Positions 1 through 34,569 of a DNA stretch of 34,569 bases are shown piece by piece. The notes below the pieces were generated by a model, which saw only the letters and a list, made by a program, of their open reading frames with translations, was not told the DNA's origin and made no database searches. The DNA is taken from the NCBI GenBank assembly GCA_024400565.1, contig JAKSMQ010000020.1, positions 1-34,569 of the forward strand, given 5' to 3'. Source of the stretch: Bacteroidales bacterium. GTDB lineage: Bacteria > Bacteroidota > Bacteroidia > Bacteroidales > P3. Within the stretch, counting starts at the first letter, position 1. Each line of letters starts with the position of its first letter. The translations under genes were made by a program, and so were the position numbers.

Positions 1-273
1 AAGGACAAGAAATAATTTATGAGACAATTCATGGATAATTCATGGACATTCACGTTGCGCCGCAGGCAAGATATTTTTTTCTTGAACAGAAATTACCATC
101 AATTACCCATGAATTTTTTCATGAATTAATTTTCAATAAGGACAAGAAATAATTTATGAGATAATTCACGGATAATTCATGGGCATTCGTGTGGCGCCGC
201 AGGCAAGATATTTTTTCTTGAACAGAAATTACCATAAATGATCCACAAATTATACATGAATTAATTTTTAAGG
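1..273 (+). repeat. Tandem direct repeat, about 137 bp x 2
   Basis: Unit 1 (1-137) and unit 2 (138-about 271) both begin aaggacaagaaataattta and share the core gccgcaggcaagatatttt and ttgaacagaaattacca; identity is roughly 85-90% by eye. Each unit also contains repeated aattcatg/catgaatt words and a small hairpin, CAAGA...TCTTG. The first bases of a third unit (aagg at 270-273) are visible before the sequence diverges. Unit 1 starts exactly at the window edge, so the array may continue upstream. Function unknown. Confidence 0.85.
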
Positions 274-277
274 CTGG

Positions 278-426
278 TTTCGGGTAACAGATCCTCCGTA
301 TCTCCTCCGTATCTTCTTCGCCGCCTCTTCGCCTCCCCTCCGCCGCTCCTAGGACATCCCGTTCTTATCCAAACGCTGTCGGCCCGCTATTGCTCGCTCT
401 ATTATCGAAAAAGTGGCGAAGAGATG
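278..426 (+). repeat. Dispersed intergenic repeat, copy A (inverted relative to 12579-12727)
   Basis: This 149-bp stretch is repeated without gaps as the reverse complement at 12579-12727; I count 8 mismatches (about 95% identity). It carries a polypyrimidine array in which CTYCG recurs at 294, 305, 316, 327 and 338, an exact 11-bp period. The remainder includes ctaggacatcccgttctt and a tgctcgctct segment. It does not code for a recognisable protein. Similarity continues weakly past 426 into the G-rich block in both copies. Confidence 0.9.
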
Positions 427-436
427 ACCTGCGGAC

Positions 437-468
437 GGGGGTGAGGGGTCGGGCATAGAGGGGGGGGG
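437..468 (+). other. Potential G-quadruplex motif
   Basis: Four G-runs of 5, 4, 3 and 9 bases are separated by loops TGA, TC and CATAGA, matching the canonical G3+N1-7 pattern on the plus strand. It lies just beyond copy A of the 149-bp repeat. The equivalent flank of copy B is also G-rich on the matching strand but is not a clean four-run motif. No function can be read from sequence alone. Confidence 0.5.
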
Positions 469-831
469 CGGCTGGGATGAGCATCTCTTCCACTGGGGGG
501 AGGGCAGGCTTGGGTCAGTAGATTTTTTTGAAAAATTTTTCCTTGGTCGTAATCGGCTGTTTATTATGTTGTTTCGGGTGCCACGGGGTGTGGAATATGG
601 GGGGGCGGGATGAAATTTTTTCTGTATATTGCAAAACGGTTGTATATTAGTAAATGTAGTCGGGTACTATGTTTTCGGCGAAATGAGCGCTCCTCCGATT
701 TCTGGTATCCGTCTAGGTTATCGACGAAGAAGGCCATGAGAGAGGCCACCCGGGGAAATGCATGCAGAAACCTCCCTAATAGCCAACTGAGTCAAATATT
801 TTTTTTAAATAATAATTAAAAATACATTAAA

Positions 832-2076
832 ATGGCAAAAGTTATAGGACCATTTTCAAATTTCAAAGGCTCCATCGGGGACCTGACTTTCTACCAGAAG
901 AACGGTCAAACTATTGTCCGTAAAAAGGGTTCTGGTGCAACCTCAACAACCAAATCTGCAAAGCAACTCTTAGTTCGCTCGCAGTGGAATAACATTATTA
1001 ATGCGTGGAAGAGCCTCATCGGCGACGGCCAGCAGCCTCCCTTTGCCAACCGCAAAACGGGCCAGACCAACTATAACGCCTTTATGTCGGCCAACATGAA
1101 CCAGCGCGCGGTCTTCCTGACCGACGAGATGGGCAAATCGGGTGCCAGCGTGCTGGCTCCCTACAAGGTGTCGCAGGGCGGTCTCGCACCGGTGCTGGTG
1201 AAGGCGGTAGACGGTGTTAATCAGACCAATATCGCTCTGGGCGGCCTGACCATTACTGCCGACACCACGCTCGCCGAGCTTTCGGCAGCCATCATTGCCA
1301 ACAACCGCGGCAGTATCATCAATCAGAGCAAGGACTGCTACAATGCTGAGGACCGCATACTCTACATCCGAATGGAACAGTGTGTGGACCCCTATACTGG
1401 GATACCCTATTTTGTGAGCACGCAGCATTGCTTCGACCTCGGCTTCGGCCTCGAACGCAAGGTGTGGGCAGTGCTGGGCGAGGAGGGATTCCAGTCGCGC
1501 AACGGCTATCTTGCTGCCAAGAGCGGTCTGAGCAATGCGGGCGAGGTGTGGATTCACCTGCGCAAGGACAAAGACGGTATGATTGTCGATGCCAGTGCAC
1601 AGACCATCGTCTGCAACAATCCTCTCCTGTCGCAGTTCACCAGCCGCAAGGCGCTCGACGAGGCGATGGAGTCGTTTGGCGGCATCACCAAGAACACGGG
1701 TATGATGAGCGCTGCCAACATAGAGTTTATGCTCGAAAGCTTTGTTGAGGAGAACGCGGCGGAGATGGGTATCGGCGATAGCGATGGCGATGGCTCGGGT
1801 TCTGTCTCTGATTCTGGCTCTGGCACTGCAGACCAGGTAGTTATCAGCGTAGCGGCTTCGCCCTCCAACGGCGGCAGCGTCAGCGGTGGCGGCACGGTGG
1901 CCAAAGGCTCGTCGGTAACGCTGCGTGCGGAGGCCAGCAGCGGATTCGTCTTCAGCCGATGGAGCGACGGCAACACGCAGGCCCAGCGCCAGGTGACGGC
2001 CCAGAGCAGCACCACCTACACGGCCGAGTTTACGGCCACAGGCTCGGGTGGCGGCGGTGGCTACGACGGCGACTAG
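832..2076 (+). CDS. DUF6266-like protein with C-terminal InlB-type repeat
   Basis: 414 residues. The N-terminus (MAKVIGPFSNFKGSIGDLTF, then YQKNGQTIVRKKG at about 21-33) has the typical opening of the Bacteroidota DUF6266 family, whose function is unknown. No signal peptide is visible. Residues about 320-335 form a Gly/Ser/Asp linker, followed at about 338-400 by a segment with the hallmarks of a divergent InlB B-repeat / Flg_new-like bacterial repeat (SPSNGGSVSGGG, then GSSVTLRAEASSGFVFSRW, then TYTAEF), and a poly-Gly tail. The ATG follows an AT-rich leader without a Shine-Dalgarno sequence. It stands alone, convergent with kbl. The pairing suggests a surface, phage-like or adhesive structural role, but that is inference. 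The long antisense frame at 970-2217 is a shadow. Confidence 0.8.
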   Translation: MAKVIGPFSNFKGSIGDLTFYQKNGQTIVRKKGSGATSTTKSAKQLLVRSQWNNIINAWKSLIGDGQQPPFANRKTGQTNYNAFMSANMNQRAVFLTDEMGKSGASVLAPYKVSQGGLAPVLVKAVDGVNQTNIALGGLTITADTTLAELSAAIIANNRGSIINQSKDCYNAEDRILYIRMEQCVDPYTGIPYFVSTQHCFDLGFGLERKVWAVLGEEGFQSRNGYLAAKSGLSNAGEVWIHLRKDKDGMIVDASAQTIVCNNPLLSQFTSRKALDEAMESFGGITKNTGMMSAANIEFMLESFVEENAAEMGIGDSDGDGSGSVSDSGSGTADQVVISVAASPSNGGSVSGGGTVAKGSSVTLRAEASSGFVFSRWSDGNTQAQRQVTAQSSTTYTAEFTATGSGGGGGYDGD

Positions 2077-2103
2077 TGCCAGCCATGGCTGCAGCAAAAA
2101 GGA

Positions 2104-2132
2104 AAGGAGAGCGGGCGGTGCCGGCTCTCCTT
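2104..2132. terminator. Hairpin between convergent genes
   Basis: A 9-bp perfect stem (AAGGAGAGC / GCTCTCCTT) closes an 11-base GC-rich loop, midway between the 832-2076 gene and the end of kbl. Read on the minus strand it is followed by a T-rich tract (tttccttttt), so it best fits termination of kbl; on the plus strand the T-tract is weak. Confidence 0.6.
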
Positions 2133-2168
2133 CTATATCAATTGACCTGTAAGAGGTCGCAGACGTAA

Positions 2169-3353
2169 TTATTTGCCTTCGATTTCGGCGCGAACTTTCT
2201 TGAAGGCCTCGATACACTTGTCGAGATGCTCTTTCTCGTGGGCAGCACTTACCTGAACGCGGATACGAGCCTGATCCTTAGGAACAACAGGATAGTAGAA
2301 ACCGGTTACGAAGATGCCTTCTTCCTGCATCTTGGCAGCGTATTTCTGGCTCTTGGCAGCGTCGTAGATCATAACGGCGCAGATAGCGCTCTCGGAGGGT
2401 TTGCAGTCGAAACCTTCTTCCTTCATGCGACGGAGGAAGTAGTCGGTATTGGCGTGGAGCTTGTCCTGAAGAGCAGAGCTTTCTTCCATGAGTTCGAACA
2501 TACGGATACCTGCAGCTACGAGACCGGGAGCCATGGAGTTGGAGAAGAGATAGGGACGGCTGCGCTGACGGAGCATGTCGATAATCTCTTTGCGACCAGT
2601 GGTGAAACCACCCATAGCGCCACCGAAAGCTTTGCCGAGGGTACCGGTAAGGATCTCAACCTGACCACGGAGGTTGTAACGCTCGGTTACACCACGGCCA
2701 GTCTTACCGACAACACCTGCAGAGTGGCTCTCGTCGACCATTACCATTGCATCGTATTTCTGAGCAAGTTCGTAAATCTTGTCGAGGGGGCATACATTAC
2801 CGTCCATGGAGAATACGCCGTCGGTAACTACGAGACGGAAACGGCAGTTCTGAGCAGCCTTGAGCTGTTCCTCGAGGTCGGCCATGTCAGCATTCTTGTA
2901 GCGGAAACGCTGTGCTTTGCAAAGACGTACACCGTCGATGATGGAAGCGTGGTTGAGGGCGTCGGAGATGATAGCGTCGTCAGCGGTGAGGAGGGGTTCG
3001 AAAACACCGCCGTTAGCGTCGAAACAAGCAGCGTAGAGGATGGTATCCTCGGTGCCGAAGAAGTCGGAAATCTTCTTCTCGAGCTGTTTGTGAAGATCCT
3101 GGCAGCCGCAGATGAAGCGAACGGAAGCCATACCATAACCACGAGCATCCATACCGGCCTTAGCAGCCTCGATGAGTTCAGGATTGTCGGCAAGACCAAG
3201 GTAGTTGTTGGCGCAGAAGTTGAGGCACTTCTTGCCCTTTACGAGGATCTCAGCACCCTGAGCGGACTCAATGATACGTTCGTTTTTGTAAAGACCAGCT
3301 GCTTCGATGTCAGCCAGCTCTTTCTGAAGATAAGCTTGGAATTTATCGTACAT
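2169..3353 (-). CDS. kbl: Glycine C-acetyltransferase (2-amino-3-ketobutyrate CoA ligase)
   Basis: 394 residues, close to the family's usual 398. It is a cytoplasmic PLP enzyme of the alpha-oxoamine synthase family that joins glycine and acetyl-CoA to 2-amino-3-oxobutyrate, or the reverse in threonine breakdown. The PLP lysine is K241 in LTGTLGKAFGG; N134-H135 (DALNHASIIDG) and D207/H210 (VDESHSAGVVG) match the cofactor-stacking and pyridine-binding positions. The family-typical CANNYLGLA occurs at 47-55. No threonine dehydrogenase is adjacent, so the gene is a single transcription unit here. A good minus-7/minus-33 promoter lies 73-105 bp upstream and a hairpin follows the stop. Related family members (8-amino-7-oxononanoate synthase, serine palmitoyltransferase) fit less well because the length and N-terminus are Kbl-like. 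Confidence 0.93.
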   Translation of the reverse strand: MYDKFQAYLQKELADIEAAGLYKNERIIESAQGAEILVKGKKCLNFCANNYLGLADNPELIEAAKAGMDARGYGMASVRFICGCQDLHKQLEKKISDFFGTEDTILYAACFDANGGVFEPLLTADDAIISDALNHASIIDGVRLCKAQRFRYKNADMADLEEQLKAAQNCRFRLVVTDGVFSMDGNVCPLDKIYELAQKYDAMVMVDESHSAGVVGKTGRGVTERYNLRGQVEILTGTLGKAFGGAMGGFTTGRKEIIDMLRQRSRPYLFSNSMAPGLVAAGIRMFELMEESSALQDKLHANTDYFLRRMKEEGFDCKPSESAICAVMIYDAAKSQKYAAKMQEEGIFVTGFYYPVVPKDQARIRVQVSAAHEKEHLDKCIEAFKKVRAEIEGK

Positions 3354-3425
3354 GATATGTAACTATTTAATGTATATTATTTTATTTATTTATTCTTTGT
3401 GGCATTTCTGTCTGCAACAGCGTTG

Positions 3426-3458
3426 CAAAGATACGCTTTTTTTCGGAATTGGACCAAA
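3426..3458 (-). promoter_or_regulatory. Bacteroidota sigma-ABfr type promoter of kbl
   Basis: On the minus strand the minus-7 box is TATCTTTG (3426-3433), matching TAnnTTTG, and a TTTG minus-33 element (3455-3458) lies 21 bp upstream. The predicted start near 3419 leaves a leader of about 65 nt. Confidence 0.75.
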
Positions 3459-3517
3459 AAACGTGGCTTTTTCTCTGTCAATTGACGGCGCCGACCGCCT
3501 CCGCAGGGGTGGTATTC

Positions 3518-4669
3518 CTAGTCCTCTTCGTCGTCGGGGTAGTCCTCAAACTCCTCCTCGCCGATGTAGTCGTCGGGGTTGCCTTCGCCAATGAAGCGCT
3601 CTACCCAGGAGATTTCGCTGCGGTGGCGCACCTCTCCCTTGTACTGTTCGGGGTCGATATAGACCTCGAGCAGCTTGGCTCCGTTTCCGAAGAGCTCCTT
3701 CAGCTTGTCGCCCTCGGGGTTGAGGGCATAGAGTTCCACCTCTTCGGCTACGGCGGGCACCAGCACGCACTCGCCGGCATGGATGGGCACGATGTGGTCG
3801 AGGCACTTGACGGCGGCGATGCCTTCGGTGCAGAGGTAGATGACAAAGGAGTCGAGCTCGGTGAAGTTCTTGCGCATGGGCTCGGTGAGCGATACGAGGT
3901 TGGTGGTGAAGTAGGGGCATTCGGCCAGCTTGGCGGTACCGTTCTCGCGGTATTCGTAGTGGTTCTTGCCGTCGCGCAGTTCGCTGAAATCGATGGCGTC
4001 GAGTGCTTCCTGGGTGTGGAGCTGGCGCAGCTTGCCGTCGGCATCGGGGCGGTTGTAGTCGTAGATGCGGTAGGTGCAGTCGGAGGTCTGCTGGATCTCG
4101 GCCAGCAGCAGTCCCTTGCCCAGGGCGTGCACGCGGCCGGCGGGGATAAAGAAGACGTCGCCCTTCTGGGCTTTCTCGATGTGGAGGATGTTCTCAAGTT
4201 TTCCCAGGTCGAGGAATTTCTGGTATTCCTGGCGGGTGAGACTGCTGGAGAATCCGTCTACTATCTCGGCCCCTTCGTCGGCTTTCATGATGTACCACAT
4301 CTCGGTCTTGCCGTTCTCCATGCCACGCTCCTGGGCCAGCTGGTCGTCGGGGTGTACCTGGATGGAGAGGCGGTCGTTGGCATCGATGATCTTCACCAGA
4401 AGGGGAAACTCGTTGCCGAAGCGGTCGTAGTTGCGTTCGCCGATGAGTTCGCCCATATAGAGCTCGAGCGCATCGGTGAGCGTGTTCTCGGCGAGGAATC
4501 CGTTGGCGATAACCGACTCGTTGCCCTCTACACACGAAAGTGCCCACAGCTCGCCGCAGTTGGGCAAGGGGGAATAGTCAAATCCGAGGTCTTTGATTCT
4601 GTCGCCTCCCCATATCTTGTTCTTGAACAGGGGGAGGAATTTCATGGGGTAGAGAGCGGTATCGTTCAT
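3518..4669 (-). CDS. manA: Class I mannose-6-phosphate isomerase
   Basis: 383 residues; cytoplasmic zinc cupin enzyme interconverting fructose-6-P and mannose-6-P for GDP-sugar synthesis or mannose use. The zinc ligands of type I PMI are visible: Q104 and H106 (SIQVHPDD), E123 (KTEMWY) and H181 (PAGRVHALG); the conserved RIYDYNR follows at 201-207. The N-terminal KIWGG motif (18-22) is also typical. It is longer than the roughly 320-residue short form because of extra C-terminal sequence ending in a very acidic tail (EEEFEDYPDDEED). The start lies 9 bp after the stop of the thioredoxin-fold gene (4679-5707), so the two are probably co-transcribed. The long plus-strand frame across it is a shadow. 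Confidence 0.93.
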   Translation of the reverse strand: MNDTALYPMKFLPLFKNKIWGGDRIKDLGFDYSPLPNCGELWALSCVEGNESVIANGFLAENTLTDALELYMGELIGERNYDRFGNEFPLLVKIIDANDRLSIQVHPDDQLAQERGMENGKTEMWYIMKADEGAEIVDGFSSSLTRQEYQKFLDLGKLENILHIEKAQKGDVFFIPAGRVHALGKGLLLAEIQQTSDCTYRIYDYNRPDADGKLRQLHTQEALDAIDFSELRDGKNHYEYRENGTAKLAECPYFTTNLVSLTEPMRKNFTELDSFVIYLCTEGIAAVKCLDHIVPIHAGECVLVPAVAEEVELYALNPEGDKLKELFGNGAKLLEVYIDPEQYKGEVRHRSEISWVERFIGEGNPDDYIGEEEFEDYPDDEED

Positions 4670-4678
4670 ATATGATAT

Positions 4679-5707
4679 TTAGTGGGGTAAATCTTTATCT
4701 TTGGTTTTGGTGCTTTCCTTTTGAGGAGCCTTGGTCTCGGTCTGTTTCTGGTTTGTCTTGGCCTCGGTCTGTTTCTGGGGCTTGGCTTTGGGCAGTATCT
4801 TGCTCAGTTCCCAGGGACGGAAATCGCGTGCCAGGGTACGCCCTTCTTCGTCGACCAGTATGTAGAACGGAATGTGTTCGATGCCCAGTTGCTGCATATA
4901 GGGGGCATCCCATATCTTGACATTCTTGTCGATGGGTATCTCCTCTACTCTGACAGGCTGGCCGTAGGACTTGAGGGTGGTGCGTATCTGCCTGACACCA
5001 TCCTGACATTGCTTGCACCAGGTGGCCCCGAAGGCAAGCAGGATAAGGGTGCTGTCGTGCTGTATCTGGTCGAAATGGGTGATGCGTCCCTCCTTGTTGG
5101 GGAATTCGAAATCGGGAAGCCTGTAGCCCTCTGAGGTCGCTGCCATAAGCGACAGCTGCTGTCGGGCCTGCTTGTAATGGTAGGAGGTGCGGGCTGAGTC
5201 GACGAGCGACTCGGTCAGAGCCTTGTATTCCTCGAGAGGGATGGATTTAAGGTGGAGGAAGAGGATGGTAGGGGAGAAGAAAGAACCGGGGTTCGACTTG
5301 ACGTAGCTGGTGAGGCTTGCCTCGCGGTTGTCTCCGTTGCAGGTCTCAAGAATATAGCGGTATTCGCTGTTCGACTTCGACCCGCTTACCTTCGCGTCGG
5401 AGAGGTCTTTCTTGTTGAGACGGATGGTGATGTGGGAAGATTCGATGAAGAACTCTACCGCTGTCTTGATCTGGGGCACCTTGAGTTCGGCATAGTAGGG
5501 GTGATTCTGCATCAGTTCTCCTTCAATGGTGCACTTTCCCTCCTGGATACGTGCCGAGTATTGGGGCAGATTCTTGGTCCCGTCGTGGATAGAAAGGCTG
5601 GCACGCCCAGTCCATTCTTCGGGAGTGACCACCGAGACGGAGAATTGCTGTGCCATGCAAACCACAGTACAGCAACACAGTATCAGCAACAGAAAGAGTC
5701 GTTTCAT
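4679..5707 (-). CDS. Secreted TlpA-like thioredoxin-fold protein
   Basis: 342 residues. A signal peptide (MKRLFLLLILCCCTVVCMAQ) places it in the periplasm, with Gln at the likely mature N-terminus. Residues about 21-190 resemble the DUF4369/beta-sandwich plus helical region seen ahead of TlpA domains in Bacteroidota. The thioredoxin fold follows (about 195-305) with redox motif W230-C-K-Q-C234 and a HIPFYILVD strand carrying the cis-Pro. The last 35 residues are a Lys/Gln/Thr-rich tail built from a near-repeated 9-mer (QTEAKTNQK, QTETKAPQK). Likely a disulfide reductase; substrate unknown. It is first in a probable two-gene unit with manA, with no evident functional link. Confidence 0.85.
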   Translation of the reverse strand: MKRLFLLLILCCCTVVCMAQQFSVSVVTPEEWTGRASLSIHDGTKNLPQYSARIQEGKCTIEGELMQNHPYYAELKVPQIKTAVEFFIESSHITIRLNKKDLSDAKVSGSKSNSEYRYILETCNGDNREASLTSYVKSNPGSFFSPTILFLHLKSIPLEEYKALTESLVDSARTSYHYKQARQQLSLMAATSEGYRLPDFEFPNKEGRITHFDQIQHDSTLILLAFGATWCKQCQDGVRQIRTTLKSYGQPVRVEEIPIDKNVKIWDAPYMQQLGIEHIPFYILVDEEGRTLARDFRPWELSKILPKAKPQKQTEAKTNQKQTETKAPQKESTKTKDKDLPH

Positions 5708-5786
5708 AGAATAAGGGAAGGAGTAAAGGAACCCGTTATCTCAGCCCCCCTACTCCTCGTAGTGCGATGATTTTACCTGAAGGGTA

Positions 5787-5984
5787 TTAATAGGTGCGAT
5801 AGGTTGAGCTGTTACGGCTGTTGGTACCACGCATTCTATAGTTGCGGTTGATGACTTTAGAACGGGTCTTCTTCGAAGTGTACATCTTCTCGGAACTGCT
5901 GCAAGAGGTGGTTGTAGCGCAAAAAACGCCAAAGAGGCCAACCAACAACACAAGCGATAATAATGCCTTTGCTATCTTTTTCAT
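5787..5984 (-). CDS. Small predicted lipoprotein
   Basis: 65 residues from the ATG giving MKKIAKALLSLVLLVG; an ATG four codons upstream (5996) is possible, but MKKIAK is a more usual signal-peptide start. A hydrophobic segment leads to a lipobox-like TTTSC, then a Ser/Arg/Thr/Tyr-rich basic tail (KKTRSKVINRNYRMRG). It is probably a short outer- or inner-membrane lipoprotein. I do not recognise a family. A TATGTTTG minus-7 box lies about 100 bp upstream, so it likely starts the transcript running into the thioredoxin-fold gene 79 bp downstream. Confidence 0.6.
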   Translation of the reverse strand: MKKIAKALLSLVLLVGLFGVFCATTTSCSSSEKMYTSKKTRSKVINRNYRMRGTNSRNSSTYRTY

Positions 5985-6085
5985 ATCTATGTCCAATTAA
6001 GTAATTTCGTATAACAGTTTAGTTTATCAGTACTTTAGGATAGAATATGCCCTACAGTAACAAAATACAAAATAACAACTTTTTT

Positions 6086-6093
6086 TTCAATAT
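6086..6093 (-). promoter_or_regulatory. Minus-7 box for the small lipoprotein gene
   Basis: TATGTTTG on the minus strand fits TAnnTTTG. No clear TTTG lies at the minus-33 spacing. It is back to back with the plus-strand box at 6139, forming a divergent promoter region. Confidence 0.45.
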
Positions 6094-6138
6094 TGCAAAC
6101 ATATTTGCGTTTTTTTTTACTAATTTGAATATTTTGTG

Positions 6139-6146
6139 TACTTTTG
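6139..6146 (+). promoter_or_regulatory. Minus-7 box for the 6173 gene and efp
   Basis: TACTTTTG fits TAnnTTTG; the minus-33 region is only T-rich. The predicted start of transcription is about 20 bp before the ATG at 6173, which argues against a start at 6047 upstream of the promoter. Confidence 0.55.
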
Positions 6147-6172
6147 CACTCTCAATACGATATGTTATTATT

Positions 6173-6427
6173 ATGACTAACGACACAGCTACAGGTATTT
6201 ACAAATGGGGTTCCATCATCCTCATCGTCGCAGCTACTGCTGTTTTCTTTCTCATCGACAGGAAAACGGGCAATCCGAGTCTTACATTGCTTGTAATGGT
6301 AGCAGCGTTGTGTATGCGTATGCTGATGTATCGTACCAAATTCCGCGCAGCTTCCGAAGAGAACGAAGAGCTCAAGACCGACCTTCGCCGTCTTACCCAG
6401 CTTCTCAAGGAAAAGAGCGACAAATAA
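6173..6427 (+). CDS. Small membrane protein with C-terminal coiled coil
   Basis: 84 residues from the ATG at 6173 (MTNDTATGIYKWGS). The upstream in-frame ATG at 6047 adds AT-rich, Phe/Asn-rich residues and lies before the likely promoter, so I reject it. Two hydrophobic segments (about 12-28 and 36-52) are followed by a charged helix (EENEELKTDLRRLTQLLKEK) that could form a coiled coil. No family is recognised. It ends 40 bp before efp and is probably in the same transcript; that does not establish a role in translation. Confidence 0.65.
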   Translation: MTNDTATGIYKWGSIILIVAATAVFFLIDRKTGNPSLTLLVMVAALCMRMLMYRTKFRAASEENEELKTDLRRLTQLLKEKSDK

Positions 6428-6467
6428 ACCCAAGTGAGATTACTAAACTAAAAAACACAATACTTTT

Positions 6468-7031
6468 ATGGCAGACACAACTGATATTAAGAATGGTCTT
6501 TGTATTAATTTCAACAACGACATCTACACTATCGTAGAATTCCTCCATGTAAAACCCGGTAAAGGCGCTGCTTTCGTACGCACCAAAATGCGTAGCGTAA
6601 AGACTGGTCGCGTGCTCGAGAATACTTTCCCCTCGGGTGCAAAGATCGACGTAGTTCGCGTTGAGCGTCGTCCCTACACCTACCTCTACAAGGAAGGTGA
6701 CATGCATGTTTTCATGCACGGTGAGACTTTCGAGCAGATTTATATCGAAGAAAGCATCATCAACGCTCCCCAGTGGCTTAAAGAGGGTCAGTATGCTGAA
6801 ATTACCGTTCATGCCGATACCGAAACTCCTCTTATCTGCGAACTCCCTGCTATCATCGAGACTGTTATCACCTACACCGAGCCCGGTTTTGCAGGCAACA
6901 CCGCTACCAACGCTATGAAAGACGCTACCGTTGAGCCTGGCGTTAACATCCGCGTTCCTCTCTTCATCAACGAAGGTGACCGCGTTCGCGTTAACACCGC
7001 CAACAACGAATACAGAGAGCGTATCAAATAA
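6468..7031 (+). CDS. efp: Translation elongation factor P
   Basis: 187 residues, the normal EF-P length. It binds between the P and E sites of the ribosome and relieves stalling at proline stretches. The N-terminal KOW-like domain has the tip loop HVKPGKGAAF with K32 at the position modified in many species, and the C-terminal OB domains end in the family-typical VNIRVPLFINEGDRVRV. No modification enzyme (EpmA, EarP, YmfI type) is in the window. A hairpin terminator follows. Confidence 0.95.
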   Translation: MADTTDIKNGLCINFNNDIYTIVEFLHVKPGKGAAFVRTKMRSVKTGRVLENTFPSGAKIDVVRVERRPYTYLYKEGDMHVFMHGETFEQIYIEESIINAPQWLKEGQYAEITVHADTETPLICELPAIIETVITYTEPGFAGNTATNAMKDATVEPGVNIRVPLFINEGDRVRVNTANNEYRERIK

Positions 7032-7052
7032 TACATTTTCGTATCAATCCTG

Positions 7053-7099
7053 AAGCGTAATTCGGCAGTTCAGCTATGGCTGTCGGTTACGCTTTCTTT
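7053..7099 (+). terminator. Hairpin terminator after efp
   Basis: AAGCGTAA (7053-7060) pairs with TTACGCTT (7087-7094). An inner imperfect CGGCAG/CTGTCG extends the stem, and tctttctt follows. It sits 13 bp before the next start codon, so it could also work as an attenuator for the 7113 gene. Confidence 0.6.
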
Positions 7100-7112
7100 C
7101 TTACAAAACCCT

Positions 7113-8096
7113 ATGAAAAGGATTCTCCCACTTTTCCTCGCAACATTGCTCGCTGTAGCTTGCAACAACGGCGGCAAACCCAGTCAGGCAGACCCAGTCT
7201 CTGCCATAGACTATAGCGCTATCAAGATTCCCGAAATCTCTGCCGATTCGGCCTATCGCTTTGTCGCCGAGCAGTTAGACTTCGGATTCCGTGCCCCAGG
7301 CACCAAAGGTCACGACCAGTGTGCCAAATATCTTGAATCGCAGATGCGTCGCTGGTGCGACACCGTAATTGTGCAGAACTTTACTGCTACCCTATGGGAT
7401 GGGAGTACCTTCCGCGGACATAACATCATCGCATCTTTCTCCCCCGAAAAGGACAACCGTGTTTTGCTCGGCGCCCATTGGGATTCCAGACTGTGGGCCG
7501 ACCACGACTCGGATGCTGCCAACCACCACAAGCCCATTATGGGTGCCAATGACGGAGCCAGCGGCGTAGGCGCCCTGATGGAGATGGCACGTGCCATGGC
7601 AACCCAACGCCCCGAAGCTGGCGTGGATATCATCTTCTTTGATATGGAAGACCAGGGTATCCCTGAGTGGGCCGACATCTACAAAGACAATACCTGGTGC
7701 CTTGGATCCCAGTTCTGGGCAAACAATCCCCATCGTCCCTTCTATCGTGCCAACTACGGCATCCTTTTCGATATGGTGGGAACCCGCAATCTCCGCTTTA
7801 CCAAGGAGGAGATATCCCGCACCTATGCTTCAGGCATCACCGACCGTATCTTCAAGTGTGCCGAAGCCCTCGGCTATGGTAACATCTTTGTTAACCAGAA
7901 TACTGATGCTATTCTCGACGACCATATGTATGTGAACCAGATAATCCGTATTCCGATGGTCGACCTCGTACAGAACACCCCAGGCTGCAGTTTCTTCCCC
8001 TACTGGCATACCGTTGAAGACAACCTGGACTGCATCGACGCTGAGAGTCTTAAAACCACAGCAACAGTAGCTATGAAGATGATCTATGCGAAATAG
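7113..8096 (+). CDS. Glutaminyl-peptide cyclotransferase lipoprotein (M28 fold)
   Basis: 327 residues. A lipoprotein signal peptide ends in LLAVAC, with C17 as the acylated residue. The M28-type zinc fold fits the bacterial type II glutaminyl cyclases studied in Porphyromonas and Prevotella, which convert N-terminal Gln to pyroglutamate in the periplasm. Candidate metal and catalytic residues are D147 (GANDGASG), E179 (FFDMEDQG) and H299 (YWHTVEDNLD); LLGAHWDSRLWAD (118-130) is also characteristic. A single-zinc cyclase is favoured over an aminopeptidase because of the overall resemblance to those enzymes, but the two families are close. It overlaps the next gene by 11 bp (translational coupling). 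Confidence 0.85.
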   Translation: MKRILPLFLATLLAVACNNGGKPSQADPVSAIDYSAIKIPEISADSAYRFVAEQLDFGFRAPGTKGHDQCAKYLESQMRRWCDTVIVQNFTATLWDGSTFRGHNIIASFSPEKDNRVLLGAHWDSRLWADHDSDAANHHKPIMGANDGASGVGALMEMARAMATQRPEAGVDIIFFDMEDQGIPEWADIYKDNTWCLGSQFWANNPHRPFYRANYGILFDMVGTRNLRFTKEEISRTYASGITDRIFKCAEALGYGNIFVNQNTDAILDDHMYVNQIIRIPMVDLVQNTPGCSFFPYWHTVEDNLDCIDAESLKTTATVAMKMIYAK

Positions 8097-8505
8097 AATC
8101 TCTCTGATATTGTTATTCTGTTGTCTTATATCGGCTTGCCAGCACGAGAATCCCTGTCGTGTTACAATAGGCGAGACCAATTTCAGTATTGACCCCAATA
8201 CTGATGCCAACTATGCCCCTCTCTTTCATGTGGGAGGGTATATCTATCTAACGGGTGGACATCATGGTGTGGTTGTGGTACGCACGGCGCTAACCGAGTT
8301 TGTGGCCTACGAACGTACGTGCCCCTGCAACAACCATTCCCGCGTAGAGATGTCTAAGGATTGGAGTGGTCTTCTGGAATGCCCCGAGTGCCACACACTT
8401 TTCAATGTCTATAATTTCGGTTATCCTATGGATGGCGGAGCAACTTCATGTCCGCTCTACCAGTATAGTACCACCTATGACGGATCGAGGCTCTATGTAT
8501 ATTAG
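8086..8505 (+). CDS. Rieske-fold-like lipoprotein with four-Cys site
   Basis: 139 residues. The lipoprotein signal peptide is MRNRISLILLFCCLISAC. The rest resembles the small Rieske-like proteins common in Bacteroidota. The ligand signature is C79-P-C81 ... C99-P-E-C102, where a classic Rieske site is Cys-x-His ... Cys-x-x-His, so both histidine positions are Cys; H84 and H103 lie nearby. A C-terminal PMDGGATSCPLYQY segment matches the proline-loop region. It may bind an all-Cys Fe-S cluster or zinc. The start overlaps the end of the cyclase gene (ATG at 8086), so the two are translated together. Confidence 0.7.
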   Translation: MRNRISLILLFCCLISACQHENPCRVTIGETNFSIDPNTDANYAPLFHVGGYIYLTGGHHGVVVVRTALTEFVAYERTCPCNNHSRVEMSKDWSGLLECPECHTLFNVYNFGYPMDGGATSCPLYQYSTTYDGSRLYVY

Positions 8506-8526
8506 CCCCTCGGTATTCGTAAAAAA

Positions 8527-8558
8527 GAAAAAGCAGTCTCTTCGGGGACTGCTTTTTT
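8527..8558. terminator. Bidirectional intrinsic terminator
   Basis: Stem AGCAGTC (8532-8538) / GACTGCT (8547-8553) with a TCTTCGGG loop, flanked by an A-run on the left and a T-run on the right. It serves the plus-strand Rieske-like gene and the minus-strand thiamine operon, which converge here. Confidence 0.9.
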
Positions 8559-8572
8559 CTTTTGGGTTAATC

Positions 8573-9256
8573 TCATAGGGCTTTAGGCTCGTGGGTCTGG
8601 TAGACGAGCAGCCCTGCCTGTTCTTCTTGCGGAATAAGGATAGAGAACGAGTCCCCTAAGGCTGCGTTGAGGGTCCCCTCCCACCACAGGCTGAAACCTT
8701 GGTTGCTGACGGGATATTGCAGTCCTTCGGTAGAGAACCTGGCATCGGGCCTCAAAGAGAAGATGCTCACCTGCTGGCGCGGAAAGGTGTTGAATGTAGT
8801 GCTCTTACAGATGGGAGTAAAGCATCCGTAGTCGGTAATCATACGGATAGGATAATGTCCGTCGGTGATACATAAGTAGTAGAGCATCAGGCTGATATTG
8901 CCCAGGGTGTGATCCTCGCGCAGTCCCGTAGCCCCTACAAAGGTGAAGTCGCTCTCACCATGGGCGAGGGCAAAGCGAAAGGCCTTGGTAAGGTCGTTGA
9001 AGTCCTGCTCCTTCTCGTTGTGATAATGGACCGTCAGTCCTCCGATGGGAGACTCGCCCCAGAAATGGGAGCCCAGCGAGTCGCCGTCGCCTATTACGTA
9101 TATCTCTTTGCTTCTGATGGTGTTGCCCTGACCGAGCCATTCTTCCAGCTTGAGGATGGAAGCGTCACAGCAATAGAGATGGTCGGCCTCGCGCAGGGCT
9201 TTGAGAGAAAGTTCGTGGCTTGGGAAATCGCCGTCGGCAAGAATCGTACACTTCAT
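8573..9256 (-). CDS. thiN: Thiamine pyrophosphokinase
   Basis: 227 residues; cytoplasmic. Transfers pyrophosphate from ATP to thiamine to make TPP. The N-terminal Rossmann-like domain carries ADGDFPSH, YVIGDGDSLG, EKEQDFNDL and GLREDHTLGN, the nucleotide/metal-binding motifs of the TPK catalytic domain; the C-terminal beta domain (about 150-227) binds thiamine. It is last in the riboswitch-controlled operon, 18 bp after pnuT. The context (TonB receptor, PnuT, TPP riboswitch) independently fixes the substrate as thiamine. Confidence 0.93.
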   Translation of the reverse strand: MKCTILADGDFPSHELSLKALREADHLYCCDASILKLEEWLGQGNTIRSKEIYVIGDGDSLGSHFWGESPIGGLTVHYHNEKEQDFNDLTKAFRFALAHGESDFTFVGATGLREDHTLGNISLMLYYLCITDGHYPIRMITDYGCFTPICKSTTFNTFPRQQVSIFSLRPDARFSTEGLQYPVSNQGFSLWWEGTLNAALGDSFSILIPQEEQAGLLVYQTHEPKAL

Positions 9257-9274
9257 ATCAGACAGGAATTAGAA

Positions 9275-9850
9275 TTACTTCACACTAAGTCTTCTCCATC
9301 TGAGGTATCCCATCACGGAGATGACGGTATAGAACCCATACATGACTGCAAGACCATACATCTGCGCCTTAATCATAAAGATGATATACATAGGGTTGGT
9401 AATGATCCAGAATATCCATTGCTGGTAGTATTTCTTGGTCATCAGCACCATTCCCACGCAGCTGAGGGCGGCGGTAAGGCCGTCGAAGAAAGCATTTTCG
9501 CTCTCTCCCATCTGCAGCAATACAAACCATAACAGCCAGGTGAGCAAGGCCGAGACAATGGTGACGGGAATCCATCCCCAAAGGGGCATACTTTTTACCC
9601 CATCGGCATCCGACTGCTCTTCCTGAGCCTTCTTGCGGTTGCGCAACCACATCAGTCCGCCTATCACGCAGCAGACCATATAGTAGAGATACAGCCCTGT
9701 GTTGGCGTAGAAGTGCGACTGGAAATAGATGATGCAATAGCATACGTCCATTACAAAACCAGCTACCCATAGCCACATATTGGCACGGTATTCCAACAGT
9801 ACGTAGGCAATTCCTATTACGGTTCCTATGAGTTCGAGTGGAGATAGCAT
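9275..9850 (-). CDS. pnuT: PnuC-family thiamine transporter (PnuT)
   Basis: 191 residues with about six or seven hydrophobic helices, starting MLSPLELIGTVIGIAYVLLE. The WLWVAGFVMDVCY segment and the NPMYIIFMIKAQMYGLA region are typical of PnuC vitamin facilitators (SWEET-like fold). In Bacteroidota the member placed between an outer-membrane receptor and TPK under a TPP riboswitch is PnuT, which moves thiamine across the inner membrane and relies on phosphorylation for trapping. It starts 63 bp after the receptor gene, separated by a strong hairpin. Confidence 0.92.
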   Translation of the reverse strand: MLSPLELIGTVIGIAYVLLEYRANMWLWVAGFVMDVCYCIIYFQSHFYANTGLYLYYMVCCVIGGLMWLRNRKKAQEEQSDADGVKSMPLWGWIPVTIVSALLTWLLWFVLLQMGESENAFFDGLTAALSCVGMVLMTKKYYQQWIFWIITNPMYIIFMIKAQMYGLAVMYGFYTVISVMGYLRWRRLSVK

Positions 9851-9866
9851 AGTAATAAGAGAAACA

Positions 9867-9898
9867 GACCTTAACCCTGTTCTGCCAGGGCTAAGGTC
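9867..9898 (-). terminator. Intra-operon hairpin between receptor and pnuT
   Basis: GACCTTAACCCTG pairs with CAGGGCTAAGGTC (13-bp stem, one mismatch, 6-base loop). In the minus direction it is followed by TGTTTCTCTTATTACT and then the pnuT ATG. It could be a partial terminator or an mRNA-stabilising stem that sets receptor expression apart from that of pnuT and TPK. Confidence 0.6.
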
Positions 9899-9913
9899 GT
9901 GTATTGTATGGTA

Positions 9914-12091
9914 TTAGAAGCTGTAGACCAGACGGCCCATAAAGTTGATGCCAGGCTGCTGGTACCAGCCGCAAGCGTGGTAGTGATCGTCGACGGCAGT
10001 GCCCCAATAGCCATCTTCGCACCATGCTCCAAGACGATAATGGTTGTCGAGTACGTTGTTAACGATAAGCTGAGCTTCGATCTTGTTGTTGTCGCGCAGA
10101 TTCCAGGTGTAGCCAGCCTTGAAGTTGAGAAGGAAGTAGGCATCCTGCTTGTAGATGTCGCGCGAGGTGTTGTCGAGATACATTGCACCGACATACTTGC
10201 CGATGAGCTGGAGTTTGAGGTTCTTCCAGGGAGTAAAGGTTGCAATGGCAGCACCAATTACGTCGGGAGAGTATGCCAGGTTAGTATTGGAAACGATAGT
10301 GTCGAGTTCGCTTATGCCATCGCTGAAATCGGTGTACATATAGTCCACAATCTTGTTGGTGGAAAGAGTCAGGTTAGCATCGATCTTGAACCAGTCGGTT
10401 ACCTTGTAGCCACCCACGAGTTCGATACCCAGACGGTAGCTCTTGTCTACATTCTCCATAAGGGCATAACCGCTCGAGCTTACGTCGCCGCTGGGGGTGA
10501 GCTGGTCTTTGTAGAGCATAGCATATCCGTTGACATTGAAGCTCCAGCGGCTCTTCTGGATCTGATAGCCAAGCTCAATGTCGAGCATCGATTCAGCCTT
10601 GATGGTGTCGCCGTTACCGATAGCGTCCTTGATGTCGGCACGTGCAGGCTCGCGGTTGGAGATACCTGCTACGAAATACATGCGCTGGTTGTCGTTCATG
10701 CGGTAGTTGAGACCTGCTTTGGGGTTGAAGAATACATAGGTCTCGTTGAAGTCCATGTCGAACAGGTCGTCGGCATATCCCTTTACGGTATAGTCAACAA
10801 TGCGCAACTGAAGGTCGGCATAGATGTTGAAGTTGCGGCTGAAGTCGTAGTTGAGTCTTGCATAGGTGGTAGCATCGTATTTGTCGCCGGTATTGCGATA
10901 CCACTCGTAGGGGTTGGCGTCGAAGCCTGCAGAGTCCTTGCACCAGAGCACGCTACCGAAGTGATTGCCATTGTAGTACTGGAACATCTCGCCGAAGGAG
11001 AGGTTCAGGCTGGTACCCGTATAGTTGGCCGAGAGGTTAGCGGTATAGGCGCTGTTGTACATATTCTTGCTGGTGATGAAGTCGCTCTTGGTGGAACCGC
11101 TGCCTGCAAGAGTAAGGTCGTATTTATTGGCTTTCTTGCCAGCCTTGTACTGCTCGTAGAAGCCGTCGCCATGGGTAAAGTCGGCTACAGCCTGGAGGTT
11201 CCACGAGTCGCTGAGCATATAGTTCCAGTAGAGCTGATAGCGGCGCTGGTTGTAGTTGTCGCTCTCGTTGGGGTAATAATACACGTTGCCGAGTGCGTCG
11301 TAGTATTCACCTGCAGAGTTGTGGGTGGGGTCGGCATCGAGAACCGAAGCGTCCTCACCGTTCCAGGTAATACCGGTGTGCTGGTGGCCGATGATGACAA
11401 TAGCCTTGAGAAGCGAACGTTCGCCATAGTAGCTGCCGCTCATGTAGAGAGACTGCTGATCGGCAAAACCATTACGTATATAGCCGTCGGTAGTCTGACC
11501 TGTATAGCTCATATCGAACGAGAAACCCTTCCGGGAGATGCCCGTTCCGGCAGCCATGCCAAACACGCGGGTGTTCCAGCTGCCCAGGGTGAGCTCGGCC
11601 GAGCCGTAGGGTCTGTACTGAAAATTGAGGGTCTGCATATTGATAGCGCCACCAAAGGCGGTACCACCGGTAGAAGCTCCGATACCACGCTGAATCTGAA
11701 TGTTCTGCGACATACCACCCAGGTTGGGAACATTGTACCAGAATACACCCTGGCTCTCGGCATCGTTGAGCGTGATGCCATTGATATTGACATTGATACG
11801 GGTAGCGTCTACGCCACGGATGCGCATCGAAGTCTCGCCCATCTTGCCGTTCTCGCCGGTAACGACTACCGAAGGCTGGGTCTCGAGCATATAGGGAACG
11901 CTCACCTCGGATTTGGCGTCCTGAATCTGACTCTGGTTAATGTTGGTAGTGGTGAGAGGGGCCTTGTTGCTTACGCGCGAAGCATTGATGATTACATCAT
12001 TCAGCACCTTCACGGTGTCTTGTGCCATTGCGCCAGCCGTGCACAGCAGACAGGTGGCGATAGCAGCCATTTTTCGGATGTTTAAAAACAT
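9914..12091 (-). CDS. TonB-dependent outer-membrane thiamine receptor
   Basis: 725 residues from the ATG at 12091 (MFLNIRKMAAIATCLLC...AMAQ); an ATG at 12118 adds nine polar residues before the signal peptide and is less likely. After the signal peptide (Gln at +1) come a TonB-box-like segment, a plug domain (about 30-150) with MRIRGVDATRINVNINGI, and a 22-strand barrel ending in the aromatic LVYSF C-terminus typical of outer-membrane proteins. No carboxypeptidase-like N-terminal domain or SusD partner is present, so it resembles vitamin receptors rather than glycan SusC. The substrate is inferred as thiamine from the TPP riboswitch and the downstream pnuT and TPK genes. Confidence 0.92.
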   Translation of the reverse strand: MFLNIRKMAAIATCLLCTAGAMAQDTVKVLNDVIINASRVSNKAPLTTTNINQSQIQDAKSEVSVPYMLETQPSVVVTGENGKMGETSMRIRGVDATRINVNINGITLNDAESQGVFWYNVPNLGGMSQNIQIQRGIGASTGGTAFGGAINMQTLNFQYRPYGSAELTLGSWNTRVFGMAAGTGISRKGFSFDMSYTGQTTDGYIRNGFADQQSLYMSGSYYGERSLLKAIVIIGHQHTGITWNGEDASVLDADPTHNSAGEYYDALGNVYYYPNESDNYNQRRYQLYWNYMLSDSWNLQAVADFTHGDGFYEQYKAGKKANKYDLTLAGSGSTKSDFITSKNMYNSAYTANLSANYTGTSLNLSFGEMFQYYNGNHFGSVLWCKDSAGFDANPYEWYRNTGDKYDATTYARLNYDFSRNFNIYADLQLRIVDYTVKGYADDLFDMDFNETYVFFNPKAGLNYRMNDNQRMYFVAGISNREPARADIKDAIGNGDTIKAESMLDIELGYQIQKSRWSFNVNGYAMLYKDQLTPSGDVSSSGYALMENVDKSYRLGIELVGGYKVTDWFKIDANLTLSTNKIVDYMYTDFSDGISELDTIVSNTNLAYSPDVIGAAIATFTPWKNLKLQLIGKYVGAMYLDNTSRDIYKQDAYFLLNFKAGYTWNLRDNNKIEAQLIVNNVLDNHYRLGAWCEDGYWGTAVDDHYHACGWYQQPGINFMGRLVYSF

Positions 12092-12167
12092 AATAGTTTT
12101 TGTTTTGTTGTTTAACAATTAGGTATTAAAAAAACAAAAACAGGGCAAATACTTATTGAAAAGACTC

Positions 12168-12243
12168 TATTTCCTACGCCGGCATTACCCGGATCAGGTT
12201 CAAGGGTATAATCTCAGCCACAACGATTTGTAGCACCCCGTTT
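12168..12243 (-). promoter_or_regulatory. TPP riboswitch (THI element)
   Basis: On the minus strand all conserved blocks occur in order: CGGGGTGCTA (about 12231-12240), GGCTGAGA (about 12212-12219), TACCC, GAACCTGATC (12192-12201), GGGTAATGCC (12181-12190) and CGTAGGAA. A short hairpin (CTCGG...CCGAG, 12247-12269) precedes it. TPP binding should lower expression of the receptor, pnuT and TPK genes. The riboswitch ends about 77 nt before the start codon in AT-rich leader; I see no obvious terminator stem there, so control of translation is possible. Confidence 0.97.
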
Positions 12244-12271
12244 GGTCTCGGATGTCTCTCGAAACCGAGTG

Positions 12272-12279
12272 CAAAAGTA
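12272..12279 (-). promoter_or_regulatory. Minus-7 box of the thiamine operon
   Basis: TACTTTTG on the minus strand fits TAnnTTTG and sits just upstream of the riboswitch, placing the transcript start a few bases before the 5' hairpin at 12247-12269. The minus-33 position has no good TTTG. Confidence 0.6.
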
Positions 12280-12371
12280 CACATTTTTCCTGATATGGGA
12301 AAAAAAAGATTCAAATCAGCCTACAATAAGTCAGAAATCTCCCCTCGTCGGGACTCCAGGCCCTATGTATT

Positions 12372-12512
12372 CTCGGCCCACTCTCGGCCTAGCCTCGGTA
12401 TAGCGTCCACTTTCGATCCTCCCGACCGACGCTAGGTGGACGCTATATGGACGCTAGGTGGAGGCTATATGGACGCTAGGTGGAGGCTATATGGACGCTA
12501 GGAGGAGTCTAT
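12372..12512. repeat. 11-bp-period array with inverted left arm (locus C)
   Basis: Right arm: eight consecutive units from 12428 (12428, 12439, 12450, 12461, 12472, 12483, 12494, 12505), alternating GACGCTAGGTG and GASGCTATATG, so a 22-bp higher-order repeat. Left arm: CTCGG recurs at 12372, 12383 and 12394, also 11 bp apart, leading into TATAGCGTCCAC (12399-12410), the exact reverse complement of GTGGACGCTATA (12437-12448). It is gene-free. The open frame at 12458-12790 runs through this and the next repeat and is not credible. Confidence 0.9.
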
Positions 12513-12578
12513 GCAGGCAACCTCCCAGGAGGGCTGCTCCGCCGTCGGAGGTCCGTTCCTTCACCCCCTCCCATAGGG

Positions 12579-12727
12579 CATCTCTTCGCTGCTTTTTCGA
12601 TAAAAGAGCGAGCAACAGCGAGCCGACAGCGTATGGACAAGAACGGGATGTCCTAGGAGCGGCGGAGGGGAGGCGAAGAGGCGGCGAAGAAGATACGGAG
12701 GAGATACGGCGGATCTGTTACCCGAAA
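12579..12727 (-). repeat. Dispersed intergenic repeat, copy B (inverted)
   Basis: Reverse complement of 278-426, 149 bp without gaps and with 8 mismatches. The 11-bp-phased tract appears here as CGRAG on the plus strand. It lies about 65 bp beyond the locus C array, in the same spacer (12280-12979), which contains no gene. Confidence 0.9.
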
Positions 12728-12850
12728 TCCCCTGATGAGTCACGCTCTTTCGGTAAGACTTTGCACACGAGGATTGCTCCTGCTATCTAGAAAAGGATGT
12801 GCCGAGTACAAGCAGAATTAGTCGTTCATTCAGATTCCGAAACTGAAGAG

Positions 12851-12886
12851 CGAATCCTGAAAAATGGCCGAATCCTGAAAAATGGT
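12851..12886 (+). repeat. 18-bp direct repeat upstream of the hydrolase/AraC cassette
   Basis: cgaatcctgaaaaatgg plus one base occurs twice in tandem (12851-12868, 12869-12886), 46-81 bp before the minus-7 box at 12932. Two direct half-sites of this size and position suit an AraC-family activator, and the second gene of the cassette encodes one. This role is inferred only. Confidence 0.6.
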
Positions 12887-12931
12887 AATGATTCCTCAAA
12901 TTCAGGTATGGCCAGAAATAAATAGTTTTTG

Positions 12932-12939
12932 TATTTTTG
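12932..12939 (+). promoter_or_regulatory. Minus-7 box of the hydrolase/AraC/ABM cassette
   Basis: TATTTTTG fits TAnnTTTG, 40 bp before the GTG start. There is no good minus-33 TTTG, consistent with a promoter needing an activator. Confidence 0.5.
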
Positions 12940-12979
12940 CAGTCGAAAATCATAATCTCCAGTTGTTAAATAAAATTCA

Positions 12980-14083
12980 GTGAAACAGTTATTTATACTT
13001 GTAATATCGGTGCTCTTGTTTAGTGCCTGTGCACCCAAAAAGTCAACAAATATGAGCGAACAAAGCATTTCTATTGCTCAGGAATGGGATAAGACATTTC
13101 CATTGAGCGAAAAAGTTAATCACGAGAAGATAACTTTCAAGACACATTACGGATTCACATTGGCTGCCGACCTTTATGTTCCCAAGGATGCGAAAGGCAA
13201 GATGAAGGCTATCGCCGTCTGCGGACCTTTCGGGGCCGTCAAGGAGCAATGTTCAGGGCTTTATGCCATGACCATGGCTGAGCGAGGCTTTATCACATTG
13301 GCTTTCGACCCTTCGTTTACAGGCGAGTCATCGGGAGAGCCTCGTCGTACGGCATCGCCCGACATCAATACCGAGGATTATCTTGCTGCCGTTGACTATC
13401 TCTCAATGCGCGAGGATGTTGATGCAGATAGGATTGGAATCATCGGCATCTGCGGTTGGGGCGGTATTGCACTCAATGCTGCTGCCGCAGATCCTCGTAT
13501 CAAGGCAACTGCCGTAATGACGATGTACGATATGAGTCGTGTGAATGGTAATGGCTATTTTGATGCCGACAACAACGAAGAGGCCCGTTTCGCCGCACGC
13601 AAGTCTCTTGCTGATGAGCGCATGAAAGCAGCCAAGACAGGCAACATAAATCCTGGCGGTGGTGTGGTTGACCCTCTGCCTGACGATGCTCCTCAGTTCG
13701 TTAAGGATTACTACGACTACTACAAGACTCCACGTGGCTATCACGCTCGTTCGGGTAACAGCAACGATGGTTGGCATACCTTCGGCTGTCAGGCATACGC
13801 CAACGCGCGATTCCTATATTATATAAATGAGATTCGTTCGGCCGTACTCATCGTTCATGGCGAGAAGGCTCACTCGCGTTACTTCGGAGAAAACGCTTAC
13901 GAGTATATGATAAACGGCAAGGCCGAAGGTTATGATGCAGTTCGCAAACCGAATCCTGTGCCCGAGAACAAGGAACTTCTCATCATCCCAGGAGCCTCTC
14001 ATTGCGATCTTTACGACGGTGGCAAGGACAAGGCGATTCCTTGGGATAAGTTGGAGAATTTCTTTAATGACAACCTAAAATAA
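12980..14083 (+). CDS. Alpha/beta-hydrolase lipoprotein
   Basis: 367 residues with a GTG start; the signal peptide MKQLFILVISVLLFSAC gives a lipoprotein with C17. It has an alpha/beta-hydrolase fold of the COG1073/DLH-like type: FKTHYGFTLAADLYVP strand region, an AFDPSFTGESSGEP segment, elbow G156-I-C158-G-W-G-G, and a late PGASHCDLYD with H341 as the likely catalytic His. The elbow has Cys where most members have Ser, so C158 may be the nucleophile, as in dienelactone hydrolase. Substrate unknown. The stop codon overlaps the AraC gene start by one base (TAATG). Composition is more AT-rich than in neighbours such as clpX. Confidence 0.85.
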   Translation: MKQLFILVISVLLFSACAPKKSTNMSEQSISIAQEWDKTFPLSEKVNHEKITFKTHYGFTLAADLYVPKDAKGKMKAIAVCGPFGAVKEQCSGLYAMTMAERGFITLAFDPSFTGESSGEPRRTASPDINTEDYLAAVDYLSMREDVDADRIGIIGICGWGGIALNAAAADPRIKATAVMTMYDMSRVNGNGYFDADNNEEARFAARKSLADERMKAAKTGNINPGGGVVDPLPDDAPQFVKDYYDYYKTPRGYHARSGNSNDGWHTFGCQAYANARFLYYINEIRSAVLIVHGEKAHSRYFGENAYEYMINGKAEGYDAVRKPNPVPENKELLIIPGASHCDLYDGGKDKAIPWDKLENFFNDNLK

Positions 14084-14970
14084 TGCAAGAAATACATCTC
14101 AACACCATACAAGACTTCAACGACTACCAAGGCCTGAAGACACTTCATCCCTTGGTAAGCGTTGTGCATGTGGATAGCACCGAACACATCAAAGAGTGCG
14201 TGATGCATTATGGCTTGTACGCCCTCTATCTGAAGGAGAACAAGGGATGCAAATTGTCTTACGGACGCACGGAGTATGACTTCGATGAGATGACCATTAC
14301 AAGTTTTGCTCCTGGACAAGTGGTGAATGTTGAACCAAATCCAGAGGCCCCTTTTGCCAAGTTTACGGCACTTGTTTTTCATCCCGACCTCCTCAACCGA
14401 ACTTCATTGGGCAAGCAGATGAGCCGATATGAGTTCTTTGACTATACAAGCAACGAGGCGCTACACCTTTCTGTTCAGGAGGTTGAAATCTTCAAGGGTG
14501 TACTCTCCATGATTGAACAGGAGCTGCTTCATGCCATTGACAAGCATACTCGTGAGTTGGTAGTAAGCCACATCGAACTCCTGCTGAACTATTGTCTCCG
14601 TTTCTACGACCGTCAGTTCATCACTCGCGAGGAGATTAATCATTCGGTAGTAAAGAAGTTCCTATCCCTTCTTGATGAATACATTGCAGAAAAAGCAGAG
14701 CATAATGGTTTGCCGACCGTCGCATACTTTGCTGACAAGTGCTGTCTTTCGACAGGCTACTTTGGTACATTGGTAAAGACAGAAACAGGACGAACAGCCA
14801 AAGACCTCATCAACGACAGAATAATAAGTAAGGCAAAGGAATTGCTTCAATCTGACACACTTTCTGTTTCTCAAGTCAGCCAACGCATTGGCTTTGAGTA
14901 CCCGCAACATTTCGTCCGCTTCTTCAAGGCTTTGACAGGAAAGACTCCTACGCAATGGAGATCGGCATAA
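14083..14970 (+). CDS. AraC-family transcriptional regulator
   Basis: 295 residues. The N-terminal about 170 residues are a cupin-like sensing region (YGLYALYLKENKGCKLSYG, then FAPGQVVNVEPNP); the C-terminal 100 carry the double helix-turn-helix of AraC/XylS, with LPTVAYFADKCCLSTGYFG as the first motif and VSQVSQRIGFEYPQHFVRFF as the second, ending KTPTQWR. It is sandwiched between the hydrolase and the ABM-fold protein in one operon, so it probably controls that operon, possibly through the 18-bp direct repeat upstream. The effector is unknown. Confidence 0.92.
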   Translation: MQEIHLNTIQDFNDYQGLKTLHPLVSVVHVDSTEHIKECVMHYGLYALYLKENKGCKLSYGRTEYDFDEMTITSFAPGQVVNVEPNPEAPFAKFTALVFHPDLLNRTSLGKQMSRYEFFDYTSNEALHLSVQEVEIFKGVLSMIEQELLHAIDKHTRELVVSHIELLLNYCLRFYDRQFITREEINHSVVKKFLSLLDEYIAEKAEHNGLPTVAYFADKCCLSTGYFGTLVKTETGRTAKDLINDRIISKAKELLQSDTLSVSQVSQRIGFEYPQHFVRFFKALTGKTPTQWRSA

Positions 14971-14982
14971 TTTATTTAGAAC

Positions 14983-15390
14983 ATGAAAAAGATTCTATTG
15001 TTCCTCCTGCTTTTATGCCCTATAGTATGTATGGCTCAGGAGCAGACAAAGACAGATAGTACAATGATAGTAAGAATCAGTGAAATAGAGGTCTATTCGG
15101 AATACTTGCAGGAGTATCTGGAGTTTGCCCACAACGTGGGAGCAATATCTGTAAAAGAGGAACCAGGCGTAATCTGCATCTATCCTATGCAGCAGTTGCG
15201 TGACGACTGCCAGATTCGTATCCTCGAAATTTATGCTTCTCAGGATGCATATCAGCATCACATCAAGACTGATCATTTCCAGACTTATAAGCAAGGAACG
15301 CTCCATATGGTAAAGAGCCTTGACCTTGTAGACATGCGACAGATGGCACCTGAGTGTCTTTCGCTAATCTTCAATAAATCAAAGGAATGA
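14983..15390 (+). CDS. Secreted ABM-fold (putative quinol monooxygenase-like) protein
   Basis: 135 residues. The signal peptide MKKILLFLLLLCPIVCMA is followed by Gln. The mature part is a dimeric alpha+beta barrel domain of the antibiotic biosynthesis monooxygenase type: MIVRISEIEVYSEYLQEYLE, VKEEPGVICIYPM, then RILEIYASQDAYQHHIKTDH. Family members are often cofactor-free oxygenases, but export to the periplasm is unusual and the reaction is unknown. It starts 12 bp after the AraC gene and is the last gene of the cassette. Confidence 0.8.
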   Translation: MKKILLFLLLLCPIVCMAQEQTKTDSTMIVRISEIEVYSEYLQEYLEFAHNVGAISVKEEPGVICIYPMQQLRDDCQIRILEIYASQDAYQHHIKTDHFQTYKQGTLHMVKSLDLVDMRQMAPECLSLIFNKSKE

Positions 15391-15517
15391 AACAAATGAT
15401 ATCCTTGTCGAAATGAGGTGTATAGGATATAGTTGACACTCTAACTTTACTAGGAATATTATCTTGTAGAAAAAGGGTAAATCTGACGATGGGGTATGTG
15501 CAGGTAATCAAATAATA

Positions 15518-15551
15518 AAACGGGATTGCTTTGACTGATGCAACCCTGTTT
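15518..15551. terminator. Hairpin between convergent transcripts
   Basis: AAACGGGATTGC (15518-15529) pairs with GCAACCCTGTTT (15540-15551) with two mismatches and a 10-base loop. A T-rich end in one direction and an A-rich end in the other suit termination of both the plus-strand cassette and the minus-strand EFR1 gene. The rest of 15391-15577 shows nothing else. Confidence 0.65.
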
Positions 15552-15577
15552 GATGATGCCTCTGGATAGAGAAGGAA

Positions 15578-16414
15578 CTAAAGTGTTGTTCCTAAATCGG
15601 GATAATATTCAGCCTCTTTATGGGAGGTGAAGTTTTGCAGTATCATTGCTGTATGGGAGAGGAACTCGGGGTCGGTGAATTGCTTGGCCTGGCGGGGACA
15701 ATGTTTCACGCAGGCGTGGCACTTGATGCATATGCCTTCTACCTTCCAGGGCTCGGCGTGCGAGATAGAACCCATAGGGCATTCCTCGGCGCATAGCCCG
15801 CAATGGTTGCAGCGCTCAAGGTCGGTCTGAGGTTTCACCTTGAGGATGTTGGCCTTGGTGCCTTGAGCGGTGAGCGGTGTATAGTAGGCGAGTTCTCCGC
15901 TGGGGATGGGAAGACAATGGCCGATGTGCCCGCTTTGCAGCCGACGGGAAAGAAGGCTTGCGTAGCGTTCGGCACGTGCAAGGTCTTCGTCATCGGGACG
16001 GCCGGTAGCAAGAAGATTGCTAAAGGTGTGCTGTGAGGGCTGCGTGATGGCTCCAGCCACGATGAATCCGTTGGCACTCAGCAGTTGCAGCATCTCGCTA
16101 AGGGCATTGTCGTAGGCTCTGTTGCCATAGGTAAGCACTACTACACAGGGTGTATCATGCCCTTTTATGCTGTCGCGGAAAAAGGTCATGATTTTGTTTG
16201 GTACCCGACCGGCATAGACGGGGCTCCCTACAACGACGAGGGTCTGGCTGTCGAAATCTATCGGTTCCTGGCGCGAGGCCAGAGGGGTGATGTCGCGATG
16301 ACCCGACAGGGGGCATTGGAGTGCCTGGGCAAAGCTGTGGCCGAGGGTGGTGGCCATTAGCCTGGTGGTGCCTGTGGCACTAAAATAGAGGGTCTGTACA
16401 GAACGGATAGCCAT
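15578..16414 (-). CDS. EFR1-type flavodoxin-ferredoxin fusion
   Basis: 278 residues from the ATG at 16414 (MAIRSVQTLYFSATGTT), which lies 7 bp after the upstream stop; the longer start at 16456 would overlap the nitroreductase gene. The N-terminal flavodoxin-like domain has the phosphate loop SATGTT and a VVGSPVYAGRVPNK strand-loop. The C-terminal domain has two 4Fe-4S motifs, CNHCGLCAEECP and CIKCHACVKHCP. It should carry electrons from ferredoxin-like clusters to FMN. It forms a pair with the nitroreductase-family gene immediately upstream, which may be its redox partner, though that one appears secreted and this one cytoplasmic. Confidence 0.9.
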   Translation of the reverse strand: MAIRSVQTLYFSATGTTRLMATTLGHSFAQALQCPLSGHRDITPLASRQEPIDFDSQTLVVVGSPVYAGRVPNKIMTFFRDSIKGHDTPCVVVLTYGNRAYDNALSEMLQLLSANGFIVAGAITQPSQHTFSNLLATGRPDDEDLARAERYASLLSRRLQSGHIGHCLPIPSGELAYYTPLTAQGTKANILKVKPQTDLERCNHCGLCAEECPMGSISHAEPWKVEGICIKCHACVKHCPRQAKQFTDPEFLSHTAMILQNFTSHKEAEYYPDLGTTL

Positions 16415-16421
16415 TGGTCGG

Positions 16422-17051
16422 TTACTTGGATTTGGGATAACCCACGGGGTGGGCAAGCATCACCTTGCCATTCTTGATGCCGAGGAGTTTGTTGAGGCCT
16501 TCGCGGTCGACGGCTCCGCAGGCTACTGTTCCCAAGTCGCTTGCTGCGCAAAAGAGGTAGATGTTCTGGCTTACGTATCCGGCATCAATGGCTGCGTAGA
16601 AATCGCGGTCCTTGCCCAGCATGTCGCCTATGCGGTCGTAGTTGGCTACGATGACTACAGATACGGGGGCTACGCTGAAGTGGGTCTGGCTGCTGATTTC
16701 CTTGCGATGGTCTCCGCCTACGACCTGCTTCAGGGAGTTGTGTTCGGCATCGTAGAGCCATACGCCTTTGAAGTCAAAGAAATAGATGTCGAACTCCTGT
16801 ACGTTGCGGGCCGAGGGGGCTGTACGCTTGTGTTCCTGGGGACGGTTGTAGCCATAGGCCGACCAGAGGAGGTTGCTTATGGTCTGCATGTCGAGAGGAC
16901 GGGTCTCGAAATTGCGGATGGTTCGGCGCTGTTCGAGGGCAACGGTAAGGGGTTTTGTAGGATTTGCAGAGTGGTCGGGAAGTTTGACTTCCTGAGCCTT
17001 GATTCCCAGCATGGGGAGTATGAAAAGGACGGTAAGTAATGCTTTCTTCAT
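16422..17051 (-). CDS. Secreted SagB-type nitroreductase-family protein
   Basis: 209 residues. The signal peptide MKKALLTVLFILPMLGIKA is followed by Gln. The FMN-binding start RRTIRNFETRPLDMQTISNL and the family-typical LLWSAYGYNRPQEHKRTAPS and AGYVSQNIYLFCAASDLG show a nitroreductase fold of the SagB/ThcOx-like type, close to family length. The reaction is unknown. It lies 6 bp after clpX in the same direction, so it likely shares that transcript. A periplasmic flavoenzyme needs FMN exported or cofactor loaded before export; the signal peptide is clear, so this is odd rather than doubtful. Confidence 0.85.
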   Translation of the reverse strand: MKKALLTVLFILPMLGIKAQEVKLPDHSANPTKPLTVALEQRRTIRNFETRPLDMQTISNLLWSAYGYNRPQEHKRTAPSARNVQEFDIYFFDFKGVWLYDAEHNSLKQVVGGDHRKEISSQTHFSVAPVSVVIVANYDRIGDMLGKDRDFYAAIDAGYVSQNIYLFCAASDLGTVACGAVDREGLNKLLGIKNGKVMLAHPVGYPKSK

Positions 17052-17057
17052 AGCTTA

Positions 17058-18356
17058 TCAGTCTTTGAGTGATTTGTTGATGTTGGATTTATTTATCTGC
17101 TCGAGAGCATATTTCTTGGTAATCTTCACTTCGCGTTTGCTGTTCTTGCTGCCGCCTGCTTTCTGCTCGGTAGGGATGGTGAACATCAGATTGGTCATGA
17201 CAGACTCCATAATGCTGCGCAGACCGCGTGCTCCGAGATTGTATTCAATGGCCGTATCGACTACAGCATCGAGGGCTCCGGTGTCGAACTTGAGCTCTAC
17301 GCCGTCCATGCGGAAGAGCTCCTGGTACTGTTTGACGAGCGAGTTCTTGGGCTCGGTAAGTATGGTACGAAGTGCCTTGCGGTCGAGGGGATTGAGATAG
17401 GTGAGCACGGGGAATCGGCCAACGAGTTCGGGGATGAGACCGAATTTCTTAAGGTCCATGGGCAACACATACTGTAGCATATTGGACTGGTCGAGGTCCT
17501 CGCGGGTCTTGGTGCCCGAAAATCCTATGGCGTTGCTCTTGAGGCGGGAGGCGATGGCACGGGAGATACCGTCGAAGGCTCCGCCAGAGATGAAGAGGAT
17601 GTTGCGGGTGTTGACGGGAATCATCTTCTGTTCGGGGTGCTTGCGTCCGCCCTGGGGGGGGACGTTGACCACGGCACCTTCGAGCAGTTTGAGCAGGGCC
17701 TGCTGTACGCCTTCTCCGCTAACGTCGCGTGTGATGGAGGGGTTGTCTCCCTTGCGGGCTATCTTGTCAATCTCGTCGATGAAGACAATTCCTCTTTCGG
17801 CGGCAGCAACATCATAGTCGGCAGCCTGGAGCAGTCGTACCAGCACGTTCTCGACATCTTCTCCTACATAACCTGCCTCTGTAAGGGTGGTGGCATCGGC
17901 TATGCAGAAAGGCACGTCAAGTATGCGGGCAATGGTTCGTGCCATGAGGGTCTTGCCCGTACCGGTCTCGCCTACGATGACGATGTTGGACTTCTCGAGC
18001 TCGACGTCGTTCTTGGCAGAAGCGTTGGCCTCGAAATAGTAGAGGCGTTTGTAGTGGTTGTACACGGCCACGGAGAGTACCCTCTTGGCGTCTTCCTGAC
18101 CGATGACATACTGGTCAAGATGTGCCTTGATTTCGGCGGGGGTAGGTATGTTGTCGAGGTTGGTTTTGTGAGAATGAACTTTGGCTTGAGTTGCTGTTCC
18201 GGGGACGGCAATACCCTCTTGAGCCAGAAGCATATTGGCCTGAAGGATGCATTCGTCGCAGATATGGCCGTTGAGACCGGTAAGGAGCATTCGAACGTCG
18301 TGTTCGTCGCGTCCGCAGAACGAGCAATGGTTACCTTTGTTGTTTTTGGTTGGCAT
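17058..18356 (-). CDS. clpX: ATP-dependent Clp protease ATP-binding subunit ClpX
   Basis: 432 residues. The N-terminal zinc domain has C11/C14 and C33/C36. The AAA+ module has Walker A GETGTGKT (129-136), pore loop GYVG (162-165) and Walker B VFIDEIDK (191-198, D194-E195), then the sensor and lid region; the IGF loop for ClpP docking is represented by NAIGFSG. It unfolds tagged substrates for ClpP in the cytoplasm. clpP is not adjacent here, although in many bacteria it is. It starts 59 bp after rodA with the nitroreductase and EFR1 genes downstream. Confidence 0.97.
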
Positions 18357-18415
18357 ATATTGATTGTGTTTCTATCAGGGGTTAGTGTAAAGGGTGTGTC
18401 TTTGTCAGCATAGGG

Positions 18416-19666
18416 CTATAAGAGTGCGTTCCGGTCGGCATCCTGTCGGAGGAAGATGAAGAGCAGTATGGTGAATGCCAGCAACGACGATCCTCCATAG
18501 CTGAAGAAGGGGAGGGGAATACCGATAACAGGTGCCAGACCCAATACCATTCCTATGTTGATGAGTACATGCATGAAGAGGATACTCGCCACAGAATAAC
18601 CATAGAATCGGGCGAAGGTAGATCGTTGGCGCTCGGCAAGGAATACGAGTCGAACAAGCAATCCGATATAAAGGCAGATGAGGGCTGCGGAGCCTACAAA
18701 GCCCCATTCTTCCCCGACGGTACAGAAGATAAAGTCGGTCTCCTGTTCGGGGACGAAGTCGGCCTTGGTAATGGTTCCTTTGGTCCATCCCTTGCCCATA
18801 AATCCGCCGCTTCCGATGGCTATCTTGGCCTGGTCGACATTGTAGCCTGTACCCTTGGGGTCGTCGACCTTACCGAGGAGCACATAGATACGGTCGCGCT
18901 GGTGGCTTTCGAGCACGTTATTAAACACGAAATTGACGCTGAAGATAAAGAGTGTGCAACTGGCAAAGAAGATGATGACTCGGAGATATTCCTGTATGGT
19001 ACGCCGGTTGAGCCAGATGAAAAGGTAGGCGATACAGATTACTAAAACAATTCCGATAAGAAGGTATTTGTTGATGAGCAACGCCAGTACGAAGAGCACG
19101 ATTGCTACCAGTCCCAACAGAAGTACCATGCCCGACAGGCCCTCGCGGAAGAAGGGAAATACAAAGCTGGCAAATACCAGAGCAGACCCTGTATCGTGCT
19201 GCAGAAGAATCAGGGCCGCTGGGATAAGGATAATGGTAAAGGCGTATATCTTGGTGCGCAGATTCTTGAAATCGAGGTCGATGGCACTCATGAACTTGGA
19301 TATGGCCAATGCTGTTCCGAACTTGGCAAACTCGGACGGCTGGAACTTAAAGGCTCCAAAGTTAATCCACGACTGTCCGCCGTTAGTAGTCTGACCTATA
19401 AGCAATACCACTACCAGCAACAACAAGACGACACCATAGATGATATAGGCCGTATTGGAGAATATCTTGGGTTCGACAAGGGTTACTACGAGGGCGGAGA
19501 AGGCTGCCAGACCCATCCAGATAAGTTGTTTGCCATGCTGGCGGCCGAAGTCAAGGATGGCGGCATGACTCTCGTCGAAGACAGCTGCATAGATGTTGAA
19601 CCAGCCAAACAGAACGATAGCCAGATAAAGCAGAATGGTGATAAAGTCGAGTCTCTTCTTTTCCAT
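18416..19666 (-). CDS. rodA: Rod-shape peptidoglycan polymerase RodA
   Basis: 416 residues, SEDS family, about ten membrane helices. It polymerises lipid II glycan chains for cell elongation together with PBP2. Characteristic stretches: FQPSEFAKFGTALAISKFM, LIPAALILLQHDTGSALVF with the catalytic-region Asp, and the C-terminal PLPFFSYGGSSLL. The position directly after mrdA, 15 bp away, confirms RodA rather than FtsW. Confidence 0.96.
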   Translation of the reverse strand: MEKKRLDFITILLYLAIVLFGWFNIYAAVFDESHAAILDFGRQHGKQLIWMGLAAFSALVVTLVEPKIFSNTAYIIYGVVLLLLVVVLLIGQTTNGGQSWINFGAFKFQPSEFAKFGTALAISKFMSAIDLDFKNLRTKIYAFTIILIPAALILLQHDTGSALVFASFVFPFFREGLSGMVLLLGLVAIVLFVLALLINKYLLIGIVLVICIAYLFIWLNRRTIQEYLRVIIFFASCTLFIFSVNFVFNNVLESHQRDRIYVLLGKVDDPKGTGYNVDQAKIAIGSGGFMGKGWTKGTITKADFVPEQETDFIFCTVGEEWGFVGSAALICLYIGLLVRLVFLAERQRSTFARFYGYSVASILFMHVLINIGMVLGLAPVIGIPLPFFSYGGSSLLAFTILLFIFLRQDADRNALL

Positions 19667-19681
19667 AGTCGATGTCTTCGC

Positions 19682-21574
19682 TTATTCGGTGGCTGGAGCA
19701 GGGGCTGCAGCTGTGGTTTTTGTTTTCTTCTTGGTCGGTTTCTTTTTGGAAACCCTGGTCAGGGGGAGTCTCTGGCAGGGGTTGCTCTGCTGGTAGAGTC
19801 GGGCCTGTTCGGCGCGAACCTCGCCTTTGATATATTTCTCAACCACAAGGCCTGCAATAGGAGCCGCCCAGGTACCGCCAGGGCCTGCATTCTCTACATA
19901 CACAGCTACGGCTATCTTGGGATTGTCCATAGGCGCAAAGCAGATGAATACTGAGTGGTCTATACCATAGTTCTGGGCCGTGCCTGTTTTGCCGCAGATG
20001 GTAATTCCGGGCACCTGTGCCTTATGGCCCGTACCGCCTTCGCCATAAACAACATCGTGCATGCCTCGGGCGCAGACATCAAAATAACGCGATTCTATAC
20101 CCGTCTCGTGACGTGTGTAGAATTCCTCGTTGCGTGTGGAGTCCTTGCCATAGTAGCGTACCACATGGGGGGTGAAATAATAGCCCCTGTTGGCAACAAT
20201 ACAGGCCAGGTTGGCCATCTGAAGAGGAATAACCTCAACCTCTCCCTGTCCGATACTGTTGGAGTAGATGGTTCCGAAAGCCCATTTGTTCTCGCCATAC
20301 CATCGGTTGTAGAAGGCTGTGTCGGGGATGTTGCCCTTGTTGACATTAGGCAGGTCGATAGGCAGACGTTTGCCAAAACCGAACCGGCTCATATACTGAT
20401 CCCAGACGGTAAGACCATACTGGCTGTCTTTATAGATGTTCTTATACTTGCCTTGCTGGATAACCCTACGGTAGCTGAAGTAGAAATAGGGGTTGCAGCT
20501 ATGCATAATGGCCGACTGAACCGACCCTGCGCTGGGATGATTGTGACAGCCTACCTTGCTCTTGTCGCACATAAATCCTGTTCCGGGGCTGATTGCTCCC
20601 AACTGGAGGGCTGTGGCTGCCTGGGCTACCTTGAAAATACTTCCCGGAGGATATTTGGCCTGTAGGGCTCGGTTGAATAGGGGTTTGCGGATATCCTTGG
20701 CAAGATTGGCATAATTCTCGCCACGCACACGGCCAACAAGCATATTGGGGTCGTAGCAGGGAGCGCTTACAAGCGTAAGGACCTCGCCGGTGGCAGGTTC
20801 AATAGCAACGATACATCCTCTCTTATTGCCCATTAACCTCTCGCAGAATGCCTGCAACTCTGAGTCAATAGTTGTGTAGAGGTTTGCTCCTTCTGTAGCA
20901 ATACTGTCGAAAGCTCCATTCTGGTAAGAGCCAATCTGCCGGTTGTGTACGTCGACCTGCATCACCTTGCAGCCTTTTACGCCACGAAGCATCTCTTCAT
21001 AAGAGAGTTCCAGACCGCTGCGGCCGATATAGTCGCCTCGCTGGTAGTACTGGTTCTCTTCGAGATCCTTCTCGTTGACCTCTCCAACATAGCCCAAGAC
21101 GTGGGCCGCTATGGGTTTGTCGTAAACGCGTAGACTTCGCTGGGAGATATAGAAGCCGGGAAACTTGTACAGTCGGTTCTGCCAACGGGCATAGTCCTGC
21201 ATGCTAATCTGCTTCATGAATATGGACGAGGTGAAACGCGAGTATTTGCGGGCCTTCTCCATACGTTCGGTAAAGTCAGACATCTCTATGCCTATCATCT
21301 TGCAGAAATAGACGCTGTCCATGTCCTTGGCGAGCTTGGGGATAACCATCAGGTCGTATACAGCCTCGTTGTGAACAAGCAGGTCTCCATTACGGTCGTA
21401 GATAAGACCACGGGCAGGGTATTGGGTGATGTTACGCAAGGCCTGACGCTCGGCACGTTCTTTGTAGTCGTTGTTGAATATCTGCAGTACAGCAAGCCTA
21501 ATAATGAAAAGCACACCCACTATCATAAAGATGAGTTGGATGGTAAATGCTCTGTTTTTAAATTGATTAGACAT
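19682..21574 (-). CDS. mrdA: Penicillin-binding protein 2 (elongation transpeptidase)
   Basis: 630 residues. One N-terminal membrane helix (about 10-30), the PBP dimerisation/pedestal domain, then a transpeptidase domain with S312-I-F-K315, S359-C-N361 and K529-T-G531. It crosslinks glycan strands made by RodA in the periplasm. The C-terminal tail is Lys/Thr/Ala/Pro-rich (KKKPTKKKTKTTAAAPAPATE), a low-complexity extension. First gene of the mrdA-rodA-clpX transcript, with a TATCTTTG box 37 bp upstream. mreBCD are not adjacent in this window. Confidence 0.96.
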   Translation of the reverse strand: MSNQFKNRAFTIQLIFMIVGVLFIIRLAVLQIFNNDYKERAERQALRNITQYPARGLIYDRNGDLLVHNEAVYDLMVIPKLAKDMDSVYFCKMIGIEMSDFTERMEKARKYSRFTSSIFMKQISMQDYARWQNRLYKFPGFYISQRSLRVYDKPIAAHVLGYVGEVNEKDLEENQYYQRGDYIGRSGLELSYEEMLRGVKGCKVMQVDVHNRQIGSYQNGAFDSIATEGANLYTTIDSELQAFCERLMGNKRGCIVAIEPATGEVLTLVSAPCYDPNMLVGRVRGENYANLAKDIRKPLFNRALQAKYPPGSIFKVAQAATALQLGAISPGTGFMCDKSKVGCHNHPSAGSVQSAIMHSCNPYFYFSYRRVIQQGKYKNIYKDSQYGLTVWDQYMSRFGFGKRLPIDLPNVNKGNIPDTAFYNRWYGENKWAFGTIYSNSIGQGEVEVIPLQMANLACIVANRGYYFTPHVVRYYGKDSTRNEEFYTRHETGIESRYFDVCARGMHDVVYGEGGTGHKAQVPGITICGKTGTAQNYGIDHSVFICFAPMDNPKIAVAVYVENAGPGGTWAAPIAGLVVEKYIKGEVRAEQARLYQQSNPCQRLPLTRVSKKKPTKKKTKTTAAAPAPATE

Positions 21575-21610
21575 AGTATGCTGATAGATATAGGGTGCTT
21601 ATTGAGCGTG

Positions 21611-21644
21611 CAAAGATACAATTTTTTATTAAAATACGCGCAAC
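21611..21644 (-). promoter_or_regulatory. Promoter of the mrdA-rodA operon
   Basis: On the minus strand the minus-7 box is TATCTTTG (21611-21618); at the expected upstream spacing (22 bp) there is GTTG (21641-21644), a one-base variant of the minus-33 TTTG. The transcript would start about 30 bp before the ATG. Confidence 0.65.
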
Positions 21645-21701
21645 TATGTTTGATATTAATATAATAATTGCTCCTTCAGGTATGATTTAGCGTATGTTTT
21701 T

Positions 21702-21869
21702 GCGTCCATATATCGTCCACTTATTGCCCACATAGAGTCCACTTAGCGTCTATATAGCGTCCACATTGGGTCCACTCATCCTCATCCATTTTATTCAAAA
21801 GTCGAAGCTATGTGGAGTCTATGTGGAGTCTATATGGAGTTTATATGGAGCCTAAGTGGAGTTAATGAG
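21702..21869. repeat. Double-armed 11-bp-period array (locus D)
   Basis: Left arm: seven consecutive 11-bp units from 21702 to 21778 with consensus GCGTCCACWTA. Right arm: six consecutive units from 21804 to 21869 with consensus GAGTCTATRTG, broadly the reverse complement of the left arm. The spacer between arms is 25 bp. The right-arm unit is the same word family as GACGCTATATG of locus C. It lies upstream of the mrdA promoter and after the nrdJ terminator, with no gene in 21575-22081. Confidence 0.9.
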
Positions 21870-21987
21870 GCTCTTTACCAATTCTGGATGCTGGCCAGAT
21901 AGAATTGGATTCCTTACAGGATTGTTTTTCTTGCGGACTATCTATGTGTGTTGTTGGCTGTTAGAAATCGTGATAAATCCAAAATAA

Positions 21988-22013
21988 AGTACCTCCCCCT
22001 AAAGGGAGGCACT
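21988..22013 (-). terminator. Intrinsic terminator of nrdJ
   Basis: AGTACCTCCC pairs with GGGAGGCACT (10-bp stem, one mismatch, 6-base loop). On the minus strand it is followed by TTTATTTTGG. It lies about 70 bp after the nrdJ stop codon. Confidence 0.8.
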
Positions 22014-22081
22014 TCGCGTATAATATCAAAATTACAAAAGTGTTGGCGTATCGCTACGCCTATAGTGAAGTAAATGTTTTT

Positions 22082-24820
22082 CTAACTGCATTTGCTCCAT
22101 CCGCAGTTGGGGCAACTCTTGCAACCGCCTGAATATACGAGCTTACCACCACAGTCGGGGCAGACTTCTCCGGTCTCGGTACCATCCTTGATGTAGCGTT
22201 TGAGGGCGCGGGCTACACCATTCTTCCAGGTAGTAATGCTGTCTTCGTCGAAGTTGAGCTTGCTGATAAGGTCAACAACATTTGGGATAGGCATACCCTG
22301 ACGCAATACTCCGCTGATGAGTTTGGCATAGTTCCAATATTCCTGTTTGAAGGTACGGGAAAGACCTTCCATGGTTACCTTATATCCGTCGGGATCAATG
22401 TATTGGAAATCGTAGCGGGCGTGTTCGTCGCCTTGTTCCTTAACTCGGATTACAAAACCCTTTTCAACCCAATTGGGGAGTACGAAATTGTGTGCTCGGC
22501 CGGTAAAGATCTCATAGGGACGATGTTCGTACATACCTACGAATGCAATCCAGTCTTCTTTGTTGTTCTTGAATCGGAGTACTTCGCACTCGAGTTTCTT
22601 GGGACGTTTAGGTGCCTTGGTTTCAGCAAAATGGCCTTCTTTATCTTTGTCTTTGCCTTCGCTGGTACTTACAAGAACTCCGGTACGGGAACCGTCACGA
22701 TAGATGGTACAGCCTTTGCAACCAGATTCCCAAGCAGTCTTGTAGATTGTGCTTACTATCTCTTTCGTAGTCTCCTTGGGAATATTTACGGTTACACTAA
22801 TTGAATGGTCTACCCATTTTTGGATAGCTCCCTGCATTTTTACCTTGTTGACCCAGTCAATATCGGCTGAAGTTGCTTTGAAATAGGGCGACTGTTCAAT
22901 AATCTTATTGAGATCGCTATCTTTCATAGCCATAACCTCTTCAACATTGTAGTTGTTGATTCGGAGCCAATCTATAAACTTGGGATGGAAGACGTTGTAC
23001 TCTTCGAAATAATCTCCGTTCTCGTCGCGGATAATTTTATGTCTGGAGTTGTCTTTGTCGTTGGGGTTGATTTTCTTACGGCGCTTGTAAGATACGAGGA
23101 ATACGGGTTCGATACCAGAGGTGGTCTGAGTACAGATACTTACAGTACCCGTGGGAGCGATGGTAAGAAGGGCAATATTGCGGCGGCCCACCTGGGTCAT
23201 ACGTTTGTAGAGTTCAGGCTCTGCCTCGGCAATACGTTTTATTATAGGATTGTTTTTCTCTCGTTTTGCATCATAGATGGGGAATGCGCCACGTTCTTCT
23301 GCCATCTGAACAGAGCTGCCGTAAGCGGCACATGCGAGGGTCTGGTGAACGCGTACGGAGAAGTTGATTGCCTCTTCGCTACCATAGCGCAGACCCATAG
23401 CAGCAAGCATATCGCCTTCTGCTGTAATACCAAAACCGGTACGACGTCCTTCGAGGCATTTCATCTTGATATTGAGCCAGAGATTCTTCTCAACGCTCTT
23501 TATTTCGTCGCTTTCGGGGTCTGATTCTATTTTCTTGAGAATCATATCAACCTTCTCCAGTTCGAGGTCAATAAGGTCGTCCATCAGGCGCTGGCCTTTG
23601 AAGACGTGGAGGCGGAAGAGGTCGAAATCAAATTCTGCATCCTTTGTAAAGGGATTCTTTACATAACTGTAGAGGTTGATGGCCTGGAGACGGCAGCTGT
23701 CGTAGGGGCAGAGGGGAATCTCTCCGCAAGGGTTGGTGCTGACGGTAGTATAACCGAAATCGGAGTAGCAGTCAGGAACGGATTCTCGGATGATAGTATC
23801 CCAGAATAGTACACCAGGCTCGGCACTTTGCCATGCATTGGCAATAATCTTGTCCCAAAGTTTACGGGCATCAATTTTCTTGGTGACAGTAGGTTTGTCG
23901 CTATTGATTGGGTATTGCTGGATGAAAGGTTCGCCAGTTTCTACACAATGCATGAATTCGTCGGTAATCTTGACCGAAACGTTAGCTCCTGTAATCTTGC
24001 CCTGTTCCAGTTTGGCATCAATAAAGTCTTCTGAATTAGGGTGCTTTATAGAGATAGAAAGCATTAAGGCTCCGCGTCGGCCTCCCTGAGCCACCTCACG
24101 GGTGGTGTTGGAGAAACGCTCCATGAAGGGAACGATACCTGTAGAGGTAAGAGCGCTATTCTTGACAGGAGAGCCGCTGGGACGGATGTGCGAAAGATCA
24201 TGACCTACACCACCACGACGTTTCATCAGCTGTACCTGCTCCTGGTCGGTTTTCATAATTCCGCCATAGCTGTCACTTTGACCGTTGTTGCCAATTACGA
24301 AGCAGTTGGAAAGAGAAACAATCTGATAGTTGTTTCCAATACCCGACATAGGACTTCCCTGAGGAACAATGTAACGGAAATCTTTCATCAACTCGTAAAT
24401 CTCCTGTTCGGAGAGGGGATTGGGATATTTCTTTTCAATACGAGCAAATTCAGCTGCCATACGATGATGCATCATATCGGGATTGAGCTCAAAGATAGCA
24501 TCGTCGTTGCGGAGCGCATACTTGTTCATCCATACGTTGGCGGCCAGTTCATCACCACCAAAATACTCTACAGACGATTTCATGATTTCGTCCGTGGTGT
24601 AGTGCTTCTTTTCTTTCGGAGTTGACATCTTGTGAGGGTCGGTGCTTAATTCTTTTTCAGTTTCTTTTTTTTCAGGGGCGCTAACGGGGGTAGTTGTGGA
24701 AGTAGGGGTGGTCGTGGAGGTTCTTGTAGTTGTTGTCTTCGTTTTGCGAGACTTCTTGCTCTTGGTCTGCGAATTTTGGGAATATTCTTCTCCAAAATCT
24801 AAAAATAGGTCGGTCTGCAT
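22082..24820 (-). CDS. nrdJ: Adenosylcobalamin-dependent (class II) ribonucleotide reductase
   Basis: 912 residues. Reduces ribonucleotides to deoxyribonucleotides using adenosylcobalamin to make the thiyl radical, independent of oxygen. The barrel has SNCFVIGNNGQSDSYGG, MKRRGGVGHDLSHIRPSG and the active-site NPCGEIPLCPYDSCRL; the last 26 residues hold the C-terminal CPDCGG...CPNCGWSKC cysteines used for re-reduction or zinc binding. Residues about 15-55 are a low-complexity Lys/Thr/Pro linker, probably disordered. It is a single-gene unit with a terminator after it. A cobalamin adenosyltransferase is encoded 2 kb away. No cobalamin riboswitch is visible upstream. Confidence 0.95.
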   Translation of the reverse strand: MQTDLFLDFGEEYSQNSQTKSKKSRKTKTTTTRTSTTTPTSTTTPVSAPEKKETEKELSTDPHKMSTPKEKKHYTTDEIMKSSVEYFGGDELAANVWMNKYALRNDDAIFELNPDMMHHRMAAEFARIEKKYPNPLSEQEIYELMKDFRYIVPQGSPMSGIGNNYQIVSLSNCFVIGNNGQSDSYGGIMKTDQEQVQLMKRRGGVGHDLSHIRPSGSPVKNSALTSTGIVPFMERFSNTTREVAQGGRRGALMLSISIKHPNSEDFIDAKLEQGKITGANVSVKITDEFMHCVETGEPFIQQYPINSDKPTVTKKIDARKLWDKIIANAWQSAEPGVLFWDTIIRESVPDCYSDFGYTTVSTNPCGEIPLCPYDSCRLQAINLYSYVKNPFTKDAEFDFDLFRLHVFKGQRLMDDLIDLELEKVDMILKKIESDPESDEIKSVEKNLWLNIKMKCLEGRRTGFGITAEGDMLAAMGLRYGSEEAINFSVRVHQTLACAAYGSSVQMAEERGAFPIYDAKREKNNPIIKRIAEAEPELYKRMTQVGRRNIALLTIAPTGTVSICTQTTSGIEPVFLVSYKRRKKINPNDKDNSRHKIIRDENGDYFEEYNVFHPKFIDWLRINNYNVEEVMAMKDSDLNKIIEQSPYFKATSADIDWVNKVKMQGAIQKWVDHSISVTVNIPKETTKEIVSTIYKTAWESGCKGCTIYRDGSRTGVLVSTSEGKDKDKEGHFAETKAPKRPKKLECEVLRFKNNKEDWIAFVGMYEHRPYEIFTGRAHNFVLPNWVEKGFVIRVKEQGDEHARYDFQYIDPDGYKVTMEGLSRTFKQEYWNYAKLISGVLRQGMPIPNVVDLISKLNFDEDSITTWKNGVARALKRYIKDGTETGEVCPDCGGKLVYSGGCKSCPNCGWSKCS

Positions 24821-24848
24821 GACGAAGAAATTAGGTTTACTTATTTTA

Positions 24849-24864
24849 ATACAATGTATTGTAT
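24849..24864. promoter_or_regulatory. Perfect inverted repeat in the nrdJ leader
   Basis: ATACAAT-GT-ATTGTAT, 7-bp arms with a 2-bp spacer, centred about 37 bp before the nrdJ ATG and downstream of the probable promoter. The position suits a repressor operator. It does not resemble the paired NrdR boxes I know. Confidence 0.5.
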
Positions 24865-24891
24865 AAAATCCAATGGTTGTATTTCGGAGTG

Positions 24892-24899
24892 TAAAAGTA
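24892..24899 (-). promoter_or_regulatory. Possible minus-7 box of nrdJ
   Basis: TACTTTTA on the minus strand is one base off TAnnTTTG; no minus-33 TTTG at the right distance. The remainder of 24821-25050 is AT-rich without other features. Confidence 0.35.
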
Positions 24900-25050
24900 C
24901 ATACAAATATTTAACTAAAAGTAATAAATACGGCCAAAATTTATATAGTTTTCAACAATTATTGTTAATTTGCTGAGTACAAATAATTAGGGGAGTTGAT
25001 ATTTTTTTACCTTATTTTTTACTTCATAATTCTATTTAATATGATAGAAC

Positions 25051-25080
25051 AAGGGTGCCCGTTTGTTGTCGGACACCCTT
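25051..25080 (-). terminator. Terminator of the T9SS cargo gene
   Basis: AAGGGTG (25051-25057) pairs with CACCCTT (25074-25080), with an inner CCG/CGG. AT-rich sequence follows in the minus direction, 25 bp after the stop codon. Confidence 0.7.
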
Positions 25081-25104
25081 GAGGAGAATATCAGATAGGG
25101 TTGA

Positions 25105-25797
25105 CTAGCGAACCACTACTTTCTTCATGTTGGACTGACCTTTGATACCATAGGTGTATACACCTGCGGGGAGGTCTTCAATGTTGATGCTGGCGGTACC
25201 CTGCATCTGATGAAGCGCTACACTCTTTACTACCTGACCCATCAGATTTACGATTACAATCTGTGCATTCTGGGTGCCTTCTGCGAGCTCATAGTCAACA
25301 TTGAGCATAGAGGTAGCAGGGTTGGGGTAAGCGTTGATGCTGTTGGTCTCAACATTGTTGATGCCTACGCCCTGTACGTGAACGTGGAAGGTAAGAGAAA
25401 GGGTGTCGTCAGAAGCCTGGGTATTGTAAAGTTTGAAGCTGAAGAAACCGTCAGTCTCGCCATTGGGGAAGAAATCACATACGAATACTCCGTCAAAATC
25501 AGAATTAGGAGCAACGGTAAAGATAGGAGAAACAGAACCTTCAAGACATTCGCCTGCGCAGATGCTGGCTACGGTCATATTGGAAGAGATAACCTCTAAG
25601 CTGCCCTGTGCATGAACGGGACGTTCGGTATTGTTGTGGATGGTAGCATACATAGCAGGCATTTCGGCATCGGTGGTAACGAAGCGTACGGTGTCGCCGT
25701 TGGAATATACAACATCCTGGAACTTGAAGCTGAGGGATTGTGCATTTGCAACCATTGCAAAAGCCACAGTAAGAGCGAGTAATAATACTTTTTTCAT
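25105..25797 (-). CDS. T9SS type A sorting-domain protein
   Basis: 230 residues. The signal peptide MKKVLLLALTVAFAMVANA is followed by Gln. Residues about 20-145 form a beta-rich domain I do not recognise; residues about 150-230 are a type A C-terminal sorting domain with Y157-PNP, then a GVYTYGI strand and a basic MKKVVVR end. Such cargo is moved through the outer membrane by the type IX secretion system and often anchored to the surface. It has its own promoter and terminator. The secretion machinery itself is not in this window. Confidence 0.88.
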   Translation of the reverse strand: MKKVLLLALTVAFAMVANAQSLSFKFQDVVYSNGDTVRFVTTDAEMPAMYATIHNNTERPVHAQGSLEVISSNMTVASICAGECLEGSVSPIFTVAPNSDFDGVFVCDFFPNGETDGFFSFKLYNTQASDDTLSLTFHVHVQGVGINNVETNSINAYPNPATSMLNVDYELAEGTQNAQIVIVNLMGQVVKSVALHQMQGTASINIEDLPAGVYTYGIKGQSNMKKVVVR

Positions 25798-25822
25798 GTT
25801 AATAGGTGTATAATTTGAATTG

Positions 25823-25830
25823 CAAAGATA
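25823..25830 (-). promoter_or_regulatory. Minus-7 box of the T9SS cargo gene
   Basis: TATCTTTG on the minus strand, 26 bp before the ATG; no good TTTG at minus-33. Confidence 0.6.
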
Positions 25831-25867
25831 CTAAGTTTATTTGAATAAGTATAGTTTTTTAGTTTTT

Positions 25868-26662
25868 TTATGCTTTCTCATGCAGAGGAAATTGTTGTCG
25901 GATCAGATCTGTCATAAGGTTGTAGAGCTTAAGAACCGAATCCTCATTTTTGAGCAATTCCTGGTGTCGGGCAATGGTCTCTTCATCATTTCTTACAGCA
26001 GGCCCCGTTTGCAATTGCCACAGGTTAATCCCCTGTTGGACAGACAGACGTGATTTGTCGGCCGTGGCTTCAATCAAAGGTTGTATGGTCGAAAACGGAA
26101 TCTGATGCTGACCGAGTATCTGAGAAGCCAAAGCGTTGAGCGCATTCCCAAAGTTGTTGACCATTACAGAAGCCAGGTGGAGCCATTGCCGACGGTCGCT
26201 GTCTATATGGTATACGTTTGGAGAAATGCTCTTGGCCAAAATCTCTATTTTCTCGGTTACCTCCACGGAAGATCCCTCTATGCAAAAGGGCAGCTGGCTG
26301 TATTCCATTTCGACATTCCGAACAAAGGTCTGCGGTATGTAAATCACGCCATGAAAAGGACCTGTATCTTTGAGGACCGAGAGTGGAACAGAACCCGAGG
26401 TATGTGCCACCAACGTTTCTTCAACTCTCAGCTGCTTCGAGAGCGAGCAGATGGCATCATCGGGTATTGCCAGTAGAATGCAATCAACATCAGGGTTCAG
26501 TTGCTCCAGGTCCTCGAAGGCATCTCCACCAACCAGTTGGGTCAGCAGTTGCGCATGCTCTTTCTTGCGAGACCATATCTGAACTATCTCATGCCCTGCA
26601 GCAACAGATGCCTTTGCTAAATGGGTGGCAACATTGCCCGAACCGATGATGGTCAGCTTCAT
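25868..26662 (-). CDS. Rossmann-like and DUF2520 domain protein
   Basis: 264 residues from the ATG at 26662 (MKLTIIGSGNVATHLAKA); the ATG four codons upstream is less likely because it pushes the beta strand away from the start. The N-terminal dinucleotide-binding fold has GSGNVATHL and an AIPDDAICSL segment like NADP-dependent F420 or pyrroline reductases; the C-terminal helical half matches DUF2520 (HLASVMVNNFGNALNALA). A conserved Bacteroidota oxidoreductase-like protein of unknown substrate. It starts 21 bp after the DUF2795 gene. Confidence 0.85.
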   Translation of the reverse strand: MKLTIIGSGNVATHLAKASVAAGHEIVQIWSRKKEHAQLLTQLVGGDAFEDLEQLNPDVDCILLAIPDDAICSLSKQLRVEETLVAHTSGSVPLSVLKDTGPFHGVIYIPQTFVRNVEMEYSQLPFCIEGSSVEVTEKIEILAKSISPNVYHIDSDRRQWLHLASVMVNNFGNALNALASQILGQHQIPFSTIQPLIEATADKSRLSVQQGINLWQLQTGPAVRNDEETIARHQELLKNEDSVLKLYNLMTDLIRQQFPLHEKA

Positions 26663-26683
26663 GAGACAGAACAATACTCTCTA

Positions 26684-26905
26684 TTAATATTCGTCTTCCT
26701 GGAAGAAGAAGTCTTCTTTGGTAGGATAGTCGGGCCAGATATCCTCAATGCTGTCGTAAGGATCTCCTTCGTCTTCAATCTCCATCAGGTTCTCAATTAC
26801 CTCAAGGGGAGCTCCGGTACGCTGAGCGTAGTCAATAAGTTCATCTTTGGTTGCGGGCCAGGGAGCGTCTTCAAGTTTGGTTGCTAATTCAAGTGTCCAA
26901 TACAT
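26684..26905 (-). CDS. DUF2795 domain protein
   Basis: 73 residues, all of it DUF2795-like (LEDAPWPATKDELIDYAQR, then GAPLEVIENLMEIED) with a strongly acidic end. It is a small helical cytoplasmic domain of unknown function, near universal in Bacteroidota at about this size. It lies 33 bp after the adenosyltransferase gene in the same direction. Confidence 0.85.
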   Translation of the reverse strand: MYWTLELATKLEDAPWPATKDELIDYAQRTGAPLEVIENLMEIEDEGDPYDSIEDIWPDYPTKEDFFFQEDEY

Positions 26906-26938
26906 CTTATTATGTCGGTTTTAAGTAATATTGTTGTT

Positions 26939-27484
26939 TTATGCTTTCCAGAAATGTTCTTGTTTGCCGTCGTCTACTACCAAGATGCGAGACAGAACGA
27001 AAAGGTAATCGCTCAATCGGTTGATGTATCGTCTCAGCAGATCGTCTATTTCGATTGTCTGTGCAAGACCGACTATCAGCCGTTCTGCTCTGCGGCACAC
27101 CGTGCGTGCTACATGGCATTGGGCTCCGGCCAAATTACCTCCGGGAATAATGAAGGCATTGTTTTTGGGGAGACGTTCGTTGAGAGCATCTATCTCTCTT
27201 TCCAATACCTTCTCTGCATCGGCAGGCAATTGGGGCAGGCGCGTATAAATATCGGCGTCCTCTGTTGCCAGAAGGGTCTGGATAACGAACAGCTTGTTCT
27301 GTATATCCTTCAATACCTCATATTGTTCCTGAGAGATGGATCTTGCCAGTTCGGCTACAACCCCCACATGGGAATTGAGCTCGTCGACGGTTCCGTAGGC
27401 CTCCACCCGAGGGTCGCATTTCAACACCCGTGTGCCGCCTACTAGAGAGGTTTCGCCTTTATCGCCTGTCTTTGTGTATACCAC
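26939..27484 (-). CDS. Cob(I)alamin adenosyltransferase, PduO type
   Basis: 181 residues. Transfers the adenosyl group of ATP to cob(I)alamin to make adenosylcobalamin. The ATP loop TKTGDKGETSLVGG (4-17), VEAYGTVDELNSHVG (27-41) and the C-terminal RRAERLIVGLA and YINRLSDYLFVLSR identify the PduO family. The product is the cofactor of the NrdJ encoded in the same window, an evident metabolic link. It sits between DUF2795 and nifU genes in a probable operon, with a possible promoter overlapping the nifU end. Confidence 0.93.
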   Translation of the reverse strand: MVYTKTGDKGETSLVGGTRVLKCDPRVEAYGTVDELNSHVGVVAELARSISQEQYEVLKDIQNKLFVIQTLLATEDADIYTRLPQLPADAEKVLEREIDALNERLPKNNAFIIPGGNLAGAQCHVARTVCRRAERLIVGLAQTIEIDDLLRRYINRLSDYLFVLSRILVVDDGKQEHFWKA

Positions 27485-27539
27485 TTTCTGGAATAGAAGT
27501 CAGATGCAAGGGAGAGAGTTTTCTGTTCTCCCTCCCCGG

Positions 27540-27547
27540 CAAAGTTA
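27540..27547 (-). promoter_or_regulatory. Possible internal promoter for the adenosyltransferase gene
   Basis: TAACTTTG on the minus strand fits TAnnTTTG at the end of nifU; a GGGAGA/TCTCCC stem (27510-27532) follows it in the leader. No minus-33 match. Confidence 0.35.
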
Positions 27548-27784
27548 TACTCTTTCTACGGATTTTACCTCAGGAATAGCGTTCTTAAGAGCAGCCTCGA
27601 TACCCTGTTTGAGGGTGGCCAAAGCGTGAGGGCAAGAGCCACAATGACCCTTAAGGCGTACCATTACGACACCTTCGTTGGTCATATCAACATATTCAAC
27701 GTCGCCGCCGTCCTGCTGGAGTATGGGGCGAATCTGCTCAAGGCCATTCTGTACTTTGCGGATTACTTCTTCTTTGTTTTCCAT
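27545..27784 (-). CDS. NifU-like Fe-S scaffold protein
   Basis: 79 residues, the stand-alone C-terminal NifU domain (Nfu type). The cluster-binding C48-G-S-C51 lies in RLKGHCGSCPHA. It carries and delivers Fe-S clusters in the cytoplasm. It follows mrp by 21 bp, and Mrp is also an Fe-S carrier, so the pair forms a small cluster-delivery unit. Confidence 0.92.
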   Translation of the reverse strand: MENKEEVIRKVQNGLEQIRPILQQDGGDVEYVDMTNEGVVMVRLKGHCGSCPHALATLKQGIEAALKNAIPEVKSVERV

Positions 27785-27805
27785 CGTATGTCGTGTATCA
27801 GATTA

Positions 27806-28876
27806 TTATTTGTTGCATTCAAGTTTGCAGATTTCTGCAATAGTGTTGCGGGCTAATGCCATAAATGCTTCGCTCTCGGGGGTGCCGTAGGCAAGGCTGA
27901 TAGGCTGGCCGCTGTCGCCGCTTTCTGCGATAGACTGTACCAGAGGAATTTCTCCCAGCAAGGGGATATTCATCTGCTGAGCCAGTTTGGAGCAACCCTC
28001 TTTGCCGAAGATGTAGTATTTGTTGTTGGGGAGTTCGGCAGGAGTAAAATAAGCCATGTTTTCTACAAAACCGAGTACAGGGATGTCGATGCCGTCGTTT
28101 TGGAACATCTCCACTCCGCGTACCACGTCGGCCAGGGCTACCTGCTGGGGTGTGCTGACGATAATGGCGCCGGTAACGGGAAGGGTTGCAGCAATGGTAA
28201 GCTGAATGTCGCCGGTTCCGGGAGGCATATCGACAACCAGATAGTCTATCTCGTCCCACCAGGTTTCGCTAATGAGCTGTTTCAACGCATTTGAAGCCAT
28301 AGGTCCACGCCATACGATAGCCTTGTTGGGGTCAATCATAAAGCCTACCGACATCAGCTTGATGCCGTATTTCTCGATGGGGACCATATAAGTCTTTCCG
28401 TCATGCTGTTCGCCGTAGATCTCGTCGTCCTTGATGTCAAACATGATGGGGATGGAGGGACCGTAAATATCAGCATCAACCAGACCTACCTTGGCGCCTG
28501 TCTTGGCCAGCGAAATAGCCAGGTTGACGGCTACGGTGCTCTTGCCGACACCACCCTTGCCTGAGGCTACGGTAATGACGTTCTTGATGGTGGGGAACAT
28601 GGCGTGCTTGTCGACGGGTTCAACCTTGCGGGTGGTAAGGTTAACGGTAACTTCTGCGTTGCGGTCTACCAGTTCGTGGATAGCGTTTACGCAGTCGTCG
28701 CTCATTTTCTTCTTCATAGGGCAGCCTGCGGTGGTGAGTACCAGGTCAAAGCTTACCTTGAGACCATCGATGGCAATATTCTCAATCATACCCAGGTCGA
28801 TGAGACTCTTCCCGAGGTCGGGGTCGTCCACATGCGAGAGGGCCATTTCTATCTGTGTTCTTGTAATTTCGCTCAT
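27806..28876 (-). CDS. apbC: Mrp/ApbC/NBP35-family ATPase without the usual CxxC
   Basis: 356 residues. The N-terminal MIP18/DUF59 domain (about 1-85) contains TTAGCPMKKK. The P-loop ATPase has the deviant Walker A G106-KGGVGK112-S and DYLVVDMPPGTGD (211-223). Family role: ATP-driven transfer of Fe-S clusters. The cluster-ligating CxxC normally placed after the VENM motif is absent: the sequence reads VENMAYFTPAELPNNKYY (271-288), which has no Cys; C295 is single. It has a strong promoter of its own. Confidence 0.93.
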   Translation of the reverse strand: MSEITRTQIEMALSHVDDPDLGKSLIDLGMIENIAIDGLKVSFDLVLTTAGCPMKKKMSDDCVNAIHELVDRNAEVTVNLTTRKVEPVDKHAMFPTIKNVITVASGKGGVGKSTVAVNLAISLAKTGAKVGLVDADIYGPSIPIMFDIKDDEIYGEQHDGKTYMVPIEKYGIKLMSVGFMIDPNKAIVWRGPMASNALKQLISETWWDEIDYLVVDMPPGTGDIQLTIAATLPVTGAIIVSTPQQVALADVVRGVEMFQNDGIDIPVLGFVENMAYFTPAELPNNKYYIFGKEGCSKLAQQMNIPLLGEIPLVQSIAESGDSGQPISLAYGTPESEAFMALARNTIAEICKLECNK

Positions 28877-28952
28877 ATAACTTTTTGTATAATCGTTACA
28901 AAAAGAAGCATCTCAATTTGTTATTTGTCTGTATGCTCTTTTTGTCGGGGTG

Positions 28953-28985
28953 CAAAGATACTCTTTTTTTTAATATTACAACAAA
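28953..28985 (-). promoter_or_regulatory. Promoter of mrp-nifU
   Basis: On the minus strand TTTG (28982-28985), a 21-bp spacer, then TATCTTTG (28953-28960): a full match to the Bacteroidota consensus. The minus-33 element overlaps the last codons of the NUDIX gene. Confidence 0.8.
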
Positions 28986-29398
28986 GATTTTGCTTTTTCT
29001 ATCAATTCTTCGTGGTCGAAAGCCAGGTCGGGGAGCCCGTCAACAGGCCACCAATGTGCTTCTGCGGCATCGTCTCCTCCTTTAGGCTGAACCAGGGTCG
29101 GGTCTACCTTCCCCATAAATACCACGCTCACAGTACGTCCTCTCGGGTCGCGGCCCTCCTTGCTGGCCACGCAGACCATCTTCAGGTCTATGTCTGTGAG
29201 AGAGGTCTCCTCTTCAAGTTCGCGGGCTGCGGTATGTTCAATATCGGGGTCGTCGATATCGAAGAATCCGCCAGGCATGGCCCAGCAGCCCTGATAGGGA
29301 TCGCGTCCACGCTTTATGAGCAGTATGTTTTTCCCTTCGAGGTCAAAAATTGCTATGTCGGCGGTCAGGGCCGGACGGGGATATTTGTAGGTGAACAT
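28976..29398 (-). CDS. NUDIX hydrolase
   Basis: 140 residues. The NUDIX region runs from GG43-44 to about 67, with RELEEET at 59-65 as the metal-binding helix. The glycine-to-glutamate spacing is unusual: the sequence after GGFF is DIDDPDIEHTAA, one residue longer than the textbook pattern and with Asp at the first acidic site. Likely a nucleoside diphosphate-linked pyrophosphatase such as for ADP-ribose; substrate not certain. It follows the TlpA-like gene by 33 bp. Confidence 0.88.
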   Translation of the reverse strand: MFTYKYPRPALTADIAIFDLEGKNILLIKRGRDPYQGCWAMPGGFFDIDDPDIEHTAARELEEETSLTDIDLKMVCVASKEGRDPRGRTVSVVFMGKVDPTLVQPKGGDDAAEAHWWPVDGLPDLAFDHEELIEKAKSLL

Positions 29399-29431
29399 GG
29401 TTCTGTCGGTTAGTTGTGGGTAATGTTGGGT

Positions 29432-30538
29432 TTAGAATCCGAATATTTCTTTCAGTTTGAGCTCGAGCGCGGCTCCACGCAGGTCTTTGGCTATCACACG
29501 GCCTTCGCGGTCGAGCAATACGGTATGGGGAACCGACGTAACGTTGTAGGCGGCTCCGCCCGAAGAGGTCCATCCGTTGAGGTCGCTCACATGGTTGGCC
29601 CATTCAAGACCGTCGTTCTGGATAGCGCGTACCCAGCTGTTCTTGTCCTTGTCGAGCGACACGCTGTAGATGTCGAATCCTGCATCCTTGTATTTCTTGT
29701 ATACTCTCACCACGTTGGGGTTCTCCTGTCGGCAGGGGCGGCACCAGGATGCCCAAAAGTCTATCATGACCACCTTGCCCCTCAGGTCGCTCAGCTTGCG
29801 GGTGTTTCCTTCGGGGTCTTTCATGGCGATTTCGGGCGCTACTTTGCCGGGCAATACCATCGAATTGATCTTGGCGCCTATGTGTTTCACGAAGCTGTTG
29901 TTGGCATAGTCTTTCTTAAGTCCGTCATAGACCGCTTCGTAGAGAGGAAGATAAGCCACGATGTCCTCTTCGAAGAAGGTAACAAGGAATGCACTCATCA
30001 GGCAGCTGGTGTTCTTTTCTATCAGCTTCTTCATGTTGATTCTCTGCACAGTTTCCAGACTCTGCCATTGGTTGGAGAGCTCCATCTTGCGCTGGTCGGT
30101 AGTTGTGGCGAGCTGGAACTCCTGGTTGATGGCTTTCTTGCGGTCCAGGTCAGCTCCCAATATCTTGTTGAACTCCTGGTAGAGAGTCATGTTTTTGGAC
30201 CCCTTGACGCTCTTCAGGCTCATAAAATCGTAGTCTTTCACGAACTCCATCTCCATATTGACGCGTTCGCCAGGGAGGAGCATCAGGTGGATGTCGTTGC
30301 ATTTCAGATTGCCGAAGCGTACCACATAGAGGGTAGGGTCGAGCACGGGGAATGTTACCTTGAAGTCGCCCTTTGCGTTGGGACGTATGGTGTCGGGAGC
30401 CGAGAGACTGCCGTTTACCACCTCGTAGATGTAGACCGGAGTATTGGAGCAGCCGCTAAGCTTTCCGATTACTACAGAGTTCTGAGCCGAGGCTGCAAGG
30501 CCCAGGGCAAGGAATAGGAGGACGAGTATTCTTCTCAT
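29432..30538 (-). CDS. Periplasmic TlpA-like disulfide reductase with DUF4369-like N-domain
   Basis: 368 residues. The signal peptide MRRILVLLFLALGLAASA is followed by Gln. A beta-sandwich DUF4369-like region covers about 20-100, a helical linker about 110-225, and a thioredoxin fold 230-368 with W265-C-R-P-C269 and SVPHTVLLDREG carrying the cis-Pro. A common Bacteroidota architecture for reduction of periplasmic disulfides; natural partners unknown. Same domain plan as the 4679-5707 gene, but this one lacks a Lys-rich tail. It lies 22 bp after ctpA. Confidence 0.9.
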   Translation of the reverse strand: MRRILVLLFLALGLAASAQNSVVIGKLSGCSNTPVYIYEVVNGSLSAPDTIRPNAKGDFKVTFPVLDPTLYVVRFGNLKCNDIHLMLLPGERVNMEMEFVKDYDFMSLKSVKGSKNMTLYQEFNKILGADLDRKKAINQEFQLATTTDQRKMELSNQWQSLETVQRINMKKLIEKNTSCLMSAFLVTFFEEDIVAYLPLYEAVYDGLKKDYANNSFVKHIGAKINSMVLPGKVAPEIAMKDPEGNTRKLSDLRGKVVMIDFWASWCRPCRQENPNVVRVYKKYKDAGFDIYSVSLDKDKNSWVRAIQNDGLEWANHVSDLNGWTSSGGAAYNVTSVPHTVLLDREGRVIAKDLRGAALELKLKEIFGF

Positions 30539-30560
30539 GTGTCGGTTGGTTGAGGGTGAA

Positions 30561-32156
30561 TTAATGGCTCTTTACTATTCTGAGTGCCGAAGTAAGGTCG
30601 TTGTCTTTGAGCAGCAAGATGCGGTATAAGGTCTCCGAGCGGAAGAGCGACTGACCTATCTGGGCCTTGATGCTGAGACGTATCTCGTCGCCATATTTGG
30701 CGAGTGTCTGCGGGTGAGGCTTCACGCCTCTCTTCTCGCCCAGTCTGACGCAGGCATTCATCAGTTCGTCGCTGGTCACGAATTCCTTCACAAACTGGTC
30801 TTCGGTAGTATATTGCTTCTTGAGCTGGGTATAGTTGCGGGCTACGTAGTCGAATGCCACCTGAGCCACACATTGTTTGTCGAGCAGTCGGTTGTAGTAG
30901 ACCAACAGCGAGTCGGTAAACATCTTCAGGTGGTGGTCGGGATAGATGCCGCCGCCGCCATATACGATGCGGCCTTTGGCCGTATGGTAGGGAGTGGAGT
31001 CGTTGATCTTGGTCAATAGCGAGTCGCTGAGGGCCTCAAGAGAGAGCTGCTCAAGAAATTCGGAGTAATACTCATCGGTTCCACGGTCATAGGGGCGCTG
31101 GATGCATCGTCCCGAAGGAGTATAGTAGCGGGCTGTAGTGAGCCAGATGGCCGAGCCGTCGCTGAGGCTGAACTGACGTTGAACCAGTCCTTTGCCGAAC
31201 GAGCGTCGTCCTATGATGAGGCCACGGTCGTTGTCCTGTACCGTTCCGGCAATAATCTCGCTTGCCGAGGCGCTGTATTCGTCTATGAGCACGGCCAGTT
31301 TGCCTTCACACCACAGGCCTCCCCGTGTAGAGCGGCTGATGTCCTTGCGCTGGTGGTCGCCCTGGGTGTATACGATGGTTTCTCGGCCGGGAAGCAGTTC
31401 GTCGGCTATGCCGAGAGCCGCCTGAAGGAGTCCTCCTCCGTTCGAACGCAGGTCGAGGATGAGCGACTTCATTCCCTCGGCCTTGAGCTGTTTGACTGCG
31501 ATACGGAATTCGTCGTGAGAGGTTTCGCAGAATCGGGTCAGACGGATGTAGCCTGTCTCGTTGTCTATCATGCCGCTGTACACGATGCTGGGTGTGCTGA
31601 TAAGGTCTCGTTTGACACGGATGTGACGCACCTTGCTCTCCCCGTAGCGCAACACCGTAATGTCGGCTATCGAATGGTGGGGCCCGCGTATGGTGTTGAC
31701 TATTTTGTCTTTGCTCATATTGACGCCAGCTATTCGGGTGGTGTCTACGGCCAGCAGACGGTCTCCTGGCATCAGACCGGCCTTTTCGGCAGGACCGCCG
31801 GGGATAAGATTGTCCACACAGGCCGTGTCGCCCTGGTAGAACAGCAGCACGCCGATGCCTTCAAATCCGCCCTGTATGTTTTCCTGCTCTTTGCGGAGTT
31901 CCTCTACCGAGAGGTAGCGGCTGTGGGGGTCGAGTTTCGACAGCATGGCTGATATCATCTTCTCGGTCAGGGTGTCCCGATCCTGGTTTTCGACATAGTA
32001 GCTCTCAATCAGCGCCATAGCTTCGTCGAGCTTGGTAAGGCTCGTCGAGTTGGTTTGCTTTTTCGAAGGCAGTATGAGAAGTCCTACCAGCACGCCCACA
32101 AGCAATACTATCAGTAGTGTCGGCAGACCATATCTTTTCTTTTCTTTGTCGTTCAT
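30561..32156 (-). CDS. S41-family C-terminal processing protease
   Basis: 531 residues. One N-terminal membrane anchor (LPTLLIVLLVGVLVGLLIL), a PDZ domain (about 95-180, with GGPAEKAGLMPGDRLLAVD), and an S41 protease core. Catalytic serine in SASASE (295-300) and lysine K322 (FGKG) match the Ser-Lys dyad of CtpA. The C-terminal 150 residues are helical and family-variable. It cleaves C-terminal tails of periplasmic proteins. It is first in the ctpA-tlpA-nudix run; no clear minus-7 box is seen in 32157-32260. Confidence 0.93.
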   Translation of the reverse strand: MNDKEKKRYGLPTLLIVLLVGVLVGLLILPSKKQTNSTSLTKLDEAMALIESYYVENQDRDTLTEKMISAMLSKLDPHSRYLSVEELRKEQENIQGGFEGIGVLLFYQGDTACVDNLIPGGPAEKAGLMPGDRLLAVDTTRIAGVNMSKDKIVNTIRGPHHSIADITVLRYGESKVRHIRVKRDLISTPSIVYSGMIDNETGYIRLTRFCETSHDEFRIAVKQLKAEGMKSLILDLRSNGGGLLQAALGIADELLPGRETIVYTQGDHQRKDISRSTRGGLWCEGKLAVLIDEYSASASEIIAGTVQDNDRGLIIGRRSFGKGLVQRQFSLSDGSAIWLTTARYYTPSGRCIQRPYDRGTDEYYSEFLEQLSLEALSDSLLTKINDSTPYHTAKGRIVYGGGGIYPDHHLKMFTDSLLVYYNRLLDKQCVAQVAFDYVARNYTQLKKQYTTEDQFVKEFVTSDELMNACVRLGEKRGVKPHPQTLAKYGDEIRLSIKAQIGQSLFRSETLYRILLLKDNDLTSALRIVKSH

Positions 32157-32308
32157 CTGTTTTTTATCTGTTTCGGCATTAAATAACGTTTCATGCCCGC
32201 GAATATTACATAGTAACGGAAATTTTATTTTTTTGGTATGTCAAGATGAAAAAAACACTCTTCTCATCTCTTATTCTCCCCCTGGGCTGCGTATAAACAC
32301 CCTATTGC

Positions 32309-32406
32309 CTCCACATAGGCTCCACGCAGATTCGCAAATCGATGGCCCATGCCGAGGCTGAGTGCTGCCTATGTGCTGTCTGTATGCTGCCTGAGTGCTG
32401 TCTTGG
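32309..32406. repeat. 11-bp-period array (locus E)
   Basis: Two left units CTCCACATAGG and CTCCACGCAGA (32309, 32320), then after a 10-bp gap six consecutive 11-mers from 32341 (gatggcccatg, ccgaggctgag, tgctgcctatg, tgctgtctgta, tgctgcctgag, tgctgtcttgg). The left units are the reverse complement of CCTATGTGGAG, the word found at loci C and D. It lies in the spacer between ctpA and the 32429 gene. Confidence 0.8.
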
Positions 32407-32428
32407 AGTTGTCTGGCCTAAAGGTATG

Positions 32429-32971
32429 CTAATGCCCCTTCAGCATGGCCCGAATCTTTCCTCTGTAATGGAGGTCGCCTCGCGACAGCTCTTCGGTATT
32501 AGGCAGACTGAGGGTCTCAACCAGCTCATTCTTCAGCTCGGGGTATTGCATGCAGAAGAGATAGGCAATACGCATGCAGAGGGCTCTTACGCCTGGAGGC
32601 GCGTCGGGGTGGTTGATCTGAGTGAAGATGAAATCAAGCAGGTCGCCCCTTTCGTGACATTCGGATATTCCTATGCGCGACAGGAGGTTGAGCAAGAGCC
32701 GCCTCAGCGTTATGGTGGTGTCGCTCATCAGCAGGTCGGCCATCTGGTTGGAGTAGGGGAGGAGAAAGCCAAGCTCGCGGTCCTTGAGATGGGTCAATGC
32801 CCATGCTGCGTTGCCTGCTGCCCTGGGAGATTGGCCAAAGATGACCTCCACCAGCTCGTTGCGAGCCCCTTCCGACTTGGCTGCCATGCAGGAATAGCGC
32901 TTCACATCCTCGATTCCTAATGAGGAGGAAAGTTCTTCGATATCAATATGCTGGAATCTGTTTCTGCTCAC
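32429..32971 (-). CDS. Helical (HEAT-like) protein of unknown function
   Basis: 180 residues from a GTG at 32971 (VSRNRFQHIDIEEL). The open frame extends to an ATG at 33016, but a full promoter lies at 33006-33036 and transcription would begin near 33000, so the ATG is not in the mRNA. The protein is almost all alpha-helical, with short repeated helix pairs (ARNELVEVIFGQSPRAAGNA, LRRLLLNLLSRIGISECHER, VRALCMRIAYLFCMQ) resembling HEAT repeats. No signal peptide. I do not recognise the family by name. Confidence 0.7.
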   Translation of the reverse strand: MSRNRFQHIDIEELSSSLGIEDVKRYSCMAAKSEGARNELVEVIFGQSPRAAGNAAWALTHLKDRELGFLLPYSNQMADLLMSDTTITLRRLLLNLLSRIGISECHERGDLLDFIFTQINHPDAPPGVRALCMRIAYLFCMQYPELKNELVETLSLPNTEELSRGDLHYRGKIRAMLKGH

Positions 32972-33005
32972 TTTTTGCCTGTCGTTTCCTGTCGTTTTGC
33001 GATTG

Positions 33006-33036
33006 CAAAGATACAAAAGTCGGACGAACCGGCAAA
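33006..33036 (-). promoter_or_regulatory. Promoter of the 32429-32971 gene
   Basis: On the minus strand TTTG (33033-33036), a 19-bp spacer, and TATCTTTG (33006-33013). It decides the start of the downstream gene in favour of the GTG at 32971. Confidence 0.75.
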
Positions 33037-33116
33037 ATTTATTTTAACATTTTCGGGTCCCAGCATCTTGGCCGACAGAACGGGGTAAGGACCATGGCCA
33101 TTTCATTTCTTTACCT

Positions 33117-33182
33117 TTCGGCCACCCTTCGGCCTGGGTTCGGCCTGGGTTCGGCCACCATTGCCCTAGGATTGATGGTCCA
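33117..33182. repeat. 11-bp-period array (locus F)
   Basis: Six consecutive 11-mers: tttcggccacc, cttcggcctgg, gttcggcctgg, gttcggccacc, attgccctagg, attgatggtcc. The TCGGCCTRG word also occurs in the left arm of locus C. The adjoining 33183-33538 contains no credible gene: a plus-strand frame at 33189-33407 has no family resemblance. Confidence 0.8.
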
Positions 33183-33538
33183 TTATTTGTGTGTTGCGTG
33201 AAGGTTGCCCCTCCTTGCTGTTTGTCTGTCGGGTCTTTGGGGGCTACCGATGATGCATCCATTGTGGTTGTCTGTCTCTTCCCTGCCGCTTCTTTGGCTC
33301 TAGGGCTGGACGTGAATGCAGAAGACTTGCCGAGCGGACTGCCTGAGGTCGTTTTATTGTTGGACTTCGTTGGTAAATGTCAGACTCTCAGTTGTTTGAA
33401 TAAATAATCCTGCCGGAAAACATTCTTGAGAATCTGTTGCATCAGGGTTTGGTTCATATGTTTAATGACCTGTTGGATGAATTAATTTTGTTTGTATAAA
33501 AAGCTGTTTTGGAAAAACCGTTTGCCTTCCGTTTGCCG

Positions 33539-33709
33539 TCATTGAAAACTACTCAAAGAGCGACCGATGACGCGTGTCAGACGGCTCGGATTCTGCGGAC
33601 AGATCTTTATAGCGGTCTCAATGTTGTCAACGCTCGCAAGTGCCGGTTCGAGTTGTGGCAACCCGAATCGTTCTACTTTGGCGTATCTTATTCCCTTGTA
33701 GGTACTCAT
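33539..33709 (-). pseudogene. Truncated N-terminal fragment of a type-B carboxylesterase-like gene
   Basis: A 56-codon frame begins MSTYKGIRYAKVERFGLPQ and continues with IKICPQNPSRLTRVIG before a TGA. Carboxylesterases of the alpha/beta-hydrolase type open with a GIPYA-like strand and an early CPQ; full proteins exceed 400 residues. The active-site GxSxG region is missing, and the following codons do not continue the family. It sits 31 bp downstream of the SUI1 gene in the same direction, so it was probably once an operon member and is now a remnant. Confidence 0.6.
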
Positions 33710-33740
33710 CTGTTTTTAATCAAAAGTGATTTCATATTTG

Positions 33741-34166
33741 TTATTTTGTTTGAGTGTAACCTTCCTTTTTGAGTATTTCAACGAGTCGCTGGCGATGGTC
33801 GCCCTGGATGATTATCTCTCCACCGACTTTAGTCCCGTTGGCAAAAGTAACCGAACCACCAACGCCACATTTCTGCTTCAACAGTTTGCAGAGTGCTGTA
33901 ATGTCTTCCTCTGAACCAACAAAGCCTTTTACAAGAGTGACAGTCTTACCGCCACGTCCTGCTCTTTCCATATTTAGACGCAGCTTCTGCTGATTATTTG
34001 GAAGTGTATCTGTCTCTGCCTGACTATCGTCTGAATACTCATAGTTAGGATTTGTTGAGTAAACGACACCAACACGCTTCTTACGGTCGATGTCTGTCTT
34101 TTCCTTATTATCGTTTGTCTCTTCCGTTGCTCCAAGGGCAGCGAGAGCATTTTTCCAATCAGCCAT
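33741..34166 (-). CDS. SUI1/eIF1-family translation factor (YciH-like)
   Basis: 141 residues. The C-terminal about 80 residues are a SUI1 domain (RGGKTVTLVKGFVGSEEDIT, then LLKQKCGVGGSVTFANGTKV and EIIIQGDHRQRLVEILKKEG), the fold of eIF1 that monitors start-codon choice. Residues 1-55 are a charged, low-complexity extension. Bacterial members (YciH) are thought to affect initiation fidelity. The start lies 6 bp after the stop of the disrupted yccF-like gene, so the two were once co-transcribed. Confidence 0.92.
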   Translation of the reverse strand: MADWKNALAALGATEETNDNKEKTDIDRKKRVGVVYSTNPNYEYSDDSQAETDTLPNNQQKLRLNMERAGRGGKTVTLVKGFVGSEEDITALCKLLKQKCGVGGSVTFANGTKVGGEIIIQGDHRQRLVEILKKEGYTQTK

Positions 34167-34172
34167 ATTCTC

Positions 34173-34537
34173 TTATATTCCTAATTCAACGTCCTTACCG
34201 AATGGCGCAAGTGAGAGACCTGCCATCTTGAAGTGTTGCTTACCCCAAGGAATGCCTACTACTGTAATACATAATGGTAATCTCTAATAATTAGATTGAG
34301 ATGGATTGCTGCTTCTTTTTGAGCGATTCTGAGAGGAAACGCGCAGGTGCATAGCGGTGCTATGTGCCAAGCGGTTACGCTTGGAAGCGCCAAAAAGAAG
34401 CAGCAAGACGCTCAAGCTAATGTTACTCATTTTTCTAATTTTTAGAGGTTACCTAATAGCAATCCGAAGAAGATGTGCATGAACCATGCCCATAGTCCTC
34501 CGAATATCAACCAAAATTTGTATAGTAAATTTTGAGT
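34173..34537 (-). pseudogene. yccF: yccF-like membrane protein gene split by an inserted element
   Basis: Two coding pieces match the YccF (DUF307) family: NLLYKFWLIFGGLWAWFMHI upstream, then LCITVVGIPWGKQHFKMAGL and SLAPFGKDVELGI at the 3' end. They are interrupted at 34276-34453 by a 178-bp element whose first codons introduce a stop (GNL*). Deleting the element and one copy of the TAAT duplication restores FFGLLLCITVVGIPWG in frame. Upstream of the first piece an in-frame TAA (34538-34540) occurs with no ATG after it, so the 5' end is also damaged, or an additional frameshift lies there, or the gene extends past the window. Confidence 0.75.
34276..34453. mobile_element. MITE-like inverted-repeat element with 4-bp target duplication
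   Basis: 178 bp. The 19-bp terminal inverted repeats (34276-34294 and 34435-34453) match at 17 of 19 positions and begin GGTAAYCTC. TAAT flanks both ends (34272-34275, 34454-34457). Inside, 16-bp arms TTGCTGCTTCTTTTTG (34306-34321) and its complement (34391-34406) and two central stems (34346-34368; 34367-34384, CCAAGCG/CGCTTGG) make it a nearly complete palindrome. It carries no transposase, so it is probably mobilised in trans. I do not recognise a named family. Confidence 0.85.
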
Positions 34538-34569
34538 TTATAATTTCAAAAAATGGATTCGCTGGTTAT

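Follow-up and report, generated by a model that had tools for sequence, protein, structure and literature searches.

What is maintained in an intergenic array whose units differ in sequence while their spacing stays fixed, and what might recognize it? The question is raised by the spacer between mrdA and nrdJ in the window, by which we mean the whole 34,569-nucleotide stretch of DNA analysed here. The first-pass annotation described, at 21702-21869, seven left-arm and six right-arm units phased at exactly 11 bp. Our analysis recovered these seven and six units with exact 11-bp steps, starting at 21698, 21709, 21720, 21731, 21742, 21753, and 21764 in the left arm and at 21802, 21813, 21824, 21835, 21846, and 21857 in the right arm. 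Identity over 21702-21869 reached 0.61 at lag 11, compared with 0.22 and 0.18 at lags 10 and 12, and was 0.58 and 0.50 at lags 22 and 33, respectively. None of 10,000 Markov shuffles of this target reached 0.61 (best of lags 5-30, at most 0.434), and Tandem Repeats Finder called a period of 11 for both arms. The arms were also broad reverse complements, as had been described, with 71-74% complementarity across 40-48 bp.

What that description does not include is that the arms are 38 bp apart, or 16 + 2 x 11, which places the gap as well on the 11-bp lattice; this gap may be read as 11+16+11. By eye, the core shares no sequence with the other listed elements. The same word family had been reported at 12428-12512, where we found it together with an additional reverse unit; the 27-bp gap of this second element comprises a core at 12410-12425 and a degenerate unit, and the element sits in a divergent spacer. 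A third element in the window has a 38-bp gap, followed by forward units of a second type, TGCTGTCTGTA, that start at 32363 (Table 1).

Table 1. Coordinates in the window of the array between mrdA and nrdJ, its relatives, and the adjacent genes and signals
Feature	Position	Strand	Description
Left arm	21698..21774	-	Seven 11-bp units in reverse orientation, type TGGACGCTATG
Putative eighth left unit	21775..21785	-	Degenerate, in register, CTCATCCTCAT
Central core	21786..21801	none	16 bp
Right arm	21802..21867	+	Six 11-bp units, the first degenerate, TCGAAGCTATG
Second family element	12399..12513	none	Reverse unit 12399-12409; forward units 12437-12513
Third family element	about 32303..32406	none	Reverse units at 32303 and 32314
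mrdA (penicillin-binding protein 2)	19682..21574	-	TIGR03423, 502.5 bits (cut-off 455); downstream of array
Promoter-like -7 element of mrdA	21611..21618	-	TATCTTTG inside TTGTATCTTTGC
Likely intrinsic terminator of nrdJ	21986..22015	-	13-pair stem followed by T-rich stretch
nrdJ (adenosylcobalamin-dependent ribonucleotide reductase)	22082..24820	-	TIGR02504, 550.1 bits (cut-off 399.95); upstream of array

Named genes adjoining the array are mrdA, rodA, clpX, and nrdJ. The -7 element of mrdA lies 80 bp downstream of the array end, and the terminator region of nrdJ folds at -32.7 kcal/mol over an 85-nt stretch. Given that it is bracketed by a terminator-like hairpin of nrdJ and a promoter motif of mrdA, the array seems to be situated between two transcription units, apparently outside both. 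Conservation of an array at this site did not hold up: an 11- or 22-lag array was present in the spacer upstream of mrdA in just 4 of 42 relatives, among which the gene preceding that spacer differs in strand and length.

The genome that contains the window (G000) is a metagenome-assembled genome of 1.894 Mb in 57 contigs, 71.6% complete, of which 791 kb (42%, window included) was scanned for periods. Autocorrelation, which had been suggested as a check, yielded 62 segments at lag 11, 1 at lag 10, and 7 at lag 12, together with harmonics at lags 22 (48 segments) and 33 (27 segments). The proposal had been made to depend on shuffled sequence giving weaker signals and on the presence of further arrays in the genome; shuffles of the first 402 kb gave 0 segments at all lags from 4 to 44, and many arrays were found. 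The pattern CTATRTGGASNCTA, with up to two mismatches, occurred at 234 + 251 places in G000 versus 53 + 65 for the reversed control. In 24 congeners it was at most two- to three-fold above control, and in some of them not raised; in 16 genomes from other families it was less frequent than the control in nearly all.

In the congeners without G000 (1956 kb, arrays with at least 35% GC), 69 arrays were found at lag 11, 41 at lag 7, and no more than 20 at any remaining lag; before filtering, lag 7 (97) exceeded lag 11 (66). Contigs of G003, G005, G008, G020, and G022 gave counts at all lags, probably as a result of N runs, and N-containing arrays and contigs were filtered from the array sets. No lag-11 arrays were detected in 632 kb from other families. 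At least one array was present in 22 of 62 congener entries besides G000, many of these entries being only 6-14 kb and some genomes being entered twice. The closest relatives on the basis of mrdA are metagenome-assembled genomes labelled Bacteroidales or Bacteroidetes, mostly with herbivore-gut names. On the mrdA tree, for which array labels were assigned manually using only loci of 6-14 kb, arrays are concentrated in one clade and in scattered lineages; L045 fails the stricter array filter, and L051, L052, and L058 are labelled array-free while their genomes carry arrays elsewhere. The element occurs through much of this genus of uncultured gut Bacteroidales.

We treated the 7-bp arrays as a separate class of short repeats in the same genus. 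They are tandem repeats of AAAGTTT, CACTTTC, and other words (for example, L048:5307-5365, L051:673-735, and L059:11384-11450); 67 of 105 are intergenic, 9% have an inverted partner, and their GC content is 28%.

The first-pass annotation had suggested that selection or copying acts on the spacing and not on one particular word, and this suggestion is well supported by the wider sample. The 159 arrays of G000 and its congeners fell into 35 word clusters when circular 11-mers were split at a difference of four or more positions from the first member of a cluster, and the phase of the central gap was kept. The main unit types in G000 are TGGACGCTATG and TGCTGTCTGTA, examples from other genomes being TTCTTCAGTAG, GGTAGGAGTTG, CGGTGCATGTA, and CTTGTACAGTA. 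Several unrelated words coexist within a single genome, unit types are mosaic within elements, and gap-free matches between arrays occur in many registers among the matches listed for two window elements. A search for a word or step common to all units revealed only a mild excess of TA (53 versus 42.6) and AG (69 versus 60.6). The number of units per arm ranges from 1 to 12 and is commonly 4 or 5. Across 330 on-lattice units there were 305 mismatches to the nearest type at nine core positions and almost no loss of frame.

The new finding of this analysis is that both arms share one 11-bp lattice that runs through the centre. In all 22 tabulated two-armed loci of G000, the last reverse unit core and the first forward one are separated by 16, 27, 38, or 49 bp; when 14 hand-counted loci of mixed order are added, the rule 16 + 11n applies to every two-armed locus of the G000 sample (36 of 36, target included). 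When units were scored by a weight matrix without any assumption on phase, reverse-to-forward distances of up to 260 bp in G000 numbered 545 at residue 5 modulo 11 versus 3-25 at other residues, and same-strand distances numbered 709 at residue 0 versus 9-26 elsewhere, these being counts of unit pairs from some 50 loci, many per locus, and not independent events. Forward-to-reverse distances were flat, at 2-16 per residue. A test restricted to strong units placed 50 bins on the lattice and one array locus (L170:19176-19248) off it by 1 bp; four further off-lattice pairs look like isolated matches. The listed elements were preselected as on-lattice, and the lattice claim is based on the gap table, the residue counts, and the strong-unit test. 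We read the gaps of 27, 38, and 49 bp as often consisting of the 16-bp core plus degenerate in-register units. Core sequence varies by eye between elements, core length is constant, and unit polarity is constant, with the arms pointing outward.

The phase lock is also manifested with other words, in G023 (80 versus 1-16) and in G009 (56 versus 0-3), again as unit pairs. Pooled relatives with units of the GGTAGG type gave 72 versus 0-7; given that this set contains G009 sequences, as well as two loci that are 98% identical, it is not independent and was not counted as a separate species. The lock in G012 was smeared. It was weak in G016 and G004, nothing clear was seen in G001, and G014 had too few pairs.

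The first-pass annotation envisaged a long, staged hairpin. Such a structure, whether an RNA terminator, attenuator, or stability element or a DNA cruciform that absorbs supercoils, would have the arms pair with each other. The part of this claim that concerns folding stood: the target folds strongly, with z scores of -4.48 and -3.65 on the two strands, and strong folding was also seen for elements of G016, G004, and G023, the last with strongly complementary arms and a 257-nt stretch that folds at -161.4 kcal/mol. An inverted partner scoring at least 14 accompanied 41% of intergenic lag-11 arrays versus 6.7% of 300 control spacer pieces. Some relatives are terminator-like, with spacer B of L051 ending in a T-rich stretch and spacer A of L045, L048, and L051 followed by TTTTTT. 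Divergent spacers, moreover, are expected sites of negative supercoiling.

Pairing was nevertheless not the property conserved in G000. An earlier arm-swap test favoured each locus's own arms (0.71 versus 0.62 in G000, p 0.0002; p 0.005 in G023), but it was biased because loci and centres had been picked by their own complementarity, and we discarded it. In an unbiased swap at 22 G000 loci, own arms scored 16.0 and swapped arms 16.56 (p 0.64), and the arms of G000 showed no bias toward G-U (18 G-U versus 24 A-C mismatches). The absence of co-variation by locus and of a G-U bias indicates that a pairing hairpin is not what G000 conserves. Arms of different unit type are also locked in phase (173 versus 0-7, counted as unit pairs with many per locus), so pairing is not needed for the lock; the A and B arms keep phase even though their consensus units agree at only 5 of 11 positions. 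A hairpin loop, furthermore, requires no 11-bp rule. We therefore regard a hairpin or cruciform as improbable, and the location of the arrays relative to genes points the same way.

By the calls of a home-made gene finder, 142 of 145 lag-11 arrays are intergenic. In 64 of 129 cases, with 12.4 expected, the interval from array to start codon contains the motif TAnnTTTG, which we take to be the Bacteroidetes-type promoter class. Among spacers of 120 to 1500 bp, arrays were present in 44 of 129 divergent, 45 of 341 codirectional, and 16 of 79 convergent ones, the divergent fraction comparing with 61 of 420 for the remaining spacers; the divergent excess persisted after stratification by length (44 versus 26.4 expected, p 0.0002). 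A site upstream of promoters together with a preference for divergent spacers argues against a role as an RNA hairpin. No helical phasing of arrays with the promoter was detected in 26 cases (Rayleigh p about 0.49). The notion that the longer arm points toward the downstream gene was rejected, with a mean of -1.7 units and 13 negative, 7 positive, and 2 zero values among 22.

Period, polarity, and phase are thus conserved, and a protein on duplex DNA would be the simplest reader of all three. We tentatively propose that the array is a non-coding element of duplex DNA at transcription-unit boundaries on which protein forms a nucleoprotein lattice. A putative DNA-binding protein would occupy each unit, one per helical turn and always on the same side of the duplex; assembly would start at the centre and extend both ways across DNA that is probably left untranscribed; the 11-bp step is compatible with one unit per turn on the same face of the helix. 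The resulting nucleoprotein block might insulate the boundary, absorb supercoils, or anchor the nucleoid. The lack of promoter phasing leads us to place the function at the boundary itself and not in activation. With still more reserve, we suggest that the element might represent a class of bacterial DNA elements that geometry, and not sequence, defines: a bipolar lattice providing non-coding DNA with an 11-bp "reading frame", on which a genus-specific protein would assemble at transcription-unit boundaries and in which words would drift while lattice, polarity, and core length are kept. If a protein does read the lattice, phase and polarity would be conserved while sequence turns over, in a form invisible to homology searches, and the marking of transcription-unit boundaries and the organization of the nucleoid in Bacteroidales would become directly testable.

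Several observations weigh against such a protein lattice. The coexistence of several unrelated words in one genome is awkward for a single sequence-specific protein, orthologous spacers are often without the element, and a step of 11.0 bp, continued through 15 units, drifts relative to the 10.5-bp repeat of B-form DNA. Promoter phasing is lacking, and no partner emerged from a count of HU-HIG proteins, whose copy number was unremarkable (2-6 in 25 genomes of the genus versus 1-12 elsewhere), so that we dropped an HU-HIG expansion as a cause. Complementary arms of the G023 type and the terminator-like versions in relatives do not favour the proposal either, the lock is weak or missing in G016, G004, G014, and G001, and it could descend from one ancestral palindrome. 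The many 7-bp arrays of the congeners suggest that short tandem repeats are generally common in the genus, and the G000 sample amounts to 42% of a genome that is 71.6% complete.

The main rival to the protein lattice is satellite-like DNA, selfish or neutral, derived from a single two-armed ancestor of 11-bp period that dispersed across the genus. Slippage and conversion by whole units in register would homogenize and replace the words, period and centre would simply be inherited, and the preference for untranscribed spacers would reflect tolerance. Comparison of related loci fits this account in several respects. L045 and L048 are 84% identical, and in this orthologous spacer their elements are distinguished by a gap of exactly 11 bp in the left arm and another in the right, which also fits the protein lattice. 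G001 carries four near-perfect copies at L139:10295 that have no counterpart in the orthologous spacer of G004. In two spacers common to G002 and G009, the inverted elements have different words by eye; in the second of these spacers, G009 carries about 1.8 kb of extra sequence. The mosaic of unit types, the matches in many registers among those listed for two window elements, and the concentration of arrays in one clade plus scattered lineages (as labelled from 6-14 kb loci) would all be expected of a satellite. On the other side, cores differ in sequence while gaps stay at 16 + 11n in 36 of 36 loci, with one off-lattice array locus, whereas off-lattice indels would be expected in unconstrained DNA once similarity is gone; the large number of mismatches with almost no frame loss is likewise difficult to reconcile with such drift. 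Inheritance of a satellite explains the turnover of units well, but not a gap length that remains bound to the lattice over a changing core, and we consider this account possible although rather unlikely. Should the array prove satellite-like, it would still represent bacterial satellite DNA whose strict period is close to a helical turn, and would offer a natural experiment on the reasons for keeping that period.

That no element of this design had been described, as the first-pass annotation stated, was not contradicted by the open-access PMC literature, in which no description was found. As far as we have seen, none of the systems compared combines a spacing that is independent of the word with opposed arms that share one lattice. 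Sites of OmpR/PhoB-family regulators comprise few units per promoter; unlike these operators, the arrays have 1-12 units per arm, two opposed arms, and no fixed promoter phase in the 26 cases. The step itself is shared, given that direct 7-bp motifs with a 4-bp spacer make up an 11-bp step (PMC4832192). The parC site of plasmid R1 has 11-bp iterons in two sets, with a ParR-bound 22-bp fragment corresponding to two iterons and hence to 11 bp each (PMC4949242). The target resembles parC in having two sets of 11-bp units and differs in that these are opposed and dispersed: parC is one plasmid centromere with one word, whereas here 45 elements are listed in 42% of a genome, with several words and with opposed arms that flank a core. 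An 11-bp periodicity of AA/TT in bacterial genomes lies near the helical repeat, and in E. coli it is concentrated in intergenic DNA (PMC516772, PMC4132750). It is a statistical A/T signal, whereas the arrays are discrete sets of similar 11-mers and not A-tracts.

Known interspersed repeats bring up a further alternative, a non-autonomous mobile element of the MITE, BrickBuilt, or REP/BIME type that is moved by a transposase. The BrickBuilt MITE of Porphyromonas gingivalis is an intergenic minisatellite repeated through a Bacteroidales genome, with 19 copies, a 23-nt unit in direct repeats, a leader and tail, and IS5-type terminal repeats (PMC4596501). Its unit of about 23 nt contrasts with a period of 11 and harmonics at 22 and 33 for the arrays. 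REP/BIME elements exist as many mosaic copies with regular spacing and alternating orientation (PMC2817692), their units being palindromes of 20-40 bp (PMC3733652), whereas the 11-bp units TGGACGCTATG and TGCTGTCTGTA are non-palindromic and on a strict lattice.

The many interspersed copies of the CTATRTGGASNCTA pattern in G000 relative to its control are what a mobile element would leave, as are orthologous sites at which the element is absent on one side (G001/G004 and L053/L059, with G012/G002 judged by gap size). Two diverged paralogues, L128:10268 and L169:1956 (L128:10224-10330 and L169:1905-2015), both have a 49-bp central gap kept without change of length, and their right arms differ by one unit by eye. 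Among the 59 of 1094 matches listed for two window elements, however, matches end at the arrays, no shared array ends are present, and outside the arrays the sole match is to a distinct interspersed repeat of about 170 bp. REP/BIME goes with RAYT, whereas no Y1 (RAYT) match was obtained in the array-bearing genomes G000 (71.6% complete) or G016, though many congeners do match; dependence on RAYT was rejected for lack of a G000 match. Together with the 35 word clusters, these results make a mobile element quite improbable.

Finally, arrays might accumulate where the palindrome-cutting nuclease SbcCD has been lost. Without G000, SbcD-negative entries carried 54 arrays in 1138 kb (15 of 31 entries) versus 14 in 818 kb (7 of 31) for SbcD-positive ones, in a pooled comparison that some genomes enter twice; G000 itself gave no SbcD match and only a weak one to the SbcC profile. 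The pooled rates fit, but the mrdA tree does not: arrays cluster in a clade of 17 rows irrespective of SbcD state (4 of 6 positive and 6 of 11 negative, hand-counted from short loci). Loss of SbcCD would also leave the period of 11 unexplained, and we rejected this already weakened explanation as highly improbable. Of 25 genomes of the genus, eight have an SbcD match above the cut-off, and in each of these a strong match to the SbcC profile, below the SbcC cut-off, is located on the contig that carries SbcD; the remaining genomes had weak or no matches. L048 and L067 are 98% identical, yet their genomes differ in SbcD.

Other repeats were also observed. The interspersed repeat of about 170 bp is present in the window at 278-447 (minus strand) and 12558-12727 (plus strand) and also at L159:9845-10014 and L156:16644-16832; the copies are 76-92% identical to that at 12558 and contain stretches with an 11-bp period, GGCGGCGAAGA and GATACGGAGGA. 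At the contig start, positions 1-271 of the window form a tandem pair of a unit of about 136 bp that shows inverted AT-rich arms as well as an 11-bp period, ATAATTCATGG, and an 11-bp array, TTCGGCCTGGG, lies at 33113-33156 within a long spacer. A scan of the window with Rfam at gathering thresholds left the array without a match and matched only a TPP riboswitch (RF00059, 12154-12250, 62.5 bits), which is located upstream of a TonB-dependent receptor-like gene (9914-12118, minus strand) with weak family matches.
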